From NCBI RefSeq assembly GCF_000282475.1, contig NZ_AKJF01000123.1, forward strand, positions 1 to 64,000: 64,000 nucleotides of DNA. The letters are read 5' to 3'. Origin of the DNA: Pseudomonas sp. GM78 (lineage in GTDB: Bacteria; Pseudomonadota; Gammaproteobacteria; Pseudomonadales; Pseudomonadaceae). The notes under the pieces were generated by a model. That model worked only from the letters and a program-made list of their open reading frames with translations, was not told where the DNA came from and ran no database searches. Below are positions 1-64,000 of the stretch, one piece after another (position 1 is the first letter of the stretch; every line of letters begins with the position of its first letter). Both the position numbers and the translations under genes were made by a program.

Positions 1-442
1 TGCTGAAGCTCTGGTCGAGTTCGATGCGGTTCCAGTTCAGGCCGCCGTTCCAGTGGGTCAGCATGTTGAACAGCGGGAACCCGGTGCTCAAATCCTCATG
101 GACCATGTCGGTGCACCAGACCTGGTGCGGGCAACCTTCACGCAGCATGAGCAGGCCGGTGGTGTGGTCGATCTGGCTGTCCATCAGGATGATCGCGCCG
201 ATCCCGGTGTCGCGCAGTGCGCGTCCCGGTTGCATGGGTGCGAAACTCTGGAGCTGGGCACGGATGTCCGGGGAGGTGTTGCACAACACCCAATTCACGC
301 CGTTATCGGAAATCGCGATGGACGACTGGGTGCGCGCCTTGGCCCGCAGGCTGCCATTGCGAAAACCTGCGCAGTTCTCGCAATTACAGTTCCACTGGGG
401 AAAACCACCGCCGGCGGCGGAACCTAGGATCTGGACAAACAT
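1..442 (-). CDS. pqqB: PqqB, coenzyme PQQ biosynthesis protein (partial)
   Basis: The N-terminal 147 residues are present and the rest runs off the left edge; the family is about 300 residues. The protein opens with [19 protein letters not shown] and carries [11 protein letters not shown], the altered metallo-beta-lactamase-type metal site of PqqB. PqqB is thought to act late in PQQ synthesis as an iron-dependent hydroxylase. It lies directly after pqqA on the same strand, separated by a hairpin, in the usual pqqF-A-B order. The start at 442 is fixed by the conserved MFVQIL beginning. Identity is firm; the C-terminus cannot be judged. Confidence 0.95.
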
Positions 443-473
443 GGACGCTCCATCATTTCAACGCTGAAAATAA

Positions 474-497
474 AACGCCTCGGATAACCGAGGCGTT
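474..497 (-). terminator. Hairpin between pqqA and pqqB (terminator/attenuator)
   Basis: A perfect 10-bp stem (474-483 with 488-497) with a 4-base loop is followed, in the direction of pqq transcription, by a T-rich tract. It sits 27 bases after the pqqA stop. Such a partial terminator would let the short pqqA message accumulate above pqqB and the enzymes downstream, which fits the need for stoichiometric precursor peptide. The read-through level is inference. Confidence 0.75.
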
Positions 498-524
498 GTG
501 CTGCATTCCTGCCCAGGGCAGAAA

Positions 525-599
525 TCAGCGGCTTGCGAAGTACATGGTGACTTCAAAGCCGATACGCAGGTCGGTGTAAGCCGGTTTGGTCCAGGCCAT
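525..599 (-). CDS. pqqA: PqqA, coenzyme PQQ precursor peptide
   Basis: This 24-residue gene is below normal ORF-calling size. The peptide starts [12 protein letters not shown] and ends EVTMYFASR. Glu16 and Tyr20 are spaced E-x3-Y, the pair whose side chains are cross-linked by the radical SAM enzyme PqqE and excised to form PQQ. A ribosome-binding site reading AAGGAG on the minus strand lies at 608-613. The gene follows pqqF and precedes pqqB. The PQQ made from it is the cofactor of the glucose dehydrogenase encoded at 6540-8897. Confidence 0.97.
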
Positions 600-757
600 C
601 AGTTGAACTCCTTCAGGTAAGGTTGGACAGCGCTATCTATAGGTATAGTCCACCTCCAGCGGGAGATGTTCCAAATAGTTAGGCTGCTATGTTACTCAAA
701 ATTTCACAGGGATTGCCCGTGAAACTTTGAAAAAGCTCCTTACAGTCTGGGTAATGA

Positions 758-3187
758 TCATTTTGTCGCTTGCCAGGGCGCGCCGGGTGCAGGGCTGTTC
801 GCCAGGCAGCGCCAGCCCCCTTCGGCCCGGTTCAAGCGCTGAACCGCGGCCAGCAGCGCGGCACGGTCGGTCAGGAGAATGGCCTGGGGCAACTGCGTCA
901 GATAATCCGACGGGCGGCCAACCAACTTGCCCTGCCAGAGCAGTTCCGCGGTTTGGCTGGTGGTCAGGGCGGCGCTGGAAAACTGATCCACCAAGGCTTG
1001 GCGTTGGGTGATGAAGGCGTTTTCGTCGAGGGACTGGATCAGCGCCGGCAAGCCGTTCAGGAACTGTTCGATGTGCTGCAGGATTGCCGCTGCGGCAACA
1101 TTCGGCGATTGCACACCCAACAGCAGCCCGGTCTGCCCGTGAACCTGTCGCAGGGCACTGAACACCACATAGCCCAGTTGCAACTCCACCCTCAGGCGCT
1201 GATAGAACGGCGTCTGACAGACATGGGCGAGCAAGCGCCAGGCGGCTTCGTCGGCCAGTTCCTGGGTGGCTGTGGGGCAGAACAACAACAGCGCATGCTC
1301 GCTGGAATCGGCCTCTACGGTGCTCCACAGGTGTCGCGAATGGATTGCCGACGGTGGCGCCTGTTGCGTATCCGCAGTACCCGGCACGCGGCTCAACGCC
1401 AGCCCCATGGCCGCTTGAGTCTGGGCAGAAAAACCGCTCGCCAGGCCGGTCCAGTGAGCACTCGACCACAGTTGCGCCAGGTTGTCCGATTCGGCCGACG
1501 GCTCAAGGCAGTGATCGGGCAGCACCATGAGTAGCTGTCGAATCGGCATCAAGGCCGGGCGGGCCAGTGGTTGTTGTGAGCACGCGGCATCAGGTTGGGT
1601 CAGCAGGTTCAGCGCGTGTTCGAGGATGGTGGGCATCGGCGCTTGCAGGCCGGTCATTTTCAACAGCCATTGATTGCCCGATGCACCGAAGGAAAAATCC
1701 ACACCGGCCTGGCTTGCGTCTTCGCGCAGCGCTTGCAGGTTGTTTTCCAGGCGTGATTGAAGGCCGGCGCCGGGGGCCGCGTCCAAGCGCCAGCGCAGGT
1801 ACACCGCGCCTTCCGTGCCGTTATCCGGCAACGACGGACAAAATTGCATCGGTGAACGTTCGCGACGGCTGCGTGAGCGGTCCTGGGCAAAGGTGCGCAG
1901 GCCCCGGTGGGCGCTGGTTTGTCCGCGAATCAGACCGGCGTTGGGGGCCGCTGCTTCGGTGTTTAGAAACGGATTGGGCGCGGGGAGTTGCCAAGTGCCG
2001 CTGAAGTTATCCACAGCGCCAATTTTTTCCAGGACAGCCTTAAGGGCGCTAACGCCGGCTTCGGATAACCCCACTTCGCGCTCTTCGCTGTCCTGCCGGA
2101 CCTGTTGCAGCGCACTGCTGACCTGTTGCTGGCGCTGGCGCAGTGCCGCGTATTCCTCGCGCAACCCGCGCCAGTCTTGCCGGGAGAAAAAGCCCAGCCA
2201 GTCCTGCAATTGTTCGCCAATCCCGTTTGCCACTGCATTGGCAGGCAATGTGAACTCAATGCGCAGCAAGGCTTGACCGGCGAACTGATACAGAGGGCGT
2301 GCCTTGAGGTTGTCAGCCCGGCCCTGTTTGCGCAGTTCAGCCAACAGCCCTCCGGTTTTCGCCGTGTTCAGCCAATGGCACAAGAAGTCCAGCGCCTCGG
2401 GCGATGAGTCGGGCAGTGCTTCAAGGGCGAACAGCAGGTCCAACCGAAGCTCGCTGGCCTGTTGATAACGGTTGTCCGCTCCGGCCATCAGCGCTGTGGG
2501 AGGTTGTTGCGGGACCTTCTCGCCCTTGGTTATGACCTTGCCAAATGCCTCGGCCAACAGCCTCAATTCATCAAGGCTCTGGGGGCCGGCAAGGCTCAAG
2601 GTCATTTGTCCGGTCTGGTAATAGCGCTGATGGAAATCCTGCAAGGCCTGCTGGAATTCTGGTTGCGGCACCGACAGGGTGTCGCGGTTGCCCGCATGAA
2701 AACCGCGCAACGGATGAGCGTCGCTAAGGCCGCCGAGCAAGGCCACCTGCTGCTGCGCTGCGGCATCCTGCGACCAGGCGATAAATTCTGCGTGCAGCAC
2801 TTCCCGTTCCCGGTTCTGGTCGTCCAGATTCATGCGTGGGTGGGCGAGCATGTCGGCCAGCCGCTCCAGACCCTTGGCAAACGCCTGGGGTGGCAGCTCG
2901 AAAAAGTAATCGGTGGTGCGCTCGCAGGTTTGCGCATTCACCTGACCGCCGTGACGCTGGACGTAGGCCATCAGCCCTTGAGCGGCGGCAAAGCGCTCGG
3001 TACCGAGAAACAGCAGGTGTTCCAGAAAGTGCGCCAGACCTGGCCAGGCCAACGGCACGTCATGGCTGCCGGCGGCAACCCGCAACGCCGCCGCGCAGCG
3101 CTTCAAGTCCGGGGCATGACGCAGCGTCACCCGCAAGCCGTTGGCCAGGGTTTCAGTGTGGGGGCGAGGGTGATTCAGCGCAGGCAT
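758..3187 (-). CDS. pqqF: PqqF, zinc metalloprotease of the pitrilysin (M16) family
   Basis: Encodes 809 residues. The inverted zinc motif HFLEH is at residues 53-57 and the downstream glutamate lies in NREREVLHAEF, as in M16 peptidases. The second half is the degenerate M16 half. PqqF, with PqqG where present, cleaves PqqA to release the cross-linked Glu-Tyr. It is the first gene of the pqqF-A-B order on this strand, 158 bp before pqqA. I chose the ATG at 3187 (MPALNHPRPH) over the in-frame GTG at 3193 because a GGAAGTG element precedes it. Confidence 0.92.
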   Translation of the reverse strand: MPALNHPRPHTETLANGLRVTLRHAPDLKRCAAALRVAAGSHDVPLAWPGLAHFLEHLLFLGTERFAAAQGLMAYVQRHGGQVNAQTCERTTDYFFELPPQAFAKGLERLADMLAHPRMNLDDQNREREVLHAEFIAWSQDAAAQQQVALLGGLSDAHPLRGFHAGNRDTLSVPQPEFQQALQDFHQRYYQTGQMTLSLAGPQSLDELRLLAEAFGKVITKGEKVPQQPPTALMAGADNRYQQASELRLDLLFALEALPDSSPEALDFLCHWLNTAKTGGLLAELRKQGRADNLKARPLYQFAGQALLRIEFTLPANAVANGIGEQLQDWLGFFSRQDWRGLREEYAALRQRQQQVSSALQQVRQDSEEREVGLSEAGVSALKAVLEKIGAVDNFSGTWQLPAPNPFLNTEAAAPNAGLIRGQTSAHRGLRTFAQDRSRSRRERSPMQFCPSLPDNGTEGAVYLRWRLDAAPGAGLQSRLENNLQALREDASQAGVDFSFGASGNQWLLKMTGLQAPMPTILEHALNLLTQPDAACSQQPLARPALMPIRQLLMVLPDHCLEPSAESDNLAQLWSSAHWTGLASGFSAQTQAAMGLALSRVPGTADTQQAPPSAIHSRHLWSTVEADSSEHALLLFCPTATQELADEAAWRLLAHVCQTPFYQRLRVELQLGYVVFSALRQVHGQTGLLLGVQSPNVAAAAILQHIEQFLNGLPALIQSLDENAFITQRQALVDQFSSAALTTSQTAELLWQGKLVGRPSDYLTQLPQAILLTDRAALLAAVQRLNRAEGGWRCLANSPAPGAPWQATK

Positions 3188-3235
3188 GAGCACTTCCAGA
3201 ACAGAGAAGTGCCAATGCTAGCGGATAACGGTGGC

Positions 3236-4030
3236 TCAGCGCTTGTTCAGCGCGCCGTAAAGCTCGGGGCGGCGATCGATCAGGTAGCGATTGGCGGCGC
3301 GGGAGTCGACCATCAACTGGCGGTCCAGCTCGCCGACAATCAGCGCTTCATCGAGTCCCGCCTGGGCGATGCGGCTGCCATCCGGTGCGGCGATGCTGCT
3401 TTGGCCGCAGTAGTGGATATCGCCTTCGTGCCCGCAATAGTTGGCATACGCCACATAGCACTGATTCTCGTAAGCCCGGGCGCGGACAGTGACGTCCGCG
3501 ATGAAATCGAACGGGATCATGTTGGCCGTCGGTGCCAGTATCAGCTCGGCACCGGCCAGAGCCAGGCGCCGGGCGTTTTCCGGAAACTCGAGGTCATAGC
3601 AGATCAGGAACCCGAGCTTCCAGCCGTTGAGTTCAACGATGGGGAAGTCGTCGGGGCCGGCGCTGAACATCGAGCGGTCGAGGTCACCGAACAGGTGCGT
3701 TTTGCGGTAATTGCACAGGCGTTCGCCATTGGCGTCGATCAGTTGCACGGCGTTGTAGATCTGTCCGTCCGCGGTGCGTTCGGGATAGCCATACAAAATG
3801 GCGATCCCGGTGGTCTTGGCTATGCGCGCAATCTGTTGCGCCGACTCACCGTTGTACACCTCCGCCAGCACACTGACGGCATCGACGCCGATGTTGTAGC
3901 CGGTCAGGAACATCTCCGGCACTACCAGCAAGTCGGCGCCCTTTGCCTCCAGTGCCAGCTGATGCAGGCGCTGAAGGTTGCCGGCGACATCCAGGGGCAA
4001 CGGTGGACACTGGTAAAGAGCTACGCGCAT
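3236..4030 (-). CDS. davA: DavA, 5-aminopentanamidase (nitrilase superfamily)
   Basis: Encodes a 264-residue carbon-nitrogen hydrolase. The catalytic triad is visible as Glu39 (VVPEMFLTGY), Lys110 (YRKTHLFGD) and Cys144 (FLICYDLEFPE). It hydrolyses 5-aminovaleramide to 5-aminovalerate, the second step of the lysine monooxygenase route. It lies 12 bp after davB on the same strand, so they form one operon. The order pqqF-davA-davB-Lrp regulator matches P. putida. A different amide substrate is possible, but the davB neighbour makes DavA the best call. Confidence 0.9.
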   Translation of the reverse strand: MRVALYQCPPLPLDVAGNLQRLHQLALEAKGADLLVVPEMFLTGYNIGVDAVSVLAEVYNGESAQQIARIAKTTGIAILYGYPERTADGQIYNAVQLIDANGERLCNYRKTHLFGDLDRSMFSAGPDDFPIVELNGWKLGFLICYDLEFPENARRLALAGAELILAPTANMIPFDFIADVTVRARAYENQCYVAYANYCGHEGDIHYCGQSSIAAPDGSRIAQAGLDEALIVGELDRQLMVDSRAANRYLIDRRPELYGALNKR

Positions 4031-4042
4031 TTCGGATTCCTC

Positions 4043-5725
4043 TTACTCGGGCAGGGCGATCGGACCGATCTCGTTGAACACATCTCCTGGACCCGGATTC
4101 TCGGCGTGAGTTGCACCGCCGAAGTGTTTCATGATGCCCCACACCGCATTGAGCGAGGTTTGCACCGCGCCTTCGACCCAGGCCGGCGTCCACGAAACGT
4201 CGTCGCCAGCGATGAAAATCCCGCGTTGTTCGGCCGGCATGTCGTCCTGCATGAAGTGCGCGTACATGCGCTGGTTGTAGCGGTAGTGGCCAGGCAGGGC
4301 ACCCTTGAAGGCGCCGAGGAAATGCGGGTCGGCTTCCCAGGACACGGTGATCGGATCGCCGATGATACGCGCGGCGATGTCGACTTTCGGGTAGATCTTC
4401 TTCAGCGCATCCAGCGCCAGTTTCACGCGTTTTTCCACCGGGTGCGGGAGCATTTTCAAGGCGTCGCTCATCCACGAGTACGACAGGCAAATCACCCCCG
4501 GCTTGTCGTCGCCGTTGTCGAACAGGTAGGTGCCGCGGGTCAGGCGATCGGTGAGGGTCATGCTCATCAGGTCGCGCCCTGTTTCCGGATCTTTGTCCTT
4601 CCAGAACGGGCGGTCGACCATCACGAAAGTTTTCGACGACTGCATGTAGCGGGTGCGGTCCAGGGCCATCCACATCTTCTGCGAGAACAGGCTTTCATCG
4701 CATTCGATCTGGGTGGTCAACAGCCAGCTCTGGCAGGTGGTCAGCACCGCCGCGTATTCGCGAGTATCGCCGTTGTTGTCGGTGACCGCAAAGCGGCCGT
4801 CCAGCGCGTGGGCGATTTTCTTCACGCCGGAACGAGGCGCACCGCTGTGCAACGACTTGAGGCTGGTGCCCTGCGGCCAGTGCACGCAGCGTTCCGGGAC
4901 ATGGCGCCAGATGCCCTGCGGCACTTGTTCCACGCCACCGACCACCAGGTGCTGGTGATCGTCGCAGTTGGTCATCACCACGCGGAAGATTTCCAGCATC
5001 GAGTTGGGGAAGTCCGAGTCCCAGCCACCGGTGCCGAAACCGACCTGGCCGAACACTTCGCGGTGATGGAACGACAGTTTGGCGAAGGCTTTGGAGGTGG
5101 CAACGAAATCGTAGAAGGTGCGGTCGTCCCACAGCGGCACGAGGGTGTTCCACAGCTCCTTGAGGCGCGGGACGTCACGGTCGCGGATGGCCTGTTGGAT
5201 ATCGGAGAACTGCGAGCCGGCTTCCAGAGCGTCGGCCCAGGCGTCAGCCACTTCCTGGAACAGTGCAGGAAGATCCGCCAGTTTCTGTGCGTAATGGGTC
5301 TTGCCTTCGAGGTCGATCACGGTGCTGCCCGAGGCAGGCGTCAGCGGGTTGGGGAAAGGTTTGGTTTCGAGCCCCAGCTTGTCGACGTAGTGATAGAACG
5401 CGGTGGACGACACCGGAAAACGCATGCCGCCCAACTCGGCGACGATGCCGTCGGTGCCATTGAACGCCTGGGAGCGCAGGCGACCACCCAGCTTCGAGGC
5501 CTCATAGACCACCGGCTTGAGGCCGAGCTTCATCAGTTCGTAAGCGGCTACCAGCCCGGCGATACCGGCACCGACAATCGCCACTTCGGCACCGTGATGG
5601 TGCTCGGGAATGCTGCCCAGGCCGGCCGGGTGTTCGATCCAGTCGTCGAAGGCGAAAGGAAAGTCCGGACCGAAAATGGTGACTGGTTTTTTACCGTCTG
5701 CAGGATGGCGATTGTTCTTGTTCAT
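4043..5725 (-). CDS. davB: DavB, L-lysine 2-monooxygenase (flavoprotein)
   Basis: Encodes a 560-residue flavin amine oxidase-type protein. The FAD-binding GAGIAG is at residues 52-57, followed by the KLGGRLRSQ element typical of the family; the C-terminal FIAGDDVSWTPAW is the second FAD contact. DavB oxidatively decarboxylates L-lysine to 5-aminovaleramide. Similarity to tryptophan 2-monooxygenase explains alternative annotations, but coupling to davA supports lysine. The first codons carry two overlapping A-rich Hfq/Crc-type motifs. The regulator gene upstream is transcribed in the same direction. Confidence 0.92.
   Translation of the reverse strand: MNKNNRHPADGKKPVTIFGPDFPFAFDDWIEHPAGLGSIPEHHHGAEVAIVGAGIAGLVAAYELMKLGLKPVVYEASKLGGRLRSQAFNGTDGIVAELGGMRFPVSSTAFYHYVDKLGLETKPFPNPLTPASGSTVIDLEGKTHYAQKLADLPALFQEVADAWADALEAGSQFSDIQQAIRDRDVPRLKELWNTLVPLWDDRTFYDFVATSKAFAKLSFHHREVFGQVGFGTGGWDSDFPNSMLEIFRVVMTNCDDHQHLVVGGVEQVPQGIWRHVPERCVHWPQGTSLKSLHSGAPRSGVKKIAHALDGRFAVTDNNGDTREYAAVLTTCQSWLLTTQIECDESLFSQKMWMALDRTRYMQSSKTFVMVDRPFWKDKDPETGRDLMSMTLTDRLTRGTYLFDNGDDKPGVICLSYSWMSDALKMLPHPVEKRVKLALDALKKIYPKVDIAARIIGDPITVSWEADPHFLGAFKGALPGHYRYNQRMYAHFMQDDMPAEQRGIFIAGDDVSWTPAWVEGAVQTSLNAVWGIMKHFGGATHAENPGPGDVFNEIGPIALPE
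5712..5722 (-). promoter_or_regulatory. Candidate Hfq/Crc (catabolite activity) motif on the davB start
   Basis: On the minus strand the codons right after the davB ATG read AACAAGAACAA, which contains the AAnAAnAA consensus twice. In Pseudomonas such motifs near the start codon are bound by Hfq with Crc and block translation when preferred carbon sources are present. Motif matching only; the same motif occurs at agtA and agtB. Confidence 0.5.
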
Positions 5726-5819
5726 GGCTGACCTTGCTGGCGACCCGACGCGGAGTGCGCATCTGAGTATAGGAAAAGATGCCAGCCATTCTAGAGAGCG
5801 TAGAACACGTTAATAAGAC

Positions 5820-5839
5820 GCAAAGTGTCGTCGTTTTGC
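5820..5839. promoter_or_regulatory. Inverted repeat upstream of davB, possible regulator site
   Basis: GCAAA and TTTGC arms are separated by 10 bases, about 95 bp before the davB ATG, in the 168-bp gap after the Lrp-type gene. The surrounding AT-rich stretch fits an Lrp/AsnC binding region. This is a weak match made by eye. Confidence 0.25.
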
Positions 5840-5893
5840 CAGTTAATTTATCAATATGACGAGCTATTGCTGCGTATCGTCAAGTGTGGGGGC

Positions 5894-6355
5894 TTAGACC
5901 GGCTGCCCCCGATCAATCTTGCTGCTCAAGATGATCGACGTTGTCGTCTTCTCCACACCATCGACACTGCCAATCTGATCCAGCAGCTGGTCCAGCTGCT
6001 CCGGCGAATCGCTGCGCAACCAGGCCACATAATCAAATTCGCCACTCACCGCACATAGCTGCTGCACCTGGCCCATCGCACTCAGGCGCCGCAACACTTC
6101 CTTGCCGGAGCGCGGCTGCACGGTAATCCCCACATACGCCTGCAGTCCGCCATCCACCACGCGCTGGCCGAGCCTTACGCCATAACCGGTAATGACCTTG
6201 GCCTTTTCCAGACGCGCCAGACGCGAGGTGACGGTGGTCCGGGCGATGCCCAGTTGCCGGGCGAGCATGGCCACGCTTTCGCGGGCGTTGATCTGCAGGG
6301 CCGCAATCAACTGACGGTCGATTTCGTCGAGAACGGGCGGGCGAGTGTCAGGCAA
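5894..6355 (-). CDS. Lrp/AsnC family transcriptional regulator
   Basis: Encodes about 153 residues from a TTG start at 6355, preceded by GGAG at a spacing of 7; longer upstream frames lack family similarity. An N-terminal helix-turn-helix (LDEIDRQLIAALQ ... GIARTTVTSRLARLEK) is followed by the RAM effector-binding domain, with EFDYVAW recognisable. It sits directly upstream of davBA and on the same strand, so it is probably the local regulator responding to lysine or a related amino acid. That role is inferred from position. Confidence 0.85.
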   Translation of the reverse strand: MPDTRPPVLDEIDRQLIAALQINARESVAMLARQLGIARTTVTSRLARLEKAKVITGYGVRLGQRVVDGGLQAYVGITVQPRSGKEVLRRLSAMGQVQQLCAVSGEFDYVAWLRSDSPEQLDQLLDQIGSVDGVEKTTTSIILSSKIDRGQPV

Positions 6356-6539
6356 GGGCGGTCTCCAGCGGTATGGATCAATGTCCAGGCATGTTACAGG
6401 CACATTCCCCACGGCGCTCGCGACGGTTATCGGGACTAGCCTCAATACCGTTCATGACATTTCTGCCTGCGACAAATTGCCATAAGTAACTAGGTAGTAC
6501 ATTATTCCGCCCTTGTCACAAATGGGGAAAATTTCCGAC

Positions 6540-8897
6540 ATGAATACTTCTGGGGCTGCCGCCGGCAGCAAATGGCTGCTGACGGGGCTGGGTGTCCTGA
6601 TTGCACTGATCGGGCTTGGCCTGGCTGGCGGCGGCGGTTATCTGATCACGCTTGGCGGCAGCTGGTATTTCCTGCTGATGGGCCTAGCGATGCTGGTCTC
6701 GGGGTTGATGATCGCCCGGCGTAGGCCGCTGGGGGCGTGGTTGTATGGTCTGGCGCTGATTCTGACGGCCATCTGGGCAGTGTGGGATGCCGGTCTTGAA
6801 TATTGGCCACTGGTTTCGCGGGTACTGACGTTTGCCGTCATCGGTCTGGTCGTCGCCTTGATTTATCCCACGCTGGTGCGCGCTTCCGGTGCAAACGCAG
6901 GGCGAGGCGCCTATGGCCTGGCCGGGCTGCTGGGTGTCGGTGTCGTCACGACGCTGGCTTACATGTTCGTACCCACCCCGGTGGTCAAGGCCACCACTGA
7001 GCCGGTCGTAACGCCGGTGGTACCGGGTACCGAACAGAAAGACTGGGCACACTGGGGCAACACCACCGCCGGCAACCGCTTTGCCGCGCTGGACCAGATC
7101 AACAAAGGCAACATCGACAAATTGCAGGTGGCCTGGACCTTCCGCACCGGCGATATCCCGCAAAGCACCGGCGCCGGTGCCGAAGACCAGAATACCCCAT
7201 TGCAGATCGGTGACACGGTCTACACCTGCACCGCGTACGGCAAGGTTTTTGCCCTGGACGCCGACACTGGCGCCCAGCGCTGGAAGTTCGACCCGCAAGG
7301 CACCGCGCCCAACTGGCAGCGCTGCCGTGGCCTGGGATACTTCGATTCTAGCGTGGCGCCTGTAGCCGAGCAGCCAGGCGCTTGTACGAAACGTCTGTTC
7401 CTGCCGACCGGCGATGCCCGCCTGATCGCCATCAATGCCGAAACCGGCAAGCCGTGCGAAGAATTCGGCAACCAGGGTACCGTCGATCTGACCACCGACA
7501 TGGGTGAAGTCAAACCCGGTTACTACCAGCAGACCTCGACGCCGCTGGTCGCAGGGGACGTGGTGATCGTCGGTGGCCGTGTCGCCGACAACTACTCCAC
7601 TGGCGAACCGCCAGGTGTGGTGCGCGCCTACGACGTGCGCAGCGGCGAGCTGGTGTGGGCATGGGATCCGGGTAACCCGAACACCACCAAGCGCCCACCA
7701 GCCGGCGAGACCTACACCCGGGGTACGCCGAACGTCTGGTCGGCGATGTCCTACGACGCCAAGCTTGGTCTGGTGTACCTGCCAACCGGCAACGCGACAC
7801 CGGACTTCTTCGGCGGTCAGCGTACGGCCATGGATGACAAGTGGAACTCGTCCGTCGTTGCCATCGACGTGAAAACCGGCCAGGTACGCTGGCACTTCCA
7901 GACCACCCACAACGATCTGTGGGACTTCGACCTGCCCGCACAACCGTTGCTGTATGACGTGCCGGACGACAAGGGCGGCACCCAGCCTGCCTTGGCGCAA
8001 GTGACCAAGCAGGGCGAGATTTTCCTGCTCAACCGCGAAACCGGTGTGCCGATAGCTCGGGTCGAAGAGCGTCCAGTGCCGCAGGGCCATGTGCCTGGCG
8101 AGCGCTACTCGCCAACCCAGCCGTTCTCGGTGGACATGCCGTCAATCGGCAACAAGACCCTGACCGAGTCCGACATGTGGGGAGCCACGCCGTTTGACCA
8201 GTTGATGTGCCGCATCCAGTTCAAGGGCATGCGTCATGAAGGCGTCTACACCCCGCCAGGCATGGACCGCGCCCTGCAATTCCCGGGCTCGCTGGGCGGG
8301 ATGAACTGGGGCAGTGTCTCGGTCGACCCGAACACCAACTACATGTTCGTCAACGACATGCGCCTGGGCCTGGCCAACTACATGATCCCGCGCGACAAGA
8401 TCAAAGCAGGGGCCAGTGGCATCGAAATGGGCGTGGTACCCCAGGAAGGCACGCCGTTCGGCGCCATGCGCGAGCGTTTCCTTTCTGCGGTCGGCATTCC
8501 GTGCCAAAAACCACCGTTCGGCACCATGTCCGCCATTGACCTCAAAACCCACAAACTGATGTGGCAGGTACCGGTCGGCACCGTACAGGACACCGGCCCG
8601 CTGGGCATCCGCATGCACCTGCCGATACCGATCGGCATGCCGACCCTCGGCGCCTCGCTTGCCACTCAGTCGGGCTTGCTGTTCTTCGCCGGCACCCAGG
8701 ATTTCTACCTGCGTGCCTTCGATACTGGCAACGGCAACGAAATCTGGAAGGCGCGGTTGCCGGTGGGCAGCCAGTCCGGGCCGATGACCTATGTTTCGCC
8801 GAAAACAGGCAAGCAGTACATCCTGCTCACCGTTGGCGGCGCACGTCAGTCGACGGACCGTGGCGATTATGTGATTGCCTACGCATTGCCTAAATAA
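6540..8897 (+). CDS. gcd: Quinoprotein (PQQ-dependent) glucose dehydrogenase, membrane bound
   Basis: Encodes 785 residues from the ATG at 6540; TTG 6513 and ATG 6522 are alternatives, but GGGGAAAA precedes 6540 at a suitable distance. The first 140 residues form about five membrane segments, and the rest is a periplasmic eight-bladed PQQ propeller (KDWAHWGNTTAGNRFA at its start). NDLWDFDLPAQP contains the catalytic aspartate motif. It oxidises glucose to gluconolactone and passes electrons to ubiquinone. It is transcribed divergently from the regulator-davBA-pqq block, so cofactor and enzyme genes are neighbours here. Confidence 0.96.
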   Translation: MNTSGAAAGSKWLLTGLGVLIALIGLGLAGGGGYLITLGGSWYFLLMGLAMLVSGLMIARRRPLGAWLYGLALILTAIWAVWDAGLEYWPLVSRVLTFAVIGLVVALIYPTLVRASGANAGRGAYGLAGLLGVGVVTTLAYMFVPTPVVKATTEPVVTPVVPGTEQKDWAHWGNTTAGNRFAALDQINKGNIDKLQVAWTFRTGDIPQSTGAGAEDQNTPLQIGDTVYTCTAYGKVFALDADTGAQRWKFDPQGTAPNWQRCRGLGYFDSSVAPVAEQPGACTKRLFLPTGDARLIAINAETGKPCEEFGNQGTVDLTTDMGEVKPGYYQQTSTPLVAGDVVIVGGRVADNYSTGEPPGVVRAYDVRSGELVWAWDPGNPNTTKRPPAGETYTRGTPNVWSAMSYDAKLGLVYLPTGNATPDFFGGQRTAMDDKWNSSVVAIDVKTGQVRWHFQTTHNDLWDFDLPAQPLLYDVPDDKGGTQPALAQVTKQGEIFLLNRETGVPIARVEERPVPQGHVPGERYSPTQPFSVDMPSIGNKTLTESDMWGATPFDQLMCRIQFKGMRHEGVYTPPGMDRALQFPGSLGGMNWGSVSVDPNTNYMFVNDMRLGLANYMIPRDKIKAGASGIEMGVVPQEGTPFGAMRERFLSAVGIPCQKPPFGTMSAIDLKTHKLMWQVPVGTVQDTGPLGIRMHLPIPIGMPTLGASLATQSGLLFFAGTQDFYLRAFDTGNGNEIWKARLPVGSQSGPMTYVSPKTGKQYILLTVGGARQSTDRGDYVIAYALPK

Positions 8898-8927
8898 GGG
8901 TTGAGTCCCAGGTACGAAAAAGAGATA

Positions 8928-8959
8928 CGAAAAAGCCGCGCAATGTCGCGGCTTTTTCG
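8928..8959 (+). terminator. Rho-independent terminator of gcd
   Basis: A 13-bp perfect stem (8928-8940 with 8947-8959) contains a GC-rich core flanked by A and T runs, about 30 bp after the gcd stop. Confidence 0.9.
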
Positions 8960-9094
8960 TGGGCGATGATTAGAGGGAAAAAAAGCAACGCTATTTCAGG
9001 ACGTGTCTGACATACAGGGCGGGGCCCATTTGTTGATCATTGATTTTTCCGTGGCATGGGGCCGCGGAGAGGTCTGTGAAGTGCCAAGGGGCGG

Positions 9095-9748
9095 ATGGAA
9101 AGGCTCTCGTTCGATGTTGATCACGTGTACTGCATATCCCTGAGTGAGCGCCAGGACAGGCGGCAACTATTGCGCAGCACCGTCGCCACGCTCATTTCGA
9201 ATCCGATCGAGTTTTTCATTACGCAGCGCTGCAGCGACCCGATCCAAGGCTGTTATGAGTCGCATCAGGCACTGGCCAGAAAAGTCCTGGCCGAAGGTTG
9301 GCAGCGGGTGTTGATCTTCGAGGACGATGCCAAACCCTACAGGTTGCATCCGGTACAGGTGTACTGGGTGAACCGGTTTATTCGCAGTCAAAGGTTTGAG
9401 GCGCTGCATCTGGGGTACAGCATGGGGCGCACATGGCTGACCTGGTTCCCGTTCATTGCCCGTGGCAACGTGGTGGCGCTGCACGCCTACATCATCTCCC
9501 GCGAAGGCTGCAGGGTACTGGCTGAAATACCTTTTGCCGGAGAGCCGGTCGATGTCCTGTTCAAACGGCAGATCAAACAACATTGCGTGTTTCCCATGCT
9601 GTTTCGCCAGCATGCAGCGGCGGTGGCAGGCAGCGACATCGAGGCGCTCGCCATGAATGAAGATGGATGGTGGGAACGCAACTGGAAGAAACATAAGCGT
9701 TCGGTGTGGAAAAACATCTGGCGAACGGTGGTTCGATACAGGTTTTGA
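9095..9748 (+). CDS. Glycosyltransferase family 25 (LPS-type) protein
   Basis: Encodes 217 residues. DHVYCISLSERQDRR near the start and VLIFEDDAKP (residues ~72-81) are the family 25 hallmarks, the acidic pair being the metal and nucleotide-sugar site. HAYIISREGCRVL fits the later conserved block. Family 25 enzymes add galactose or related sugars to lipooligosaccharide or protein. AAGGGG lies just before the ATG. It is the first gene of the accessory stretch and has no other sugar-pathway genes near it, so the acceptor is unknown. Confidence 0.85.
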   Translation: MERLSFDVDHVYCISLSERQDRRQLLRSTVATLISNPIEFFITQRCSDPIQGCYESHQALARKVLAEGWQRVLIFEDDAKPYRLHPVQVYWVNRFIRSQRFEALHLGYSMGRTWLTWFPFIARGNVVALHAYIISREGCRVLAEIPFAGEPVDVLFKRQIKQHCVFPMLFRQHAAAVAGSDIEALAMNEDGWWERNWKKHKRSVWKNIWRTVVRYRF

Positions 9749-9837
9749 TGATTGACCCTGGACCTGCATTGGGTCTGTGATGTATGACAATTCGTAAAGG
9801 GATGCCCAATTGGGGCCGTGACGCGAGGGGACAGGTC

Positions 9838-10491
9838 ATGACGAAGAAATTACCTCCTGCCGTGCGGGATCACGCCTGGGAGATTGCCCATCACGAAATG
9901 GGCCACTACGTCGTGGCTCGTGCCTTGGGTTTTGCCACGGGCAGCGTGAGCCTGACAGTGACCATGGACTTGCGGCATCAAGGCGGGGCGTCCATCAGCC
10001 TGGTGCGGGCGATTTCGTCAATAGACGCCATGAAGCAACATCTGGAGGCCCGGATGATGGTCCTCCTGGCTGGCGCGATGGCGCAGTCACTGCCTTCGAA
10101 ATATTCAGCCGGCCAACGCGTCGACAAGTCGAAAGCGACAGCCATCCTCAAAGGCGAGCAAGGGGCGCAACAGGATTACGCAAAGATCAGGGAGCTGCAG
10201 CATCTGCTGCGCAATATCCTCTACCCCGACACCGATCTGGCTTCATCCGAGCGCATCACGGCTGAGCTTAAAACGCTGACGGATCGCGCATGGCAGCGGA
10301 CTCAAGACATCGTGGAAGAACTGTCGGGGATCATTGCCGAATTGGCAGCGGTCTTGGTTGACGGCATGGTTATCGTGGAGCAGTGGGGGCGGGCGGCGGA
10401 TACGTATGAGGTTGTGTACACCGGGCCGATGTTAGAGCGGCTGCGGGCAGTGCAGGTCATTCCTTCTATTAGAATTGGAGGCCCCGAATAG
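9838..10491 (+). CDS. Stand-alone FtsH (M41)-like zinc peptidase domain protein
   Basis: Encodes 217 residues from the ATG at 9838, chosen because GAGGGG precedes it by 7 bases; an in-frame ATG at 9784 would add 18. AHHEMGHYVVARALG has the zinc motif HExxH at residues 19-23. Downstream, LLAGAMAQSL and GAQQDYAKIRELQHLL match the FtsH peptidase blocks, and Asp113 corresponds to the third zinc ligand. No AAA ATPase domain or membrane segment is present, so it cannot unfold substrates by itself. It may act on flexible substrates or with a partner. Its stop lies within the following terminator hairpin. Confidence 0.7.
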   Translation: MTKKLPPAVRDHAWEIAHHEMGHYVVARALGFATGSVSLTVTMDLRHQGGASISLVRAISSIDAMKQHLEARMMVLLAGAMAQSLPSKYSAGQRVDKSKATAILKGEQGAQQDYAKIRELQHLLRNILYPDTDLASSERITAELKTLTDRAWQRTQDIVEELSGIIAELAAVLVDGMVIVEQWGRAADTYEVVYTGPMLERLRAVQVIPSIRIGGPE

Positions 10492-10498
10492 TCGGGGC
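10481..10498 (+). terminator. Terminator overlapping the end of the M41-like gene
   Basis: A 7-bp stem (GCCCCGA with TCGGGGC) and 4-base loop is followed by GTATTTT. The stop codon of the peptidase gene lies in the loop. Confidence 0.7.
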
Positions 10499-10583
10499 GT
10501 ATTTTCAGTAGGCGCCTTCGCCAAAGCCCCAGGCACTGCATAACTCACGTCGATCATGTCAAACACCAGTGTATGATCATGCT

Positions 10584-10816
10584 GGTAGAGACGACCGTTG
10601 CCGCTTGTTGTCCGGCGAGGTCGCGCAAGACCTCAAGGTACGCTTTCGCACGCTCGGCGGCTATTCGCTCACCGGCGCTGTGGAGTCGGAGGTTGAAACG
10701 CTTAAGATATCATTCTGGGACTCCTCAATGCCCGCGTCTCTGAGCGTCAGGGGCGCAAGATCGACACCGATGCTATCGCCAGCATGGAAAATAAGAATCA
10801 GGAGGGCTGCTTCTGA
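10584..10816 (+). pseudogene. cysD: cysD/nodP remnant (sulfate adenylyltransferase subunit 2), truncated and frameshifted
   Basis: Only the last quarter of a CysD/NodP protein remains. [32 protein letters not shown] and [11 protein letters not shown]...[11 protein letters not shown] align with the C-terminal end of CysD. The reading frame changes near 10704 (one base missing), so the last two parts are in different frames. The preceding roughly 220 residues of the protein are absent. The stop overlaps the ATG of cysNC by one base, the arrangement of an intact cysD-cysNC operon. The remnant probably does not yield a working subunit. Confidence 0.85.
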
Positions 10817-12729
10817 TGGCACGCCGGAACTCACGCAAACAAACGACCTTCGTTCACCCACAGCCCGTCGCAGGCCCGACCACCCAACAGGCTTTTCTAG
10901 CGCAACAGCAAAATCAGGATCTGCTGCGCTTCATCACCTGCGGCAGCGTGGACGATGGCAAAAGTACCTTGATCGGCCGCCTGCTCTGGGAGTCGCAGCA
11001 AATATTTGACGACCCGATGGCCGCGCTTGAAACGGAGTCCAAAAAATACGGTACTCAGGGCGACGAGATCGACTTTGCCTTGCTGGTCGATGGGCAGTCT
11101 GCCGAACGAGAACAAGGCATCACTATTGACGTGGCCTATCGTTTCTTTTCTAGCCCCCGGCGCAAGTTCATCGTCGCCGACACCCCGGGACATGAGCAAT
11201 ATTCCTGCAATATGGTGACCGGCGCTTCCACTGCCGAGGTTGCCGTACTGCTCGTTGACGCGAAAAAAGGTCTATTGACTCAGACTCGGCGGCACGCCTA
11301 TTTGGCGTACCTCATGGGCATCCAGCACGTGGTGCTGGCGGTCAACAAAATGGATCTGCTGGACTTTGATGCTGCCATCTTCAACCGCATCAGGGAGGCG
11401 TTCGAGAAATTTGCCAACCCCTTGGGTTTCGTAACGATCAGCGCCATCCCCCTCTCAGCACTGAACGGCGATAACATCACCCACCGATCAGCGCGGACCC
11501 CCTGGTATAGCGGCCCGCCGCTGATGGCTTACCTGGAAACCATTGTCGTCTCCCAAGCCAAGAACAGCGCACCAGTCTTTCCCGTTCAATGTGCCAACCG
11601 CCCGGATTCGGACTTCAGGGGTTTTAGTGGCACCGTCGCACAGGGGCGCTTGCAAGTCGGTGACGATCTGCGTGTAACGGCCTCTGGGCAATCGGCTCGC
11701 GTGATTGAAATCGTTACGCTCGACGGTTCACCATCAGAGGCGCTGGCGGGAACCCCGGTCACCCTCCGGCTGGACAAAGAAATCGATATCTCGCGCGGTG
11801 ATGTACTTTCGCTGGCCACCAGTCCACTTGAGAGCACCGATCAGTTTGAAGCCACACTGGTGTGGATGTCGGACGAATTTGGCCACACCGGCCGTAGCTA
11901 CCAGATCAAGCTGGCCACGCAATGGGCAACGGCTTCGATAACCACCCTCAAACACAGAATTGATGTCAATACGCTGGCGCATGAGGCGATCAAGCATCTG
12001 CAACTCAATGATATCTGCGTGTGCAACATCGCTACCACTAAACCCTTGGTGTTCGACAACTACAAAAACTCCAAAATCCTGGGCGGGTTTATTCTCGTCG
12101 ACCGGCACAGCCATGCCACCGTTGCCGCCGGAATGATCCACCACAGCTTGCGACGATCGCAAAACGTACACCGTCAGGCACTCTCAATTACACGAACCGA
12201 GCGCGAAACGCTTAACGGTCACCGAGGCAAAGTGATCTGGTTTACCGGGCTCTCGGGTTCGGGAAAATCGACAATCGCCAACGCCCTTGAGTTGCAGCTC
12301 CACTCCCAAGGACGGCGTACTTACATCCTGGACGGTGACAACGTACGGCAAGGATTGAACAAAGATCTCGGCTTTACCGATGCCGACCGTATTGAAAACA
12401 TCCGGCGGATTGCCGAGGTCGCCAAGCTAATGATGGATGCCGGGCTAATTGTCATGACCTCCTTTATTTCGCCGTTCCGGCAGGAGCGCGAAACGGCAAG
12501 GCAATTGATCGGCACAGAGAATTTTGTCGAGGTCTATGTCAATACGCCGCTGGACGTTTGCGAACAGCGCGACCCCAAAGGGCTTTATAAAAAGGCACGC
12601 AACGGGCAAATTCCCAACATGACTGGGATCAACAGCCCGTATGAAGCGCCCGAAAATCCCGATTTCGTTTTCAGAGAGCACGTCTCAGTTCAAGAAATGG
12701 TCAATGAATTGTTACTATTGATCAGGTGA
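10816..12729 (+). CDS. cysNC: NodQ-like CysNC: ATP-sulfurylase GTPase subunit fused to APS kinase
   Basis: Encodes 637 residues. The GTPase half has the P-loop GSVDDGKST (43-51), DTPGHEQY (from 122) and NKMD (177-180). The APS kinase half has the P-loop GLSGSGKST (478-486), then [16 protein letters not shown] and a lid ending in [11 protein letters not shown]. Together with CysD it makes APS and then PAPS, the sulfate donor. Its wording differs from the housekeeping Pseudomonas CysNC as I remember it, and it looks closer to rhizobial NodQ. Its own cysD is broken, so it must borrow a CysD from elsewhere or act only as APS kinase. A sulfotransferase gene follows. Confidence 0.9.
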
Positions 12730-13084
12730 AGTTAAGTTTTAGGTATCAAGCTGCATATTTGATGCTTGGATCCTGGAAGTTTTTTTTGGTGCGTTGAGGC
12801 GATTACTCGAGGTTTTCCATGTGAGCGGTAGTCGTAGCCTTCAACTTTGCTTTTGTGCGTGCCAAGCCTTCTGGCCGGCAAACTCAATGGGCTCTGGATA
12901 CAAATGATTTTAGCTGTATTTTTGGTAATATTTGGGATGTGAGTGCCGGGCTAGGGCATAACCGCCGAACCCAGCCTACTTTGACAGCCTGCACCAAGCG
13001 GTGGCGGCGTGACTTCCGCAGCGGCACGTATGAAATGACAACCGGCTCCTAAAACTGTTAAAACGAATCAAGGTAGATCTACCT
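12730..13084. other. Intergenic stretch between cysNC and the sulfotransferase gene
   Basis: These 355 bases are visibly richer in A and T than the flanks and contain an eight-T run near 12780. I see no convincing gene; the short open frame at 12855-13052 has no recognisable motif or ribosome-binding site. The stretch may be decayed mobile or gene DNA, and may hold a promoter for the sulfotransferase. Confidence 0.5.
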
Positions 13085-13834
13085 ATGGTACCGATACTCT
13101 TCTTACACAATCCAAAGGCCGGCGGTACTTCGGTGGCCGCCGCTCTACGGCAAAAGTTCGACCCTGGCGACGTATCGCCTTATTTCGACAATTCGCCTGC
13201 AGAACGACGCCCTGAAGATTGGTCATCATATAGTCGATACCGCTTTGTTGCTGGGCACTTCGGGTACGAAGTTAAGCAGTATTTCCCACATCATGTTCTT
13301 GTCACCAACTTCCGCCACCCCGTGAGGCGCATAGTCTCGATGTACAACTATTGGCGCTCATATCCGCTTGAATTGCTGCCAGAGGCGATTCGCCAAGCCG
13401 ATAACGGACCAACGCTTGCTCATCAAATGAGTCTGTCTGAGTTTGTACGAAGCCGAAATCCTTACCTCAGTCTGTACCTTGACAACTTCCACGTCCGTCA
13501 ACTAACCGGATCAGGGTGGATTGGTCGTCGCCGATTTGGTGATATGCTCTTGGCCAAACTTCGCATCCGGAAAATGCCATGGTTCTATGTGTGCGAGAGG
13601 CCGGATTTATCCGTAACCTGGCTCCGCTCAGTTTTCCCTGAAATGAGGGACACTCCCATCCCGCACGAAAACGTTACCACATCCGAGACTGAAACGGCGC
13701 TGACGTCCTCCGACATTCGTGTGATAGAAGAACGTAACAAAGCCGACCTGGCTCTGTACGGCTTCGCCTTGAAACAGCTGGAACGTCGAGCATTAACGAG
13801 TTCCGCCTGTCTGATCCGGCGTCAGGAGCCGTGA
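13085..13834 (+). CDS. Sulfotransferase family 2 protein (PAPS-dependent)
   Basis: Encodes 249 residues. LFLHNPKAGGTSVAAAL (6-21) is the 5'-phosphosulfate-binding loop. VTNFRHPVRRIVSMYNYW (73-90) is the 3'-phosphate-binding block, with Arg77 and Ser85 at the expected places. AGHFGY between them is also typical of the family. Such enzymes transfer sulfate from PAPS to a sugar or other hydroxyl. The PAPS-making gene upstream supports a dedicated sulfation function. The acceptor is unknown; the family-25 glycosyltransferase in the same stretch suggests a surface glycan, which is inference. Confidence 0.85.
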   Translation: MVPILFLHNPKAGGTSVAAALRQKFDPGDVSPYFDNSPAERRPEDWSSYSRYRFVAGHFGYEVKQYFPHHVLVTNFRHPVRRIVSMYNYWRSYPLELLPEAIRQADNGPTLAHQMSLSEFVRSRNPYLSLYLDNFHVRQLTGSGWIGRRRFGDMLLAKLRIRKMPWFYVCERPDLSVTWLRSVFPEMRDTPIPHENVTTSETETALTSSDIRVIEERNKADLALYGFALKQLERRALTSSACLIRRQEP

Positions 13835-13876
13835 TCACCAACATCGGCTGAAGGACCAGTGGTAGCCCTCAGGCAC

Positions 13877-14032
13877 TCAGTCCAAGGCCGATAACGGCCA
13901 TCGGTATTTGCTCCTGCGTAAATCTCTGTGCAGTTTAATCACGGGTTCACTGCCGCAGGAACACTGCAAGACGTAGTGCCGCTGTGGTGGATCAAAGCGC
14001 AAAAGGTAGCCGATCACGGTGAATTGTCCCAT
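13877..14032 (-). CDS. Small CxC-motif protein, hypothetical
   Basis: A 51-residue frame, too short for most callers. It reads MGQFTVIGYLLRF ... HYVLQCSCGSEPVIK and then a basic stretch ending RWPLSALD. The pattern FTVIGx(n)VxxCxCG followed by basic residues resembles small phage and mobile-element proteins with a zinc-knuckle-like motif. The frame stays open upstream of the ATG for about 50 codons without another clear start, so it may be the end of a decayed longer gene. No good ribosome-binding site is seen. Confidence 0.4.
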   Translation of the reverse strand: MGQFTVIGYLLRFDPPQRHYVLQCSCGSEPVIKLHRDLRRSKYRWPLSALD

Positions 14033-14248
14033 GGCTTCGCCAGCGGCCAGCTCTTGGTCCTTGTGTCTTCGGACGTTGACACATTCGCAGCAGCCCCTTG
14101 AGTGCTTAAGGGGTGCAAGAAGCTGCTTATAGGAGCTCCAGTGGTTTCAATCGAGGTCTTGCCGGTCTGCCCCTTCGCTGAATTTATGGGCGCGGCGGTG
14201 ATGGGGAGTACCACGGTGGTTAATGTGGCAGTACAAAGGCATCAGTAC
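14033..14248. other. Non-coding or decayed stretch next to the tRNA gene
   Basis: On the minus strand two frames are partly open, one of them 14014-14214, but neither has a recognisable protein pattern beyond the extension of the CxC frame. It lies on the 3' side of the tRNA, where integrated elements are usually found, and may be the worn end of one. Confidence 0.4.
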
Positions 14249-14253
14249 AAAAA

Positions 14254-14276
14254 AGGTCAACCGCAATGGTTGACCT
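14254..14276 (-). terminator. Terminator of tRNA-Ile
   Basis: A 9-bp perfect stem (AGGTCAACC with GGTTGACCT) is followed on the minus strand by six T residues. It lies 17 bp past the tRNA 3' end. Confidence 0.85.
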
Positions 14277-14292
14277 AAGTTGTTGATTCATA

Positions 14293-14369
14293 TGGTGGGC
14301 CCACACGGACTTGAACCGTGGACCAAAGGATTATGAGTCCTCTGCTCTAACCAACTGAGCTATAGGCCC
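14293..14369 (-). tRNA. tRNA-Ile2 (anticodon CAT, read as lysidine-modified CAU)
   Basis: A 77-base gene on the minus strand including an encoded CCA. The acceptor stem is GGGCCTA with TGGGCCC, the D arm is GCTCAGTTGGTTAGAGC and the anticodon loop is CTCATAA, with the anticodon at 14333-14335. A CAT anticodon could mean Met or Ile2. The C4-G69 and C5-G68 pairs and overall likeness to E. coli ileX favour Ile2, decoding AUA after TilS modification. Its 3' end faces the accessory stretch at 8.9-14.3 kb. Confidence 0.85.
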
Positions 14370-14382
14370 CATTGGTCGGGGA

Positions 14383-17300
14383 TTATAGCGACGGTTTCGC
14401 GGCAGTGCTATCCGAAAAATCCATTACTGCTGTACGAAGAAACGTCGCGGCGAATTCGTCGGGGGGCAGGGGCAGGCTGACGATGTAGCCCTGGATCTGT
14501 TCACAGCCTTCGGCGGCCAGGAATTGCTGCTGCGCCTGCGTTTCGACGCCCTCGGCGATAACCGTGAATTGCATGCTGCGGCCGAGCGCGATGATGGCGC
14601 GCACGATGGCGGCGTCGTGGGGGTCGTCCGGCAGGCCGCGGACGAAGGATTGGTCGATCTTGAGGATGTCCAGCGGCAGGCGCTTGAGGTAACTGAGCGA
14701 GGAGTACCCGGTCCCGAAGTCGTCGATCGCCAGTTGCACGCCCAGATGCTTGAGTTGGTGCAGGACGGCAAGCGCTTCTTCGGCCTGGCTCATGATGAAG
14801 TTTTCGGTGATTTCCAGTTGCAGGTAACCGGGTTGGAGGCGGTTGTCCTTGAGCAGTTGCTCGATTCGCCCCAAGAGGTTCGGTTGGCGCAGTTGGGCAC
14901 CGGCGAGGTTGACCGACAGTGGGCCGAGGCCTTCGTACATCTGGTTCCATTCAAACATCTGCCGGCAGGCGGTCTCGAGCACCCAGTCGCCGATCTGCAG
15001 GATCATGCCGTTTTCTTCGGCAAGGGAGATGAAGTGTTCGGGCGGTACGTCGCCAAAGGTCGGATGACGCCAGCGAATCAACGCTTCGGCACCCACCAGG
15101 CGATAGTCGTCGAGGCTGATCTTCGGTTGGTAGCACAGGTGCAGTTCATTGCGTTCGATGGCGCGTCGCAGTTCGTGCTCCAGCGCCACGCGCTCGCTGG
15201 CTTGGGCGGTGAGGTCGCAGGTGTAGCTTTCGACGCGGTTGCGGCCTTTGGCTTTGGAACGGTACATCGCTGCATCAGCGTTTTTGATCAGCGTGGCTAC
15301 ATCGCAGCCGTCCTTGGGGTAGAGGCTGGTACCGATGCTGGAACTGATGAAAAACTCATGCTCGCCGGCCTGGAATGGCGCGGTAAAACAATTGAGCAGC
15401 TTGGTGGCGATGTTGTCGGCGTCGCTGGCTTGTTGCAGGCCGGGGAGCAGGATGATGAATTCGTCGCCGCCCAGGCGCGCGACGGTGTCGATGTCTCGCA
15501 GTTGGTCCTTGAGGCGCACGGCAATGCCCTTGAGCAATAGATCGCCGACCGGGTGACCGAGGCTGTCGTTGATGTGCTTGAAACGGTCCAGATCGAGGAA
15601 GAGCACTGCACCCTGGCCGCCGTTTTCTTTCTGGTGATTGAGCGCGTTGAGCAGGCGGCTTTCGAACAGCGTGCGGTTTGGCAGGCCGGTCAGCGGGTCG
15701 TGGTGAGCCTGGTAGTCGAGTTTGGCCTGGGCGTGTTTGAGGCTGGAGATGTCGGCGAATACGGCCACGAAGTGGGTGATGAAGTTGTCACGATTGCGCA
15801 CGGCGCTGATGGTCAGCCAGCTCGGATAGAGTTCGCCATTCTTGCGTCGGTTGGAAATCTCGCCTTGCCAATGACCTTCGTCGGTCAGTTGATGCCACAT
15901 GGCGGCGTAGAACGCACTGTCATGCAGGCCCGAGGCGAGCAGGCGCGGGGTGTGTCCCAGTGCTTCGCTTTCGCTGTAGCCGGTGATTTCGGTGAAGGCG
16001 CGGTTGACCGCGCTGATGTGTTGCTGGGTATCGGTGATCAACACGCCTTCTGCGGTGCTCTCGAATACCGTCGCCGCCTGTTGCAGTTTTTCCTGCATCA
16101 GGTGGCGTTCGGTGATATCCCGGGCGATGGTCAGCATGCAGTCGTCGTCACCGATCGGCAGCGGACGGCTGGAGACCTCGCAGAGGCGGATCTGCCCGTC
16201 GCTGCGGCGGATATGGCAACTGAAATCGCGGACGAACCCGTCCCGGTGCAACAGGTCGAGCATTTGTTTGCGCTCGTTGAGGTTGACCCAGATCCCCAGG
16301 TCCAGGGCCGAGCGATCCACCGACATCGCGCTGTTGAAACCGGTAATGCGGCTGAACCCGTCGTTGACCTCCAGCAGCAGGCCATCGCTCTGGCGCGACA
16401 GCAGCAAGCCGTCGGGGGAGGCGTGGAAGGCCTTGGCGAACTTTTCTTCGGAGGTTTGCAGTTGTTGCTGGGTTTCCTTGAGCTGGGTGATATCCCGTAC
16501 CACGACCACCAGCGCCGGGGTTGTATCGAGGTCAAAGGGCTCGGCAGAGATCAGGCCGGTGAACACCTGGCCATTGCTGCGGCGAAAGGGCATCTCCAGG
16601 TTGCGGATGCTGCCGGCCTGCAAGCGCTGTAGCAGCCCTGGCCCGACGCCCGGGATGCCCCAGATGTTCAGTTCGGTGGCGGTCTGGCCGATGACGTCCT
16701 CAGCCCTTAAGCCGATCTGCTCTTCGAACGCCTCGTTGACCTCCAGCAGGCAGCCGTCGCTCAAGCGTGCGATCACCAGGATGTCCGGGCACTGCTGGAA
16801 CACCGAGGCAAACTTCTGTTCTGACAGGCGCAGTGCTTCTTCGGTGCGTTTGGTTTCGCTGATATCGATCATCAAGCCGCGCATCACCGGCTCATGACCG
16901 TGTTCGATCAGGCTGACGATATCGCGGACCCACAGGCAACGCCCGTCAGCGGTGATGACCCGGTAATCGAGACTATGGTCTCGCCCGGCCAACACTTCGT
17001 GGTCGCAAAAGCTCTGCGCGCGGGTGAGGTCGGCGGGGTGGATGATGTTTCGCCAGAAGCCCGGGATCAGCCAATGGGACAGGGGGTAGCCGAGCAGGTC
17101 TTCGGCGTGGGGCGACACATAGCTGTAGGTGAAGTCGCTCATGCGCGCTTCCCAGGCGATGGCCGACAGGCTCTCTACCAGCCCGCGGTAATGGTACTCG
17201 CTACTGCGCAGTTCCTGCTCCAGGTCGACCCTGCGGGCAATTTCCGAGCTCAAGCGGCGGTTGACGCGGATCACGGCCGCCAGCACGGCGATCAGCAGCA

Positions 17301-18129
17301 GTAGCCCGGGCAAGCCGTAGATCAGCAGATCGGACCAGAACGTTCGATGATCGAGGACGTTGCCGACCCAGTGTTCCTGGATCGAACTGATTTCAGCGGG
17401 GGTCATGTCGGCCAGGACTTTATCCAGGATGCCGACCAGAATTTTGTTGTCCTTTGGTACCCCCATGGCCAGCTGATAGCGGTAGGGGGTTTCGCCGCTG
17501 ACATACAGCCCGTCGAGCTTGAGCTGGCGCAAACTCCAGACACTGGAGGCAAGATCGCCTACCACGGCGTCTACTTCGTCGGTGGCCAGCGCCTGCAGGG
17601 CGGAGCTGACGTTGGGCATCGCCACCAGGTTCAAATCGGGATTGTGGGTGCGCAGCAGCTCGTGAGGTGCGTAGTTTTCCACTACCGCGATTTTCAGCCC
17701 GTACAGGTCTTTGAGTTTGCGCGGCTGGGCGCCTCCGACGTGCGCCAGGATGACGATCGGGAAGTCCAGGTAGGGACGGGTGAATGACAGGTAGGCCTGG
17801 CGTTCCGGGGTCGACATGATGCCCGGCAAAAGGTCCAGCTTGCCTTGTTTGGCCTGGTCCAGGACGACCGTCCAGCTCACGGGCTCGATAGGCGTGAGCT
17901 TGATGGCCAGTCGCTGGCGAATACGGTCGATATAGTCTGCCGCAAGGCCCTGGTAACGCCCCTGGTCGTCGCGAAACTCAAAAGGCGGCCAGGATGCATC
18001 TACACCCAGGCGCAGGTCCGGGTGGGCCGCAAGCCAGCTACGTTCTTCGTCGGTTAGAGTCAGCGCGCCAGCCGTTGCGGTCCAGGTCATTAGCGACAGC
18101 AAAAAAAACACGGTCGGCAGTCTGGGCAT
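14383..18129 (-). CDS. rmcA: RmcA-like c-di-GMP cyclase/phosphodiesterase with periplasmic sensor and PAS domains
   Basis: Encodes 1248 residues: a signal peptide (to ~22), a periplasmic substrate-binding (SBP_bac_3) domain to ~255, a membrane helix near 270-288, four PAS domains to ~800, then GGDEF and EAL domains. The cyclase motif GGDEF is intact (RLGGDEFIILL) and the phosphodiesterase block GAEALIRWRHP with DDFGTGYSSLSYLK is intact. Order and position beside rpoD match P. aeruginosa PA0575 (RmcA), which lowers c-di-GMP in response to redox state. The net activity in this strain is inferred from that homologue. Confidence 0.88.
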   Translation of the reverse strand: MPRLPTVFFLLSLMTWTATAGALTLTDEERSWLAAHPDLRLGVDASWPPFEFRDDQGRYQGLAADYIDRIRQRLAIKLTPIEPVSWTVVLDQAKQGKLDLLPGIMSTPERQAYLSFTRPYLDFPIVILAHVGGAQPRKLKDLYGLKIAVVENYAPHELLRTHNPDLNLVAMPNVSSALQALATDEVDAVVGDLASSVWSLRQLKLDGLYVSGETPYRYQLAMGVPKDNKILVGILDKVLADMTPAEISSIQEHWVGNVLDHRTFWSDLLIYGLPGLLLLIAVLAAVIRVNRRLSSEIARRVDLEQELRSSEYHYRGLVESLSAIAWEARMSDFTYSYVSPHAEDLLGYPLSHWLIPGFWRNIIHPADLTRAQSFCDHEVLAGRDHSLDYRVITADGRCLWVRDIVSLIEHGHEPVMRGLMIDISETKRTEEALRLSEQKFASVFQQCPDILVIARLSDGCLLEVNEAFEEQIGLRAEDVIGQTATELNIWGIPGVGPGLLQRLQAGSIRNLEMPFRRSNGQVFTGLISAEPFDLDTTPALVVVVRDITQLKETQQQLQTSEEKFAKAFHASPDGLLLSRQSDGLLLEVNDGFSRITGFNSAMSVDRSALDLGIWVNLNERKQMLDLLHRDGFVRDFSCHIRRSDGQIRLCEVSSRPLPIGDDDCMLTIARDITERHLMQEKLQQAATVFESTAEGVLITDTQQHISAVNRAFTEITGYSESEALGHTPRLLASGLHDSAFYAAMWHQLTDEGHWQGEISNRRKNGELYPSWLTISAVRNRDNFITHFVAVFADISSLKHAQAKLDYQAHHDPLTGLPNRTLFESRLLNALNHQKENGGQGAVLFLDLDRFKHINDSLGHPVGDLLLKGIAVRLKDQLRDIDTVARLGGDEFIILLPGLQQASDADNIATKLLNCFTAPFQAGEHEFFISSSIGTSLYPKDGCDVATLIKNADAAMYRSKAKGRNRVESYTCDLTAQASERVALEHELRRAIERNELHLCYQPKISLDDYRLVGAEALIRWRHPTFGDVPPEHFISLAEENGMILQIGDWVLETACRQMFEWNQMYEGLGPLSVNLAGAQLRQPNLLGRIEQLLKDNRLQPGYLQLEITENFIMSQAEEALAVLHQLKHLGVQLAIDDFGTGYSSLSYLKRLPLDILKIDQSFVRGLPDDPHDAAIVRAIIALGRSMQFTVIAEGVETQAQQQFLAAEGCEQIQGYIVSLPLPPDEFAATFLRTAVMDFSDSTAAKPSL

Positions 18130-18220
18130 AACGGTCTCGTTATGGCTCGGGGAATGCTTCGAGTGTAGACGGGCAAATCGGCGGGTGGGGTGGTGCAGGG
18201 GATTTTATCTGCAAAAACAA

Positions 18221-18244
18221 AACCCCCGGCCTGGGCCGGGGGTT
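18221..18244 (-). terminator. Terminator of the rpsU-dnaG-rpoD operon
   Basis: A 10-bp stem (AACCCCCGGC with its complement) and short loop is followed on the minus strand by a T-rich tract, 7 bp past the rpoD stop. Confidence 0.9.
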
Positions 18245-18250
18245 CTGGTA

Positions 18251-20098
<1,848 letters not shown>

Positions 20099-20165
20099 AA
20101 CACCCTATCCACTGAAGGTCTTGGCGGGCAAAAAACAAGCCGAGGATTATACCTGAGCTATGACC

Positions 20166-22133
20166 TCACGCGCCAGTTGAGGTCGGGTTTGATGCGGAAA
20201 CATTGCGACTTAATAGGTCGCGCAGTTGATTTTTCTCTTCTGTGCTCAGCTCGCTTTGACGGGCTTTCCTGAGCAGTTGTTCCAGGTTTCGCTCGCGTTG
20301 GCGGGCTGACAAGCTAGTAATGGTGTCGAAAAACTGTTGTTCAAGGTTATCTCCGTCAATCAGCCATTCCTTTTCCGCCAGCGCCTTGAGCAAGCGTCCT
20401 TGCTCCGTGCCGTGCCAGCGCGCAATCAACTGAAATGAGTTTAGCTTGGGATTCTTCTGTACGGCTTCGAGCAGCGCCACCAGCAGTTGCGTGTTGGTGT
20501 GGTCCTCGGCGGCAAAGTGCCCGGCATCCTCGACTTTCTCAGCCAGTTGCGGGTGGTGGAGCAGCGTGCGCAACGCGGCGAGCGTCGGAGGCTCAACGGC
20601 CGCCGGCACCCTGGGCGCACGGGGTTGGTCGCGATCACCGCCACGTTTGCCGTTCTTGTCCCAAGGCTTCTTGTCCCACTTCTTGCCGCCCGCGCCGGGC
20701 TTCTTCGGCGTCCATTCCTGCTGCGGTACGTACATTTCCTGCGATTGCGGCTGATGATAGTCGCTGTAATCGGGCATCGCGTCGTAATCGAAGCCGGGAT
20801 CGTAGGCCGGCGGCGCTTCTTGCGGGGCGCTCTGCACCAACTGGCTGACGGCTTCCCCGCTCAGGCCGGTGATTTCGCTTAGGCGCTGGCGCATCAGGAT
20901 GCGCAGGTTGGCTCCCGGAACTTTGTCGATCAACGGTGCTGCCAAGGTGGCCATGTGGGCCTTGCCTTCGAGTGAGCGCGGGTCGGCTTCTTCCGTCAGT
21001 TGCTGGAAAAAATAATCGGCTAATGGTTGCGCATGCTGGTTGATGCGCGCGCGGAAGGCGTCGGTGCCTTCGGAGCGGACCAGGGTGTCCGGGTCTTCGC
21101 CTTCGGGCAGGAACAGGAAGCGGGCGCGCCGGCCATCCTGCAGGCTCGACAGCGTGGCCTCCAGGGCTCGCCAGGCGGCGTTGCGACCGGCCTGGTCGCC
21201 GTCGAAGCAGAACAGCACGCTGGGCACGACGCGAAACAGCCGTTTCATGTGCTCTTCGCTGGTGGCGGTGCCCAAGGTCGCGACGGCATTACGCAAGCCT
21301 TGCTGGGCGAGGGCGATGACGTCCATGTAGCCCTCGACGACGATGATTTCGTCGAGGTTGCGATTGTTCTTGCGTGCTTCGAACAGGCCGTAGAGTTCCT
21401 GGCCTTTATGAAAGACCGGGGTTTCCGGTGAGTTGAGGTACTTGGGCTTGTCGTCGCCCAGTACCCGGCCACCAAAGGCGATGATGCGCCCGCGACTGTC
21501 GCGGATCGGGAACATCACGCGATCGCGAAAACGGTCGTAGCGTTTGCCGGTTTCGGCGTTCTCGATCAGCAGGCCGGCATCGATCATGGCTTTTTGTTGC
21601 AGGGTATCGCTGCTCAAGTGCTTGAACAGGTTGTCCCAGCCAGGTGGCGCAAAGCCGAGGCCGAAGTCCCGGGCGATTTCACCAGTCAGCCCGCGACCTT
21701 TCAGGTAGTCCACCGCGGCCTTGCGCGCCGGGTGGCTTTTCAAGGCCTGGCGGTAGAAATCGGCGGCGGCCGTGAGCAGCGGGTACAGCGGCGAGTCGGT
21801 TGGCTGGCGCGGCTTGTGCGAGCGCCCGCTTTCTTCGCGGGGGATTTCCATGCCGGCGGCTTTGGCCAGTTCCTCGACAGCCTGGGGGAAGTCCAGGTTG
21901 TCGTGGTCCATGATGAAACCCAGGGCATTACCGCCAGCGCCGCAGCCGAAGCAGTAATAGAACTGCTTGTCGGGGCTCACGCTGAAAGAGGGGGTTTTCT
22001 CTTTGTGGAACGGGCAGCAGGCAGTGTGGTTCTTGCCGGCCTTTTTCAGTTGCAGGCGCGAGCTGACCACGTCGACGATGTCGGTGCGGTTCAGAAGGTC
22101 GTCAATGAAGCTCTGGGGAATTAGCCCGGCCAT
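20166..22133 (-). CDS. dnaG: DNA primase
   Basis: Encodes 655 residues. The CHC2 zinc finger (CPFHKEKTPSFSVSP ... YYCFGCGAGG) is near residues 40-65, and the Toprim catalytic domain includes IIVVEGYMDVIALAQQG. A Gly/Lys/Pro-rich linker (~500-540) precedes the C-terminal DnaB-binding domain. It makes RNA primers for replication. It sits between rpsU and rpoD as in other gammaproteobacteria. Confidence 0.98.
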   Translation of the reverse strand: MAGLIPQSFIDDLLNRTDIVDVVSSRLQLKKAGKNHTACCPFHKEKTPSFSVSPDKQFYYCFGCGAGGNALGFIMDHDNLDFPQAVEELAKAAGMEIPREESGRSHKPRQPTDSPLYPLLTAAADFYRQALKSHPARKAAVDYLKGRGLTGEIARDFGLGFAPPGWDNLFKHLSSDTLQQKAMIDAGLLIENAETGKRYDRFRDRVMFPIRDSRGRIIAFGGRVLGDDKPKYLNSPETPVFHKGQELYGLFEARKNNRNLDEIIVVEGYMDVIALAQQGLRNAVATLGTATSEEHMKRLFRVVPSVLFCFDGDQAGRNAAWRALEATLSSLQDGRRARFLFLPEGEDPDTLVRSEGTDAFRARINQHAQPLADYFFQQLTEEADPRSLEGKAHMATLAAPLIDKVPGANLRILMRQRLSEITGLSGEAVSQLVQSAPQEAPPAYDPGFDYDAMPDYSDYHQPQSQEMYVPQQEWTPKKPGAGGKKWDKKPWDKNGKRGGDRDQPRAPRVPAAVEPPTLAALRTLLHHPQLAEKVEDAGHFAAEDHTNTQLLVALLEAVQKNPKLNSFQLIARWHGTEQGRLLKALAEKEWLIDGDNLEQQFFDTITSLSARQRERNLEQLLRKARQSELSTEEKNQLRDLLSRNVSASNPTSTGA

Positions 22134-22563
22134 GGCGTTCTCGTCATCTGCGCTGAAAAGGAACCGAAGCGAAGGGTAGCTGGGCGCGGGTCATTGCTTG
22201 AGGCGCGCAAAATATACGGCTCGACCGGTATCGCCTGCATTATCGCTTTCGGGAAGTGTATCTGCCGAAAATCCACTGACGTTACTGCTCATCAGTATTC
22301 GACTATTTGAAAATGTTGCGCTGAATCCGGCTGCGACCAGTCAATGGTCTCGGATAGCTCATTATCTTGCACGCAAGCAGGTGCCTTGGGCTGATCGTCG
22401 TGAGAGGAATCAGTGGGTGTGCTCGTCAGTAGCCTTGAAAGGCTCGTCAGAAAAGACGTGCACCGCTGGCAAAAGAGCCAGGTCTGACGCGGTGAAGCAG
22501 ATTTGTCTCGGTCGCATCTGCGGCTTCGACGGTGAAGCATCAAGCGTTTTACGCAAATGCCAT
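22134..22563. other. Untranslated region between dnaG and rpsU
   Basis: These 430 bases hold short overlapping frames on both strands but none with a recognisable protein. No YqeY/GatB-like gene, which I recall at this place in P. aeruginosa (PA0578), can be seen. Internal promoters or processing sites of the operon are likely here but I could not pin one down. Confidence 0.5.
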
Positions 22564-22586
22564 AAGCCCGGCTCAGAGCCGGGCTT
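22564..22586 (-). terminator. Hairpin after rpsU
   Basis: An 11-base palindromic arm pair, AAGCCCGGCTC and GAGCCGGGCTT, lies 29 bp past the rpsU stop. The T tract after it on the minus strand is poor. It probably acts as the partial terminator that reduces transcription into dnaG, as known for this operon in E. coli. Confidence 0.65.
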
Positions 22587-22615
22587 GGCAGAAGCTTGCT
22601 ACGATCGTCTGTGTA

Positions 22616-22831
22616 TTAGTACAGACGAACGGCGCGGCGCTGTTCGCGCTGAACTTTCTTGGCGTGACGCTTAACAGCGGCTGCTGCTTTGCGCTTACGC
22701 TCAGAAGTTGGCTTCTCGTAAAATTCGCGGCTACGAACTTCAGCCAGTACACCGGCTTTTTCGCAGGAGCGCTTGAAACGACGCAGAGCTACGTCGAAGG
22801 GTTCGTTCTCTTTTACTTTGACGGCTGGCAT
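22616..22831 (-). CDS. rpsU: 30S ribosomal protein S21
   Basis: Encodes 71 residues: [20 protein letters not shown], then a very basic C-terminus ([18 protein letters not shown]), full length for S21. It binds the 30S platform near the anti-Shine-Dalgarno and helps initiation. It is the first gene of the operon with dnaG and rpoD, and is divergent from tsaD across 199 bp. Confidence 0.98.
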
Positions 22832-23030
22832 CCAGAGCTACCTTCATTCATTACCGGGGTCAACATCCTCGCGGCAAAAGAGCACTTGAAGACGTCGGTT
22901 TTTAAGGGTTGCGGATGTTAACCCCTCATCGCACGGAATGCAAAGCCTCTGATCGAAAACCGCTGGTCGGGGCATCACGCGACGACTATTATGCGCGCCT
23001 TCGAATTCAGCCTAAACAAGGCGCAAACCC

Positions 23031-24056
23031 ATGCTAGTACTGGGATTAGAAACCTCTTGCGACGAAACCGGTGTCGCACTTTACGACAGTGAGCGCGGCC
23101 TGCTGGCCGACGCGCTGTTCAGCCAGATCGACCTGCACCGTGCGTATGGTGGCGTAGTGCCGGAGCTGGCCTCGCGTGATCACGTCAAGCGCATGCTGCC
23201 CTTGATTCGTCAGGTGTTGGCCGAAGCCGACTGCGTGCCAACCGAGATCGACGCCATCGCTTATACCGCGGGTCCTGGCCTGGTCGGTGCGTTGCTGGTC
23301 GGTGCGTCCTGTGCTCAGGCACTGGCCTTTGCCTGGGGCATTCCGGCGCTGGGCGTGCACCACATGGAAGGTCACCTGCTGGCGCCGATGCTGGAGTCGC
23401 AACCACCAGAATTTCCGTTCGTCGCTTTGTTGGTCTCGGGCGGCCATACGCAGTTGGTTCAGGTCGACGGAATCGGCCAGTACACGCTTTTAGGCGAGAC
23501 CCTGGACGATGCCGCGGGCGAAGCCTTCGACAAGACCGCGAAGATGATGGGGCTCAATTATCCAGGCGGACCGGAAATCGCCCGCCTGGCAGAGCAGGGT
23601 GTTGCAGGACGTTTCGCCTTCCCGCGTCCGATGTGCGACCGCCCTGGCCTGGACTTCAGCTTCAGCGGCTTGAAAACCTTCGCCCTGAACACCTGGCAGC
23701 AGTGTGTGAGTGCCGGGGACGACGGTGAGCAAGCCCGTTGCGACATCTCGCTGGCGTTCCAGCAGGCCGTGGTGGAGACTTTGACCATCAAGTGCAAGCG
23801 CGCCCTGAAAGCGGCTGGCATGAAGCGCCTGGTGATCGCTGGAGGCGTCAGTGCCAACAAGGCGTTGCGCACTTCCCTGGAAAAAATGCTCGGCGACATG
23901 AAGGGCGATGTTTTTTATGCCCGTCCGCAGTTCTGCACCGATAATGGCGCCATGATTGCGTTTGCCGGCTGCCAGCGGCTGCAGGCCGGCCAGCAGGAAA
24001 GCCTGGCGATCAGTGTGCAGGCGCGGTGGCCGATGGAGCAATTGTCGCCCCTGTGA
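23031..24056 (+). CDS. tsaD: tRNA threonylcarbamoyladenosine transferase TsaD
   Basis: Encodes 341 residues of the ASKHA fold. Metal-binding His111 and His115 lie in [28 protein letters not shown] and [13 protein letters not shown] are family blocks. With TsaB and TsaE it transfers the threonylcarbamoyl group to A37 of ANN-decoding tRNAs, which includes the tRNA-Ile in this window. It starts after a TATTAT -10-like element near 22988. Confidence 0.98.
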
Positions 24057-24079
24057 TGAAAGGCGCTTATGCCTGGCCG

Positions 24080-24649
24080 CTAAAAATGCCGTTCGCGCCC
24101 GGCAAACAGGTCGCGTAGATTGCCTCGGTGGCGCCAGACGATCATGCCGGTCAGGGCGCACATGGGCAGCAGTGCTGCCGGTTCTTGCCAGGCCAGCAGT
24201 GGCAGGGTCAAGGGTGTGGCGATCAAGGCGGCCAGCGAGCTGGTGCGGGTCAGGTAGAACGTCAGCAGCCAGGCGCAGACCGCCATCAAGGCCGCAGGCG
24301 GGTATAGGCCCAGCAACATGCCGGCAGCGGTGGCGACACCCTTGCCGCCGCGAAAGCGGAAGTACAGCGGGAACAGGTGGCCGATGACGGCGCAAACGCC
24401 GATCCAGGCCTGGTCTTGAAGTGACAAGCCTGCGCTGCCGGCGACCAGCACGGGCAGCAGGCCTTTGCAGAGGTCGCCGAGCAAGGTCAGGATGGCGAGT
24501 TTCTTGCCGGCCAGGCGCAACATGTTGGTGGCGCCAGCATTGCCCGAGCCACTCATTCGCGGATCGGGGCTACCGGTCAGGCGGCTGAGCAAGATGGCGA
24601 AGGACAGAGAGCCGAGCAGGTAGGCGAGGATCGCCAGTAACCAAAACAT
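24080..24649 (-). CDS. plsY: Glycerol-3-phosphate acyltransferase PlsY
   Basis: Encodes 189 residues from the ATG at 24649 ([14 protein letters not shown]), preferred over 24658 because GGAATGG precedes it and homologues start there. There are five to six membrane helices. [27 protein letters not shown] and the C-terminal [12 protein letters not shown] are the three catalytic loops. It uses acyl-phosphate to acylate glycerol-3-phosphate in phospholipid synthesis. It converges with tsaD across 23 bp. Confidence 0.96.
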
Positions 24650-24723
24650 GCTAACCATTCCGGGCGAGGACGCCCTGATTCTAACGGCGCATTGCGCCCT
24701 TGTCGTGTAGCGGAGAAAAGTGC

Positions 24724-25080
24724 TTGGACAGAGTGTTTATCGAGGGCCTGGAAGTCGACACCGTAATCGGTGCCTATGACTGGGAGCGAGGCATCCGACA
24801 GTGCTTGCGGCTTGACCTGAGTTTCGCTTGGGACAACCGTCCGGCCGCCGCTGGCGATGACCTGACCCTGGCGCTTGATTATGCGAGCGTTTCATCGCGC
24901 GTCCAGGCTTTTGCCGAGCAGGCGCAGTTCCAGCTGGTCGAGACCTTTGCCGAGCGCCTGGTCGAAGTGCTGATGAGCGAATTCAAGATCACCTGGATGC
25001 GCCTCAAGCTGACCAAGCCAGGTGCGGTTCCTGCCGCTACAGGTGGCGTGGGCGTGGAGATCGAGCGCGGATGTCGCTGA
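24724..25080 (+). CDS. folB: Dihydroneopterin aldolase FolB
   Basis: Encodes 118 residues if it starts at TTG 24724 ([16 protein letters not shown]). GGAG lies 8 bases before it, whereas the longer frame from 24700 adds residues not seen in homologues. [13 protein letters not shown] and the C-terminal LTKPGAVP are diagnostic. It cleaves 7,8-dihydroneopterin to 6-hydroxymethyl-dihydropterin, the substrate of FolK, whose gene overlaps this one by 10 bases. Confidence 0.95.
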
Positions 25081-25589
25081 CTCAGGTGTATCTCGGGCTC
25101 GGTAGCAACATCGAGCGCGAAACCCATTTGCAGGCCGGCCTGGACGCCCTGGCGGGTTTTCTGGTGGATATACGTTGCTCGGCGGTCTTCGAAAGCCAGC
25201 CGGTGGGAATCAAGAGCGGGCCGTTCTTCAATTTCGTGATGTCGGCCTATACCGACTTGTCGCTGATGGAGCTGGATCGCCGGTTGAAGTTCATCGAGGC
25301 TGACAACGGGCGTTACGCACCTGATCGCCGAGGTTTGCCTCTGGATATCGACGTGTTGCTATTCGGTGACCTTGTGGGCAACTTCGATGGCCTGGTGCTG
25401 CCGAGGGCGGAAATTCTTAAAAATGCGTTCGTTTTGTGGCCGCTGTCTCTGATTGCGCCGGATCGGGTGCATCCTGGCGTAGGCAAGAGCTTTGCGACGT
25501 TGTGGGGTGAAGCGCAGATTGATCAGGTGTTGGCGCCGGTGGCGTTTGAATGGCGTGGGGAGCAGCTGACGCCTTCGAATTTGTTGTGA
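25071..25589 (+). CDS. folK: 2-amino-4-hydroxy-6-hydroxymethyldihydropteridine pyrophosphokinase (FolK-type)
   Basis: Encodes 172 residues. YLGLGSNIERETHL at the start and RYAPDRRGLPLDIDVLLFGD (the PRxxDLDxL-like metal and pterin block, with LDIDVL) identify the family. It transfers pyrophosphate from ATP to the FolB product. It is translationally coupled to folB. Pseudomonas usually carries a second folK beside panB, so this may be one of two paralogues. Confidence 0.93.
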   Translation: MSLTQVYLGLGSNIERETHLQAGLDALAGFLVDIRCSAVFESQPVGIKSGPFFNFVMSAYTDLSLMELDRRLKFIEADNGRYAPDRRGLPLDIDVLLFGDLVGNFDGLVLPRAEILKNAFVLWPLSLIAPDRVHPGVGKSFATLWGEAQIDQVLAPVAFEWRGEQLTPSNLL

Positions 25590-25602
25590 CAGCGATTACG
25601 CC

Positions 25603-25668
25603 TTCGCGGGCAAGCCCGCTCCCACAGGTACGATGCAATTTCTGTAGGAGCGAGCATGCTCGCGATGC
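25603..25668. repeat. REP-type palindromic repeats between folK and cca
   Basis: Two Pseudomonas REP-like units lie in this gap between convergent genes: one at 25603-25627 with core GGGCAAGCCCGCTCCCACAG, and a diverged one at 25644-25668 reading GGAGCGAGCATGCTCGCGATG. Each can fold into a hairpin, so they may end transcription in both directions. Confidence 0.8.
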
Positions 25669-25671
25669 TTT

Positions 25672-26901
25672 TCAGGTAGACGCCGCTTCTTTGTAAGCTT
25701 TCAACGCTTTCAGCCGTTCACGCTTGATGGCCTCGCCCAACTCAGGCCCTTTGTATCCCTGCTCCAGCAATGGTTGAACGGCAACGCTGCGCGCCGCCGT
25801 CGCCGCCCCGCGCAAGTAATCCGCCTGTGGATAACTTGTCTGCTCCAGTCCCTTGCGCCCACGAGCATCCATCTCGCACGCCGCAATGAACTCCTCGAAC
25901 CGTTGAGGTCGGCGGTAAACGTCGAAGCTTTGCAGTAATTCCAGCAGTGTCGATGGCTTCAGTTCCAGAGCACGATGGCCATGGGTGTGATATTCGCCCA
26001 CCAGCAACGCCAGCTCCTGGCAATCCTTTGGTGCCTTGAAGCGTTCGTTGACCGCCTTGATCAATTTCAGCCCCTTGGACTCGTGGCCTATGTGGCGCGG
26101 CCATTGCTCCTCTGGCGTCAGTCCTTTACCCAGGTCATGCAGCAGGCAAGCCCAGCGCACGGTCAGTGGTTGTTGGTGTCGTGCCGCTTGCTGCAGCACG
26201 CTCAGGGTGTGGACGCCAGTGTCGATTTCCGGGTGGTGGGTGGCGGGCTGCGGGACACCGAACAGCGCGTCGACTTCCGGCATCAGCACTTTGAGCGCAC
26301 CGCAGTCGCGCAATACCTCGATGAACACCTGTGGCTGATTTTCCATGAGGGCGCGCGAGATTTCTTTCCAGCTGCGTTCCGCCGTCAGCGCCTGGAGTTC
26401 GCCTGACTCACTGAGCTGGCGCATCAGTTCGAGGGTTTCGGGGGCGACAGAAAAGCCGAGATCGGCATAGCGAGCCGCAAAACGGGCAACGCGCAAAACT
26501 CTGAGGGGATCTTCGGCAAACGCGGGGGAAACGTGACGAAGCACGCGGGCCTCGAGATCGCGTTGACCGTGATAGGGGTCGGTCAGGTTCTGCCGATCGT
26601 CCTCGGCCATCGCGTTGATCGTCAGGTCGCGGCGAATCAGGTCTTCTTCGAGGGTCACATCGGGACTGGCGTGGAACGTGAATCCGCCGTAGCCGCGTCC
26701 ACTTTTGCGTTCGGTCCGGGCGAGGGCGTATTCCTCGCCGGTTTTCGGATGAAGAAACACCGGAAAGTCAGCACCTACCGGCCGGAAACCCTTGGCGAGC
26801 ATTTCTTCAGTGGTCGCGCCGACCACGACTCGGTCGATGTCGGTGACAGCTATGCCGAGCAGGCGATCGCGTACGGCACCGCCAACTTTATAAATCTGCA
26901 T
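25672..26901 (-). CDS. cca: Multifunctional CCA-adding tRNA nucleotidyltransferase
   Basis: Encodes 409 residues. The nucleotidyltransferase site has [10 protein letters not shown] and the metal aspartates Asp21 and Asp23 (TDIDRVV). An HD domain follows with [12 protein letters not shown]. It adds or repairs the 3' CCA of tRNAs; the HD part gives 2',3'-cyclic phosphodiesterase and phosphatase activities in the E. coli enzyme. Confidence 0.97.
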
Positions 26902-26964
26902 GAAAAACCTCCGTTAGCTCGACAGGATAACCGTTACGTCGAGCGTTCGGAGGCCCAAACAGGA

Positions 26965-28527
26965 TCACAAATGGATGACGGCCAGGTCCAGCCGGCCGTA
27001 ATCGCCTTCGCTGTGTTCTCCTCTGGGTGGCACATGGTGGGTTTTCATGACTTGGTCACCCTGCAGGGTTTCCAGGTGAATATCGAAGCCCCAGAGGCGA
27101 TGCAGATGCTTGAGCACTTCCTCGGTGGACTCTCCCAGGGGTTTGCGGTCGTGCTGTTGGTGGCGCAGGGTCAGGGAGCGGTCGCCGCGTCTGTCGATGC
27201 TGTAGATCTGCACGTTAGGTTCGCGATTGCCCAGGTTGTACTGTGCCGCCAGGGTTTCGCGAATGATGCGATAACCGCCTTCGTCGTGAATGGCTGGTAC
27301 CAGCAGATCGTCCTTCTGGTCGTCATCGAGAATGCTGAACAGTTTCAGGTCTCGGATCACTTTGGGTGAAAGGTACTGCAGGATGAAACTCTCATCCTTG
27401 AAGCTGCTCATGGCGAACTTGATGGCTGCAAGCCAGTCGGTGCCGGCAATGTCCGGGAACCAACGATAGTCCTCCTCAGTAGGTTCTTCACACATGCGAC
27501 GGATGTCGCGGTACATGGCAAAGCCCAGGGCGTAGGGGTTGATGCCGCTGTAGTAGGGGCTGTCGAAACCAGGCTGGAAGACCACGCTGGTGTGGGATGT
27601 GAGGAACTCCATCATGAAACCGTCGGTCACCAGTCCTTCGTCGTACAGGTCGTTCATCAGGGTGTAGTGCCAGAAGGTCGCCCAGCCTTCGTTCATGACC
27701 TGGGTCTGGCGCTGTGGATAAAAGTACTGGGCGATCTTGCGTACGATCCGCACGATTTCCCTCTGCCAGGGCTCCAGCAGCGGCGCATGTTTTTCGATGA
27801 AGTACAGGATGTTTTCCTGCGGTTCGGCGGGGAAGCGCGCGTTGTCCTTGTCGCTGTACTTGTCCGCGCCTTTGGGTATGGTGCGCCAAAGATCGTTGAT
27901 CTGCTTCTGCAGGTGTTCTTCCCGGTCCTTTTGCCGGCGCCGTTCTTCCTCTGCGGAAATAGGGTAGGGACGCTTGTAGCGGTCGACCCCGTAGTTCATC
28001 AGGGCGTGGCAGGAGTCGAGCAAGTCTTCGACTGCATCGATGCCATGGCGCTCTTCGCATTGCATGATGTACTGCTTGGCGAACACCAGGTAATCGATGA
28101 TCGAGCTGGCATCGGTCCAGGTGCGGAACAAATAGTTGCCCTTGAAGAAGCTGTTGTGTCCGTAGCACGCGTGCGCCACCACCAGCGCCTGCATGCAGAT
28201 CGTGTTTTCCTCCATGAGGTAGGCGATGCACGGGTCGGAGTTGATCACAATTTCATAGGCCAGCCCCATCTGGCCGCGCGTGTAGGATTTTTCGGTACTG
28301 AGGAAGTGTTTGCCATAGGACCAGTGGTGATAACCCAGCGGCATGCCGACGGACGCGTAGGCGTCCATCATCTGTTCAGCGGTGATCACTTCGATCTGGT
28401 TAGGGTACGTATCGAGCGCGTAGCGAGCTGCAATACGACTGATTTCACGGTCGTACGCCTGGATCAGCTCGAACGTCCACTCTGATCCTGTGGATATGGG
28501 TTGGCGCTTCAGCTCTTTGGCGGTCAT
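26965..28527 (-). CDS. SpoVR family protein (YcgB-like)
   Basis: Encodes 520 residues. [33 protein letters not shown] and [10 protein letters not shown]-like [13 protein letters not shown] are highly conserved in the SpoVR family. The molecular function is not settled. It lies third in the prkA-yeaH-spoVR cluster and overlaps yeaH by 4 bases, so the three are translated together. In enterobacteria the equivalents are RpoS-dependent starvation genes. Confidence 0.93.
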
Positions 28528-29795
28528 GTCACTAACCTGCGCTGGAAGAGTTCACGGAAGACCGGATAGATATCCCCGGCCGAGACCAGTTGTTGCTGGG
28601 CAAAAGTGTCGGAAAAGGCTTCGGCGATACGCTCGTACTCAAACCACAGGGCCTGGTGTTCCCGTGGGGTGATCTCAACGTAAGTGTAGTACTGCACGAA
28701 TGGCATGATCTGGTTGATCAGGATGTCGCGGCAAATCGGCGAGTCGTCGTTCCAGTTGTCGCCGTCGGAGGCTTGGGCGGCGTAGATGTTCCATTCGTTG
28801 GCCGGATAGCGCTCGGCCATGATCTCTTGCATAAGTTTCAAGGCGCTGGACACGATGGTTCCGCCGGTTTCCCGGGAATAGAAGAACTCTTCCTCGTCCA
28901 CCTCGCGGGCACTGGTGTGGTGACGGATGAACACCACGTCGATCTTGTCGTAGTTACGCTTGAGAAACAGGTACAGCAGGATGAAGAAGCGCTTGGCGAT
29001 GTCCTTGGTCGCCTGGGTCATGGAGCCGGAAACGTCCATGAGGCAAAACATCACCGCCTTCGAGCTGGGGTTGGGCTGCTTGATCAGCAAGTTGTACTTG
29101 AGGTCGAAGGTGTCGAGAAACGGTACGCGATGAATGCGTGCGCTGAGTTTTTCGATTTCTGCCTCAAGTTCCTGGATATCGCCGAAGTTGTCTGGTTCTT
29201 CCTGCTTGAGTCGCAGGAGTTCTTCCTTGGCTTCGCGCAGTTTCGCCCGGCTGCTGCCCGAGAGGGCGATTCGCCGTGCATGGGCCGAGCGCAAGGTGCG
29301 GATGATGTTGATCCGCGACGGGTTGCCCTCGTTGCTGATCCCCGCGCGCACAGTCTTGAAGGTGTCGGTGCCGGTCAGGTTGCGCTTGACCAGGTTCGGC
29401 AGCTCGAGGTCTTCGAACATGAATTCGAGGAATTCTTCCTGAGTGATCTGGAAGACGAATTCGTCCATCCCTTCGCCCGAGTTACCGGCCTTGCCAGGCC
29501 CTCTGCCGCCGCCACCCCCCGGTGGGCGGGCAATGTGTTCGCCGCTGGTGAATTCCTTGTTGCCCGGGTGCACGACGGTCTGTTTGCCACCGCGACCGTG
29601 GTGAAGCACCGGTTCGTCGATGTCGCGCCCCGGGATGCTGATTTGCTCGCCGTGTTCCATATCGGTAATGGAACGCCGGCTGACCGCCTCTTCGACAGCC
29701 TTTTTGATGTGATCACGGTAACGCCGCAGAAAGCGTTGGCGGTTTACCGTGCTCTTGTTCTTGCCATTGAGACGTCGGTCAATCACATAGCTCAT
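28524..29795 (-). CDS. yeaH: YeaH/YhbH family protein (DUF444, von Willebrand A-like)
   Basis: Encodes 423 residues. A basic N-terminus ([20 protein letters not shown]) is followed by a glycine-rich segment near residues 90-100 and a von Willebrand A-type metal site, [16 protein letters not shown]. It works with the PrkA kinase in stress and starvation signalling. It overlaps spoVR by 4 bases and is separated from prkA by a repeat-bearing gap. Confidence 0.93.
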
Positions 29796-29811
29796 AGGGA
29801 GCCCTCCGGGC

Positions 29812-29934
29812 AGCTACAAGTTACAAGCTTCAAGCTACAAGCTCGAAGCTTTCAAAGCAAACAGGAGCCACCAGCAGCCTCAAGCGCCCACACGGTGTGC
29901 TTGAGGCTTGTAGCTTGCCGCTTGCAGCTGCCTT
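29812..29934. repeat. Intergenic inverted repeat of CAAGCT/AGCTTG units between prkA and yeaH
   Basis: The left half repeats units like CTACAAG and CTTCAAGCTACAAGCT; the right half is roughly its reverse complement (GAGGCTTGTAGCTTGCCG), ending in GCAGCTGCC against the opening GGGCAGCT. The whole could fold into one long imperfect hairpin. Similar AGCTTG-rich elements occur between genes in many Pseudomonas genomes. Here it could separate expression of the kinase from the two genes after it. Confidence 0.7.
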
Positions 29935-31855
29935 ACTGCGATTTTCTGACCCGCAGGTACCACTCGGACAGCAGCCGTACCTGTTTGTCGGTGTAACCCC
30001 GCTCGACCATCCGTGTGACGAAGTCGTTGTGTTTCTGCTGGTCCTCTTTGCTGGCCTTGGCGTTGAAGCTGATGACTGGCAGCAGGTCTTCGGTGTTGGA
30101 GAACATTTTCTTCTCGATGACCACCCGCAGTTTTTCGTAGCTGAGCCAGGTCGGGTTCTTGCCGTTGTTGTTGGCACGGGCGCGCAGCACGAAGTTGACG
30201 ATTTCGTTGCGGAAATCCTTCGGATTGCTGATGCCTGCCGGTTTTTCGATTTTCTCCAGTTCTTCGTTCAGCGCTACGCGGTTGAGGATCTCGCCGGTTT
30301 CCGGGTCGCGATACTCCTGATCCTGAATCCAGAAATCGGCGTACAGCACGTAACGATCGAAGATGTTCTGGCCGTATTCGCTGTAGGACTCGAGGTAGGC
30401 GGTCTGGATCTCCTTGCCGATGAATTCGATGTACCGTGGTGCCAGGTACTCCTTGAGGAAACGCAGGTAGCGTTCGCGGGTTTCGGCCTGGAACTGTTCC
30501 TGCTCGATCTGTTGTTCCAGCACGTAGAGCAGGTGTACCGGGTTGGCGGCGATTTCGTGGGGATCGAAGTTGAAGACCTTGGACAGGATCTTGAACGCAA
30601 AGCGGGTCGACAGACCGTTCATGCCTTCGTCGACACCGGCGTTGTCGCGATACTCCTGGATCGACTTGGCCTTCGGATCGGTGTCCTTGAGGTTTTCGCC
30701 GTCATACACGCGCATCTTGGAGTAGATGTTGGAGTTTTCCGGCTCCTTGAGGCGTGACAGCACGGTGAACTGGGCGAGCATCTTCAAGGTGTCGGGCGCG
30801 CAATGGGCTTTGGCCAGCGAGCTGTTGAACAGCAACTTGTCGTAGATCTTCACTTCGTCGCTGACCCGCAGGCAGTACGGCACCTTGACGATGTAGATCC
30901 GGTCGATGAACGCTTCGTTGTTCTTGTTGTTACGGAAGGTATGCCACTCCGATTCGTTGGAGTGGGCCAGCAGGATCCCGGTAAACGGAATCGCGCCCAA
31001 GCCTTCGGTACTGTTGTAGTTACCTTCCTGGGTGGCCGTCAGCAGTGGGTGCAGCACCTTGATCGGCGCCTTGAACATTTCGACGAATTCCATCAGGCCC
31101 TGGTTGGCCCGGCACAGTGCGCCCGAATAGCTGTAGGCATCGGCGTCGTTCTGTGGGAACTCTTCCAGTTTGCGGATATCGACCTTGCCCACCAGTGCCG
31201 AGATGTCCTGGTTGTTTTCATCTCCCGGCTCGGTCTTGGCCACGGCGATCTGGTTGAGGATCGACGGATAGAGTTTGACCACGCGGAACTGGCTGATGTC
31301 GCCGCCGAATTCGGCCAGGCGCTTGGTGGCCCATGGCGACATGATGGTGTTGAGGTAGCGCCGTGGGATGCCGAAGTCTTCCTCGAGGATCGCGCCATCT
31401 TCAGTGGCGTTGAACAGACCCAGGGGCGATTCGAATACCGGCGAGCCCTTGATTGCGTAGAAGGGCACTCGCTCCATCAGTTGTTTGAGTTTTTCGGCCA
31501 GGGACGACTTACCGCCGCCGACGGGACCGAGCAGATAAAGGATCTGTTTCTTCTCTTCCAGGCCTTGGGCGGCATGGCGGAAATACGACACGATCTGGTC
31601 GATGCATTCTTCCATCCCATGGAAGTCTTCAAAGGCCGGGTAGCGACGGATTACCTTGTTGGAGAAGATTCGCGACAGCCTCGAGTTGGTCGAGGTGTCG
31701 AGCAGTTCCGGTTCACCGATGGCCAGCAACAGACGCTCGGCGGCGGAAACGTAGGCGCTACGGTCCTTTTTGCACAACTCCAGATACTCTTGCAGAGAGA
31801 GTTCTTCCTGGCGTGTGGACTCGAAACGTTGTTGGAAGTGGCTAAAGATACTCAT
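29933..31855 (-). CDS. PrkA family serine protein kinase (YeaG-like)
   Basis: Encodes 640 residues. An N-terminal AAA-type domain carries the P-loop GPVGGGKSSLAEKLK (around residue 120), and the C-terminal part is the PrkA kinase domain. GNYNSTEGLGAIPFTGILLAHSNE is a conserved family block. It is the first gene of the cluster with yeaH and spoVR. E. coli YeaG/YeaH act in the response to nitrogen starvation; the same role here is inferred. Confidence 0.94.
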   Translation of the reverse strand: MSIFSHFQQRFESTRQEELSLQEYLELCKKDRSAYVSAAERLLLAIGEPELLDTSTNSRLSRIFSNKVIRRYPAFEDFHGMEECIDQIVSYFRHAAQGLEEKKQILYLLGPVGGGKSSLAEKLKQLMERVPFYAIKGSPVFESPLGLFNATEDGAILEEDFGIPRRYLNTIMSPWATKRLAEFGGDISQFRVVKLYPSILNQIAVAKTEPGDENNQDISALVGKVDIRKLEEFPQNDADAYSYSGALCRANQGLMEFVEMFKAPIKVLHPLLTATQEGNYNSTEGLGAIPFTGILLAHSNESEWHTFRNNKNNEAFIDRIYIVKVPYCLRVSDEVKIYDKLLFNSSLAKAHCAPDTLKMLAQFTVLSRLKEPENSNIYSKMRVYDGENLKDTDPKAKSIQEYRDNAGVDEGMNGLSTRFAFKILSKVFNFDPHEIAANPVHLLYVLEQQIEQEQFQAETRERYLRFLKEYLAPRYIEFIGKEIQTAYLESYSEYGQNIFDRYVLYADFWIQDQEYRDPETGEILNRVALNEELEKIEKPAGISNPKDFRNEIVNFVLRARANNNGKNPTWLSYEKLRVVIEKKMFSNTEDLLPVISFNAKASKEDQQKHNDFVTRMVERGYTDKQVRLLSEWYLRVRKSQ

Positions 31856-32109
31856 GACGTCACCTCGCTCGATACGTGGAGCCGACGCCGGATCACTCAG
31901 TCGATGCTGGCAGCAACCGAACAGGCGGTCGCTGTTTACCCCCCAGAACTCTTTCGGAGCTGACTACCCCGAAAGCTACTCCCGATGACCCGTGCGCCGG
32001 TGTACCGGCTCTCCCCTGTTTTGGATGGCCTGCGCTTAAGGATAGTTGGGAATTCGGGAGGTAAAGGCGAGATACGTAATTAGTTGTGGCTGACCGTTCG
32101 TCTGCCACC
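31856..32109. other. Upstream region of prkA
   Basis: The gap between the prkA start and glpE holds the prkA promoter region. No gene is supported and I could not assign -10/-35 boxes with confidence. Confidence 0.4.
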
Positions 32110-32139
32110 GCGCAAGCCCGCGGTGGCCGGGGCTTGCGC
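32110..32139 (-). terminator. Hairpin after glpE
   Basis: A 10-bp stem, GCGCAAGCCC with GGGCTTGCGC, lies 13 bp past the glpE stop. No T tract follows on the minus strand, so it may be a relic of a REP unit rather than a true terminator. Confidence 0.45.
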
Positions 32140-32151
32140 ATGACAAAAAAA

Positions 32152-32481
32152 TTATTCGCTGGTGCCTTGCGCCGTTTCCGCAGGGTAAGTCGTACGCCAC
32201 AGCTCAAAACCGCCATCCATGCTGTAGACGTCGGAGAAGCCCTGGCTGATCAGGTAGGCAGCGGCACCCTGGCTGGAGTTGCCGTGATAGCAGACCACCA
32301 CGGTTGGCGCGTCCAGATCGGCGCCCTGGATGAAGGCGTGCAGGGAGTGGTTGTCCAGATGCTTCGAGCCGCTGATGTGCAGGGCGGCAAAGGTCGCAGG
32401 ATCCCGGACGTCGACCACCACTGCGCCTTGCTCGCGCAGGGCTTGGGCCTGTTCCGGGGGAATACGTTTGAATTCGCTCAT
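32152..32481 (-). CDS. glpE: Thiosulfate sulfurtransferase GlpE (single-domain rhodanese)
   Basis: Encodes 109 residues. [18 protein letters not shown] is the rhodanese entry block, and the active loop CYHGNSS gives Cys64 as the persulfide carrier. It moves sulfane sulfur from thiosulfate to cyanide or thiol acceptors. It follows apaH on the same strand by 33 bp, as in P. aeruginosa. Confidence 0.95.
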
Positions 32482-32514
32482 GGCGGGCTCCTGTGGCTCG
32501 GCAGAAAGTGCAGT

Positions 32515-33399
32515 CTAGCGCGGGGCGCTGACTGGCGATGGTTCGGAAATCCGTGGGGCGACTGGCGGTTCGGCGGCATGGCCATGCTCGTCGCATTTGC
32601 AGGCCAGGCGTTCACCGGTGTCGACATTCATCAGGGTCAGGGCACCGCCCCAGACGCAACCGGTGTCGAGGGCCGAGATGCCCGGTTCCTGGATCTTGCC
32701 TTCCAGCGCCGCCCAGTGGCCGAAGATGATCTTTACGTCCCTGGTCTTGCGTTCCTTGTGCTGGAACCAGGGCTTGTAGCCTGCAGGGGCCGTTCCCAGG
32801 CCTTCCTTGCTCTTGAGGTCGAGCTTCCCCTCGGCCGTACAGAAGCGCATGCGCGTGAAATAGTTGGTAATCACCCGCAGACGCGTCACGCCCTTGAGGT
32901 CACTGTCCCATTTCGCCGGATCGTTACCGTACATGCCATCGAGGTAGGGCGGCAGCAGGTTGTCATCACGCAGGGCCGTCTCGACTTCGGCTGCGTATTT
33001 CAATGCTTTGCGCAGTGACCACTGCGGCGGAATGCCAGCATGCACCATCGCCACGTTGCGCTGTTCATCGTAGTGCATGAGTTTTTGCTGGCGCAGCCAT
33101 TCCAGTAGCTCGGCGCTATCGGGGGCTTCGATAATCTCGCGCAGGGTGTCGGCTTTCTTCAGGCGCTCGATGTTCTTCCCGGCCGCCAGCAAGTGCAGGT
33201 CGTGGTTGCCGAGCACGCACACCAGCGAGTGACGGATGCTATAGAGGAAGCGCAGGGTTTCCAGCGACTGCGGGCCGCGGTTGACCAGGTCGCCTACCAG
33301 CCATAGACGATCTTTTCCCGGATCGAAGGCGACCTTCTTGAGCAGGCATTGCAATGCCTCGAGGCAGCCTTGCAGGTCGCCGACGGCATAGGTTGCCAT
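32515..33399 (-). CDS. apaH: Bis(5'-nucleosyl)-tetraphosphatase, symmetrical
   Basis: Encodes 294 residues with the metallophosphatase signatures [22 protein letters not shown] and [10 protein letters not shown]. It hydrolyses Ap4A to two ADP. The start codon shares one base with the apaG stop (TGATG), so the two are coupled. The last roughly 20 residues are Pro- and Ala-rich and look like a lineage-specific tail. Confidence 0.97.
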
Positions 33400-33779
33400 C
33401 AGTGCAAGGCTCCGGGCACCGCCAGGCGGAATGGGGCGATGATGGCATCGAAATGTTTGCCGTCGTCGGCGAGCATTTGATAGGTGCCTTGCATGGTGCC
33501 GACTTTGGTGGTCATGACCGTGCCGCTACTGTAGGTATGGCTTTTGCCCGCATCGATCAGCGGTTGCTGGCCGACCACGCCTGCGCCGCGGACCTCTTCG
33601 ACATGCCCATCGCCATCGGTGATGACCCAATGCCGTGACAACAGTTTGGCCGGTAGCAGGCCGTTATTTTTCACGGTGATGGTGTACGCGAAGGCAAAAC
33701 GCTCTTGCTCGGGTTGCGATTGTTCTGCCAGATAGCGGGTGACGACGCTGACGTCGACCTGATAACGAGGATCGGACAT
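33399..33779 (-). CDS. apaG: ApaG protein (CorD-like beta sandwich)
   Basis: Encodes 126 residues from the ATG at 33779 ([17 protein letters not shown]); a longer open frame upstream shows no family similarity. [25 protein letters not shown] is the conserved ApaG block (quoted here as two segments, [11 protein letters not shown] and [12 protein letters not shown]). The fold is a fibronectin-like sandwich; the biochemical role is uncertain. It is coupled to apaH and follows rsmA. Confidence 0.94.
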
Positions 33780-33900
33780 GCAAAGGGCCTTAAAAACGAA
33801 GCGGAACGCGGGACGTAGCTGATAAGTCAGTCTAGGCCAGGTATCGGATAGTAAACCAGACATGGGCGCTGGTGTCCTACCCGATAACGCTTCAGTTCTG

Positions 33901-34719
33901 TCAGGCGTCCGCGGCTTTCTGTAGGACTTGTTCGCTAAGCTTGTCGGCAAGGCGTACGAATGCCGCCAGATCAAGCTGCTCGGGACGCAAGCTGCCATCG
34001 ACGCCGGCGGCTTCGATTTCGGCGTTGCTCAGCAACAGCTTGAGGGTGTTGCGCAGGGTTTTGCGGCGCTGATTGAAAGCCTCGCGCACGACGCGCTCCA
34101 GCAAACGGTGGTCCTTGGCCGGGTGCGGCAGTACCGCGTGGGGCACCAGGCGCACGATGGCCGAGTCGACCTTCGGCGGTGGATTGAACGCGCCGGGACC
34201 TACGTTGAACAGATGTTCGACCCGGCAGTGATACTGGACCATGATCGACAGCCGGCCCCAGTCACCACCGCCAGGCCCTGCCGCCAGACGCTCGACCACT
34301 TCCTTCTGCAACATGAAGTGCATGTCGCGGATCAGGTGGGCGTTGTGCAGCAGGTGGAAAATCAGCGGTGTAGAGATGTTGTACGGCAGGTTGCCGACTA
34401 CACGCAGGCTACCAGGTGCGGCATTCAGGCTGGTGAAATCGAACTTCAACGCATCACCCTGATGCAGGTTGAAGTTGCTCTTGCCGGCGAACTGTTGGTT
34501 GAGGATCGGGATCAGGTCCTTGTCCAGTTCCACTACGTCGAGCTGCGCACCACTGCTGAGCAGGCCTTGGGTCAGCGCGCCCTGGCCAGGGCCGATTTCC
34601 AGGAGGCGGTCTTCGGCCTTGGCATGGATGGAGCGCAGGATGCGGTCGATAACGCCAGCATCGTGCAGGAAATTCTGGCCAAAACGCTTGCGCGCCTTGT
34701 GTTGGTATTGCTCGGTCAT
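33901..34719 (-). CDS. rsmA: 16S rRNA (adenine1518-N6/adenine1519-N6)-dimethyltransferase
   Basis: Encodes 272 residues (KsgA). [32 protein letters not shown] (SAM site) and [13 protein letters not shown] (motif IV) are all present. It dimethylates two adenines in helix 45 of 16S rRNA late in 30S assembly. Its ATG overlaps the pdxA stop by 4 bases. Confidence 0.98.
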
Positions 34720-35705
34720 AAACGGGTCTCGGCCATCTGGTAGGCGGTTTCCAGGGCGACTTGCAGGCTGCCGGTGTCGATCTTGCCACTGCCGGCCAGG
34801 TCCAGGGCGGTGCCGTGGTCGACCGATGTGCGGATGATCGGCAAGCCGAGGGTCACATTGACTGCTGCGCCGAAGCCTTTGTATTTCAGCACAGGCAGGC
34901 CCTGGTCGTGGTACATCGCCAGCACTGCATCGCAGTGCTCCAGATATTTGGGGGTAAACAGAGTGTCGGCGGGCAACGGGCCACGTAGGTCCATGCCTTC
35001 GCCGCGCAGGCGCTCTAGCGTGGGTTCGATGATATCGATTTCTTCATGGCCCAGGTGCCCGCCTTCACCGGCATGGGGGTTGAGTCCGCACACCAGGATA
35101 CGTGGCTGGGCGATGCCGAACTTTTCTTTCAGGTCGCTGTGCAGGATTCGCGTGACCCGCTCCAGACGCTCCGGCGTGATCGCATCGGCAATCTCGCGCA
35201 GGGGCAGGTGAGTGGTGACCAGCGCCACGCGCAGGCCGCGGGTGGCGAGCATCATGACCACTTGCGAGGTGTGGGTCAGGTCGGCGAGAAATTCCGTGTG
35301 CCCGGAAAACGCGATACCGGATTCATTGATCACGCCTTTGTGCACCGGGGCGGTGATCATGCCGGCAAAATGCCCGTCCAGGCAGCCCTGGCCAGCGCGG
35401 GTCAGGGTCTCCAGGACGAAAGCGGCGTTAGCCTTGTCCAGCTGCCCAGCGACCACCTTGGCGTTGAGCGGTGTATCCCACACATACAGGCTATTGGCGG
35501 GAGCGGGAGCATCCGGCCAGTTGTCCGGCGTGACGGGCAGCACATCGACGACCACGCCCAGTTGCGCGGCCCGCTCAAGGAGCAGGTCGCGGCTGGTGAT
35601 GGCAATCAGGGGGTGTGGCTGGGCGTGCGCGGCGAGCAGCAGGCACAGGTCGGGACCTATGCCGGCCGGTTCGCCGGGTGTCAGCGCGAAACGCTTGGGT
35701 TTCAC
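34716..35705 (-). CDS. pdxA: 4-hydroxythreonine-4-phosphate dehydrogenase
   Basis: Encodes 329 residues. [25 protein letters not shown] and [15 protein letters not shown] contain the metal and substrate histidines of PdxA. It oxidises 4-phospho-hydroxythreonine in pyridoxal phosphate synthesis. It overlaps surA upstream and rsmA downstream by 4 bases each. Confidence 0.97.
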
Positions 35706-37024
35706 TGTGCTGCCTGGTCGGCGCCAGGGAGTTTGATTTCAACGTACGCTTCGTCACGGATCTGACGTAGCCAGGTTTGCAGCTCTTCGTCGTACTTGCG
35801 GTTACGCAGTACGGTCATCGCTTGCTGCTCGCGAGCCTGGGTCGTGCTGTCGGTGGCGCGACGACCGAGGACTTCCAGGACGTGCCAGCCGTATTGAGTC
35901 TGGAATGGCTTGGACAGCTGACCTTGTGGGGTCTTGGCCATCACTTCGCGGAACTCCGGAACCAATACATTCGGGTCGATCCAGTTCAGGTCGCCACCAT
36001 TGAGGGCGGAACCCGGGTCTTCCGAGAAGCTTTTTGCCAGTTCGCCGAAATCTTCGCCGGCTTCGATGCGGGTGTAGAGCGATTCGGCCAGGGCCTTGGT
36101 TTTGACTTCGTCACGGATCGGGCTTGGTTTGACCAGGATGTGACGTACGTGCACTTCGTCACGCACCTGCGCCTCACCGCCACGCTTGTCGGTGATCTTC
36201 AGGATGATGAAGCCCCCCGGCGTACGCATGGGTTGGGTAATGTCGCCAACAGCCATGGTGCTCAACAAGCGATCGAAGGGGGGTGGCAATTGAGCGGCTT
36301 TACGCCAGCCCATGTCACCACCTTCCAGTGCGGTTTCGCTGGCGGACTTGGCGATTGCCAGCTGACCGAAGTCAGCGCCTTGCTTGAGCTGCTGGTAGAC
36401 CGCGTCGGCCTGCTTGGCGGCATTCTGGATGGCGTCGGAGTTGGCGCTTTCCGGCGTAGGAATCAGGATGTTGGCCAGGCGAAACTCTTCGGACAGCTGC
36501 ATTTTGCCAAGATCCGAGGCCAGGAAGTTCTTCACTTCCTGCTCGGAGACCTGGATGCGCTCGGCGACGCGGCGCTGGCGCACGCGACTGATGACCATTT
36601 CGCGACGAATCTGGTCACGTGCGTCGTCGTAGGACAGTCCGTCACGCGTCAGGGCGGCGCGGAATTGCTCGACCGACATGTTGTTGCGCTGGGCAATGGT
36701 GCCAACAGCCTGGTTCAGTTCTTCATCGGTGATACGGATGCCGGAACGTTCGCCGATCTGCAGTTGCAGGTTTTCGACGATCAGGCGCTCAAGCACCTGT
36801 TGCTCCAGTACGCTGGCCGGTGGCACGGCGGAGCCGCGCTTGGCGATGGTTTGCTGGACTTCATGGACCCGCTGGTCCAGTTGGCTCTGCATGACCACGT
36901 CGTTGTCGACGATGGCCACCACTTTATCGATGGACTGTACCGCGGCGTTGGCCGCGGTACCCAGGAACAGCGCGCCCAGCAACAGCGGGCGCAGACAATC
37001 AGAAAGCTTGGTCTTCACGTTCAC
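35702..37024 (-). CDS. surA: Periplasmic chaperone and peptidyl-prolyl isomerase SurA
   Basis: Encodes 440 residues: a signal peptide cut near LGTAANA, an N-terminal chaperone domain, two parvulin domains (the second with [14 protein letters not shown] and GDLNWIDPN) and a C-terminal helix. It escorts unfolded outer-membrane proteins through the periplasm, including LptD, whose gene is immediately upstream and overlaps it by 26 bases. Confidence 0.97.
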
Positions 37025-39797
37025 GATAACCTTGGATGCCTTTGTCGAGGAAACTCTCTACTTTGGAGCCAGTGAGGCCGCCGAGTCCCTTCAGAACAAT
37101 TTGGAGGAAGACGCCATGGTCGCCTTTTTCGTTTTCCGGGGCGTCTTGACTGGTTTCGTCATAATCGACCCAGTAACGGTTGATCAGGCGCAGTTTCCAG
37201 CAGCAGTTGTCGTACTCGAAACCACCGAAGGCTTCTAGGGTACGGTTGCGGTTGTAGTCGTACTGCCAGCGGCTGATGACGTTCCATTGCGGCACGACCG
37301 GCCAGATCACCGAGAAGTCGTGCTGTTCGATCTTGTAGTAGTCCTTCACGTAGCCAGGTTGGCCCGGGGTGCCGTAATCGCCACCGCCGACCTGCCATTT
37401 ACCGGAGTTCTGGTCGTAACGAATCTGGTCATTGCGATAGCGATAGCCGGCGTTGATGACCTTGTTCGGGTTGTCTTCAGGCTGGTAGTGGAACATCGCG
37501 CTGCCCGAGCGAGGGCTGCGGCTGTCCGGGTCCCAGTTGTAATCGGCAGTGGTGCGCCAGTCGCGATTCCAGCGATATTCGTACTCCAGTGCATATGGAG
37601 AGACGTCAGAGTGCGCGTCTTCGCGGGTTTTTGCATCGATGCCCGGCAATTGGACTTCGCGATCCTTGAAGTAGAAAGCCTGGCCGACGCTGATGCGTTG
37701 GCGCTCGAAGCCGTTTTCTTCGATCCAGCGGCTGGTCACGCCCAGGGACAGTTTGTTCTCGTCGCCGACACGGTCGGAGCCAGAGAAACGGTTGTCGCGG
37801 AACAGCGATGCATAGTTGAAGGTGTATTCGCTGGTATCGAATACCGGAATGTCTTCCTGGTCCTTCTCGGGTACGTAGAGGTAGAACAGGCGTGGCTCAA
37901 GGGTCTGGTTATAGTTCTTGCCAAACCAGTTGGTCTTGCGGTCGAAATACAGGCCGCTGTCGATGCTTGCAATCGGCACGCCGCGGTTCTGGTTGCTGTC
38001 GAACGTGCCGTTGAGCCGGTCCTGTTCTGCAGTTTGCGCTGCAACCTGGCTTTTCCCGATGCTGTCCAGGTCCAGTTGGTACTGCGTGTACTGGTACTTG
38101 AGTTTTGGCGTCAGGAAGCCATAGCTCGCCTCCATCGGAAAGCTGACCGCTGGCGCAAGGTTGAGGCGATCGCCATTGGCGCGTGCCAGACCCTGGACGT
38201 TGGTGTCGAGGCGTGGCGATACATTGCCGTCTTCATCGGTGAAGCTGCCGTTCTTCAAGTCCCGGTCAAACCGCACGAGCTCAGTGTCATAGGTGAAACT
38301 CAGGCCGCCTGGACGCTCCGGCAGCGCACCGTTGAAGGTGATCTGTGGCAAGCGGTCGTACGGCGTGATGTTCGACACGGTCGCCAGTTGATAAGCCTGG
38401 GCATTCACGCGGGCAGTGTAGCTGTCGCCGCGGTAGGTCACGGCACCCTGCTGGTTGACGTAGTCGGCGCTTTTCACACCGATCTGGTCGGTTTGCAGAT
38501 CCTGGAAGTAATAGGGGTCGCTGATCTTGGTGTAATCGACTTCCGAGAGTACACGCGAGTCGAGACCACCCTTGTGCTGCCAGTTGTACATGTAGCGGGT
38601 TTTTTCGTAATCGGTCTGCTGCTTGCGATCGTCATTCTCGTCGTTGAGGTACGCGGCGCCGAACTGACCTTCGCTGGACTTGGTCAGGTAGCGGAATTCG
38701 CCTTCCATCAACAGGCCGCGATCGCTCATGTAGCGCGGGTACAACGTGGCATCGTAGTTTGGTGCCAGGTTGAAGTAGTACGGAGTGACCAGCAGGAAGC
38801 CGGTATCGCTGCCGCTGCCAATGGTCGGCGGCAGGAAGCCGGATTGACGACGGTCGTCGATCGGGAAGTAGATGTACGGTGTATACAGGATCGGAATGTC
38901 CTTGACCCGCAGTGTGACGTTGGTCGCCGTACCGAAGCCGGTAGCCGGGTTCAAGGTGATGTTGTTGCCCTTGAGCTGCCAGGCGTTGCTGTTCGGCTCG
39001 CACGTGGTGTACGTACCATCCTTGAGTCGAATGATGGCGTTCTCGGCACGCTTGGCGTACAGCGCGTTACCGCGGATGCGCGATTTGTGCATCACGTATT
39101 CGGCGTTGTCGACCTTGGCTTCACCGGTATCGAGCTGCACGTCGGCGTGGTCACCCACGATCAGTGCACCGTTGTCGCGAATGCGCACGTTGCCGCTCAG
39201 CTCACCACGGCTCTCGGCCTGGTACAGGTTGGCTTCGTCGGCTTCGACCTGCATGCTGCCCTGGCGCATGACCACGTCACCGGCCAGGGTGGCGACTTGC
39301 TCATCCTGCTTGTAGCGGGAAGCTTTGGCGCCGATAAAGGTTGGGGCGTCACTTTTATTCGTCTTGTCATTCATGCCAGGACGAATCGGTTCGATATAGG
39401 AACCAGAGCAATAAGGACCGGTTTCGGCCAATTGTGCTGCAGTGAGCTGCTCGCGCGGAACCCAGTCGAGGTGGCTGTAGTCTGCGCTACGCGACTTGAG
39501 GCCACGGCCTTTGGATTCGGTGACCAGTGCTGGTTTGGCCCCCGTGTCTTCGCTGGCGCCCGTTTCGGCGGGTGCCTGGCCGGTGGTGCTGGCTGCGCTG
39601 CCCTCATGGACTGGGCGCGGAGGCAATGCAGCCGCCTGCGATTTTGGCGCACAATTCCAGGCACCCGAAGCAGAGACCGAGCAGTCATACTGTTCCGCGG
39701 CGACCACGAAAGGGCTGGCCAAGGGTTGCAGAGCCAGCAAACTGCCGGTCATCAACAACGGAAATTTTTTACGAAACGCGGGGGATTTCAATGCCAT
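36999..39797 (-). CDS. lptD: LPS-assembly outer membrane protein LptD
   Basis: Encodes 932 residues from the ATG at 39797 ([12 protein letters not shown]), after which a signal peptide ends near VVAAEQYDC; the longer frame from 39848 lacks homologue support. An OstA/LptA-like jellyroll (~150-290) is followed by a 26-strand barrel. Cysteines in the mature N-terminus and the DNCCW motif near the C-terminus are those expected to form the needed disulfides. With LptE it inserts LPS into the outer leaflet. It is divergent from amgK across 130 bp. Confidence 0.97.
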
Positions 39798-39927
39798 CTT
39801 AATAGTCCGGGCTTCCTGCGTGCCATCTGCCCGCGGTGTGGGCCGCACGCCTCTCGATGGTCTGAAAAAGATGCTGGATAATAAAGCATGACCCGCTTGA
39901 CGGCTAGCGCCGTCGGAGACCCTTGCA

Positions 39928-41615
<1,688 letters not shown>

Positions 41616-41616
41616 C

Positions 41617-42384
41617 ATGCTGTGGCCAGGGACTCTGATCGGAGCTGGAGCGGGCTTTGCCATCGCCAGCATTCCCGGGGCCATGCTCGGGGCCTTGCTG
41701 GGGCAGGTGCTGGATCGGCACCTGCATCTGCAAAGCTGGGCGCATTTGCGTGAAAAGCTCGGGGGGCGACCTGTCCTGCGCAACGACGAGTTGTTGTTTG
41801 TGTTGCTGGGGCGCCTGGCCAAGTGTGATGGACGGGTTGTGGAGGGGCATATCCAGCAGGCTCGCGCGGAGATGCGTGCCTTGGAAATGTCCGAATCGGC
41901 ACAGCGCCGGGCGATTGCCGCGTTCAATCGTGGCAAGTCAGGCAGTGACCGGTTGGGTGGCCATTTGCGCCGGCTGAGGGCTCAGCCCTTTGCCGCCGAA
42001 GGGGTGTTGCGCGCTTGTTGGCGGATGGTTTGGGCTGATGGTCATGCAGGCATCCGCGAGCGTGAACTGCTGCTCCAGTGGGGCGGCTGGCTGGGTTGGA
42101 GCGAGCGGCAGGTCAGGGCGTTGGCGGCCGATTACGAGCCACAGCAGCGTCCGTTGGCCAACAGTGTTATTTCCTATCAGGACGCCTTGCGGCTGTTGGG
42201 GGTGTCTGCCACCAGTGAGCCCGCCCAGATCAAGCGCGCCTATCGACGCCTGCTCAGTCGTCATCACCCGGACAAGATTGCCGGCAGTGGTGCAACGGCG
42301 TCGCAGGTTCGCGAGGCGACCGACAAGACACGCGAGTTGCACAACGCCTATACGTTGATTCGACAGCGGCGGGATTTTCGCTAG
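41617..42384 (+). CDS. djlA: DjlA-like membrane-anchored J-domain protein with TerB-like domain
   Basis: Encodes 255 residues. An N-terminal glycine-rich membrane segment (GTLIGAGAGFAIASIPGAMLG) is followed by a TerB-like helical domain (~50-165) and a C-terminal J domain with HHPDKI, the HPD needed to stimulate DnaK. It starts one base after the murU stop, so it is in the same transcript. A link to cell-wall recycling is not established. Confidence 0.85.
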   Translation: MLWPGTLIGAGAGFAIASIPGAMLGALLGQVLDRHLHLQSWAHLREKLGGRPVLRNDELLFVLLGRLAKCDGRVVEGHIQQARAEMRALEMSESAQRRAIAAFNRGKSGSDRLGGHLRRLRAQPFAAEGVLRACWRMVWADGHAGIRERELLLQWGGWLGWSERQVRALAADYEPQQRPLANSVISYQDALRLLGVSATSEPAQIKRAYRRLLSRHHPDKIAGSGATASQVREATDKTRELHNAYTLIRQRRDFR

Positions 42385-42398
42385 CAGCGAAGCGTTGC

Positions 42399-42420
42399 GT
42401 CGCCCCGAGAATGGGGCGAC
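42399..42420. terminator. Hairpin between convergent djlA and the DUF3530 gene
   Basis: An 8-bp stem, GTCGCCCC with GGGGCGAC, and a 6-base loop lie between the two 3' ends. No T tract is present on either side, so its terminator role is uncertain. Confidence 0.5.
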
Positions 42421-42428
42421 CCAGTCCA

Positions 42429-43421
42429 TCAGTCCGGCGAATTCTGCGGATTCAACCAGCCCCGCACCCGGCGCACCAATTGTTCCTGTTGTGCCTTGTT
42501 ATTGCCTGGCAAAGCCTTGAGCGAAACCTGGCTGAAGGCCGAAGTCTTCAAGCGTTTGCTGGCTTGCAAGCGGGCCAGTGCCGCGTTGCGGTCCAGCGGC
42601 TTGTCCATATAGAAGAGGTCGGCGGTGGGCAGCTTGAGGGTTGGTGCGAGTTCGTCCAGTTCAGGTGTCACTTTGGCCGGCGTCTGCGCGGCGACCATGA
42701 CGAAGCGCTCGACTTGCGCCGTCTGCTTATCGCTCAGATACCGCGCGGCCCAATAGGCGCCGGTACCATGCCCCAGCACCACGATGCTGCGAGCGCTTTG
42801 CTGTTCGGCAAAAGCGATGGCCGCGTCGATGCGGGCGAAGATTCGCTCGGCGTCAGCCTTGGTCTGCTCGTCGGCGGTTTCGGCGACGGCCTTGTCCGCC
42901 ACCTCGGCTTCGCCGCCCGCCGCCTGTTCGATGGGGGCCGCGGTGGTTGAGTCTTTGCTGCCGACGTCTGGCGCCTTGGCTGCTGGAGCGGCTTCCACAA
43001 CGCGCGGTGCCATGGCATCACTTTGCAAATCAGGCAGGGTGATACTCAGGCTGCTCCATTGGGCATCCGGCAATTGGCGGCGCAACGGGCCGATTGCTTG
43101 CGGCCAGTCAACGGTTTCGCCAGCGCCGGGGATGATAATGACAGCGCCTTTTGGATCAGCGGTGTTGGCCTGCTTCCACAGGGCAAGGAAGGTATCGCTG
43201 CCCGCTTGCAGTTGTTGCTGTTCCTGGAACGCAATTGTGCGCGCCAGTGCATTGGCTTCTTCCTGACTACGCTCAGGCAACGGCTGGCGTTCGAGTGGTT
43301 TTTCTTCGGCGGGTTTTTCTGCTGCGGCAGGCGTCGGGTCAGCCGCCTCAACGGAAAAAGCCCATGGCAGGATCAGCGACAGGCACAATGCTGGCAGTGC
43401 CAGGCGGTAGACAGGGAGCAT
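42429..43421 (-). CDS. DUF3530 family protein, alpha/beta-hydrolase-like, exported
   Basis: Encodes 330 residues with a signal peptide (ALPALCLSLILPWAFSVEA) and an Ala/Pro/Glu-rich segment. AVIIIPGAGETVDWP looks like an oxyanion loop. IVVLGHGTGAYWAARYL sits where alpha/beta hydrolases have GxSxG, but the nucleophile position is Gly-Thr rather than Ser. It may be a non-classical or inactive hydrolase. Convergent with djlA and divergent from the sensor kinase gene. Function is unknown. Confidence 0.8.
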   Translation of the reverse strand: MLPVYRLALPALCLSLILPWAFSVEAADPTPAAAEKPAEEKPLERQPLPERSQEEANALARTIAFQEQQQLQAGSDTFLALWKQANTADPKGAVIIIPGAGETVDWPQAIGPLRRQLPDAQWSSLSITLPDLQSDAMAPRVVEAAPAAKAPDVGSKDSTTAAPIEQAAGGEAEVADKAVAETADEQTKADAERIFARIDAAIAFAEQQSARSIVVLGHGTGAYWAARYLSDKQTAQVERFVMVAAQTPAKVTPELDELAPTLKLPTADLFYMDKPLDRNAALARLQASKRLKTSAFSQVSLKALPGNNKAQQEQLVRRVRGWLNPQNSPD

Positions 43422-43497
43422 CGGATATTCCAGGCCAGAAGTAATTCCGGCAGCCTAATGGGTTGGTCAGATTTTGTCAGTGTGTGAGAGTTCGATG

Positions 43498-45894
43498 ATG
43501 CGTTTTCGCTGCCTGTGGGTTATCGGCTGTTTATGGTTGCCCTTGATGGGCTGGGCGGCGGTCGCGCCACCGGCGCATGTCGCGCCCTTGTCGGCAGGCC
43601 AGCAACAGTGGTTGGCGCAGCAGGGCGATCTGCGGGTGGGGTTGGTGTTACAAGCGCCCTACGCCCAGTACGACCGCCGCTTGCAGCGCTTGTCCGGGGT
43701 CAATGTCGAGCTGATGAAGTGGCTGGCCAGTTCGCTCAAGGTCGAACTGAGCTGGCGCAACTTTCCCGATCTCGAACAATTGGAAGCGGCCGCGCGCGCC
43801 GGCGAAATCGATCTCGCCCCAGGGTTGACCCAGACTCCTGGCGGCCTGCGCCTCTGGCAGTTTTCCGATCCGTACATGCGGGTGCCGCAACTGGTGGTCA
43901 GCGACCAGAAAAGCACCGGTGCGGTGGAGCTGGAAAAACTCGATAGCCAAACCCGCGTCGCCGTGCGCATGCCCAGTGCTACCGCAGACTACTTGCGCGG
44001 CAACTATCCGCATTTGAACCTGCAGGGTGTACCGGTCGAGCGTCAGGCGTTGCAACTGCTGCTGAGCCAGCAAGCCGCCTTTGCTGTGGTCGACGAGGCG
44101 CAATTGGGGCGCTTGTCCGTCGAACCTGAGTTCTCCGGGCTGGTGGTGGTCGGTGATATCGGCTTGCCACAGCTGCTGCGGGTGGCTACACGGCGCGACC
44201 TGCCGGAGTTGGCCGGTATTGTCGAAAGCGCGCTACGGGCGATCCCGGCCAAGGACCTGGAGGCGCTGCACAACCAGTGGCTGCAACCCAAGTACCCACG
44301 GCTCAGCGAATCCCCGGGGTTCTGGCAAAACCTCTGTCTGCTGTTGTTGGTGCTGGCGCTCAGCGCTATGGCCATCGTGTTCTGGCAACGGCGTCAGCAG
44401 CACAGCCTGGAGCAACGACTGGCGGCGGCGCAGGCAGACATTGCCTTGCGCGCCGCCAGCGAAGAGGCCCTGAGACTCACGCAGTTTTCCATCGACCAGA
44501 GCACTGTCGGCATTCTCTGGGTGAATTGGGACAGCCACGTGCGCTACGCCAACCGCGCCGCCGAAACCATGCTGGGCTATCCGCCCGGTGGGATTATCGA
44601 CCGGCCGTTGATCGAGTTCGAGCCCGACCTGCACATGGATCGCTGGTTGAACCTGTGGAAGCGCGCCAGGGCCAGCGACGACGCTCCGCAAAGTTTCGAA
44701 ACCAATTGCCGGCGGGCCGATGGCAGCATCCTGCCGACTGATGTCTCCTTGAGCTTCCTGCGCTTTCGCGAGGGCGAGTACCTGGTGGTCTACCTGACCG
44801 ATGTCACTGAGCGTCGCCGCGCCTTGGCGGCGTTGCAGGAAAGTGAAGCACGCTTGCAAGGGATCGCGGCGAATGTGCCGGGCCTGGTCTTTCGCCTGGA
44901 GCGGGCGCCGGTGACAGGCCAGATCGACTTTGCCTACATCAGTGAAGGCAGCGAGAGTCTGGTGGGTTACTCGCCAGCCACCCTGGCCCATCGTGACAAA
45001 GGCCTGCGCAGCCTGGTGCATCCGGACGACAAGGCCAGCTATCACCAGACCCAGGACCATGCACTGGACACTGACAGCGACTGGTCCTGGCAAGGGAGGA
45101 TTCTCACGCGTCAGGGCGAACAACGCTGGGCGGAAATCAAGGCGATCACCCGTCGACTCGACGGCGGTGCCTACGTCTGGGATGGCATTGTCTGGGACAT
45201 CAGCGAGAGCAAGCGCATCGAACTGGAACTGGCCAGCTCGCGCGAGCAGTTACGCGAATTGTCCGCGCACCTGGAGAGCGTGCGCGAAGAGGAAAAGGCG
45301 CGCATTGCCCGGGAAGTTCACGACGAACTGGGCCAGATGTTGACGGTGCTCAAGCTGGAAACGTCCATGTGCGAGCTGGCGTATGCGCAACTCGATCCCG
45401 GATTGAACGAGCGCCTGAACAGCATGAAGCGTTTGATCGCCCAGCTGTTTCAACTGGTACGCGATGTGGCGACGGCGTTGCGACCACCGATTCTCGATGC
45501 CGGGATAGCTTCGGCCATCGAATGGCAGGCTCGCCGCTTCGAGGCGCGCTCGCAGATTCCGTGTCTGGTACAGGTGCCGGAAAATTTACCGGTGCTCAGT
45601 GATGCCAAGGCCATTGGCCTGTTTCGTATCCTTCAGGAAGCGTTGACCAATGTCATGCGGCACGCCCAGGCGCATACTGTCGAACTGACACTGGCCCTTG
45701 AAGGCGACGACCTGTGTCTGACTGTCAGCGATGATGGCGTAGGATTTGTCGCCGCGAGCGGCAGGCCAACATCCTTTGGGGTGGTTGGCATGCGTGAGCG
45801 GGTGTTGATCATGGGCGGGCAACTGTCCCTTGAGAGCGAACCGGGTGAGGGCACGACCCTGACTGTGCGAGTACCCCTGGATAAGGAGACGTAA
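43498..45894 (+). CDS. agtS: Sensor histidine kinase AgtS-like (SBP, PAS and HisKA_3 domains)
   Basis: Encodes about 798 residues from ATG 43498 (43495 is as likely). Order: signal peptide (WLPLMGWAA), periplasmic SBP_bac_3 sensor domain to ~265, a membrane helix (LLLLVLALSAMAIVFW), two PAS domains, and a HisKA_3 box with IAREVHDELGQMLTVLKLE followed by an HATPase with DDGVGF. Position before agtR and agtABCD matches P. aeruginosa PA0600, reported to sense 4-aminobutyrate/5-aminovalerate. The ligand here is inferred from synteny. It abuts agtR with no gap. Confidence 0.85.
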   Translation: MRFRCLWVIGCLWLPLMGWAAVAPPAHVAPLSAGQQQWLAQQGDLRVGLVLQAPYAQYDRRLQRLSGVNVELMKWLASSLKVELSWRNFPDLEQLEAAARAGEIDLAPGLTQTPGGLRLWQFSDPYMRVPQLVVSDQKSTGAVELEKLDSQTRVAVRMPSATADYLRGNYPHLNLQGVPVERQALQLLLSQQAAFAVVDEAQLGRLSVEPEFSGLVVVGDIGLPQLLRVATRRDLPELAGIVESALRAIPAKDLEALHNQWLQPKYPRLSESPGFWQNLCLLLLVLALSAMAIVFWQRRQQHSLEQRLAAAQADIALRAASEEALRLTQFSIDQSTVGILWVNWDSHVRYANRAAETMLGYPPGGIIDRPLIEFEPDLHMDRWLNLWKRARASDDAPQSFETNCRRADGSILPTDVSLSFLRFREGEYLVVYLTDVTERRRALAALQESEARLQGIAANVPGLVFRLERAPVTGQIDFAYISEGSESLVGYSPATLAHRDKGLRSLVHPDDKASYHQTQDHALDTDSDWSWQGRILTRQGEQRWAEIKAITRRLDGGAYVWDGIVWDISESKRIELELASSREQLRELSAHLESVREEEKARIAREVHDELGQMLTVLKLETSMCELAYAQLDPGLNERLNSMKRLIAQLFQLVRDVATALRPPILDAGIASAIEWQARRFEARSQIPCLVQVPENLPVLSDAKAIGLFRILQEALTNVMRHAQAHTVELTLALEGDDLCLTVSDDGVGFVAASGRPTSFGVVGMRERVLIMGGQLSLESEPGEGTTLTVRVPLDKET

Positions 45895-46524
45895 GTGATC
45901 CGTGTATTGGTTGCCGAAGACCACACCATCGTTCGCGAAGGCATCAAGCAATTGATCGGCCTGGCCAAGGACTTGCTGGTGGTGGGGGAGGCGAGCAATG
46001 GCGAGCAACTGCTCGAGACCTTGCGTCATGTGCCCTGCGAAGTGGTGTTGCTGGATATCTCCATGCCGGGTGTCAACGGCCTTGAGGCGATCCCGCGGAT
46101 TCGTGCCTTGAACAACCCACCGGTGATCCTGGTGTTGTCGATGCACGACGAGGCGCAGATGGCGGCACGGGCCTTGAAGGTCGGCGCGGCGGGCTATGCC
46201 ACCAAGGACAGTGATCCGGCGCTGTTGCTGACAGCCATCCGCCGGGTGGCAGCGGGAGGGCGTTACATTGACCCGGACCTGGCCGACCGCATGGTCTTCG
46301 AAGTCGGCCTGACCGATTCGCGGCCGTTGCACTCATTGCTCTCGGAGCGTGAGTTTTCCGTGTTCGAGCGCCTGGCCCAGGGCGCCAACGTCAACGAGAT
46401 CGCCCAGCAACTGGCGTTGAGCAGCAAAACCATCAGCACCCACAAGGCGCGGTTGATGCAGAAACTCAACATCACCTCGCTGGCCGAGCTGGTGAAATAC
46501 GCGATGGAACATAAGCTCCTCTGA
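45895..46524 (+). CDS. agtR: NarL/LuxR-family response regulator AgtR-like
   Basis: Encodes 209 residues from a GTG. The receiver domain has the acidic pair AEDH, the phospho-acceptor in VVLLDISMPG and the conserved Lys in GYATKDS. The C-terminal LuxR helix-turn-helix is ISTHKARLMQKLNI. It is paired with the sensor kinase whose stop is adjacent, and probably activates the transporter operon downstream. Confidence 0.87.
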   Translation: MIRVLVAEDHTIVREGIKQLIGLAKDLLVVGEASNGEQLLETLRHVPCEVVLLDISMPGVNGLEAIPRIRALNNPPVILVLSMHDEAQMAARALKVGAAGYATKDSDPALLLTAIRRVAAGGRYIDPDLADRMVFEVGLTDSRPLHSLLSEREFSVFERLAQGANVNEIAQQLALSSKTISTHKARLMQKLNITSLAELVKYAMEHKLL

Positions 46525-46666
46525 AGAACACCGCCGCACCGCTGGCTCCTACAGGGGGTAAGCGTCGCCATGCCTAATTGCGACATGCCTGAACAACCGT
46601 TTTTGCTCGTTCTTGCGCCTTGCAGCTCTGCGCTCACCCCTGCGGTTGCCAAAACGCGCCATCCTT

Positions 46667-46682
46667 GTAGGGCAATCCCTAC
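46667..46682. promoter_or_regulatory. Inverted repeat, candidate AgtR operator
   Basis: GTAGGG-CAAT-CCCTAC is a perfect 6-bp inverted repeat about 110 bp upstream of agtA in the 260-bp gap after agtR. Its size and spacing suit a dimeric NarL-type regulator. There is no independent evidence. Confidence 0.35.
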
Positions 46683-46774
46683 CCCCAGCCTTCCATCTGG
46701 CTGAGGCGAATCTCTCTTGCCCCCCGATTTGCGCAGGTCCCAGCGTCCACTAGGCTTAGTCCACAGCAGTCATC

Positions 46775-46782
46775 AACAACAA
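46775..46782 (+). promoter_or_regulatory. Candidate Hfq/Crc motif before agtA
   Basis: AACAACAA matches AAnAAnAA and lies directly on the ribosome-binding region (AAAGGTG) of agtA. Binding there would be expected to block initiation under catabolite repression. Confidence 0.5.
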
Positions 46783-46792
46783 AGGTGTGGGT

Positions 46793-47917
46793 ATGAGCCA
46801 GGTCGATTCAAGCGCAGGGGCCAATGATGTTCTGGTCAGCTTTCGTGGAGTGCAGAAGAGCTACGATGGCGAGAACCTGATCGTCAAGGACCTCAACCTG
46901 GACATTCGCAAAGGCGAATTCCTCACCTTGCTCGGGCCGTCCGGCTCCGGCAAGACCACCAGTCTGATGATGCTCGCCGGTTTCGAAACACCGACAGCGG
47001 GCGAAATCCTGCTGGCCGGACGCGCCATCAACAATGTGCCGCCGCACAAGCGTGACATCGGCATGGTGTTCCAGAACTACGCGTTGTTCCCGCACATGAC
47101 AGTCGCCGAGAACCTGGCGTTCCCGCTGACCGTGCGCGGCTTGAACAAGAGCGACGTCAGCGACAAAGTCAAAAAAGTCCTGAGCATGGTGCAGCTCGAT
47201 GCGTTCGCTCAGCGTTATCCGGCACAACTGTCCGGTGGCCAGCAGCAGCGTGTGGCGCTGGCCCGCGCGTTGGTGTTCGAGCCGCAACTGGTGCTGATGG
47301 ACGAACCCCTCGGCGCACTGGATAAACAGCTGCGCGAACACATGCAGATGGAAATCAAGCACCTGCACCAGCGTCTGGGCGTGACCGTGGTCTACGTGAC
47401 CCACGACCAGGGTGAAGCCCTGACGATGTCCGACCGTGTGGCCGTTTTCCATCAAGGCGAAATCCAGCAGATCGCACCGCCGCGCACCCTTTATGAAGAG
47501 CCGAAAAATACCTTCGTCGCCAACTTCATTGGCGAAAACAACCGCCTTAATGGTCGTCTGCACAGCCAGACCGGCGATCGTTGCGTGGTCGAACTGGGCC
47601 GTGGTGAAAAAGTTGAAGCCCTGGCGGTGAATGTCGGCAAGACCGGCGAACCCGTCACATTGTCGATTCGTCCGGAACGCGTGAGCCTCAATGGCTCCAG
47701 CGAGTCCTGCATCAACCGCTTCTCGGGACGGGTAGCGGAATTCATCTATCTGGGCGACCACGTCCGGGTGCGCCTGGAAGTCTGTGGCAAGACCGACTTC
47801 TTCGTGAAACAACCGATTGCCGAGCTCGATCCTGCGCTGGCTGTCGGCGACGTGGTTCCGCTTGGCTGGCAGGTCGAACACGTTCGCGCGCTCGATCCAA
47901 TTCTAGAGGCGAACTGA
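46793..47917 (+). CDS. agtA: ABC transporter ATP-binding protein (PotA-type), AgtA
   Basis: Encodes 374 residues from ATG 46793, with a GTG at 46787 possible. Walker A is GPSGSGKTTS, the signature LSGGQQQRVALARAL and Walker B LVLMDEPLGALD; a C-terminal TOBE domain follows. It powers uptake by the agtBCD products. The family normally imports polyamines, but synteny with PA0603 points to 4-aminobutyrate and 5-aminovalerate. Confidence 0.88.
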   Translation: MSQVDSSAGANDVLVSFRGVQKSYDGENLIVKDLNLDIRKGEFLTLLGPSGSGKTTSLMMLAGFETPTAGEILLAGRAINNVPPHKRDIGMVFQNYALFPHMTVAENLAFPLTVRGLNKSDVSDKVKKVLSMVQLDAFAQRYPAQLSGGQQQRVALARALVFEPQLVLMDEPLGALDKQLREHMQMEIKHLHQRLGVTVVYVTHDQGEALTMSDRVAVFHQGEIQQIAPPRTLYEEPKNTFVANFIGENNRLNGRLHSQTGDRCVVELGRGEKVEALAVNVGKTGEPVTLSIRPERVSLNGSSESCINRFSGRVAEFIYLGDHVRVRLEVCGKTDFFVKQPIAELDPALAVGDVVPLGWQVEHVRALDPILEAN

Positions 47918-47957
47918 TCGCCCCGGCTTCAACAACACAAACCCTGCACGTGGAGAG

Positions 47958-47965
47958 AACAATAA
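47958..47965 (+). promoter_or_regulatory. Candidate Hfq/Crc motif before agtB
   Basis: AACAATAA matches AAnAAnAA and ends immediately before the agtB ATG, after the GGAG ribosome-binding site. It is the second such motif in this operon. Confidence 0.5.
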
Positions 47966-49009
47966 ATGTTGAGATCCCTGAAATTCACCGCTCTGGCACT
48001 GGGCATGATGGGGGCAGCAAGCGCAATGGCGGCTGGCCCGGACCTGACCGTGGTGTCCTTTGGCGGGGCGAACAAGGCGGCGCAGGTCAAAGCCTTCTAC
48101 GCACCGTGGGAAGCGGCAGGCAACGGCAAGATCGTGGCGGGCGAATACAACGGCGAGATGGCCAAGGTCAAGGCCATGGTCGACACCAAGAGCGTGTCCT
48201 GGGATCTGGTAGAAGTCGAATCGCCAGAGCTGTCCCGTGGTTGTGACGAAGACATGTTCGAGCAACTCGACCCGGCCCTGTTCGGCAAGACCGAGGACTA
48301 CGTCAAAGGTGCCATCCAGCCATGCGGCGTGGGTTTCTTCGTGTGGTCGACCGTGTTGGCCTACAACGCCGATAAGCTGAAAACTGCACCGACCAGCTGG
48401 GCGGACTTCTGGGACACCAAGCAATTCCCGGGCAAGCGCGGCCTGCGTAAAGGCGCGAAGTACACCCTGGAGTTCGCACTGATGGCTGACGGCGTTGCGC
48501 CCAAAGACGTCTACAAAGTGCTGGCCGGCAAAGACGGTCAGGACCGCGCGTTCAAGAAACTCGACGAACTCAAGCCGAACATCCAGTGGTGGGAAGCGGG
48601 CGCACAACCGCCGCAGTACCTTGCCTCCGGTGACGTGGTCATGAGTTCGGCCTACAACGGCCGCATCGCCGCGGTGCAGAAAGAAAGCAACCTGAAAGTG
48701 GTGTGGAACGGCGGCATCTACGACTTCGACGCATGGGCGATTCCAAAAGGCCTGGATAAAGCACGCGCTGACGCGGCGAAGAAATTCATCGCTTTCTCGG
48801 TGCAGCCGCAGCAGCAGAAGACCTACTCGGAAAACATCGCCTACGGCCCGGCCAACACCCAGGCCGTACCGTTGCTGGCCAAGGATGTCCTGAAAGACAT
48901 GCCGACCACCCCGGAAAACATCGCCAACCAGGTGCAGATCGACGTCAGCTTCTGGGCTGACAACGGCGAGCAACTGGAACAGCGCTTCAATTCCTGGGCT
49001 GCGAAGTAA
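47966..49009 (+). CDS. agtB: ABC transporter periplasmic substrate-binding protein, AgtB
   Basis: Encodes 347 residues. The signal peptide ends at AMAAGPDLTVV. The rest is a PotD/PotF-type binding protein (SBP family 1/8), with AYNADKLKTAPTSWADFWD and GGIYDFDAWAIPKGL recognisable. It delivers the substrate to the AgtCD channel. The ligand is inferred as 4-aminobutyrate/5-aminovalerate. A REP pair follows before agtC. Confidence 0.87.
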   Translation: MLRSLKFTALALGMMGAASAMAAGPDLTVVSFGGANKAAQVKAFYAPWEAAGNGKIVAGEYNGEMAKVKAMVDTKSVSWDLVEVESPELSRGCDEDMFEQLDPALFGKTEDYVKGAIQPCGVGFFVWSTVLAYNADKLKTAPTSWADFWDTKQFPGKRGLRKGAKYTLEFALMADGVAPKDVYKVLAGKDGQDRAFKKLDELKPNIQWWEAGAQPPQYLASGDVVMSSAYNGRIAAVQKESNLKVVWNGGIYDFDAWAIPKGLDKARADAAKKFIAFSVQPQQQKTYSENIAYGPANTQAVPLLAKDVLKDMPTTPENIANQVQIDVSFWADNGEQLEQRFNSWAAK

Positions 49010-49020
49010 CCACCACCCTT

Positions 49021-49110
49021 GTGGGAGCGGGCTTGCCCGCGATGGCGTCATCACCTTCAACATCCATGTTGACTGATACACCGTCATCGCTGGCAAGCCA
49101 GCTCCCACAG
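49021..49110. repeat. REP doublet (REPIN-like) between agtB and agtC
   Basis: Two REP units in inverted orientation: 49021-49046 (GTGGGAGCGGGCTTGCCCGC) and 49083-49110, its near complement with GGCAAGCCAGCTCCCACAG. The pair could form a long hairpin after agtB within the operon. Such hairpins can protect the upstream message and lower expression of the genes after it. Confidence 0.85.
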
Positions 49111-49148
49111 GTTGTTCGTATTAGAAAGATCGATTTCCGGAGTACGCC

Positions 49149-50396
49149 ATGGCTATCGCCGTTCCCGTGAACGCGGGCACTGACCCCACCTTGAAGCAGC
49201 GGCTCAAGCATGCCGAGCGGGTCAACCGCTGGAAGGCCCAGGCGTTGATCGCGCCGCTGGTGCTGTTCCTGTTGCTGGTGTTCCTGGTGCCAATCGTGGC
49301 GCTGCTCTACAAAAGCGTGGGTAACCCGGAAGTGGTCGGCGGCATGCCGCGCACCGTGGCGGCCATTGCCAGCTGGGATGGCCGAGGCCTGCCTGCGGAA
49401 CCGGTCTACAAAGCGGCCAGCGAAGACCTCGCCGAAGCACGCAAGAATCAGACCCTGGGCGATTTGTCCAAACGCCTGAACATGGAGTTGGCCGGCTATC
49501 GCAGCCTGCTGACCAAAACCGCCCGCGCCTTGCCGTTCGCCACTGAACCGGCTTCTTATAAAGAAGCGCTGGAGGGCCTCGACGAGCGCTGGGGCGATCC
49601 GGCCTACTGGCAAGCCGTACGCCGCAACACCAGCAGCATTACGCCATACTATCTGCTGGCAGCGGTCGATCACCGCATCGATGATCTCGGCGAAATCGCC
49701 CCGGCCACCCCGGATCAGGCGATCTACCTCGACATCTTTGCCCGCACCTTCTGGATGGGCCTGATCATCACCGTGATCTGTCTGGTACTGGCGTATCCCC
49801 TGGCTTACCTGCTGGCGAACCTGCCGTCGCGCCAGAGCAACCTGCTGATGATTCTGGTGTTGCTGCCGTTCTGGACCTCGATCCTGGTACGTGTCGCCGC
49901 GTGGATCGTCTTGCTGCAATCGGGTGGCTTGATCAACAGCGGCCTGATGGCCTTGGGCATCATCGATAAACCGGTGGAGCTGGTGTTCAACCGCATCGGT
50001 GTCTACATATCCATGGTGCACATCCTGCTGCCGTTCATGATCCTGCCGATCTACAGCGTGATGAAAGGCATCTCGCCGACCTACATGCGTGCGGCGATTT
50101 CCCTGGGTTGCCACCCATTCGCCAGCTTCTGGCGGGTGTACTTCCCGCAAACCTATGCCGGTGTCGGCGCCGGTTGCCTGTTGGTGTTCATCCTCGCCAT
50201 CGGCTACTACATCACCCCGGCGTTGCTGGGCAGCCCGAACGATCAGATGGTCAGCTACTTCGTCGCCTTCTACACCAACACCAGTATCAACTGGGGCATG
50301 GCGACCGCACTCGGCGGCCTGTTGCTTCTGGCGACCGTGGTGCTTTATCTGATTTACAGCTGGCTGGTGGGCGCGAGCCGCCTGCGCCTGAGCTAA
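49149..50396 (+). CDS. agtC: ABC transporter permease (PotB-type), AgtC
   Basis: Encodes 415 residues. The first membrane helix (LIAPLVLFLLLVFLVPIVALL) is followed by an unusually long soluble insert of about 150 residues before the remaining helices. The cytoplasmic EAA-type loop is AAISLGCHPFASFWRVYFP. A GGAG site precedes the ATG. It forms the channel with AgtD. The insert is seen in several Pseudomonas paralogues as far as I recall. Confidence 0.88.
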   Translation: MAIAVPVNAGTDPTLKQRLKHAERVNRWKAQALIAPLVLFLLLVFLVPIVALLYKSVGNPEVVGGMPRTVAAIASWDGRGLPAEPVYKAASEDLAEARKNQTLGDLSKRLNMELAGYRSLLTKTARALPFATEPASYKEALEGLDERWGDPAYWQAVRRNTSSITPYYLLAAVDHRIDDLGEIAPATPDQAIYLDIFARTFWMGLIITVICLVLAYPLAYLLANLPSRQSNLLMILVLLPFWTSILVRVAAWIVLLQSGGLINSGLMALGIIDKPVELVFNRIGVYISMVHILLPFMILPIYSVMKGISPTYMRAAISLGCHPFASFWRVYFPQTYAGVGAGCLLVFILAIGYYITPALLGSPNDQMVSYFVAFYTNTSINWGMATALGGLLLLATVVLYLIYSWLVGASRLRLS

Positions 50397-50408
50397 GGGG
50401 AGAATGAA

Positions 50409-51233
50409 ATGCTGAGTCCTTATATGTCGCCCATCGAGCGGGTGTGGTTCTACAGCTTGCGGATTCTCTGCGGCTTGATTCTGTTGTTTCTGATCCTGCC
50501 GGTGCTGGTGATCATTCCGTTGTCGTTCAACTCCGGCAGTTTCCTGGTGTACCCGCTGCAAGGTTTCTCGCTGCAGTGGTACCACGACTTTTTCGCCTCG
50601 GCGGAATGGATGCGCGCCCTGAAGAACAGCATCATCGTCGCCCCGGCCGCTACGGTGCTGGCCATGGTGTTCGGCACGCTGGCGGCCATCGGCCTGACCC
50701 GTGGCGACTTCCCCGGCAAACCCCTGGTGATGGCGCTGGTCATTTCGCCGATGGTGGTGCCGGTGGTGATCATCGGTGTGGCCAGCTATCTGTTCTTTGC
50801 GCCGTTGGGCCTGGGCAATAGCTTCTTCTCGTTGATCGTGGTGCATGCGGTGCTGGGCGTTCCGTTCGTGATCATCACCGTGTCGGCGACATTGCAGGGG
50901 TTCAACCAGAACCTGGTGCGCGCCGCGGCCAGCCTCGGTGCTTCGCCGCTGACGGCGTTCCGTCGGGTGACCTTGCCGTTGATCGCACCCGGGGTGATTT
51001 CCGGTGCACTGTTCGCCTTCGCCACGTCGTTTGATGAGGTGGTGGTGACGCTGTTCCTCGCCGGCCCCGAGCAAGCGACCTTGCCACGGCAGATGTTCAG
51101 CGGCATCCGCGAAAACCTCAGCCCGACCATCGCCGCCGCCGCGACGCTGCTGATCGCCTTCTCGGTGATCCTGTTGCTGACCCTGGAATGGCTGCGTGGG
51201 CGTAGCGAGAAACTGCGTACCGCCCAGGTCTGA
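50409..51233 (+). CDS. agtD: ABC transporter permease (PotC-type), AgtD
   Basis: Encodes 274 residues with six predicted membrane helices. The EAA loop reads AAASLGASPLTAFRRVTLP. It begins 12 bp after agtC with GGGGAGAATG around the start, so it is cotranscribed. It is the second channel subunit of the importer. A strong hairpin follows the stop. Confidence 0.88.
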   Translation: MLSPYMSPIERVWFYSLRILCGLILLFLILPVLVIIPLSFNSGSFLVYPLQGFSLQWYHDFFASAEWMRALKNSIIVAPAATVLAMVFGTLAAIGLTRGDFPGKPLVMALVISPMVVPVVIIGVASYLFFAPLGLGNSFFSLIVVHAVLGVPFVIITVSATLQGFNQNLVRAAASLGASPLTAFRRVTLPLIAPGVISGALFAFATSFDEVVVTLFLAGPEQATLPRQMFSGIRENLSPTIAAAATLLIAFSVILLLTLEWLRGRSEKLRTAQV

Positions 51234-51244
51234 TCTACGGTTAA

Positions 51245-51277
51245 CGATCGTTCCCACGCTCTGCGTGGGAACGATCG
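51245..51277. terminator. 15-bp perfect hairpin after agtD
   Basis: CGATCGTTCCCACGC pairs perfectly with GCGTGGGAACGATCG around a 3-base loop. The sequence is of a kind repeated widely between Pseudomonas genes. It ends 99 bp before the next gene and probably stops agt transcription, though no T tract follows. Confidence 0.7.
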
Positions 51278-51376
51278 GCGCAGAGCACGCGGGTCATTCA
51301 CCACCTGAATGCCAGCCAACCCCCAATCCCCAGCTACTCTAGTGCCCAGCTCCCACATCTATAAGAGGCTGCGCAC

Positions 51377-52525
51377 ATGAGTCTTTCCTCCTTCAAAATC
51401 GCTCACAAATTGATCACCGGTGCAGGGGCCATCGAGCAGCTATCGGCGGAATTGACGCGCCTGGACATCGACAATCCGCTGATCGTCACCGACGCCGTGC
51501 TGGTCAAGTCCGGCACGGTAGAGCTGGCGCTGGCCCAGCTTGGCGGGCGCACGTACGAGATCTTCGACCGGGTGCTGCCGGACCCGGAAATCGCCATCGT
51601 CGAAGACTGCATGCGGGTTTATCGCGACGGTGGGCATGACGGTTTGATCGGCCTGGGTGGCGGCAGTGCCATCGACATCGCCAAAAGCGTGGCGGCCTAC
51701 GCCGGATACCACGGCGCACTCGAAGATTTGTTCGGGGTCGACCAGGTGCCGCGCAAGGGCCCGCCGCTGATCGCCATCCCGACCACGGCCGGCACCGGCT
51801 CGGAAGTCACCAACGTGGCGATCCTTTCCGACAAGGTCGCGCAATTGAAGAAAGGCATCGTCAGCGACTACTTGTTGCCGGACGTCGCATTGGTAAGCCC
51901 GCAGATGACTCTGACCTGTCCGCGCGGTGTCACGGCGGCCAGCGGCGTCGATGCACTGGTGCACGCCATCGAATCCTACCTGTCGGTCAATGCCTCACCG
52001 ATTACCGATGCCCTGGCCATCGGCGCAATTAAACTGATAGCAAAGGCGCTGCCCAAGGCTTACGCCAACCCGTCCAACCTGCAGGCCCGTGAAGACATGG
52101 CCACCGCCAGCCTGATGGCCGGCATGGCGTTCGGCAATGCAGGGGTGGGTGCGGTGCATGCGCTGGCGTATCCGCTGGGTGGGCGCTTCAACATTGCCCA
52201 TGGCGTGAGCAATGCCTTGCTGCTGCCCCATGTCATGACCTGGAACAAGATGGCCTGCGTTGAACGCATGCAGGATATCGCCGAAGCCATGGGGGTGAAG
52301 ACCGCTCATCTGAGCGCCAATGAAGCGGCCGACAAAGCCGTGGAGGCCATGACCGCGTTGTGCGCGGCGGTGGAAATCCCCCAAGGACTGCGCAGTTTCG
52401 AGGTGCCCGAGGATGCCCTTGCGGCGATGGCCGTGGAGGCGGCGGGGATCGAGCGCCTGATGCGCAACAATCCGCGCCGGCTGAGTGCTGTCGATATCGA
52501 GAAAATCTACCGGGCGGCCTACTGA
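51377..52525 (+). CDS. Iron-containing alcohol dehydrogenase
   Basis: Encodes 382 residues. [15 protein letters not shown] is the NAD-binding loop and [16 protein letters not shown] the family signature. The metal ligands are in [15 protein letters not shown] and [19 protein letters not shown]. The substrate is not predictable from sequence alone. It lies between agtABCD and rpe on the same strand, where I recall no such gene in P. aeruginosa or P. putida. A link to amino-acid-derived semialdehydes is speculative. Confidence 0.9.
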
Positions 52526-52605
52526 TCATCGCGCTTTCGGTGCGCCGGCCAAAGGAGGCGGTATACAATGCGCGCCATCGTGATTCTGCTCAGAAAAGGT
52601 GCGTC

Positions 52606-53280
52606 ATGCAGCCCTTCGTAATTGCTCCGTCGATTCTTTCCGCCGACTTCGCCCGCTTGGGCGAAGAAGTGGACAACGTCCTGGCTGCCGGTGCCGACTT
52701 CGTGCACTTCGATGTCATGGACAACCACTACGTGCCGAACCTGACCATCGGTCCGATGGTCTGCTCGGCGCTACGCAAGTACGGCGTGACCGCGCCGATC
52801 GACGCGCACCTGATGGTCAGCCCGGTGGACCGCATCGTCGGTGACTTCATCGAAGCCGGCGCGACCTACATCACCTTCCACCCGGAAGCTACCCAGCACG
52901 TCGACCGTTCCTTGCAACTGATCCGCGAGGGCGGCTGCAAGTCGGGCCTGGTGTTCAACCCGGCAACGCCGCTGGACGTGCTCAAGTACGTGATGGACAA
53001 GGTCGATATGATCCTGCTGATGAGCGTCAACCCGGGTTTCGGTGGGCAGAAGTTCATCCCTGGCACCCTCGACAAGCTGCGTGAGGCGCGGGCGCTGATC
53101 GACGCGTCGGGTCGTGACATTCGCCTGGAAATCGACGGCGGCGTCAACGTGAACAACATTCGTGAAATCGCTGCGGCGGGTGCCGACACCTTCGTTGCCG
53201 GTTCGGCGATCTTCAATGCACCGAACTACCAGGAAGTGATTGAAAAAATGCGTTCCGAACTGGCGCTGGCTCGCCCATGA
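52606..53280 (+). CDS. rpe: Ribulose-phosphate 3-epimerase
   Basis: Encodes 224 residues from the ATG at 52606 ([19 protein letters not shown]). [17 protein letters not shown] and LEIDGGVN give the metal-binding and catalytic residues of the TIM barrel. It interconverts ribulose-5- and xylulose-5-phosphate. A TATACAAT -10-like element lies near 52561. It overlaps gph by 4 bases. Confidence 0.97.
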
Positions 53281-54095
53281 GTGGCTTTGAGCAGCTGTTC
53301 CCGGGGCGCCTGCCACGGCTGGTGATGTTCGATCTGGATGGCACCTTGGTCGACTCGGTCCCGGACCTGGCGGTGGCTGTGGACAAGATGCTGCTCAAGC
53401 TCGGTCGCGCACCGGCAGGTATCGAAGCGGTGCGTGAATGGGTGGGTAATGGCGCGCCGGTGCTGGTGCGCCGTGCGCTGGCCGGCGGTATCGACCATTC
53501 AACGGTCGATGACGCCGAGGCCGACGGTGCGCTGGAGATTTTCATGCAGGCCTATGCCGATAGCCATGGCTTGACCGTGGTTTACCCCGGCGTGCGCGAT
53601 ACCCTGAAATGGCTGCAAAAGCAGGGCGTCGAGATGGCGCTGATCACTAACAAGCCGGAGCGCTTCGTCGCGCCGCTGCTGGATCAGATGAAGATAGGCC
53701 GATATTTCAAGTGGATCATCGGCGGCGACACCCTGCCACAGAAAAAGCCTGACCCGGCTGCGCTGTTTTTCGTGATGAAAATGGCCAATATCCCGGCCTC
53801 GCAATCCTTGTTCGTCGGCGACTCGTGCAGCGATGTGCAGGCGGCGAAAGCGGCGGGGGTCAAGTGCGTGGCCTTGAGCTACGGCTATAACCACGGGCGT
53901 CCGATCGCCGAAGAATTGCCGGCCCTGGTGATCGACGACCTGCGTAAGCTAATTCCCGGTTGCCTGGATCCGGCCGCTGAGATAACGTTGGCCGACGCTG
54001 TTCAACCCCCTTCTGGAAACGCCATCGTGGTGGTCACTCGCAAACTCTGGATGAAAGTCATCAAGGCCCTGGCCCGCTGGCGTTGGCGCGCCTGA
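53277..54095 (+). CDS. gph: Phosphoglycolate phosphatase (HAD family), with C-terminal trp leader extension
   Basis: Encodes 272 residues. [16 protein letters not shown] (nucleophile Asp), ITNKPERF, and [16 protein letters not shown] are the HAD motifs. It removes phosphate from 2-phosphoglycolate. The HAD fold ends near residue 230. The last 22 codons (from the GTG at 54027) encode ALARWRWRA and its preceding residues, homologous to a free leader peptide ahead of trpG. The gph 3' end therefore seems to double as the trpE leader. Confidence 0.95.
54027..54095 (+). CDS. Putative trpE leader peptide, in frame within the 3' end of gph
   Basis: From GTG 54027, 22 codons end [13 protein letters not shown] with three Trp codons (positions 8, 18, 20) and the same stop as gph. 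A GGAAA element about 9 bases upstream could serve as its own ribosome-binding site. It is the same length as the leader before trpG and shares 14 of 22 residues. Ribosome stalling at the Trp codons, whether from gph translation or separate initiation, would control the following hairpins. Separate initiation is inference. Confidence 0.65.
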   Translation: MVVTRKLWMKVIKALARWRWRA

Positions 54096-54104
54096 CTGAT
54101 CCTG

Positions 54105-54124
54105 GCCGGTTGTCCGGCGCGTTT
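54105..54124 (+). terminator. Putative trpE attenuator
   Basis: GCCGG (54105-54109) pairs with CCGGC (54114-54118) and is followed by GCGTTT. An alternative pairing of CGCGCC (54088-54093) in the leader with GGCGCG (54116-54121) would break this stem, as expected of an antiterminator. Stems were found by eye only. Confidence 0.5.
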
Positions 54125-54164
54125 GCATACCTGACTGTTTGACCCTCAAGCCACGAGGCACCTC

Positions 54165-55646
54165 ATGATCCGCGAAGAATTCCTGCGTTTGGCCGCTGCC
54201 GGCTATAACCGCATCCCGCTTGCCTGCGAAACCCTGGCCGACTTCGACACGCCGCTGTCGATCTACCTGAAACTGGCCAACGAGCCCAACTCCTATTTGC
54301 TGGAGTCGGTGCAGGGCGGCGAGAAGTGGGGCCGTTACTCGATCATCGGCCTGCCGTGCCGCACCGTACTGCGTGTGCATGACCATCACGTCAGCGTGAC
54401 CATCGACGGTGTCGAGACTGAAAGCCACGATGTAGAAGACCCACTGGCCTTCGTCGAAGCCTTCAAGGCCCGTTACAACGTGCCGACCATCGCCGGTCTG
54501 CCGCGCTTCAACGGCGGCCTGGTGGGCTATTTCGGTTATGACTGCGTGCGTTATGTGGAAAAGCGTTTGGGCAAGTGCCCGAACCCGGACCCGCTGGGCG
54601 TACCGGACATCCTGCTGATGGTGTCCGACGCCGTGGTGGTATTCGACAACCTGGCCGGCAAGATGCACGCCATCGTCCTGGCCGACCCGGCGCAGGAAGA
54701 CGCCTTCGAGCAAGGTCGCGCGCGCCTGGAAGAGCTGCTGGAAAAACTCCGTCAGCCAATCACCCCACGCCGTGGCCTGGATTTCAGCAAGCAGCAAGCG
54801 GCTGACCCGGTGTTCCGCTCCAGTTTCACCCAGAGCGATTACGAAAAAGCCGTCGACACCATCAAGGAATACATCCTGGCCGGTGACTGCATGCAGGTCG
54901 TGCCGTCCCAGCGCATGTCGATTGACTTCAAGGCAGCACCCATCGATCTGTACCGGGCGTTGCGTTGCTTCAACCCGACGCCTTACATGTACTTCTTCAA
55001 CTTCGGCGACTTCCACGTCGTCGGCAGTTCGCCGGAAGTGCTGGTGCGGGTCGAAGACAACCTGATCACCGTGCGCCCGATCGCCGGCACCCGTCCACGC
55101 GGGGCTAACGAAGAGGCCGACCTGGAGCTGGAAAAAGACCTGCTGTCGGACGACAAGGAAATCGCCGAGCACCTGATGCTGATCGACCTCGGTCGCAACG
55201 ACACCGGTCGCGTATCGGAGATCGGTTCGGTGAAGCTCACCGAGAAAATGGTCATTGAGCGTTATTCCAACGTGATGCACATCGTGTCCAACGTCACCGG
55301 TCAATTGAAGGCCGGTCTGACGGCGATGGACGCACTGCGGGCGATCCTGCCAGCGGGCACCTTGTCCGGCGCACCGAAGATCCGCGCGATGGAAATCATC
55401 GACGAACTGGAACCGGTCAAGCGCGGTGTCTACGGCGGCGCCGTCGGCTACTTTGCCTGGAACGGCAACATGGACACCGCCATTGCGATCCGTACGGCGG
55501 TGATCAAGAACGGCGAACTGCATGTGCAGGCCGGTGGCGGCATCGTCGCCGACTCGGTGCCGGCGCTGGAGTGGGAAGAAACCCTGAACAAGCGCCGCGC
55601 GATGTTCCGTGCGGTGGCCCTGGCTGAACAAACCCCGAACGCCTGA
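54165..55646 (+). CDS. trpE: Anthranilate synthase component I
   Basis: Encodes 493 residues. [10 protein letters not shown] is the Trp feedback site (LLES). [23 protein letters not shown] and [16 protein letters not shown] are the chorismate-binding and metal blocks. With TrpG it makes anthranilate from chorismate and glutamine. It follows gph by 69 bp, which contain the proposed attenuator. It is separated from trpG by estP. Confidence 0.98.
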
Positions 55647-55654
55647 TCCAAAAT

Positions 55655-55687
55655 AAACGCGGTGCCTGAGAAGGCACCGCGTTTTTT
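55655..55687. terminator. Bidirectional terminator between trpE and estP
   Basis: A 13-bp stem (55655-55667 with 72-84 of the same block) around a GAGA loop has a run of seven T on the plus strand and an A-rich left flank giving T on the minus strand. It lies between the convergent 3' ends. Confidence 0.95.
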
Positions 55688-55709
55688 TGTACCTGCGGTT
55701 TACCGAGGA

Positions 55710-57617
55710 TCAGAAGTCCAGCGCGACCCCAACGCTAATCCACTGCTGGGTAAAGTCATCGTCCTTGCGCAAGGTGTACCCGCCACGCAATGCAAGATCG
55801 GCCGTCAAGTTGTGGCTGACTCCCAGGCTCACGCGATTCAAATGGCTCTGTGGTGTATAGCCATCCAGCGTGAAGCCGAGGGTCGGCAAGCTATTGAGGG
55901 CGATGTTCACCTTCTGCACGTCATCTTCATACTCTCGCTCGTAGGCGTATTCGCCAAACACCTGGGTCTGCGAAGTGATCTGGTACTTACCCTGAAGCCC
56001 GGCGCCGAGACGTTTCGAATCGCGTTTTTGGTCGTCAAAGGTCAGCGCCGTGGAGCGACTGGTATTTTCCGAGTAACCGTCGACTTCCACTTTGGCGTAA
56101 TCGGCGCTGATGAACGGCGACAGGTGCCACTCACTGCCCGGCTGCGCAATGTCGTAGCCCAGGCGCGTGCTGAAGGCCCAGAGATAGCCGTCGGTGTCGC
56201 CTTTCTCCGCACCTTCACCCGCGCCTAGATCGAATTTGCGTTTGAGATCGTCGTAATCCAGCTTGCCGCCGGTCAAGGCGGCATCGGCCCACCAACGGTT
56301 CTGCTGGAACTGGGCGAATGCCGTGGCCAGGTAGCTGTTGAGCTTGTAGTCAGAATCGTTGTTGCCCGCCTCCAGATCCTGACGATAGAAGCCTGCCGCC
56401 ACACCCACGCGCCAGGCTTCATTGAGGCGATAGCTGCCGCCGATGTTCAAGCTGTAGCCGTTGCCATCGGCATCGGCACCACTGCTTTGGTGGTCCACAT
56501 CGAGATGCTGGCCACCCCCGGCCACAATGGCCCGCCATTGGCCGACCGCCTGCCAGCTCTCCCAGTCGGATTGCCATTGGCTGCGCAGCTCATCCTGATG
56601 CGCGCGTAGCGTGGCGTGGGCCATTTCCGGCAGCAGCGTCAGTTCCCAGGGCGCAGCAAGCAAGGAATAGGCGTAGTCGGACACCAGCTTTTGCCCGGCT
56701 TCGGTCGGATGAACCCCATCGTTATAGACCAGCTGGCTGGGGGCCGGGGTGGCGCTGTTGATGCCAAAGGTGGCGTTTTCGGTGCATCCGTCACCGCTGA
56801 AGCAAGTCGCCGTCAGGTTCTGGCCGGTAGCAAAACCGAATCTTGCTGGGTCGGCGAAGGTTTCCTGCAACAACAGCGGAATGTTCAACGGAATGATTTG
56901 GGCATCGATGCCCGCCAACCGAGTGACCAGTTGCCGATTGAAGACCGCGCTCAACTGCGAGGTAGGTCCCTGTAGAGGAGTGCCATTGATGGCAGGTGTC
57001 AGGCCCAGGTCAGGCAACAGCCAGACCATGATGTAGCGGGCGCCGGCCGATTGCAGAACCTGAACGCTGTTGGCGAGTCGGTCCGCCGCGGCATTCGCCT
57101 GGGCGCCACTTTGCACACGTCCCTGAAGAAAGTCGTTACCGCCGCCAGAGAGGTAATACAGCGCGTTCGGATCGGCGCGGAAATTGTTGGCCGGCAAGTA
57201 GCCCGCTCGTGCACGTTCGCCCGTGGCGGATACCGTGGTGATTGAATCGAGGATCTGATCGGTGCGGTAACCGCCGACGGCCCAGTTGTTACCATCGGGC
57301 AGACCCTGGGCGGCGCGTGCGGCTGAAGTCGAAGCGGCGGTCTGGTCATCCGAGAAACCAAGCCTGCCCCCAAGCAGCTGGGTTGAGTTGGCGGAATAGA
57401 CTTCGCCACTGCCGTCCTGATAAGTCGGCCCGGTCCGATTGGTGAAGCGCAGGGTCGAGCCGGGAGGGCCTCCCGTGTCGGTAAACTGCCCCGCATCGTT
57501 GAGGCTGTCACCGAAGACGATGAAGCTCGAATAAGGATTGGGCGCCGCGATCGCCTGTGCGCAGGCCATGGCGAGCAAGCAACCGGCAAGCGGTGCAAAC
57601 AGCGTCTGTCTGATCAT
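55710..57617 (-). CDS. estP: GDSL-type autotransporter esterase (EstP/EstA)
   Basis: Encodes 635 residues from ATG 57617; a TTG at 57623 is less likely. The signal peptide ends near [25 protein letters not shown] holds the nucleophile Ser38, and [12 protein letters not shown] the Asp/His pair. From ~360 a C-terminal autotransporter barrel runs to a final VGVALDF. It is displayed on the outer membrane and cleaves short to medium acyl esters; EstA affects rhamnolipids and motility in P. aeruginosa. It is inserted between trpE and trpG as in P. putida. Confidence 0.92.
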
Positions 57618-57792
57618 GAGCAAGTCCGTTTGTTTATTGTTTTAGTGGGTGAAACGACAGTGCCAAAAAACTATAGAGCCTGATGCCATTCGGCGCGAAC
57701 CTGGCGAATGTTTCACTCGCTTCGATCGCCCCATATTGCACGCTCTGCCCAGCTAAGTTACTGTGCCAAGACGTATAAATGAGACCTTCCCC
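57618..57792. promoter_or_regulatory. Divergent promoter region of estP and the trpG leader
   Basis: This stretch lies between two divergent transcripts. On the minus strand AACAATAA (57634-57641), about 17 bases before the estP ATG, also fits the Hfq/Crc motif. Specific promoter boxes were not assigned. Confidence 0.35.
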
Positions 57793-57861
57793 GTGTTGAT
57801 CGTCAGCAAACTTCTGGATCAAGTCATCAAGGCACACGCCCGCTGGCGTTGGCGCGCCTGA
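57793..57861 (+). CDS. trpL: Putative trpG(DC) leader peptide
   Basis: From GTG 57793, a 22-residue peptide ends QVIKAHARWRWRA with two Trp codons near the stop. It is followed by a GC hairpin and lies 160 bp before trpG. It resembles the 3' end of gph before trpE in length and sequence (14 of 22 residues). Attenuation of trpE and trpGDC has, to my knowledge, been reported in P. putida. The ribosome-binding site is weak, so the exact start (GTG 57793 or TTG 57796) is uncertain. Confidence 0.75.
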   Translation: MLIVSKLLDQVIKAHARWRWRA

Positions 57862-57870
57862 ATCCTTCTG

Positions 57871-57889
57871 CCGGCCCGGCCGGATCTTT
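57871..57889 (+). terminator. Putative trpGDC attenuator
   Basis: CCGGC (57871-57875) and GCCGG (57879-57883) form a short GC stem with a 3-base loop, followed by ATCTTT, ten bases past the leader stop. The stem is short; stability was not computed. Confidence 0.45.
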
Positions 57890-58023
57890 ACCGCTTCGCC
57901 TTCTTTACTCGCAAGACATTGCCCTTTGCTTCGCGATTCCAGCGATCGCCAAAGTACAGGACGCTGCGGGTAAATCATTCGAAGGCTGTATCAAGTCAGT
58001 GAATTCAAGAGGTTCCTAACGCC

Positions 58024-58617
58024 ATGTTGCTGATGATCGATAACTACGACTCTTTTACCTACAACGTTGTGCAATACCTTGGCGAGCTGGGCTCCCAGGT
58101 CAAAGTCGTGCGCAACGATGAACTCACGGTTGCACAGATTGAAGCCCTCAATCCCGAGCGCATCGTCGTTTCTCCAGGTCCTTGCACCCCGACCGAAGCG
58201 GGCGTCTCGATTGATGTCATCAAGCACTTCGCCGGCAAACTGCCGATTCTCGGTGTCTGCCTGGGCCATCAGTCCATCGGCCAGGCCTTTGGTGGTGATG
58301 TGGTTCGCGCGCGCCAGGTCATGCACGGCAAGACCAGCCCGGTATTCCACGAAGACAAAGGTGTCTTCGAAGGCCTGAACATGCCACTGACGGTCACCCG
58401 CTATCATTCATTGATCGTCAAGCGCGAAACCCTGCCGGATTGCCTCGAGCTGACCGCCTGGACCCAATTGGAAGACGGCTCGGTCGACGAAATCATGGGC
58501 CTGCGCCACAAGACCCTGAACATCGAAGGCGTGCAGTTCCACCCTGAGTCGATCCTCACCGAACAGGGTCACGAGCTGTTCGCGAACTTCCTCAAACAAA
58601 CCGGCGGCACGCGCTAA
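58024..58617 (+). CDS. trpG: Anthranilate synthase component II (glutamine amidotransferase)
   Basis: Encodes 197 residues. The glutaminase nucleophile Cys79 is in [11 protein letters not shown], and the His/Glu pair is in [10 protein letters not shown]. It supplies ammonia to TrpE, and in many pseudomonads also to PabB. It heads the trpGDC operon, 9 bp before trpD, and is preceded by the Trp leader. Confidence 0.98.
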
Positions 58618-58626
58618 GGACTTATC

Positions 58627-59676
58627 ATGAATATCAAGACAGCCCTGGGCCGGATCGTCGAGCAGCTCGACCTCAGCACCGATGAAATGCGCGACGTAAT
58701 GCGCGAAATCATGACCGGCCAATGCACCGACGCGCAGATCGGCGCGTTCATGATGGCCATGCGCATGAAGAGCGAAAGCATCGACGAAATCGTCGGTGCC
58801 GTGTCGGTCATGCGCGAGCTGGCGGACAAGGTCGAACTCAAGACCCTCGATGGTGTAGTCGATGTGGTCGGCACTGGCGGTGACGGTGCCAACATCTTCA
58901 ACGTGTCGACCGCGTCGTCCTTCGTGGTCGCGGCGGCCGGTTGCACGGTGGCCAAGCACGGCAACCGCGCGGTCTCGGGTAAAAGCGGCAGTGCCGATTT
59001 GCTGGAGGCGGCCGGTATCTACCTGAACCTGACCCCGGTCCAGGTGGCGCGCTGCATCGATAACGTCGGCATCGGTTTCATGTTTGCCCAGACTCATCAC
59101 AGTGCCATGAAGCACGCCGCCGGCCCGCGCCGGGAGCTCGGTTTGCGCACCTTGTTCAACATGCTCGGCCCGCTTACGAATCCGGCTGGCGTGAAACATC
59201 AGGTGGTGGGTGTGTTCACTCAAACACTTTGCCGGCCATTGGCCGAAGTCCTGCAGCGTCTGGGCAGCAAGCACGTGCTGGTGGTGCATTCGAAGGATGG
59301 CCTGGACGAGTTCAGCCTGGCGGCACCGACCTTTGTCGCGGAACTGAAAAACGACCAGATCACTGAATATTGGGTCGAGCCGGAAGATCTGGGCATGAAG
59401 AGCCAGAGCTTGCATGGCCTGGCGGTGGAAAGCCCGGCGGCGTCCCTGGAGCTGATCCGCGACGCCCTGGGCAAGCGCAAGACCGAAAACGGTCAGAAAG
59501 CTGCCGAGATGATCATGCTCAATGCCGGTGCCGCGCTGTATGCGGCCGACCATGCCAGCAGTCTGAAAGAAGGCGTTGCCTTGGCGCACGATGCGCTGCA
59601 CACCGGCCTCGCTCGGGAGAAACTCGAGGAGCTGGGTGCATTTACCGCGGTATTCAAAGTGGAGAATGAGGGATGA
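58627..59676 (+). CDS. trpD: Anthranilate phosphoribosyltransferase
   Basis: Encodes 349 residues. [15 protein letters not shown] is the PRPP-binding glycine loop, and [19 protein letters not shown] is a second conserved block. It joins anthranilate to PRPP. It overlaps trpC by 4 bases. Confidence 0.98.
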
Positions 59677-60509
59677 GTGTACCGACGGTTCTGGAAAACA
59701 TTCTGGCCCGCAAAGTTCAGGAAGTCGCCGAGCGTAGCGCCCGCGTGAGCCTGAGCGAGCTGGAAAGTCTGGCCAAGGCGGCCGATGCACCCCGTGGTTT
59801 TGCCAAGGCTTTGCTGGCTCAGGCCAAGCTGAAAGAGCCGGCAGTCATTGCTGAAATCAAGAAAGCTTCGCCGAGCAAAGGCGTGATCCGCGAGAACTTC
59901 GTTCCTGCCGACATTGCCAAGAGTTACGAGAAGGGCGGGGCGACCTGTCTTTCCGTGTTGACCGACATCGATTATTTCCAGGGCGCCGATGAGTACCTGC
60001 AGCAGGCGCGTGCCGCGTGCAACCTGCCGGTGATCCGCAAGGACTTCATGATCGATCCGTACCAGATCATCGAAGCCCGTGCCTTGGGTGCGGATTGCGT
60101 GCTGTTGATCGTCTCCGCCCTTGACGACGTGAAAATGGCCGAACTGGCTGCGGTGGCCAAAAGCGTCAACCTCGATGTGCTGGTGGAAGTGCACGATGGC
60201 GATGAGCTGGAGCGGGCCTTGAAAACCCTCGACACCCCGCTGGTTGGCATCAACAACCGCAATCTGCACACCTTCGAAGTCAGCCTGGAAACCACCCTCG
60301 ACCTGTTGCCACGTATCCCGCGCGATCGTCTGGTGATCACCGAAAGCGGCATCCTCAACCGCGCCGATGTCGAGTTGATGGAAATCAGCGACGTCTACGC
60401 GTTCCTGGTTGGCGAGGCGTTCATGCGTGCCGAAAATCCGGGTACTGAACTGCAACGCCTGTTCTTCCCTGAACGCGGCATTCCTGTCAGCGGTTCTACG
60501 CTCGACTGA
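59673..60509 (+). CDS. trpC: Indole-3-glycerol phosphate synthase
   Basis: Encodes 278 residues, the monofunctional form usual in Pseudomonas. [15 protein letters not shown] and [13 protein letters not shown] carry catalytic lysines, and [14 protein letters not shown] and ITESGI complete the phosphate site. It closes the indole ring after isomerisation by TrpF, whose gene is not in this window. Confidence 0.98.
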
Positions 60510-60535
60510 TCCGGTCATTGCAGGCAGCCCTTTCC

Positions 60536-60562
60536 CCTGTGGGAGCGGGCTTGCCCGCGAAG
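60536..60562. repeat. Single REP element after trpC
   Basis: CCTGTGGGAGCGGGCTTGCC and its continuation match the REP core seen at 25603 and 49021. It lies 26 bp past the trpC stop and before the next gene, where it may trim or end the trpGDC message. Confidence 0.8.
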
Positions 60563-60608
60563 AGGCCATCCAATCCCCCAAAGACGTGAAGTCTGCCGGA
60601 GTCGCCCC

Positions 60609-61310
60609 ATGTCGCTGCCCACCTCTCTGACCATCGAAGCTGGCCTGCAGGCCGAACAGGATTTGTTGGCATCGGTCTGTGCCGGTGACGCGGAGTTTGG
60701 CCTGCTGTTCTGGCAGCCGAGCGATCGGGCATTGGTCATGCCACGCCGTTTGAATCGCTTGCCGGGGTTCGAACACGCCTGCCAAGTCTCCGCCTCTGCC
60801 GGGTGGCCAGTGCTATTGCGTGAGACCGGCGGCGAACCGGTGCCGCAATCCGCCTCGACGATCAACATCGCCCTGGTTTACGCGCCGCCGCGCAGCGAAG
60901 GGGATCTGAACCGCATCGAGACCGGCTACCGGCGTCTGTGCGATCCGATCTGCCAGTTGCTGGATGAGCTGGGGGGCACTTCGTCCCTGGGCGAAATCGA
61001 CGGTGCGTTCTGTGATGGCCGCTTCAACGTCAATCTGGATGGGCGCAAGATGGTCGGTACGGCCCAGCGCTGGCGCCAGAGCCAGGGTGGTCAGCGCCCG
61101 GTCGGGCTGGTTCATGGTGCGATGTTGCTGGATAACGAGCGCGAGTCGATGGTCGCAGCGGTCAATCGCTTCAATGAGGCCTGCGGTCTGGAGCAACGGG
61201 TGCGCGCTGAAAGCCACATCGCCTTGCATGAGAAGTTCACCGCACCGGATGCGCTGGAACGTCTCGATGAACTCTACCGGCAAATGCTGGTGCAGATGTT
61301 CAACAGCTAA
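60609..61310 (+). CDS. Lipoate-protein ligase A-like (BPL/LPL fold) protein
   Basis: Encodes 233 residues. DGRFNVNLDGRKMVGTAQRW matches the lipoate-binding block of LplA and octanoyltransferases, including the lysine that contacts lipoyl-AMP. GLVHGAMLLD is the strand after it. Family members attach lipoate or octanoate to carrier domains or, in some cases, other acyl groups. The usual RRxxGG block is not evident. The substrate is unknown; position between trpC and vfr gives no functional hint. Confidence 0.75.
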   Translation: MSLPTSLTIEAGLQAEQDLLASVCAGDAEFGLLFWQPSDRALVMPRRLNRLPGFEHACQVSASAGWPVLLRETGGEPVPQSASTINIALVYAPPRSEGDLNRIETGYRRLCDPICQLLDELGGTSSLGEIDGAFCDGRFNVNLDGRKMVGTAQRWRQSQGGQRPVGLVHGAMLLDNERESMVAAVNRFNEACGLEQRVRAESHIALHEKFTAPDALERLDELYRQMLVQMFNS

Positions 61311-61320
61311 GTTTTCGAGC

Positions 61321-61965
61321 TTAGCGCGTACCGAAGACCACCATGGTCTTGCCTTTGACATCCACCAGGTTGCGCTCTTCCAGATCCTTGAGCACACGTC
61401 CGACCATCTCCCGTGAACAGCCGACGATCCGTCCGATTTCCTGACGCGTCACCTTGATCTGCATGCCATCGGGATGGGTCATGGCGTCTGGCTGCTTGCA
61501 CAGTTCAAGCAGGCAGCGGGCGACGCGACCGGTGACGTCAAAAAACGCCAGGTCACCAACCTTGCGGGTGGTGTTACGCAGGCGTTGTGCGATTTGTCCG
61601 CTTAGTACGTAAAGAATGTCCGGGTCCTGCTGCGACAATTCGCGGAATTTCGCGTAGCTGATTTCCGCCACTTCGCATTCGACCTTGGCCCGTACCCAGG
61701 CGCTGCGTTCCTGTTCGTGGCCGGCCTGCTCAAACAGACCCAGCTCGCCGAAGAAATCCCCGGCGTTCAGGTAGGCGATGATCATTTCCCGACCGTCATC
61801 GTCTTCGATCAGGATGGTGACCGAACCCTTGATGATGAAGAACAGCGTCTCCGAGCGGTCACCGGCACAAATGATGTTGCTCTTGGCCTGATAGCGACGG
61901 CGCTGGCAATGCATCAACAGCTTGTCGAGGTTTTTCATCTTGGGGGTGGGGGCAATAGCAACCAT
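61321..61965 (-). CDS. vfr: cAMP-binding global regulator Vfr (CRP family)
   Basis: Encodes 214 residues from the ATG at 61965 ([17 protein letters not shown]). The cAMP pocket is in [11 protein letters not shown] and [18 protein letters not shown]; the helix-turn-helix is [20 protein letters not shown]. It closely matches P. aeruginosa Vfr, a virulence regulator; roles in P. fluorescens-group strains are less clear. It ends 10 bp from the lipoate-ligase-like gene and is divergent from osmC. Confidence 0.96.
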
Positions 61966-62193
61966 GGTTGTATCCCGAAAAGACTGCACGGTGTGTTGGT
62001 TTGTTATGAATAGCGGAAATCGTGGCACAGTTGGCCAGGCGCCAGCGAATTGGCGCCAGCTTACCAGACACTTCTTGCAATATTCGAGATTTTACCTACA
62101 GCGCCGATGGTTATGTCCTAGGACGCCAATCACTGTCAATCACGGGGCCTGTGCTAAGCTGGCGACCCTTTTTTAGACAGTGGAGTCTTGGCG

Positions 62194-62616
62194 ATGAAGG
62201 CACGCATCCAATGGGCTGGCGAAGCCATGTTCCTCGGCGAATCCGGCAGCGGTCATGTCGTGGTCATGGACGGTCCGCCCGATGCCGGCGGCCGTAACCT
62301 GGGTGTCCGGCCGATGGAAATGCTCCTGCTGGGTGTAGGCGGTTGCAGCAATTTCGATGTGGTCAGCATCCTCAAGAAGTCCCGTCAGGCGGTCGAGAGC
62401 TGCGAGGCGTTCCTTGAAGCCGAGCGCGCGACTGAAGATCCGAAGGTTTTCACCAAGATTCACATGCATTTTGTGGTCAAGGGGCGTGGCCTGAAGGAAG
62501 CGCAGGTCAAGCGCGCCATCGAACTGTCCGCTGAAAAGTATTGCTCGGCTTCGATCATGCTGGGTGCGGCAGGTGTAGAGATCACTCACGATTACGAGAT
62601 CATCGAGCTGGGTTGA
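62194..62616 (+). CDS. OsmC family protein (YhfA-like)
   Basis: Encodes 140 residues from ATG 62194, with GGAG 9 bases before it; TTG 62188 is less likely. The redox cysteines are in LLGVGGCSNFDVVSIL and SAEKYCSASIML. OsmC/Ohr proteins reduce peroxides with a thiol pair. Placement beside crp/vfr is conserved (E. coli yhfA is next to crp). The physiological substrate is unknown. Confidence 0.92.
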   Translation: MKARIQWAGEAMFLGESGSGHVVVMDGPPDAGGRNLGVRPMEMLLLGVGGCSNFDVVSILKKSRQAVESCEAFLEAERATEDPKVFTKIHMHFVVKGRGLKEAQVKRAIELSAEKYCSASIMLGAAGVEITHDYEIIELG

Positions 62617-62625
62617 GTCGACATG

Positions 62626-62661
62626 AAAAAAGGCGACTACCTCACGGTAGTCGCCTTTTTT
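62626..62661 (+). terminator. Terminator of the osmC gene
   Basis: A 15-bp stem (62626-62640 with 62647-62661) with flanking A and T runs lies 9 bp past the stop. The A-rich left side may also serve the convergent coq7. Confidence 0.95.
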
Positions 62662-62710
62662 TGTTTCTGGTGCAGCACCCGATGCGGGCGCTCGCCGGCT
62701 TGCGAAGACG

Positions 62711-63358
62711 TCAGATTCGATAAGTGCTCTTGGTCATGACCTTGGCCATCAAGCTCATGCCGAACTTCACCGGTGCCGGAAAGCGGAAACCGCCAGCTTC
62801 CAGTGCGCTTTCGGCATGCTGTTCTTCATCGATGCGCATCTGCTCGAGAATCGCCCGGGATTTTTCATCCTCGGCCGGCAATTGCTCCAGGTGTTCATTC
62901 AAGTGCTTGCACACCTGATCTTCCGTCGCTGCGACAAAACCCAGGCTGACTTTGTCGCTGATCAGGCCTGCAACAGCACCAATACCGAACGACATGCCAT
63001 AGAACAGCGGATTGAGAATGCTGGTGTGGCTGCCCAACTGATGGATGCGTTGCTCACACCACGCCAGGTGGTCGACTTCTTCTTCGGCGGCGTGCTCCAT
63101 CGCGATGCGCACTTGAGGCAGCTTGGCGGTCAGCGCTTGTCCCTGGTACAGCGCCTGTGCGCAGACTTCACCGGTATGGTTGATGCGCATCAGCCCGGCA
63201 ACGTGGCGGGTGTCTTCATCGCTCAATTTCGCATCGGGCTGCACGATGGCGGGCGACGGACGGTAGGGCTGGCCGCTGAAGGGCAGCAGGGTCCGCATCG
63301 CGGCATCGGCTTGCAGCAGAAGGCGGTCAATCGGCGAGTAGTGACGTTGGGTAGTCAT
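62711..63358 (-). CDS. coq7: 3-demethoxyubiquinol 3-hydroxylase Coq7
   Basis: Encodes 215 residues from the ATG at 63358 ([16 protein letters not shown]); the longer frame lacks homologue support. The di-iron ligands are in [31 protein letters not shown] and [13 protein letters not shown]. It adds the last hydroxyl in ubiquinone synthesis. It converges with osmC. The speD gene that lies between these in P. aeruginosa is not present here. Confidence 0.97.
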
Positions 63359-63438
63359 GCTGACCTCCGGAGGAATCTCGGCGGCCAGTTTAACCCAATC
63401 GGCCGGGGAAGGTTTGCGTTGGGTCATTACGACGCAGG

Positions 63439-63480
63439 CTTGCCGACGATGGCGATCTCAATGACACCATCGCCGGCAAG
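63439..63480. repeat. Imperfect inverted repeat, degenerate REP
   Basis: CTTGCCGACGATGG (63439-63452) pairs with CCATCGCCGGCAAG (63467-63480) with one mismatch. It lies between the HIT gene stop and the coq7 start region and probably forms a terminator for the HIT gene. Confidence 0.6.
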
Positions 63481-63492
63481 GGGCGTTATGAA

Positions 63493-63831
63493 TCAGCCCG
63501 GCGGCCAGTGCATCTGGCGCTGACCCAGCACATGCATATGAATGTGGTAGACAGTCTGCCCACCTTCTTCATTGCAGTTCATGACAACGCGGAAACCTTT
63601 TTCGCAACCCAGTTCCAGGGCCAGGCGCTGGGCGGTGAACAGGATGTGTCCAGCCAGGGCCTTGTCGTCCTCGGTCAGGTCGTTCAAGGTGCGTACCGGC
63701 TTCTTCGGAACCACCAGGAAGTGCACCGGTGCCTGTGGGGCGATGTCGTGGAAGGCCAGTACCTGGTCGTCCTCGTAAATGATCTTCGCCGGGATTTCCC
63801 GGTTGATGATCTTGGTGAACAGAGTATCCAC
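63493..63831 (-). CDS. HIT family nucleotide-binding protein (HinT-like)
   Basis: Encodes 112 residues from GTG 63831 (DTLFTKIINREIPAKIIYED), preceded by GGAG; the longer frame to 63873 has no family support. The histidine triad HIHMHVLG is near the C-terminus. Such proteins hydrolyse adenosine 5'-phosphoramidates. The order coq7-HIT matches PA0655-PA0656. Confidence 0.95.
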   Translation of the reverse strand: MDTLFTKIINREIPAKIIYEDDQVLAFHDIAPQAPVHFLVVPKKPVRTLNDLTEDDKALAGHILFTAQRLALELGCEKGFRVVMNCNEEGGQTVYHIHMHVLGQRQMHWPPG

Positions 63832-63911
63832 AGCTGTTTTCTCCGTTGTTTGGGTTGGCCCGAGTGTACCCATGGAGGGTGTACCCGCCCAGTGTTTTAC
63901 CGTAAGACCCT

Positions 63912-64000
63912 TCAGCGCGGGCAGTGAGCCTTGATGACCATGCCGGTGATTGTCCTGATCAGCCAGCGCGAGCCGAACCGGGGCAGGGTGGCGAACCAGC
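63912..64000 (-). CDS. C-terminal end of an unidentified protein (partial)
   Basis: From the right edge a minus-strand frame gives about 28 residues, ...ATLPRFGSRWLIRTITG and MVIKAHCPR, before a TGA at 63912-63914. The amphipathic, basic end could belong to a membrane protein. I do not recognise it, and only its tail is visible. Confidence 0.4.
   Translation of the reverse strand, partial: WFATLPRFGSRWLIRTITGMVIKAHCPR

Follow-up and report, generated by a model that had tools for sequence, protein, structure and literature searches.

Organization of the trp locus

The window, a 64,000-nucleotide stretch of Pseudomonas sp. GM78, carries its tryptophan genes in two blocks: trpE (54165..55646, open reading frame and homologues), and trpG (58024..58617), trpD (58627..59676) and trpC (59673..60509), all three called as open reading frames. 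All features described here lie on the forward strand except an autotransporter esterase-like gene between trpE and trpG (55710..57623, reverse strand, open reading frame; presumably estA), which tblastn also finds in split genomes of genus g1, the genus of the window. A terminator scan places a strong terminator directly after trpE (55655..55684). Upstream of trpE, a 272-codon open reading frame at 53277..54095, which we take to be gph, encodes a phosphoglycolate phosphatase-like HAD hydrolase (Pfam HAD_2, 7.1e-35, residues 16-199).

Each block is preceded by a Trp-rich frame, at 54027..54095 before trpE and at 57793..57861 before trpG, where the initial annotation had located them, and the two peptides are identical at 14/22 residues. 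Both frames are supported by sequence and homologues; the trpG leader begins with GTG and reads VLIVSKLLDQVIKAHARWRWRA up to its stop. At the nucleotide level 53/69 positions are identical, as are the final 24 nt including the TGA, and the pattern GCNCGNTGGCGNTGGCGNGC occurs exactly twice in the genome, once in each leader frame. The trpE-side frame had been described as a stand-alone reading frame; it is in fact the last 22 codons of the gph open reading frame, a fusion that had been missed. Both leaders are short frames with Trp codons clustered near the end, and they look like the leader peptides of attenuators that would sense Trp-tRNA. Conservation of the ARWRWRA frame at synonymous sites had been proposed as a check, and RWRW is indeed kept while the three Arg codons vary between CGC and CGT (42/34, 44/32 and 69/7; n=76), figures conditional on detection because the leader finder demanded a W-R-W ending. 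A Pfam search of both 22-residue peptides gave no match, and the sole Rfam match in the window is a tRNA.

Candidate promoters precede both leaders. The one for the trpE leader, TTGCCT-N17-TAACGT (53960..53988), lies within gph and is a consensus match only; the same hexamers and spacing recur in 16 of 76 trpE leaders and a looser form in 70, and a stricter promoter scan found none in the trpE leader/gph region. The candidate for the trpG leader is TTGCAC-N17-TACTGT (57736..57764); TT....-N16-18-.A...T is matched in all 39 trpG leaders compared, 15 of them with the exact hexamers of the window.

Hairpins and the mechanism of attenuation

Behind each leader a folded hairpin begins 12 nt downstream of the first base of the stop codon: GCCGG-TTGT-CCGGC (54105..54118), followed by GCGTTTGC, on the trpE side, and CCGGC-CCG-GCCGG (57871..57883) on the trpG side. 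This much of the initial annotation stands; the T-containing stretch that it placed after each hairpin amounts to just GCGTTTGC or ATCTTTACC. No good U-run directly follows the hairpin, the window offers only TTT, and the terminator scan calls neither hairpin. The placement is nevertheless strict, with the best hairpin at +10..+15 in 75/76 trpE copies vs 260/1520 shuffles and in 39/39 trpG copies vs 123/780 shuffles, and it is kept across 28 kinds of left arm among trpE copies and 12 among trpG copies. For sequences of this composition the folding energy itself is unremarkable (mean z -0.33 for trpE, -0.87 for trpG).

Folding did not yield the mutually exclusive stems that would be expected of a classical attenuator. 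Masking the RNA under a stalled ribosome, a crude model, gave no hairpin switch in the expected direction: the median hairpin probability was 0.78 for free trpE copies, 0.28 with a stall at W8, 0.90 at W1, 0.97 at W2 and 0.77 at the stop, and the corresponding trpG values were 0.89, 0.90, 0.97, 0.97 and 0.99. RNAalifold on MAFFT leader alignments gave no useful consensus. Might the leaders then work through Rho-dependent ending, or through masking of the trpE ribosome site, and not through an intrinsic terminator? The poor U-runs and the absence of a stall-dependent switch would fit, as would the complementary CCTC...GAGG that can be seen by eye around the trpE ribosome site of many sequences, yet a hairpin so strictly placed after the stop with 28 different left arms speaks against it, and we regard this explanation as unlikely, though not negligible. 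The premature 3' ends that a P. aeruginosa study places beside a GTG-started uORF before trpGDC also argue against it; these ends pass that study's cut-off only in azithromycin-treated biofilms (PMC8297930).

A second leader accompanies split operons

Among the evaluable genomes in which trpGDC lies apart from trpE, 19 of 23 have a second leader before trpG, and only split operons showed such a second leader. In unsplit genomes the trpE stop is separated from the trpG ATG by 1-13 nt (25 junctions), which leaves no room for a leader. For the state labels, split-with-leader was set at n=8, because the match in L080 lacks a following stop and was not counted as a trpG leader, and split-without at n=2. 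The leader sets comprise 76 trpE and 39 trpG copies from genomes that are not independent; the loci L133-L152, picked by leader pattern, are included in these sets and left out of genome frequencies. One unsplit genome of another family (L100) passes the loose leader test. Codon 1 is GTG or ATG in 36/39 trpG leaders, and a ribosome-site-like motif is present in all 39.

On the TrpE+TrpG tree, split and unsplit genomes are intermingled, with at least 14 changes of state. The two kinds of leader also differ in composition, with W at codons 7-9 in 58/76 trpE leaders vs 0/39 trpG leaders. By raw identity over the first 42 nt, some trpE leader is a closer match than any trpG leader of another genus for 25/39 trpG leaders; all of these are among the 26 in g1, and that of the window is one of them (0.71 to a trpE leader vs 0.64 to an other-genus trpG leader). 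The remaining trpG leaders, 13 from outside g1 plus L049, the one exception within it, have as their nearest a trpG leader of another genus and no trpE leader.

Integrative elements enter trpG and carry leaders

Codons 1-9 of trpG form an integration core in other genomes, where a family of tyrosine integrases inserts elements at codons 7-9. The three integrases tested in Pfam all have Arm-DNA-bind_3, Phage_int_M and Phage_integrase domains, and the integrase gene starts 118-230 nt past the trpG core in 14/15 distinct sites examined (L300 and L303 counted as one site; L191, unmatched by the regular expression, was not judged). The intact trpG at the right end of the element is preceded by direct repeats GCGGGTA at -73 and -61, and in Pseudomonadaceae and Burkholderiales mostly also by an element-borne Trp leader. 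Such a leader is missing from elements L170 and L438 and, beyond these two taxa, from the loci of most host groups; a stricter rule was used here in place of a loose W-rich rule, which gave 80/129. Close forms of the trpG promoter stand at the element-borne leaders L231, L222, L160, L319 and L396, and at L301 and L198 the promoter scan chose other matches.

Several loci resolve the build of these elements. In L064 and L054, trpE leads into a junction of the unsplit type, beyond which trpG runs for its first 20 nt before foreign DNA begins. The trpG core and the arm repeats are duplicated on both sides of the element, and repeats flanking the core on both sides are seen in L231, where leader, repeats, core, repeats and integrase are contiguous with baseplate genes upstream; this is the order expected of an attP, but an older right end, or several elements in tandem array, may have produced the same arrangement. 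Genome G619 holds three leaders, namely a gph-fused trpE leader (L460), an orphan trpG leader before the left junction of the insertion (L300) and a differing element leader, VTLVSRLLMRVIKAHARWRWRT, before the intact trpG at the right end (L301/L452). Piscinibacter sakaiensis has two leader-repeat-core copies 18.9 kb apart with an integrase between them that is 61-63% identical to those of L186, L294, L306 and L307. In five IMG/VR records that we looked up (39.9-49.1 kb), trpG and its repeats lie at the opposite end from the integrase, and four of the five have a leader. The sequences thus show that elements of such build exist and carry Trp leaders.

All 217 and 173 integrase matches in a phage collection fall below 60% identity, leader DNA was matched there only by the pyocin-like record OQ658366, and five other records match the trpG end only. 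Among plasmids, the best 20 of 31 matches likewise fall within the trpG end of the query. A strict left-junction pattern was found in 1/398 genomes of the genus. The 210 kb interval in G464 perhaps reflects more than one insertion.

Origin of the window's trpG leader

We propose, with a probability of about 0.6, that both window leaders belong to Trp attenuators, that the trpE leader is ancestral and became fused to gph, and that the trpG leader is what remains of an integrative element. On this view an element was placed at trpG codons 7-9 by a tyrosine integrase, and its right end, with a promoter, a Trp leader, a hairpin, two arm repeats and a ribosome site, would have restored trpG as a regulated gene. 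Later this element would have been lost or replaced, the esterase gene now standing in its place, and the leader and one arm repeat would have remained.

The window's trpG leader is probably such a fossil, because one repeat and an element-like block are kept before trpG. The repeat, a putative fossil arm-type GCGGGTA at 57966..57972, stands at -58, displaced by 3 nt relative to the elements, and the second repeat is absent. The block, AAGTCAGTGAATTCAAGAGGTT at 57993..58014, is 19/22 identical to the right end of the integrated element L301; in comparisons with L301, L160 and L319, 0/1000 shuffles scored as high each, and six unsplit controls gave no match. The likeness is weak to L170, L198, L209, L231 and L438 (49, 14, 29, 153 and 174 of 1000 shuffles as high), to L328 and L369 (46 and 340) and to Betaproteobacterial elements (124 and 146). 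Only 3/23 g1 loci with a trpG leader have the exact repeat (the window, L033 and L149); near forms such as GCGGGTC and GCGGGCA can be seen by eye in g1, and L139, L143, L145, L147, L148 and L135 have no form of it. GCGGGTA also occurs in one unsplit genome, L044. Between trpE and trpG the window holds no integrase and no second core, and no trpG fragment follows trpE.

The traffic could also have run the other way, with hosts splitting first and gaining the trpG leader by other means, and trpG-targeting phages later taking the host leader into their att region. Element leaders do resemble those of their host group, as with VTLVSRLLMRVIKAH on the G619 element beside VTTVSKLLMRVIKAH in the host, and Betaproteobacterial elements carry another version. 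The insertion in L064 tells against this order of events, since its host side is an unsplit junction, so that the host had no trpG leader to give, and its relatives L056 and L069 are unsplit; an arm-like repeat is also left in some split hosts. We think this direction improbable, on a par with the Rho-dependent mechanism.

Somewhat less probable again is a chromosomal duplication, in which the trpE leader was copied beside trpG when trpE and trpGDC parted, with no mobile element involved. The initial annotation had proposed that a single leader was duplicated at the operon split, and the nearness of the g1 trpG leaders to trpE leaders favours it, as do the 28/42 and 22/24 nt shared by the window's leaders and the restriction of second leaders to split operons. 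That likeness in g1 may, however, result from local conversion of one twin by the other (LLDQ codons in 11/39), and as stated the claim is not supported. The interleaved states, the affinity of the 13 leaders outside g1 and of L049 to trpG leaders of other genera, and the contrast in W at codons 7-9 all count against it, and the elements themselves carry a trpG-type leader, sharing with the hosts the trpG promoter hexamers and the block before trpG, which trpE lacks.

Beyond the origin of this one leader, we tentatively suggest, at slightly less than even odds, that temperate phages and islands entering trpG carry a Trp attenuator of their own, matched to the host group, which keeps the cut operon under tryptophan control, and that insertions of this kind left both the Pseudomonas trpG attenuators and the pyocin/tailocin loci as fossils. 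Loci for R/F pyocins and tailocins have been reported at this same place, between trpE and trpG (PMC8609362, PMC12208367), and a trpG leader is present as well in genomes of g3 (taken as the P. aeruginosa group) and in G619; the g3 copies L171-L176 lack the exact GCGGGTA, and descent of these loci from trpG-integrating phages is our proposal. If true, a regulatory RNA that senses a metabolite can be part of mobile elements and keep an interrupted host operon under normal control, this upkeep being its only evident job, and such insertions left lasting regulation in a genus. It would also give a reason for the separation of trpE and trpG in many pseudomonads and for the phage-derived killing machines between them.

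The trpE leader and its fusion to gph

The trpE leader, detected in 56/61 sampled family genomes, would be the ancestral leader of the family. It is present whether gph stops upstream (25 genomes), ends in the leader (21) or passes through it in a different frame (7 of the 8 such genomes, L084 having no leader; L043 and L044 were classed here and not as fused). The gph stop lies 176-345 nt before trpE, in one case 979, in 29/61 genomes of the family sample. The trpE leader was not found in L407, L401, L331 and L364, hosts with trpE in the fetched locus; L437, L404 and L431, also with trpE in the fetched locus, have other W-rich frames. The frame is in phase with gph and shares its stop, yet the view that it is a mere Gph tail and no leader is very improbable, given that 25 of those 29 genomes keep the leader with gph stopping upstream, that 7 more cross it in another frame and that the tree shows at least 8 changes of the fused state. 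In the window's lineage gph would have lost its own stop and continued in frame into the leader, which could thereby be translated by ribosomes completing gph as well as by those that initiate at the leader's own, putative GTG. The fusion would be a second oddity of the locus, with the last codons of a housekeeping enzyme serving as the sensor of another operon.

Relation to known systems

Attenuation of trpE and trpGDC operons is already known, and in the searchable literature, outside which most subscription papers lie, we found no description of trpG as an integration target or of element-borne trp leaders. In attenuators of the Escherichia coli trpL type, a short leader peptide with Trp codons has a hairpin behind it and a promoter in front. 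The window's leaders share this layout, with Trp codons a few codons before the stop; unlike trpL, they have a poor U-run and no antiterminator that we could find, they are gph-fused or element-borne, and there are two per genome. Olekhnovich and Gussin reportedly described attenuation of both trpE and trpGDC in Pseudomonas putida in 2001, very likely for the same two leaders.

The SXT element sits in the 5' end of prfC, and like it the trpG elements supply a new upstream region to the gene that they enter, but what is supplied here resembles an attenuator that responds to a metabolite and matches the operon. We take the trpG-targeting integrases and elements to be of the P4 type, whose islands they resemble in their three integrase domains, in the integrase beside the left junction and in the direct arm repeats; unlike such islands, they target the 5' end of a biosynthetic gene, and their right end can carry a Trp leader. 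The P4 record itself carries an 'attP arm sequence repeat'.

Leader frames and operon states

The initial annotation placed Trp-rich leader frames before trpE (54027-54095) and before trpG (57793-57861; trpG at 58024-58617), and both were borne out on inspection of the sequence; a pattern search with DNA for ARWRWRA found exactly these two sites in the 7.29 Mb genome. The frame before trpE forms the 3' end of gph (ORF 53277-54095, + strand), whose product has HAD-type domains at residues 16-224 and then a tail terminating in the leader. The frame before trpG is free-standing and has a GTG start, a GAGA ribosome-site-like motif and, by sequence match, a candidate promoter TTGCAC-N17-TACTGT, looser counterparts of which occur at 39/39 trpG leaders.

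Which came first, leader or gph? With E-value limits applied, trpE was located in 105/109 family genomes and 118/145 order genomes, and the loci retrieved comprised 60 from the family, 40 from outside the family but within the order, and 20 from the genus, these chosen by leader pattern. The detection rule picked up a trpE leader in 56 of 61 family-sample genomes, window included, and missed it in L079, L081, L084, L086 and L087, the last two having degenerate endings there. Among the 61, gph is separate from the leader in 29 (25 with leader), terminates in-frame within it in 21 and extends through in a different frame in 8 (leader present in 7); no gph was located in 3. Sister species of one genus, g95, exhibit all three states, and the fused state needs at least 8 changes on the TrpE+TrpG tree. 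Because the leader is present with gph separate, fused or in another frame, and given these changes, the trpE leader is the older, and gph has run into it repeatedly; ribosomes finishing gph may serve as sensors. At four g95 loci (L073, L076, L077 and L082), gph passes through the leader in a different frame and ends ~25 nt short of trpE, an arrangement that should disturb or couple the attenuator.

trpG lies at most 150 nt behind trpE in 34/61 family genomes, with no space for a second leader. Where the genes are apart, a second leader precedes trpG in 19 family genomes and is absent in four (L054, L075, L084 and, corrected by hand, L080); of the other split genomes, one is at a contig end and three have no trpG match. 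On the TrpE+TrpG tree, no fewer than 14 changes between the split and the unsplit state are needed, within genera and between close relatives. Locus L035, from the window's genus g1, has an unsplit junction (10 nt from stop to ATG) among split relatives, possibly a return to that state by recombination. Loci in genera g1, g103 and g96 (L309, L310 and L311) hold apparently the same metabolic cassette between trpE and leader-trpG, with biotin carboxylase, carboxyltransferase domains and a LamB/YcsF family member, as judged by Pfam for L309 and L310 proteins and by N-termini only for L311; whole split alleles may be moving between lineages.

Integration at the trpG start

Junction comparison of L064 and L054 revealed an unsplit-type junction leading into the first 20 nt of trpG and then foreign DNA, with intact trpG 210 kb or 30 kb off. 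A trpG core (the region of codons 1-9) followed by foreign DNA also occurs in IMG/VR contigs and in 1/398 genus genomes, G619. The start of a tyrosine integrase ORF (387-436 codons) lies 118-230 nt past the core at 14/15 distinct sites; the regex gave no match at the fifteenth, L191. These integrases are 51% to 100% identical to one another, and Arm-DNA-bind_3, Phage_int_M and Phage_integrase are present in 3/3 tested. At the opposite end of the elements trpG is intact, with GCGGGTA repeats at -73 and -61. Over regions that are not independent, GCGGGTA lies within 120 nt before trpG in 12/63 distinct leader-flagged regions (shuffle mean 0.51, maximum 3) and in 2/55 without a leader, one being the element end L170 and the other the unsplit genome L044.

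As read from these junctions, the trpG-type leader is on the element. The host side of L064 is the unsplit junction; therefore, its trpG leader arrived with the inserted DNA. In G619 the host trpG leader, VTTVSKLLMRVIKAHARWRWRA, is kept at the left junction with no trpG behind it, intact trpG has a different leader, VTLVSRLLMRVIKAHARWRWRT, on the element side of the right junction, and a third leader is that of gph-trpE. At locus L231, leader, repeats, core, repeats and integrase are contiguous, with baseplate genes upstream. In five IMG/VR virus records of 39.9-49.1 kb, the integrase and trpG with its repeats lie at opposite ends; four carry a leader, the same one in three, and the fifth, L438, has no Trp leader. 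Both ends were seen for four integrations (G619, G464, G461 and Piscinibacter sakaiensis), and the leader is present on three of these. Families of spanin, endolysin and tail proteins close to the leader mark L198 and L440 as temperate phages; the single L209 protein tested matched no family. That tailocin or pyocin loci sit next to trpE and trpG is well known (PMC8609362, PMC12208367). Within the literature searched, we found no account of elements that use trpG as integrase target and carry a trp leader.

Several further arrangements were seen. Upstream of the element-borne leader at the right junction of G619 lies a short, MITE-like inverted pair, GGGTTTGTCTGAAAAG ... CTTTTCAGACAAACCCTAG. 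The L438 prophage end has, by eye, a GTG-started short frame without W at the expected leader position. In P. sakaiensis 201-F6 (L475), an 18.9 kb element with a trpG-type integrase lies between two leader-repeat-core copies.

Element remnant or duplicate in the window

The window's trpG leader is probably the remnant of a trpG-integrating element. The window has GCGGGTA at 57966, 58 nt before trpG. The repeat is kept at -58 to -60 in relatives named Pseudomonas mandelii, P. frederiksbergensis and P. umsongensis, species found via the repeat pattern itself, which implies no frequency; it is exact in only 3/23 g1 rows. The block at 57993-58014 is identical to the G619 element end at 19/22 positions (0/1000 shuffles as high) and scores above all 1000 shuffles against the G464 and L319 element ends; it matches other elements weakly or not at all, and six unsplit genomes not at all. 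No integrase or second core is left between the window's trpE and trpG.

The initial annotation had derived both leaders from one, duplicated as the operon split. The window's trpG leader has higher raw identity to trpE leaders, and its codons 7-11 set it apart from other trpG leaders and, if small shifts are allowed, come close to its own trpE leader. This likeness could reflect conversion between the twins, or be a true sign of duplication. The LLDQ codons of window-type trpG leaders (11/39) are trpE-leader-like DNA with compensating shifts.

Probable attenuation

Attenuation is the leading model for these leaders, because trpL-type leaders are established attenuators. In P. putida, trpE and trpGDC are reported in the title of a 2001 paper to be under attenuation. 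Trp codons lie at -5 and -3 relative to the leader stop, and a hairpin with varying arms follows at about +12/+13, with poor U-runs behind. No mutually exclusive stems emerged: in folding with a simple stalled-ribosome mask, no antiterminator was found, and stalling at the two Trp codons did not weaken the hairpin. Under the same mask, trpE hairpins are weakened only by stalling at an earlier Trp, codon 8 (median 0.28); W occurs at codons 7-9 in 58/76 trpE leaders and 0/39 trpG leaders. PMC8297930 describes early 3' ends in P. aeruginosa beside a GTG uORF before trpGDC.

Leaders beyond Pseudomonas

Screening of a species-level genome collection for a single repeat combined with the start of trpG yielded at least 120 loci, five of them trpG cores without the remainder of the gene. 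Among the matches listed, a leader (WRW ending plus stop, 80-260 nt upstream of trpG) precedes trpG in 41/41 Pseudomonadaceae (many being host copies of the window's clade, with both repeats only in L319), 14/18 Burkholderiales (one too short for judgement) and 2/14 unplaced Proteobacteria, and in none of the other 47 loci listed, including Rhodocyclales (7), Nitrosomonadales (7), Lysobacterales (8) and Aeromonadales (6).

SGWRWRKPSA is the usual ending of the Burkholderiales leaders; their hairpins have GCGCCC at +13 in 4/7 tested, the others starting at +10, +13 and +18 with other arms. When further motif copies were sought in eight Burkholderiales genomes (seven with leader), Piscinibacter sakaiensis had two, both beside trpG cores, and one Rubrivivax genome had two additional matches, neither of them a leader; the remaining genomes had one copy or none. 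No trpE leader with exactly that motif was seen in the eight. Another Burkholderiales contig, JAGWVB010000149.1 (L379 and L392), has two leader-plus-trpG-core copies, one followed, in the apparent order, by intact trpG.
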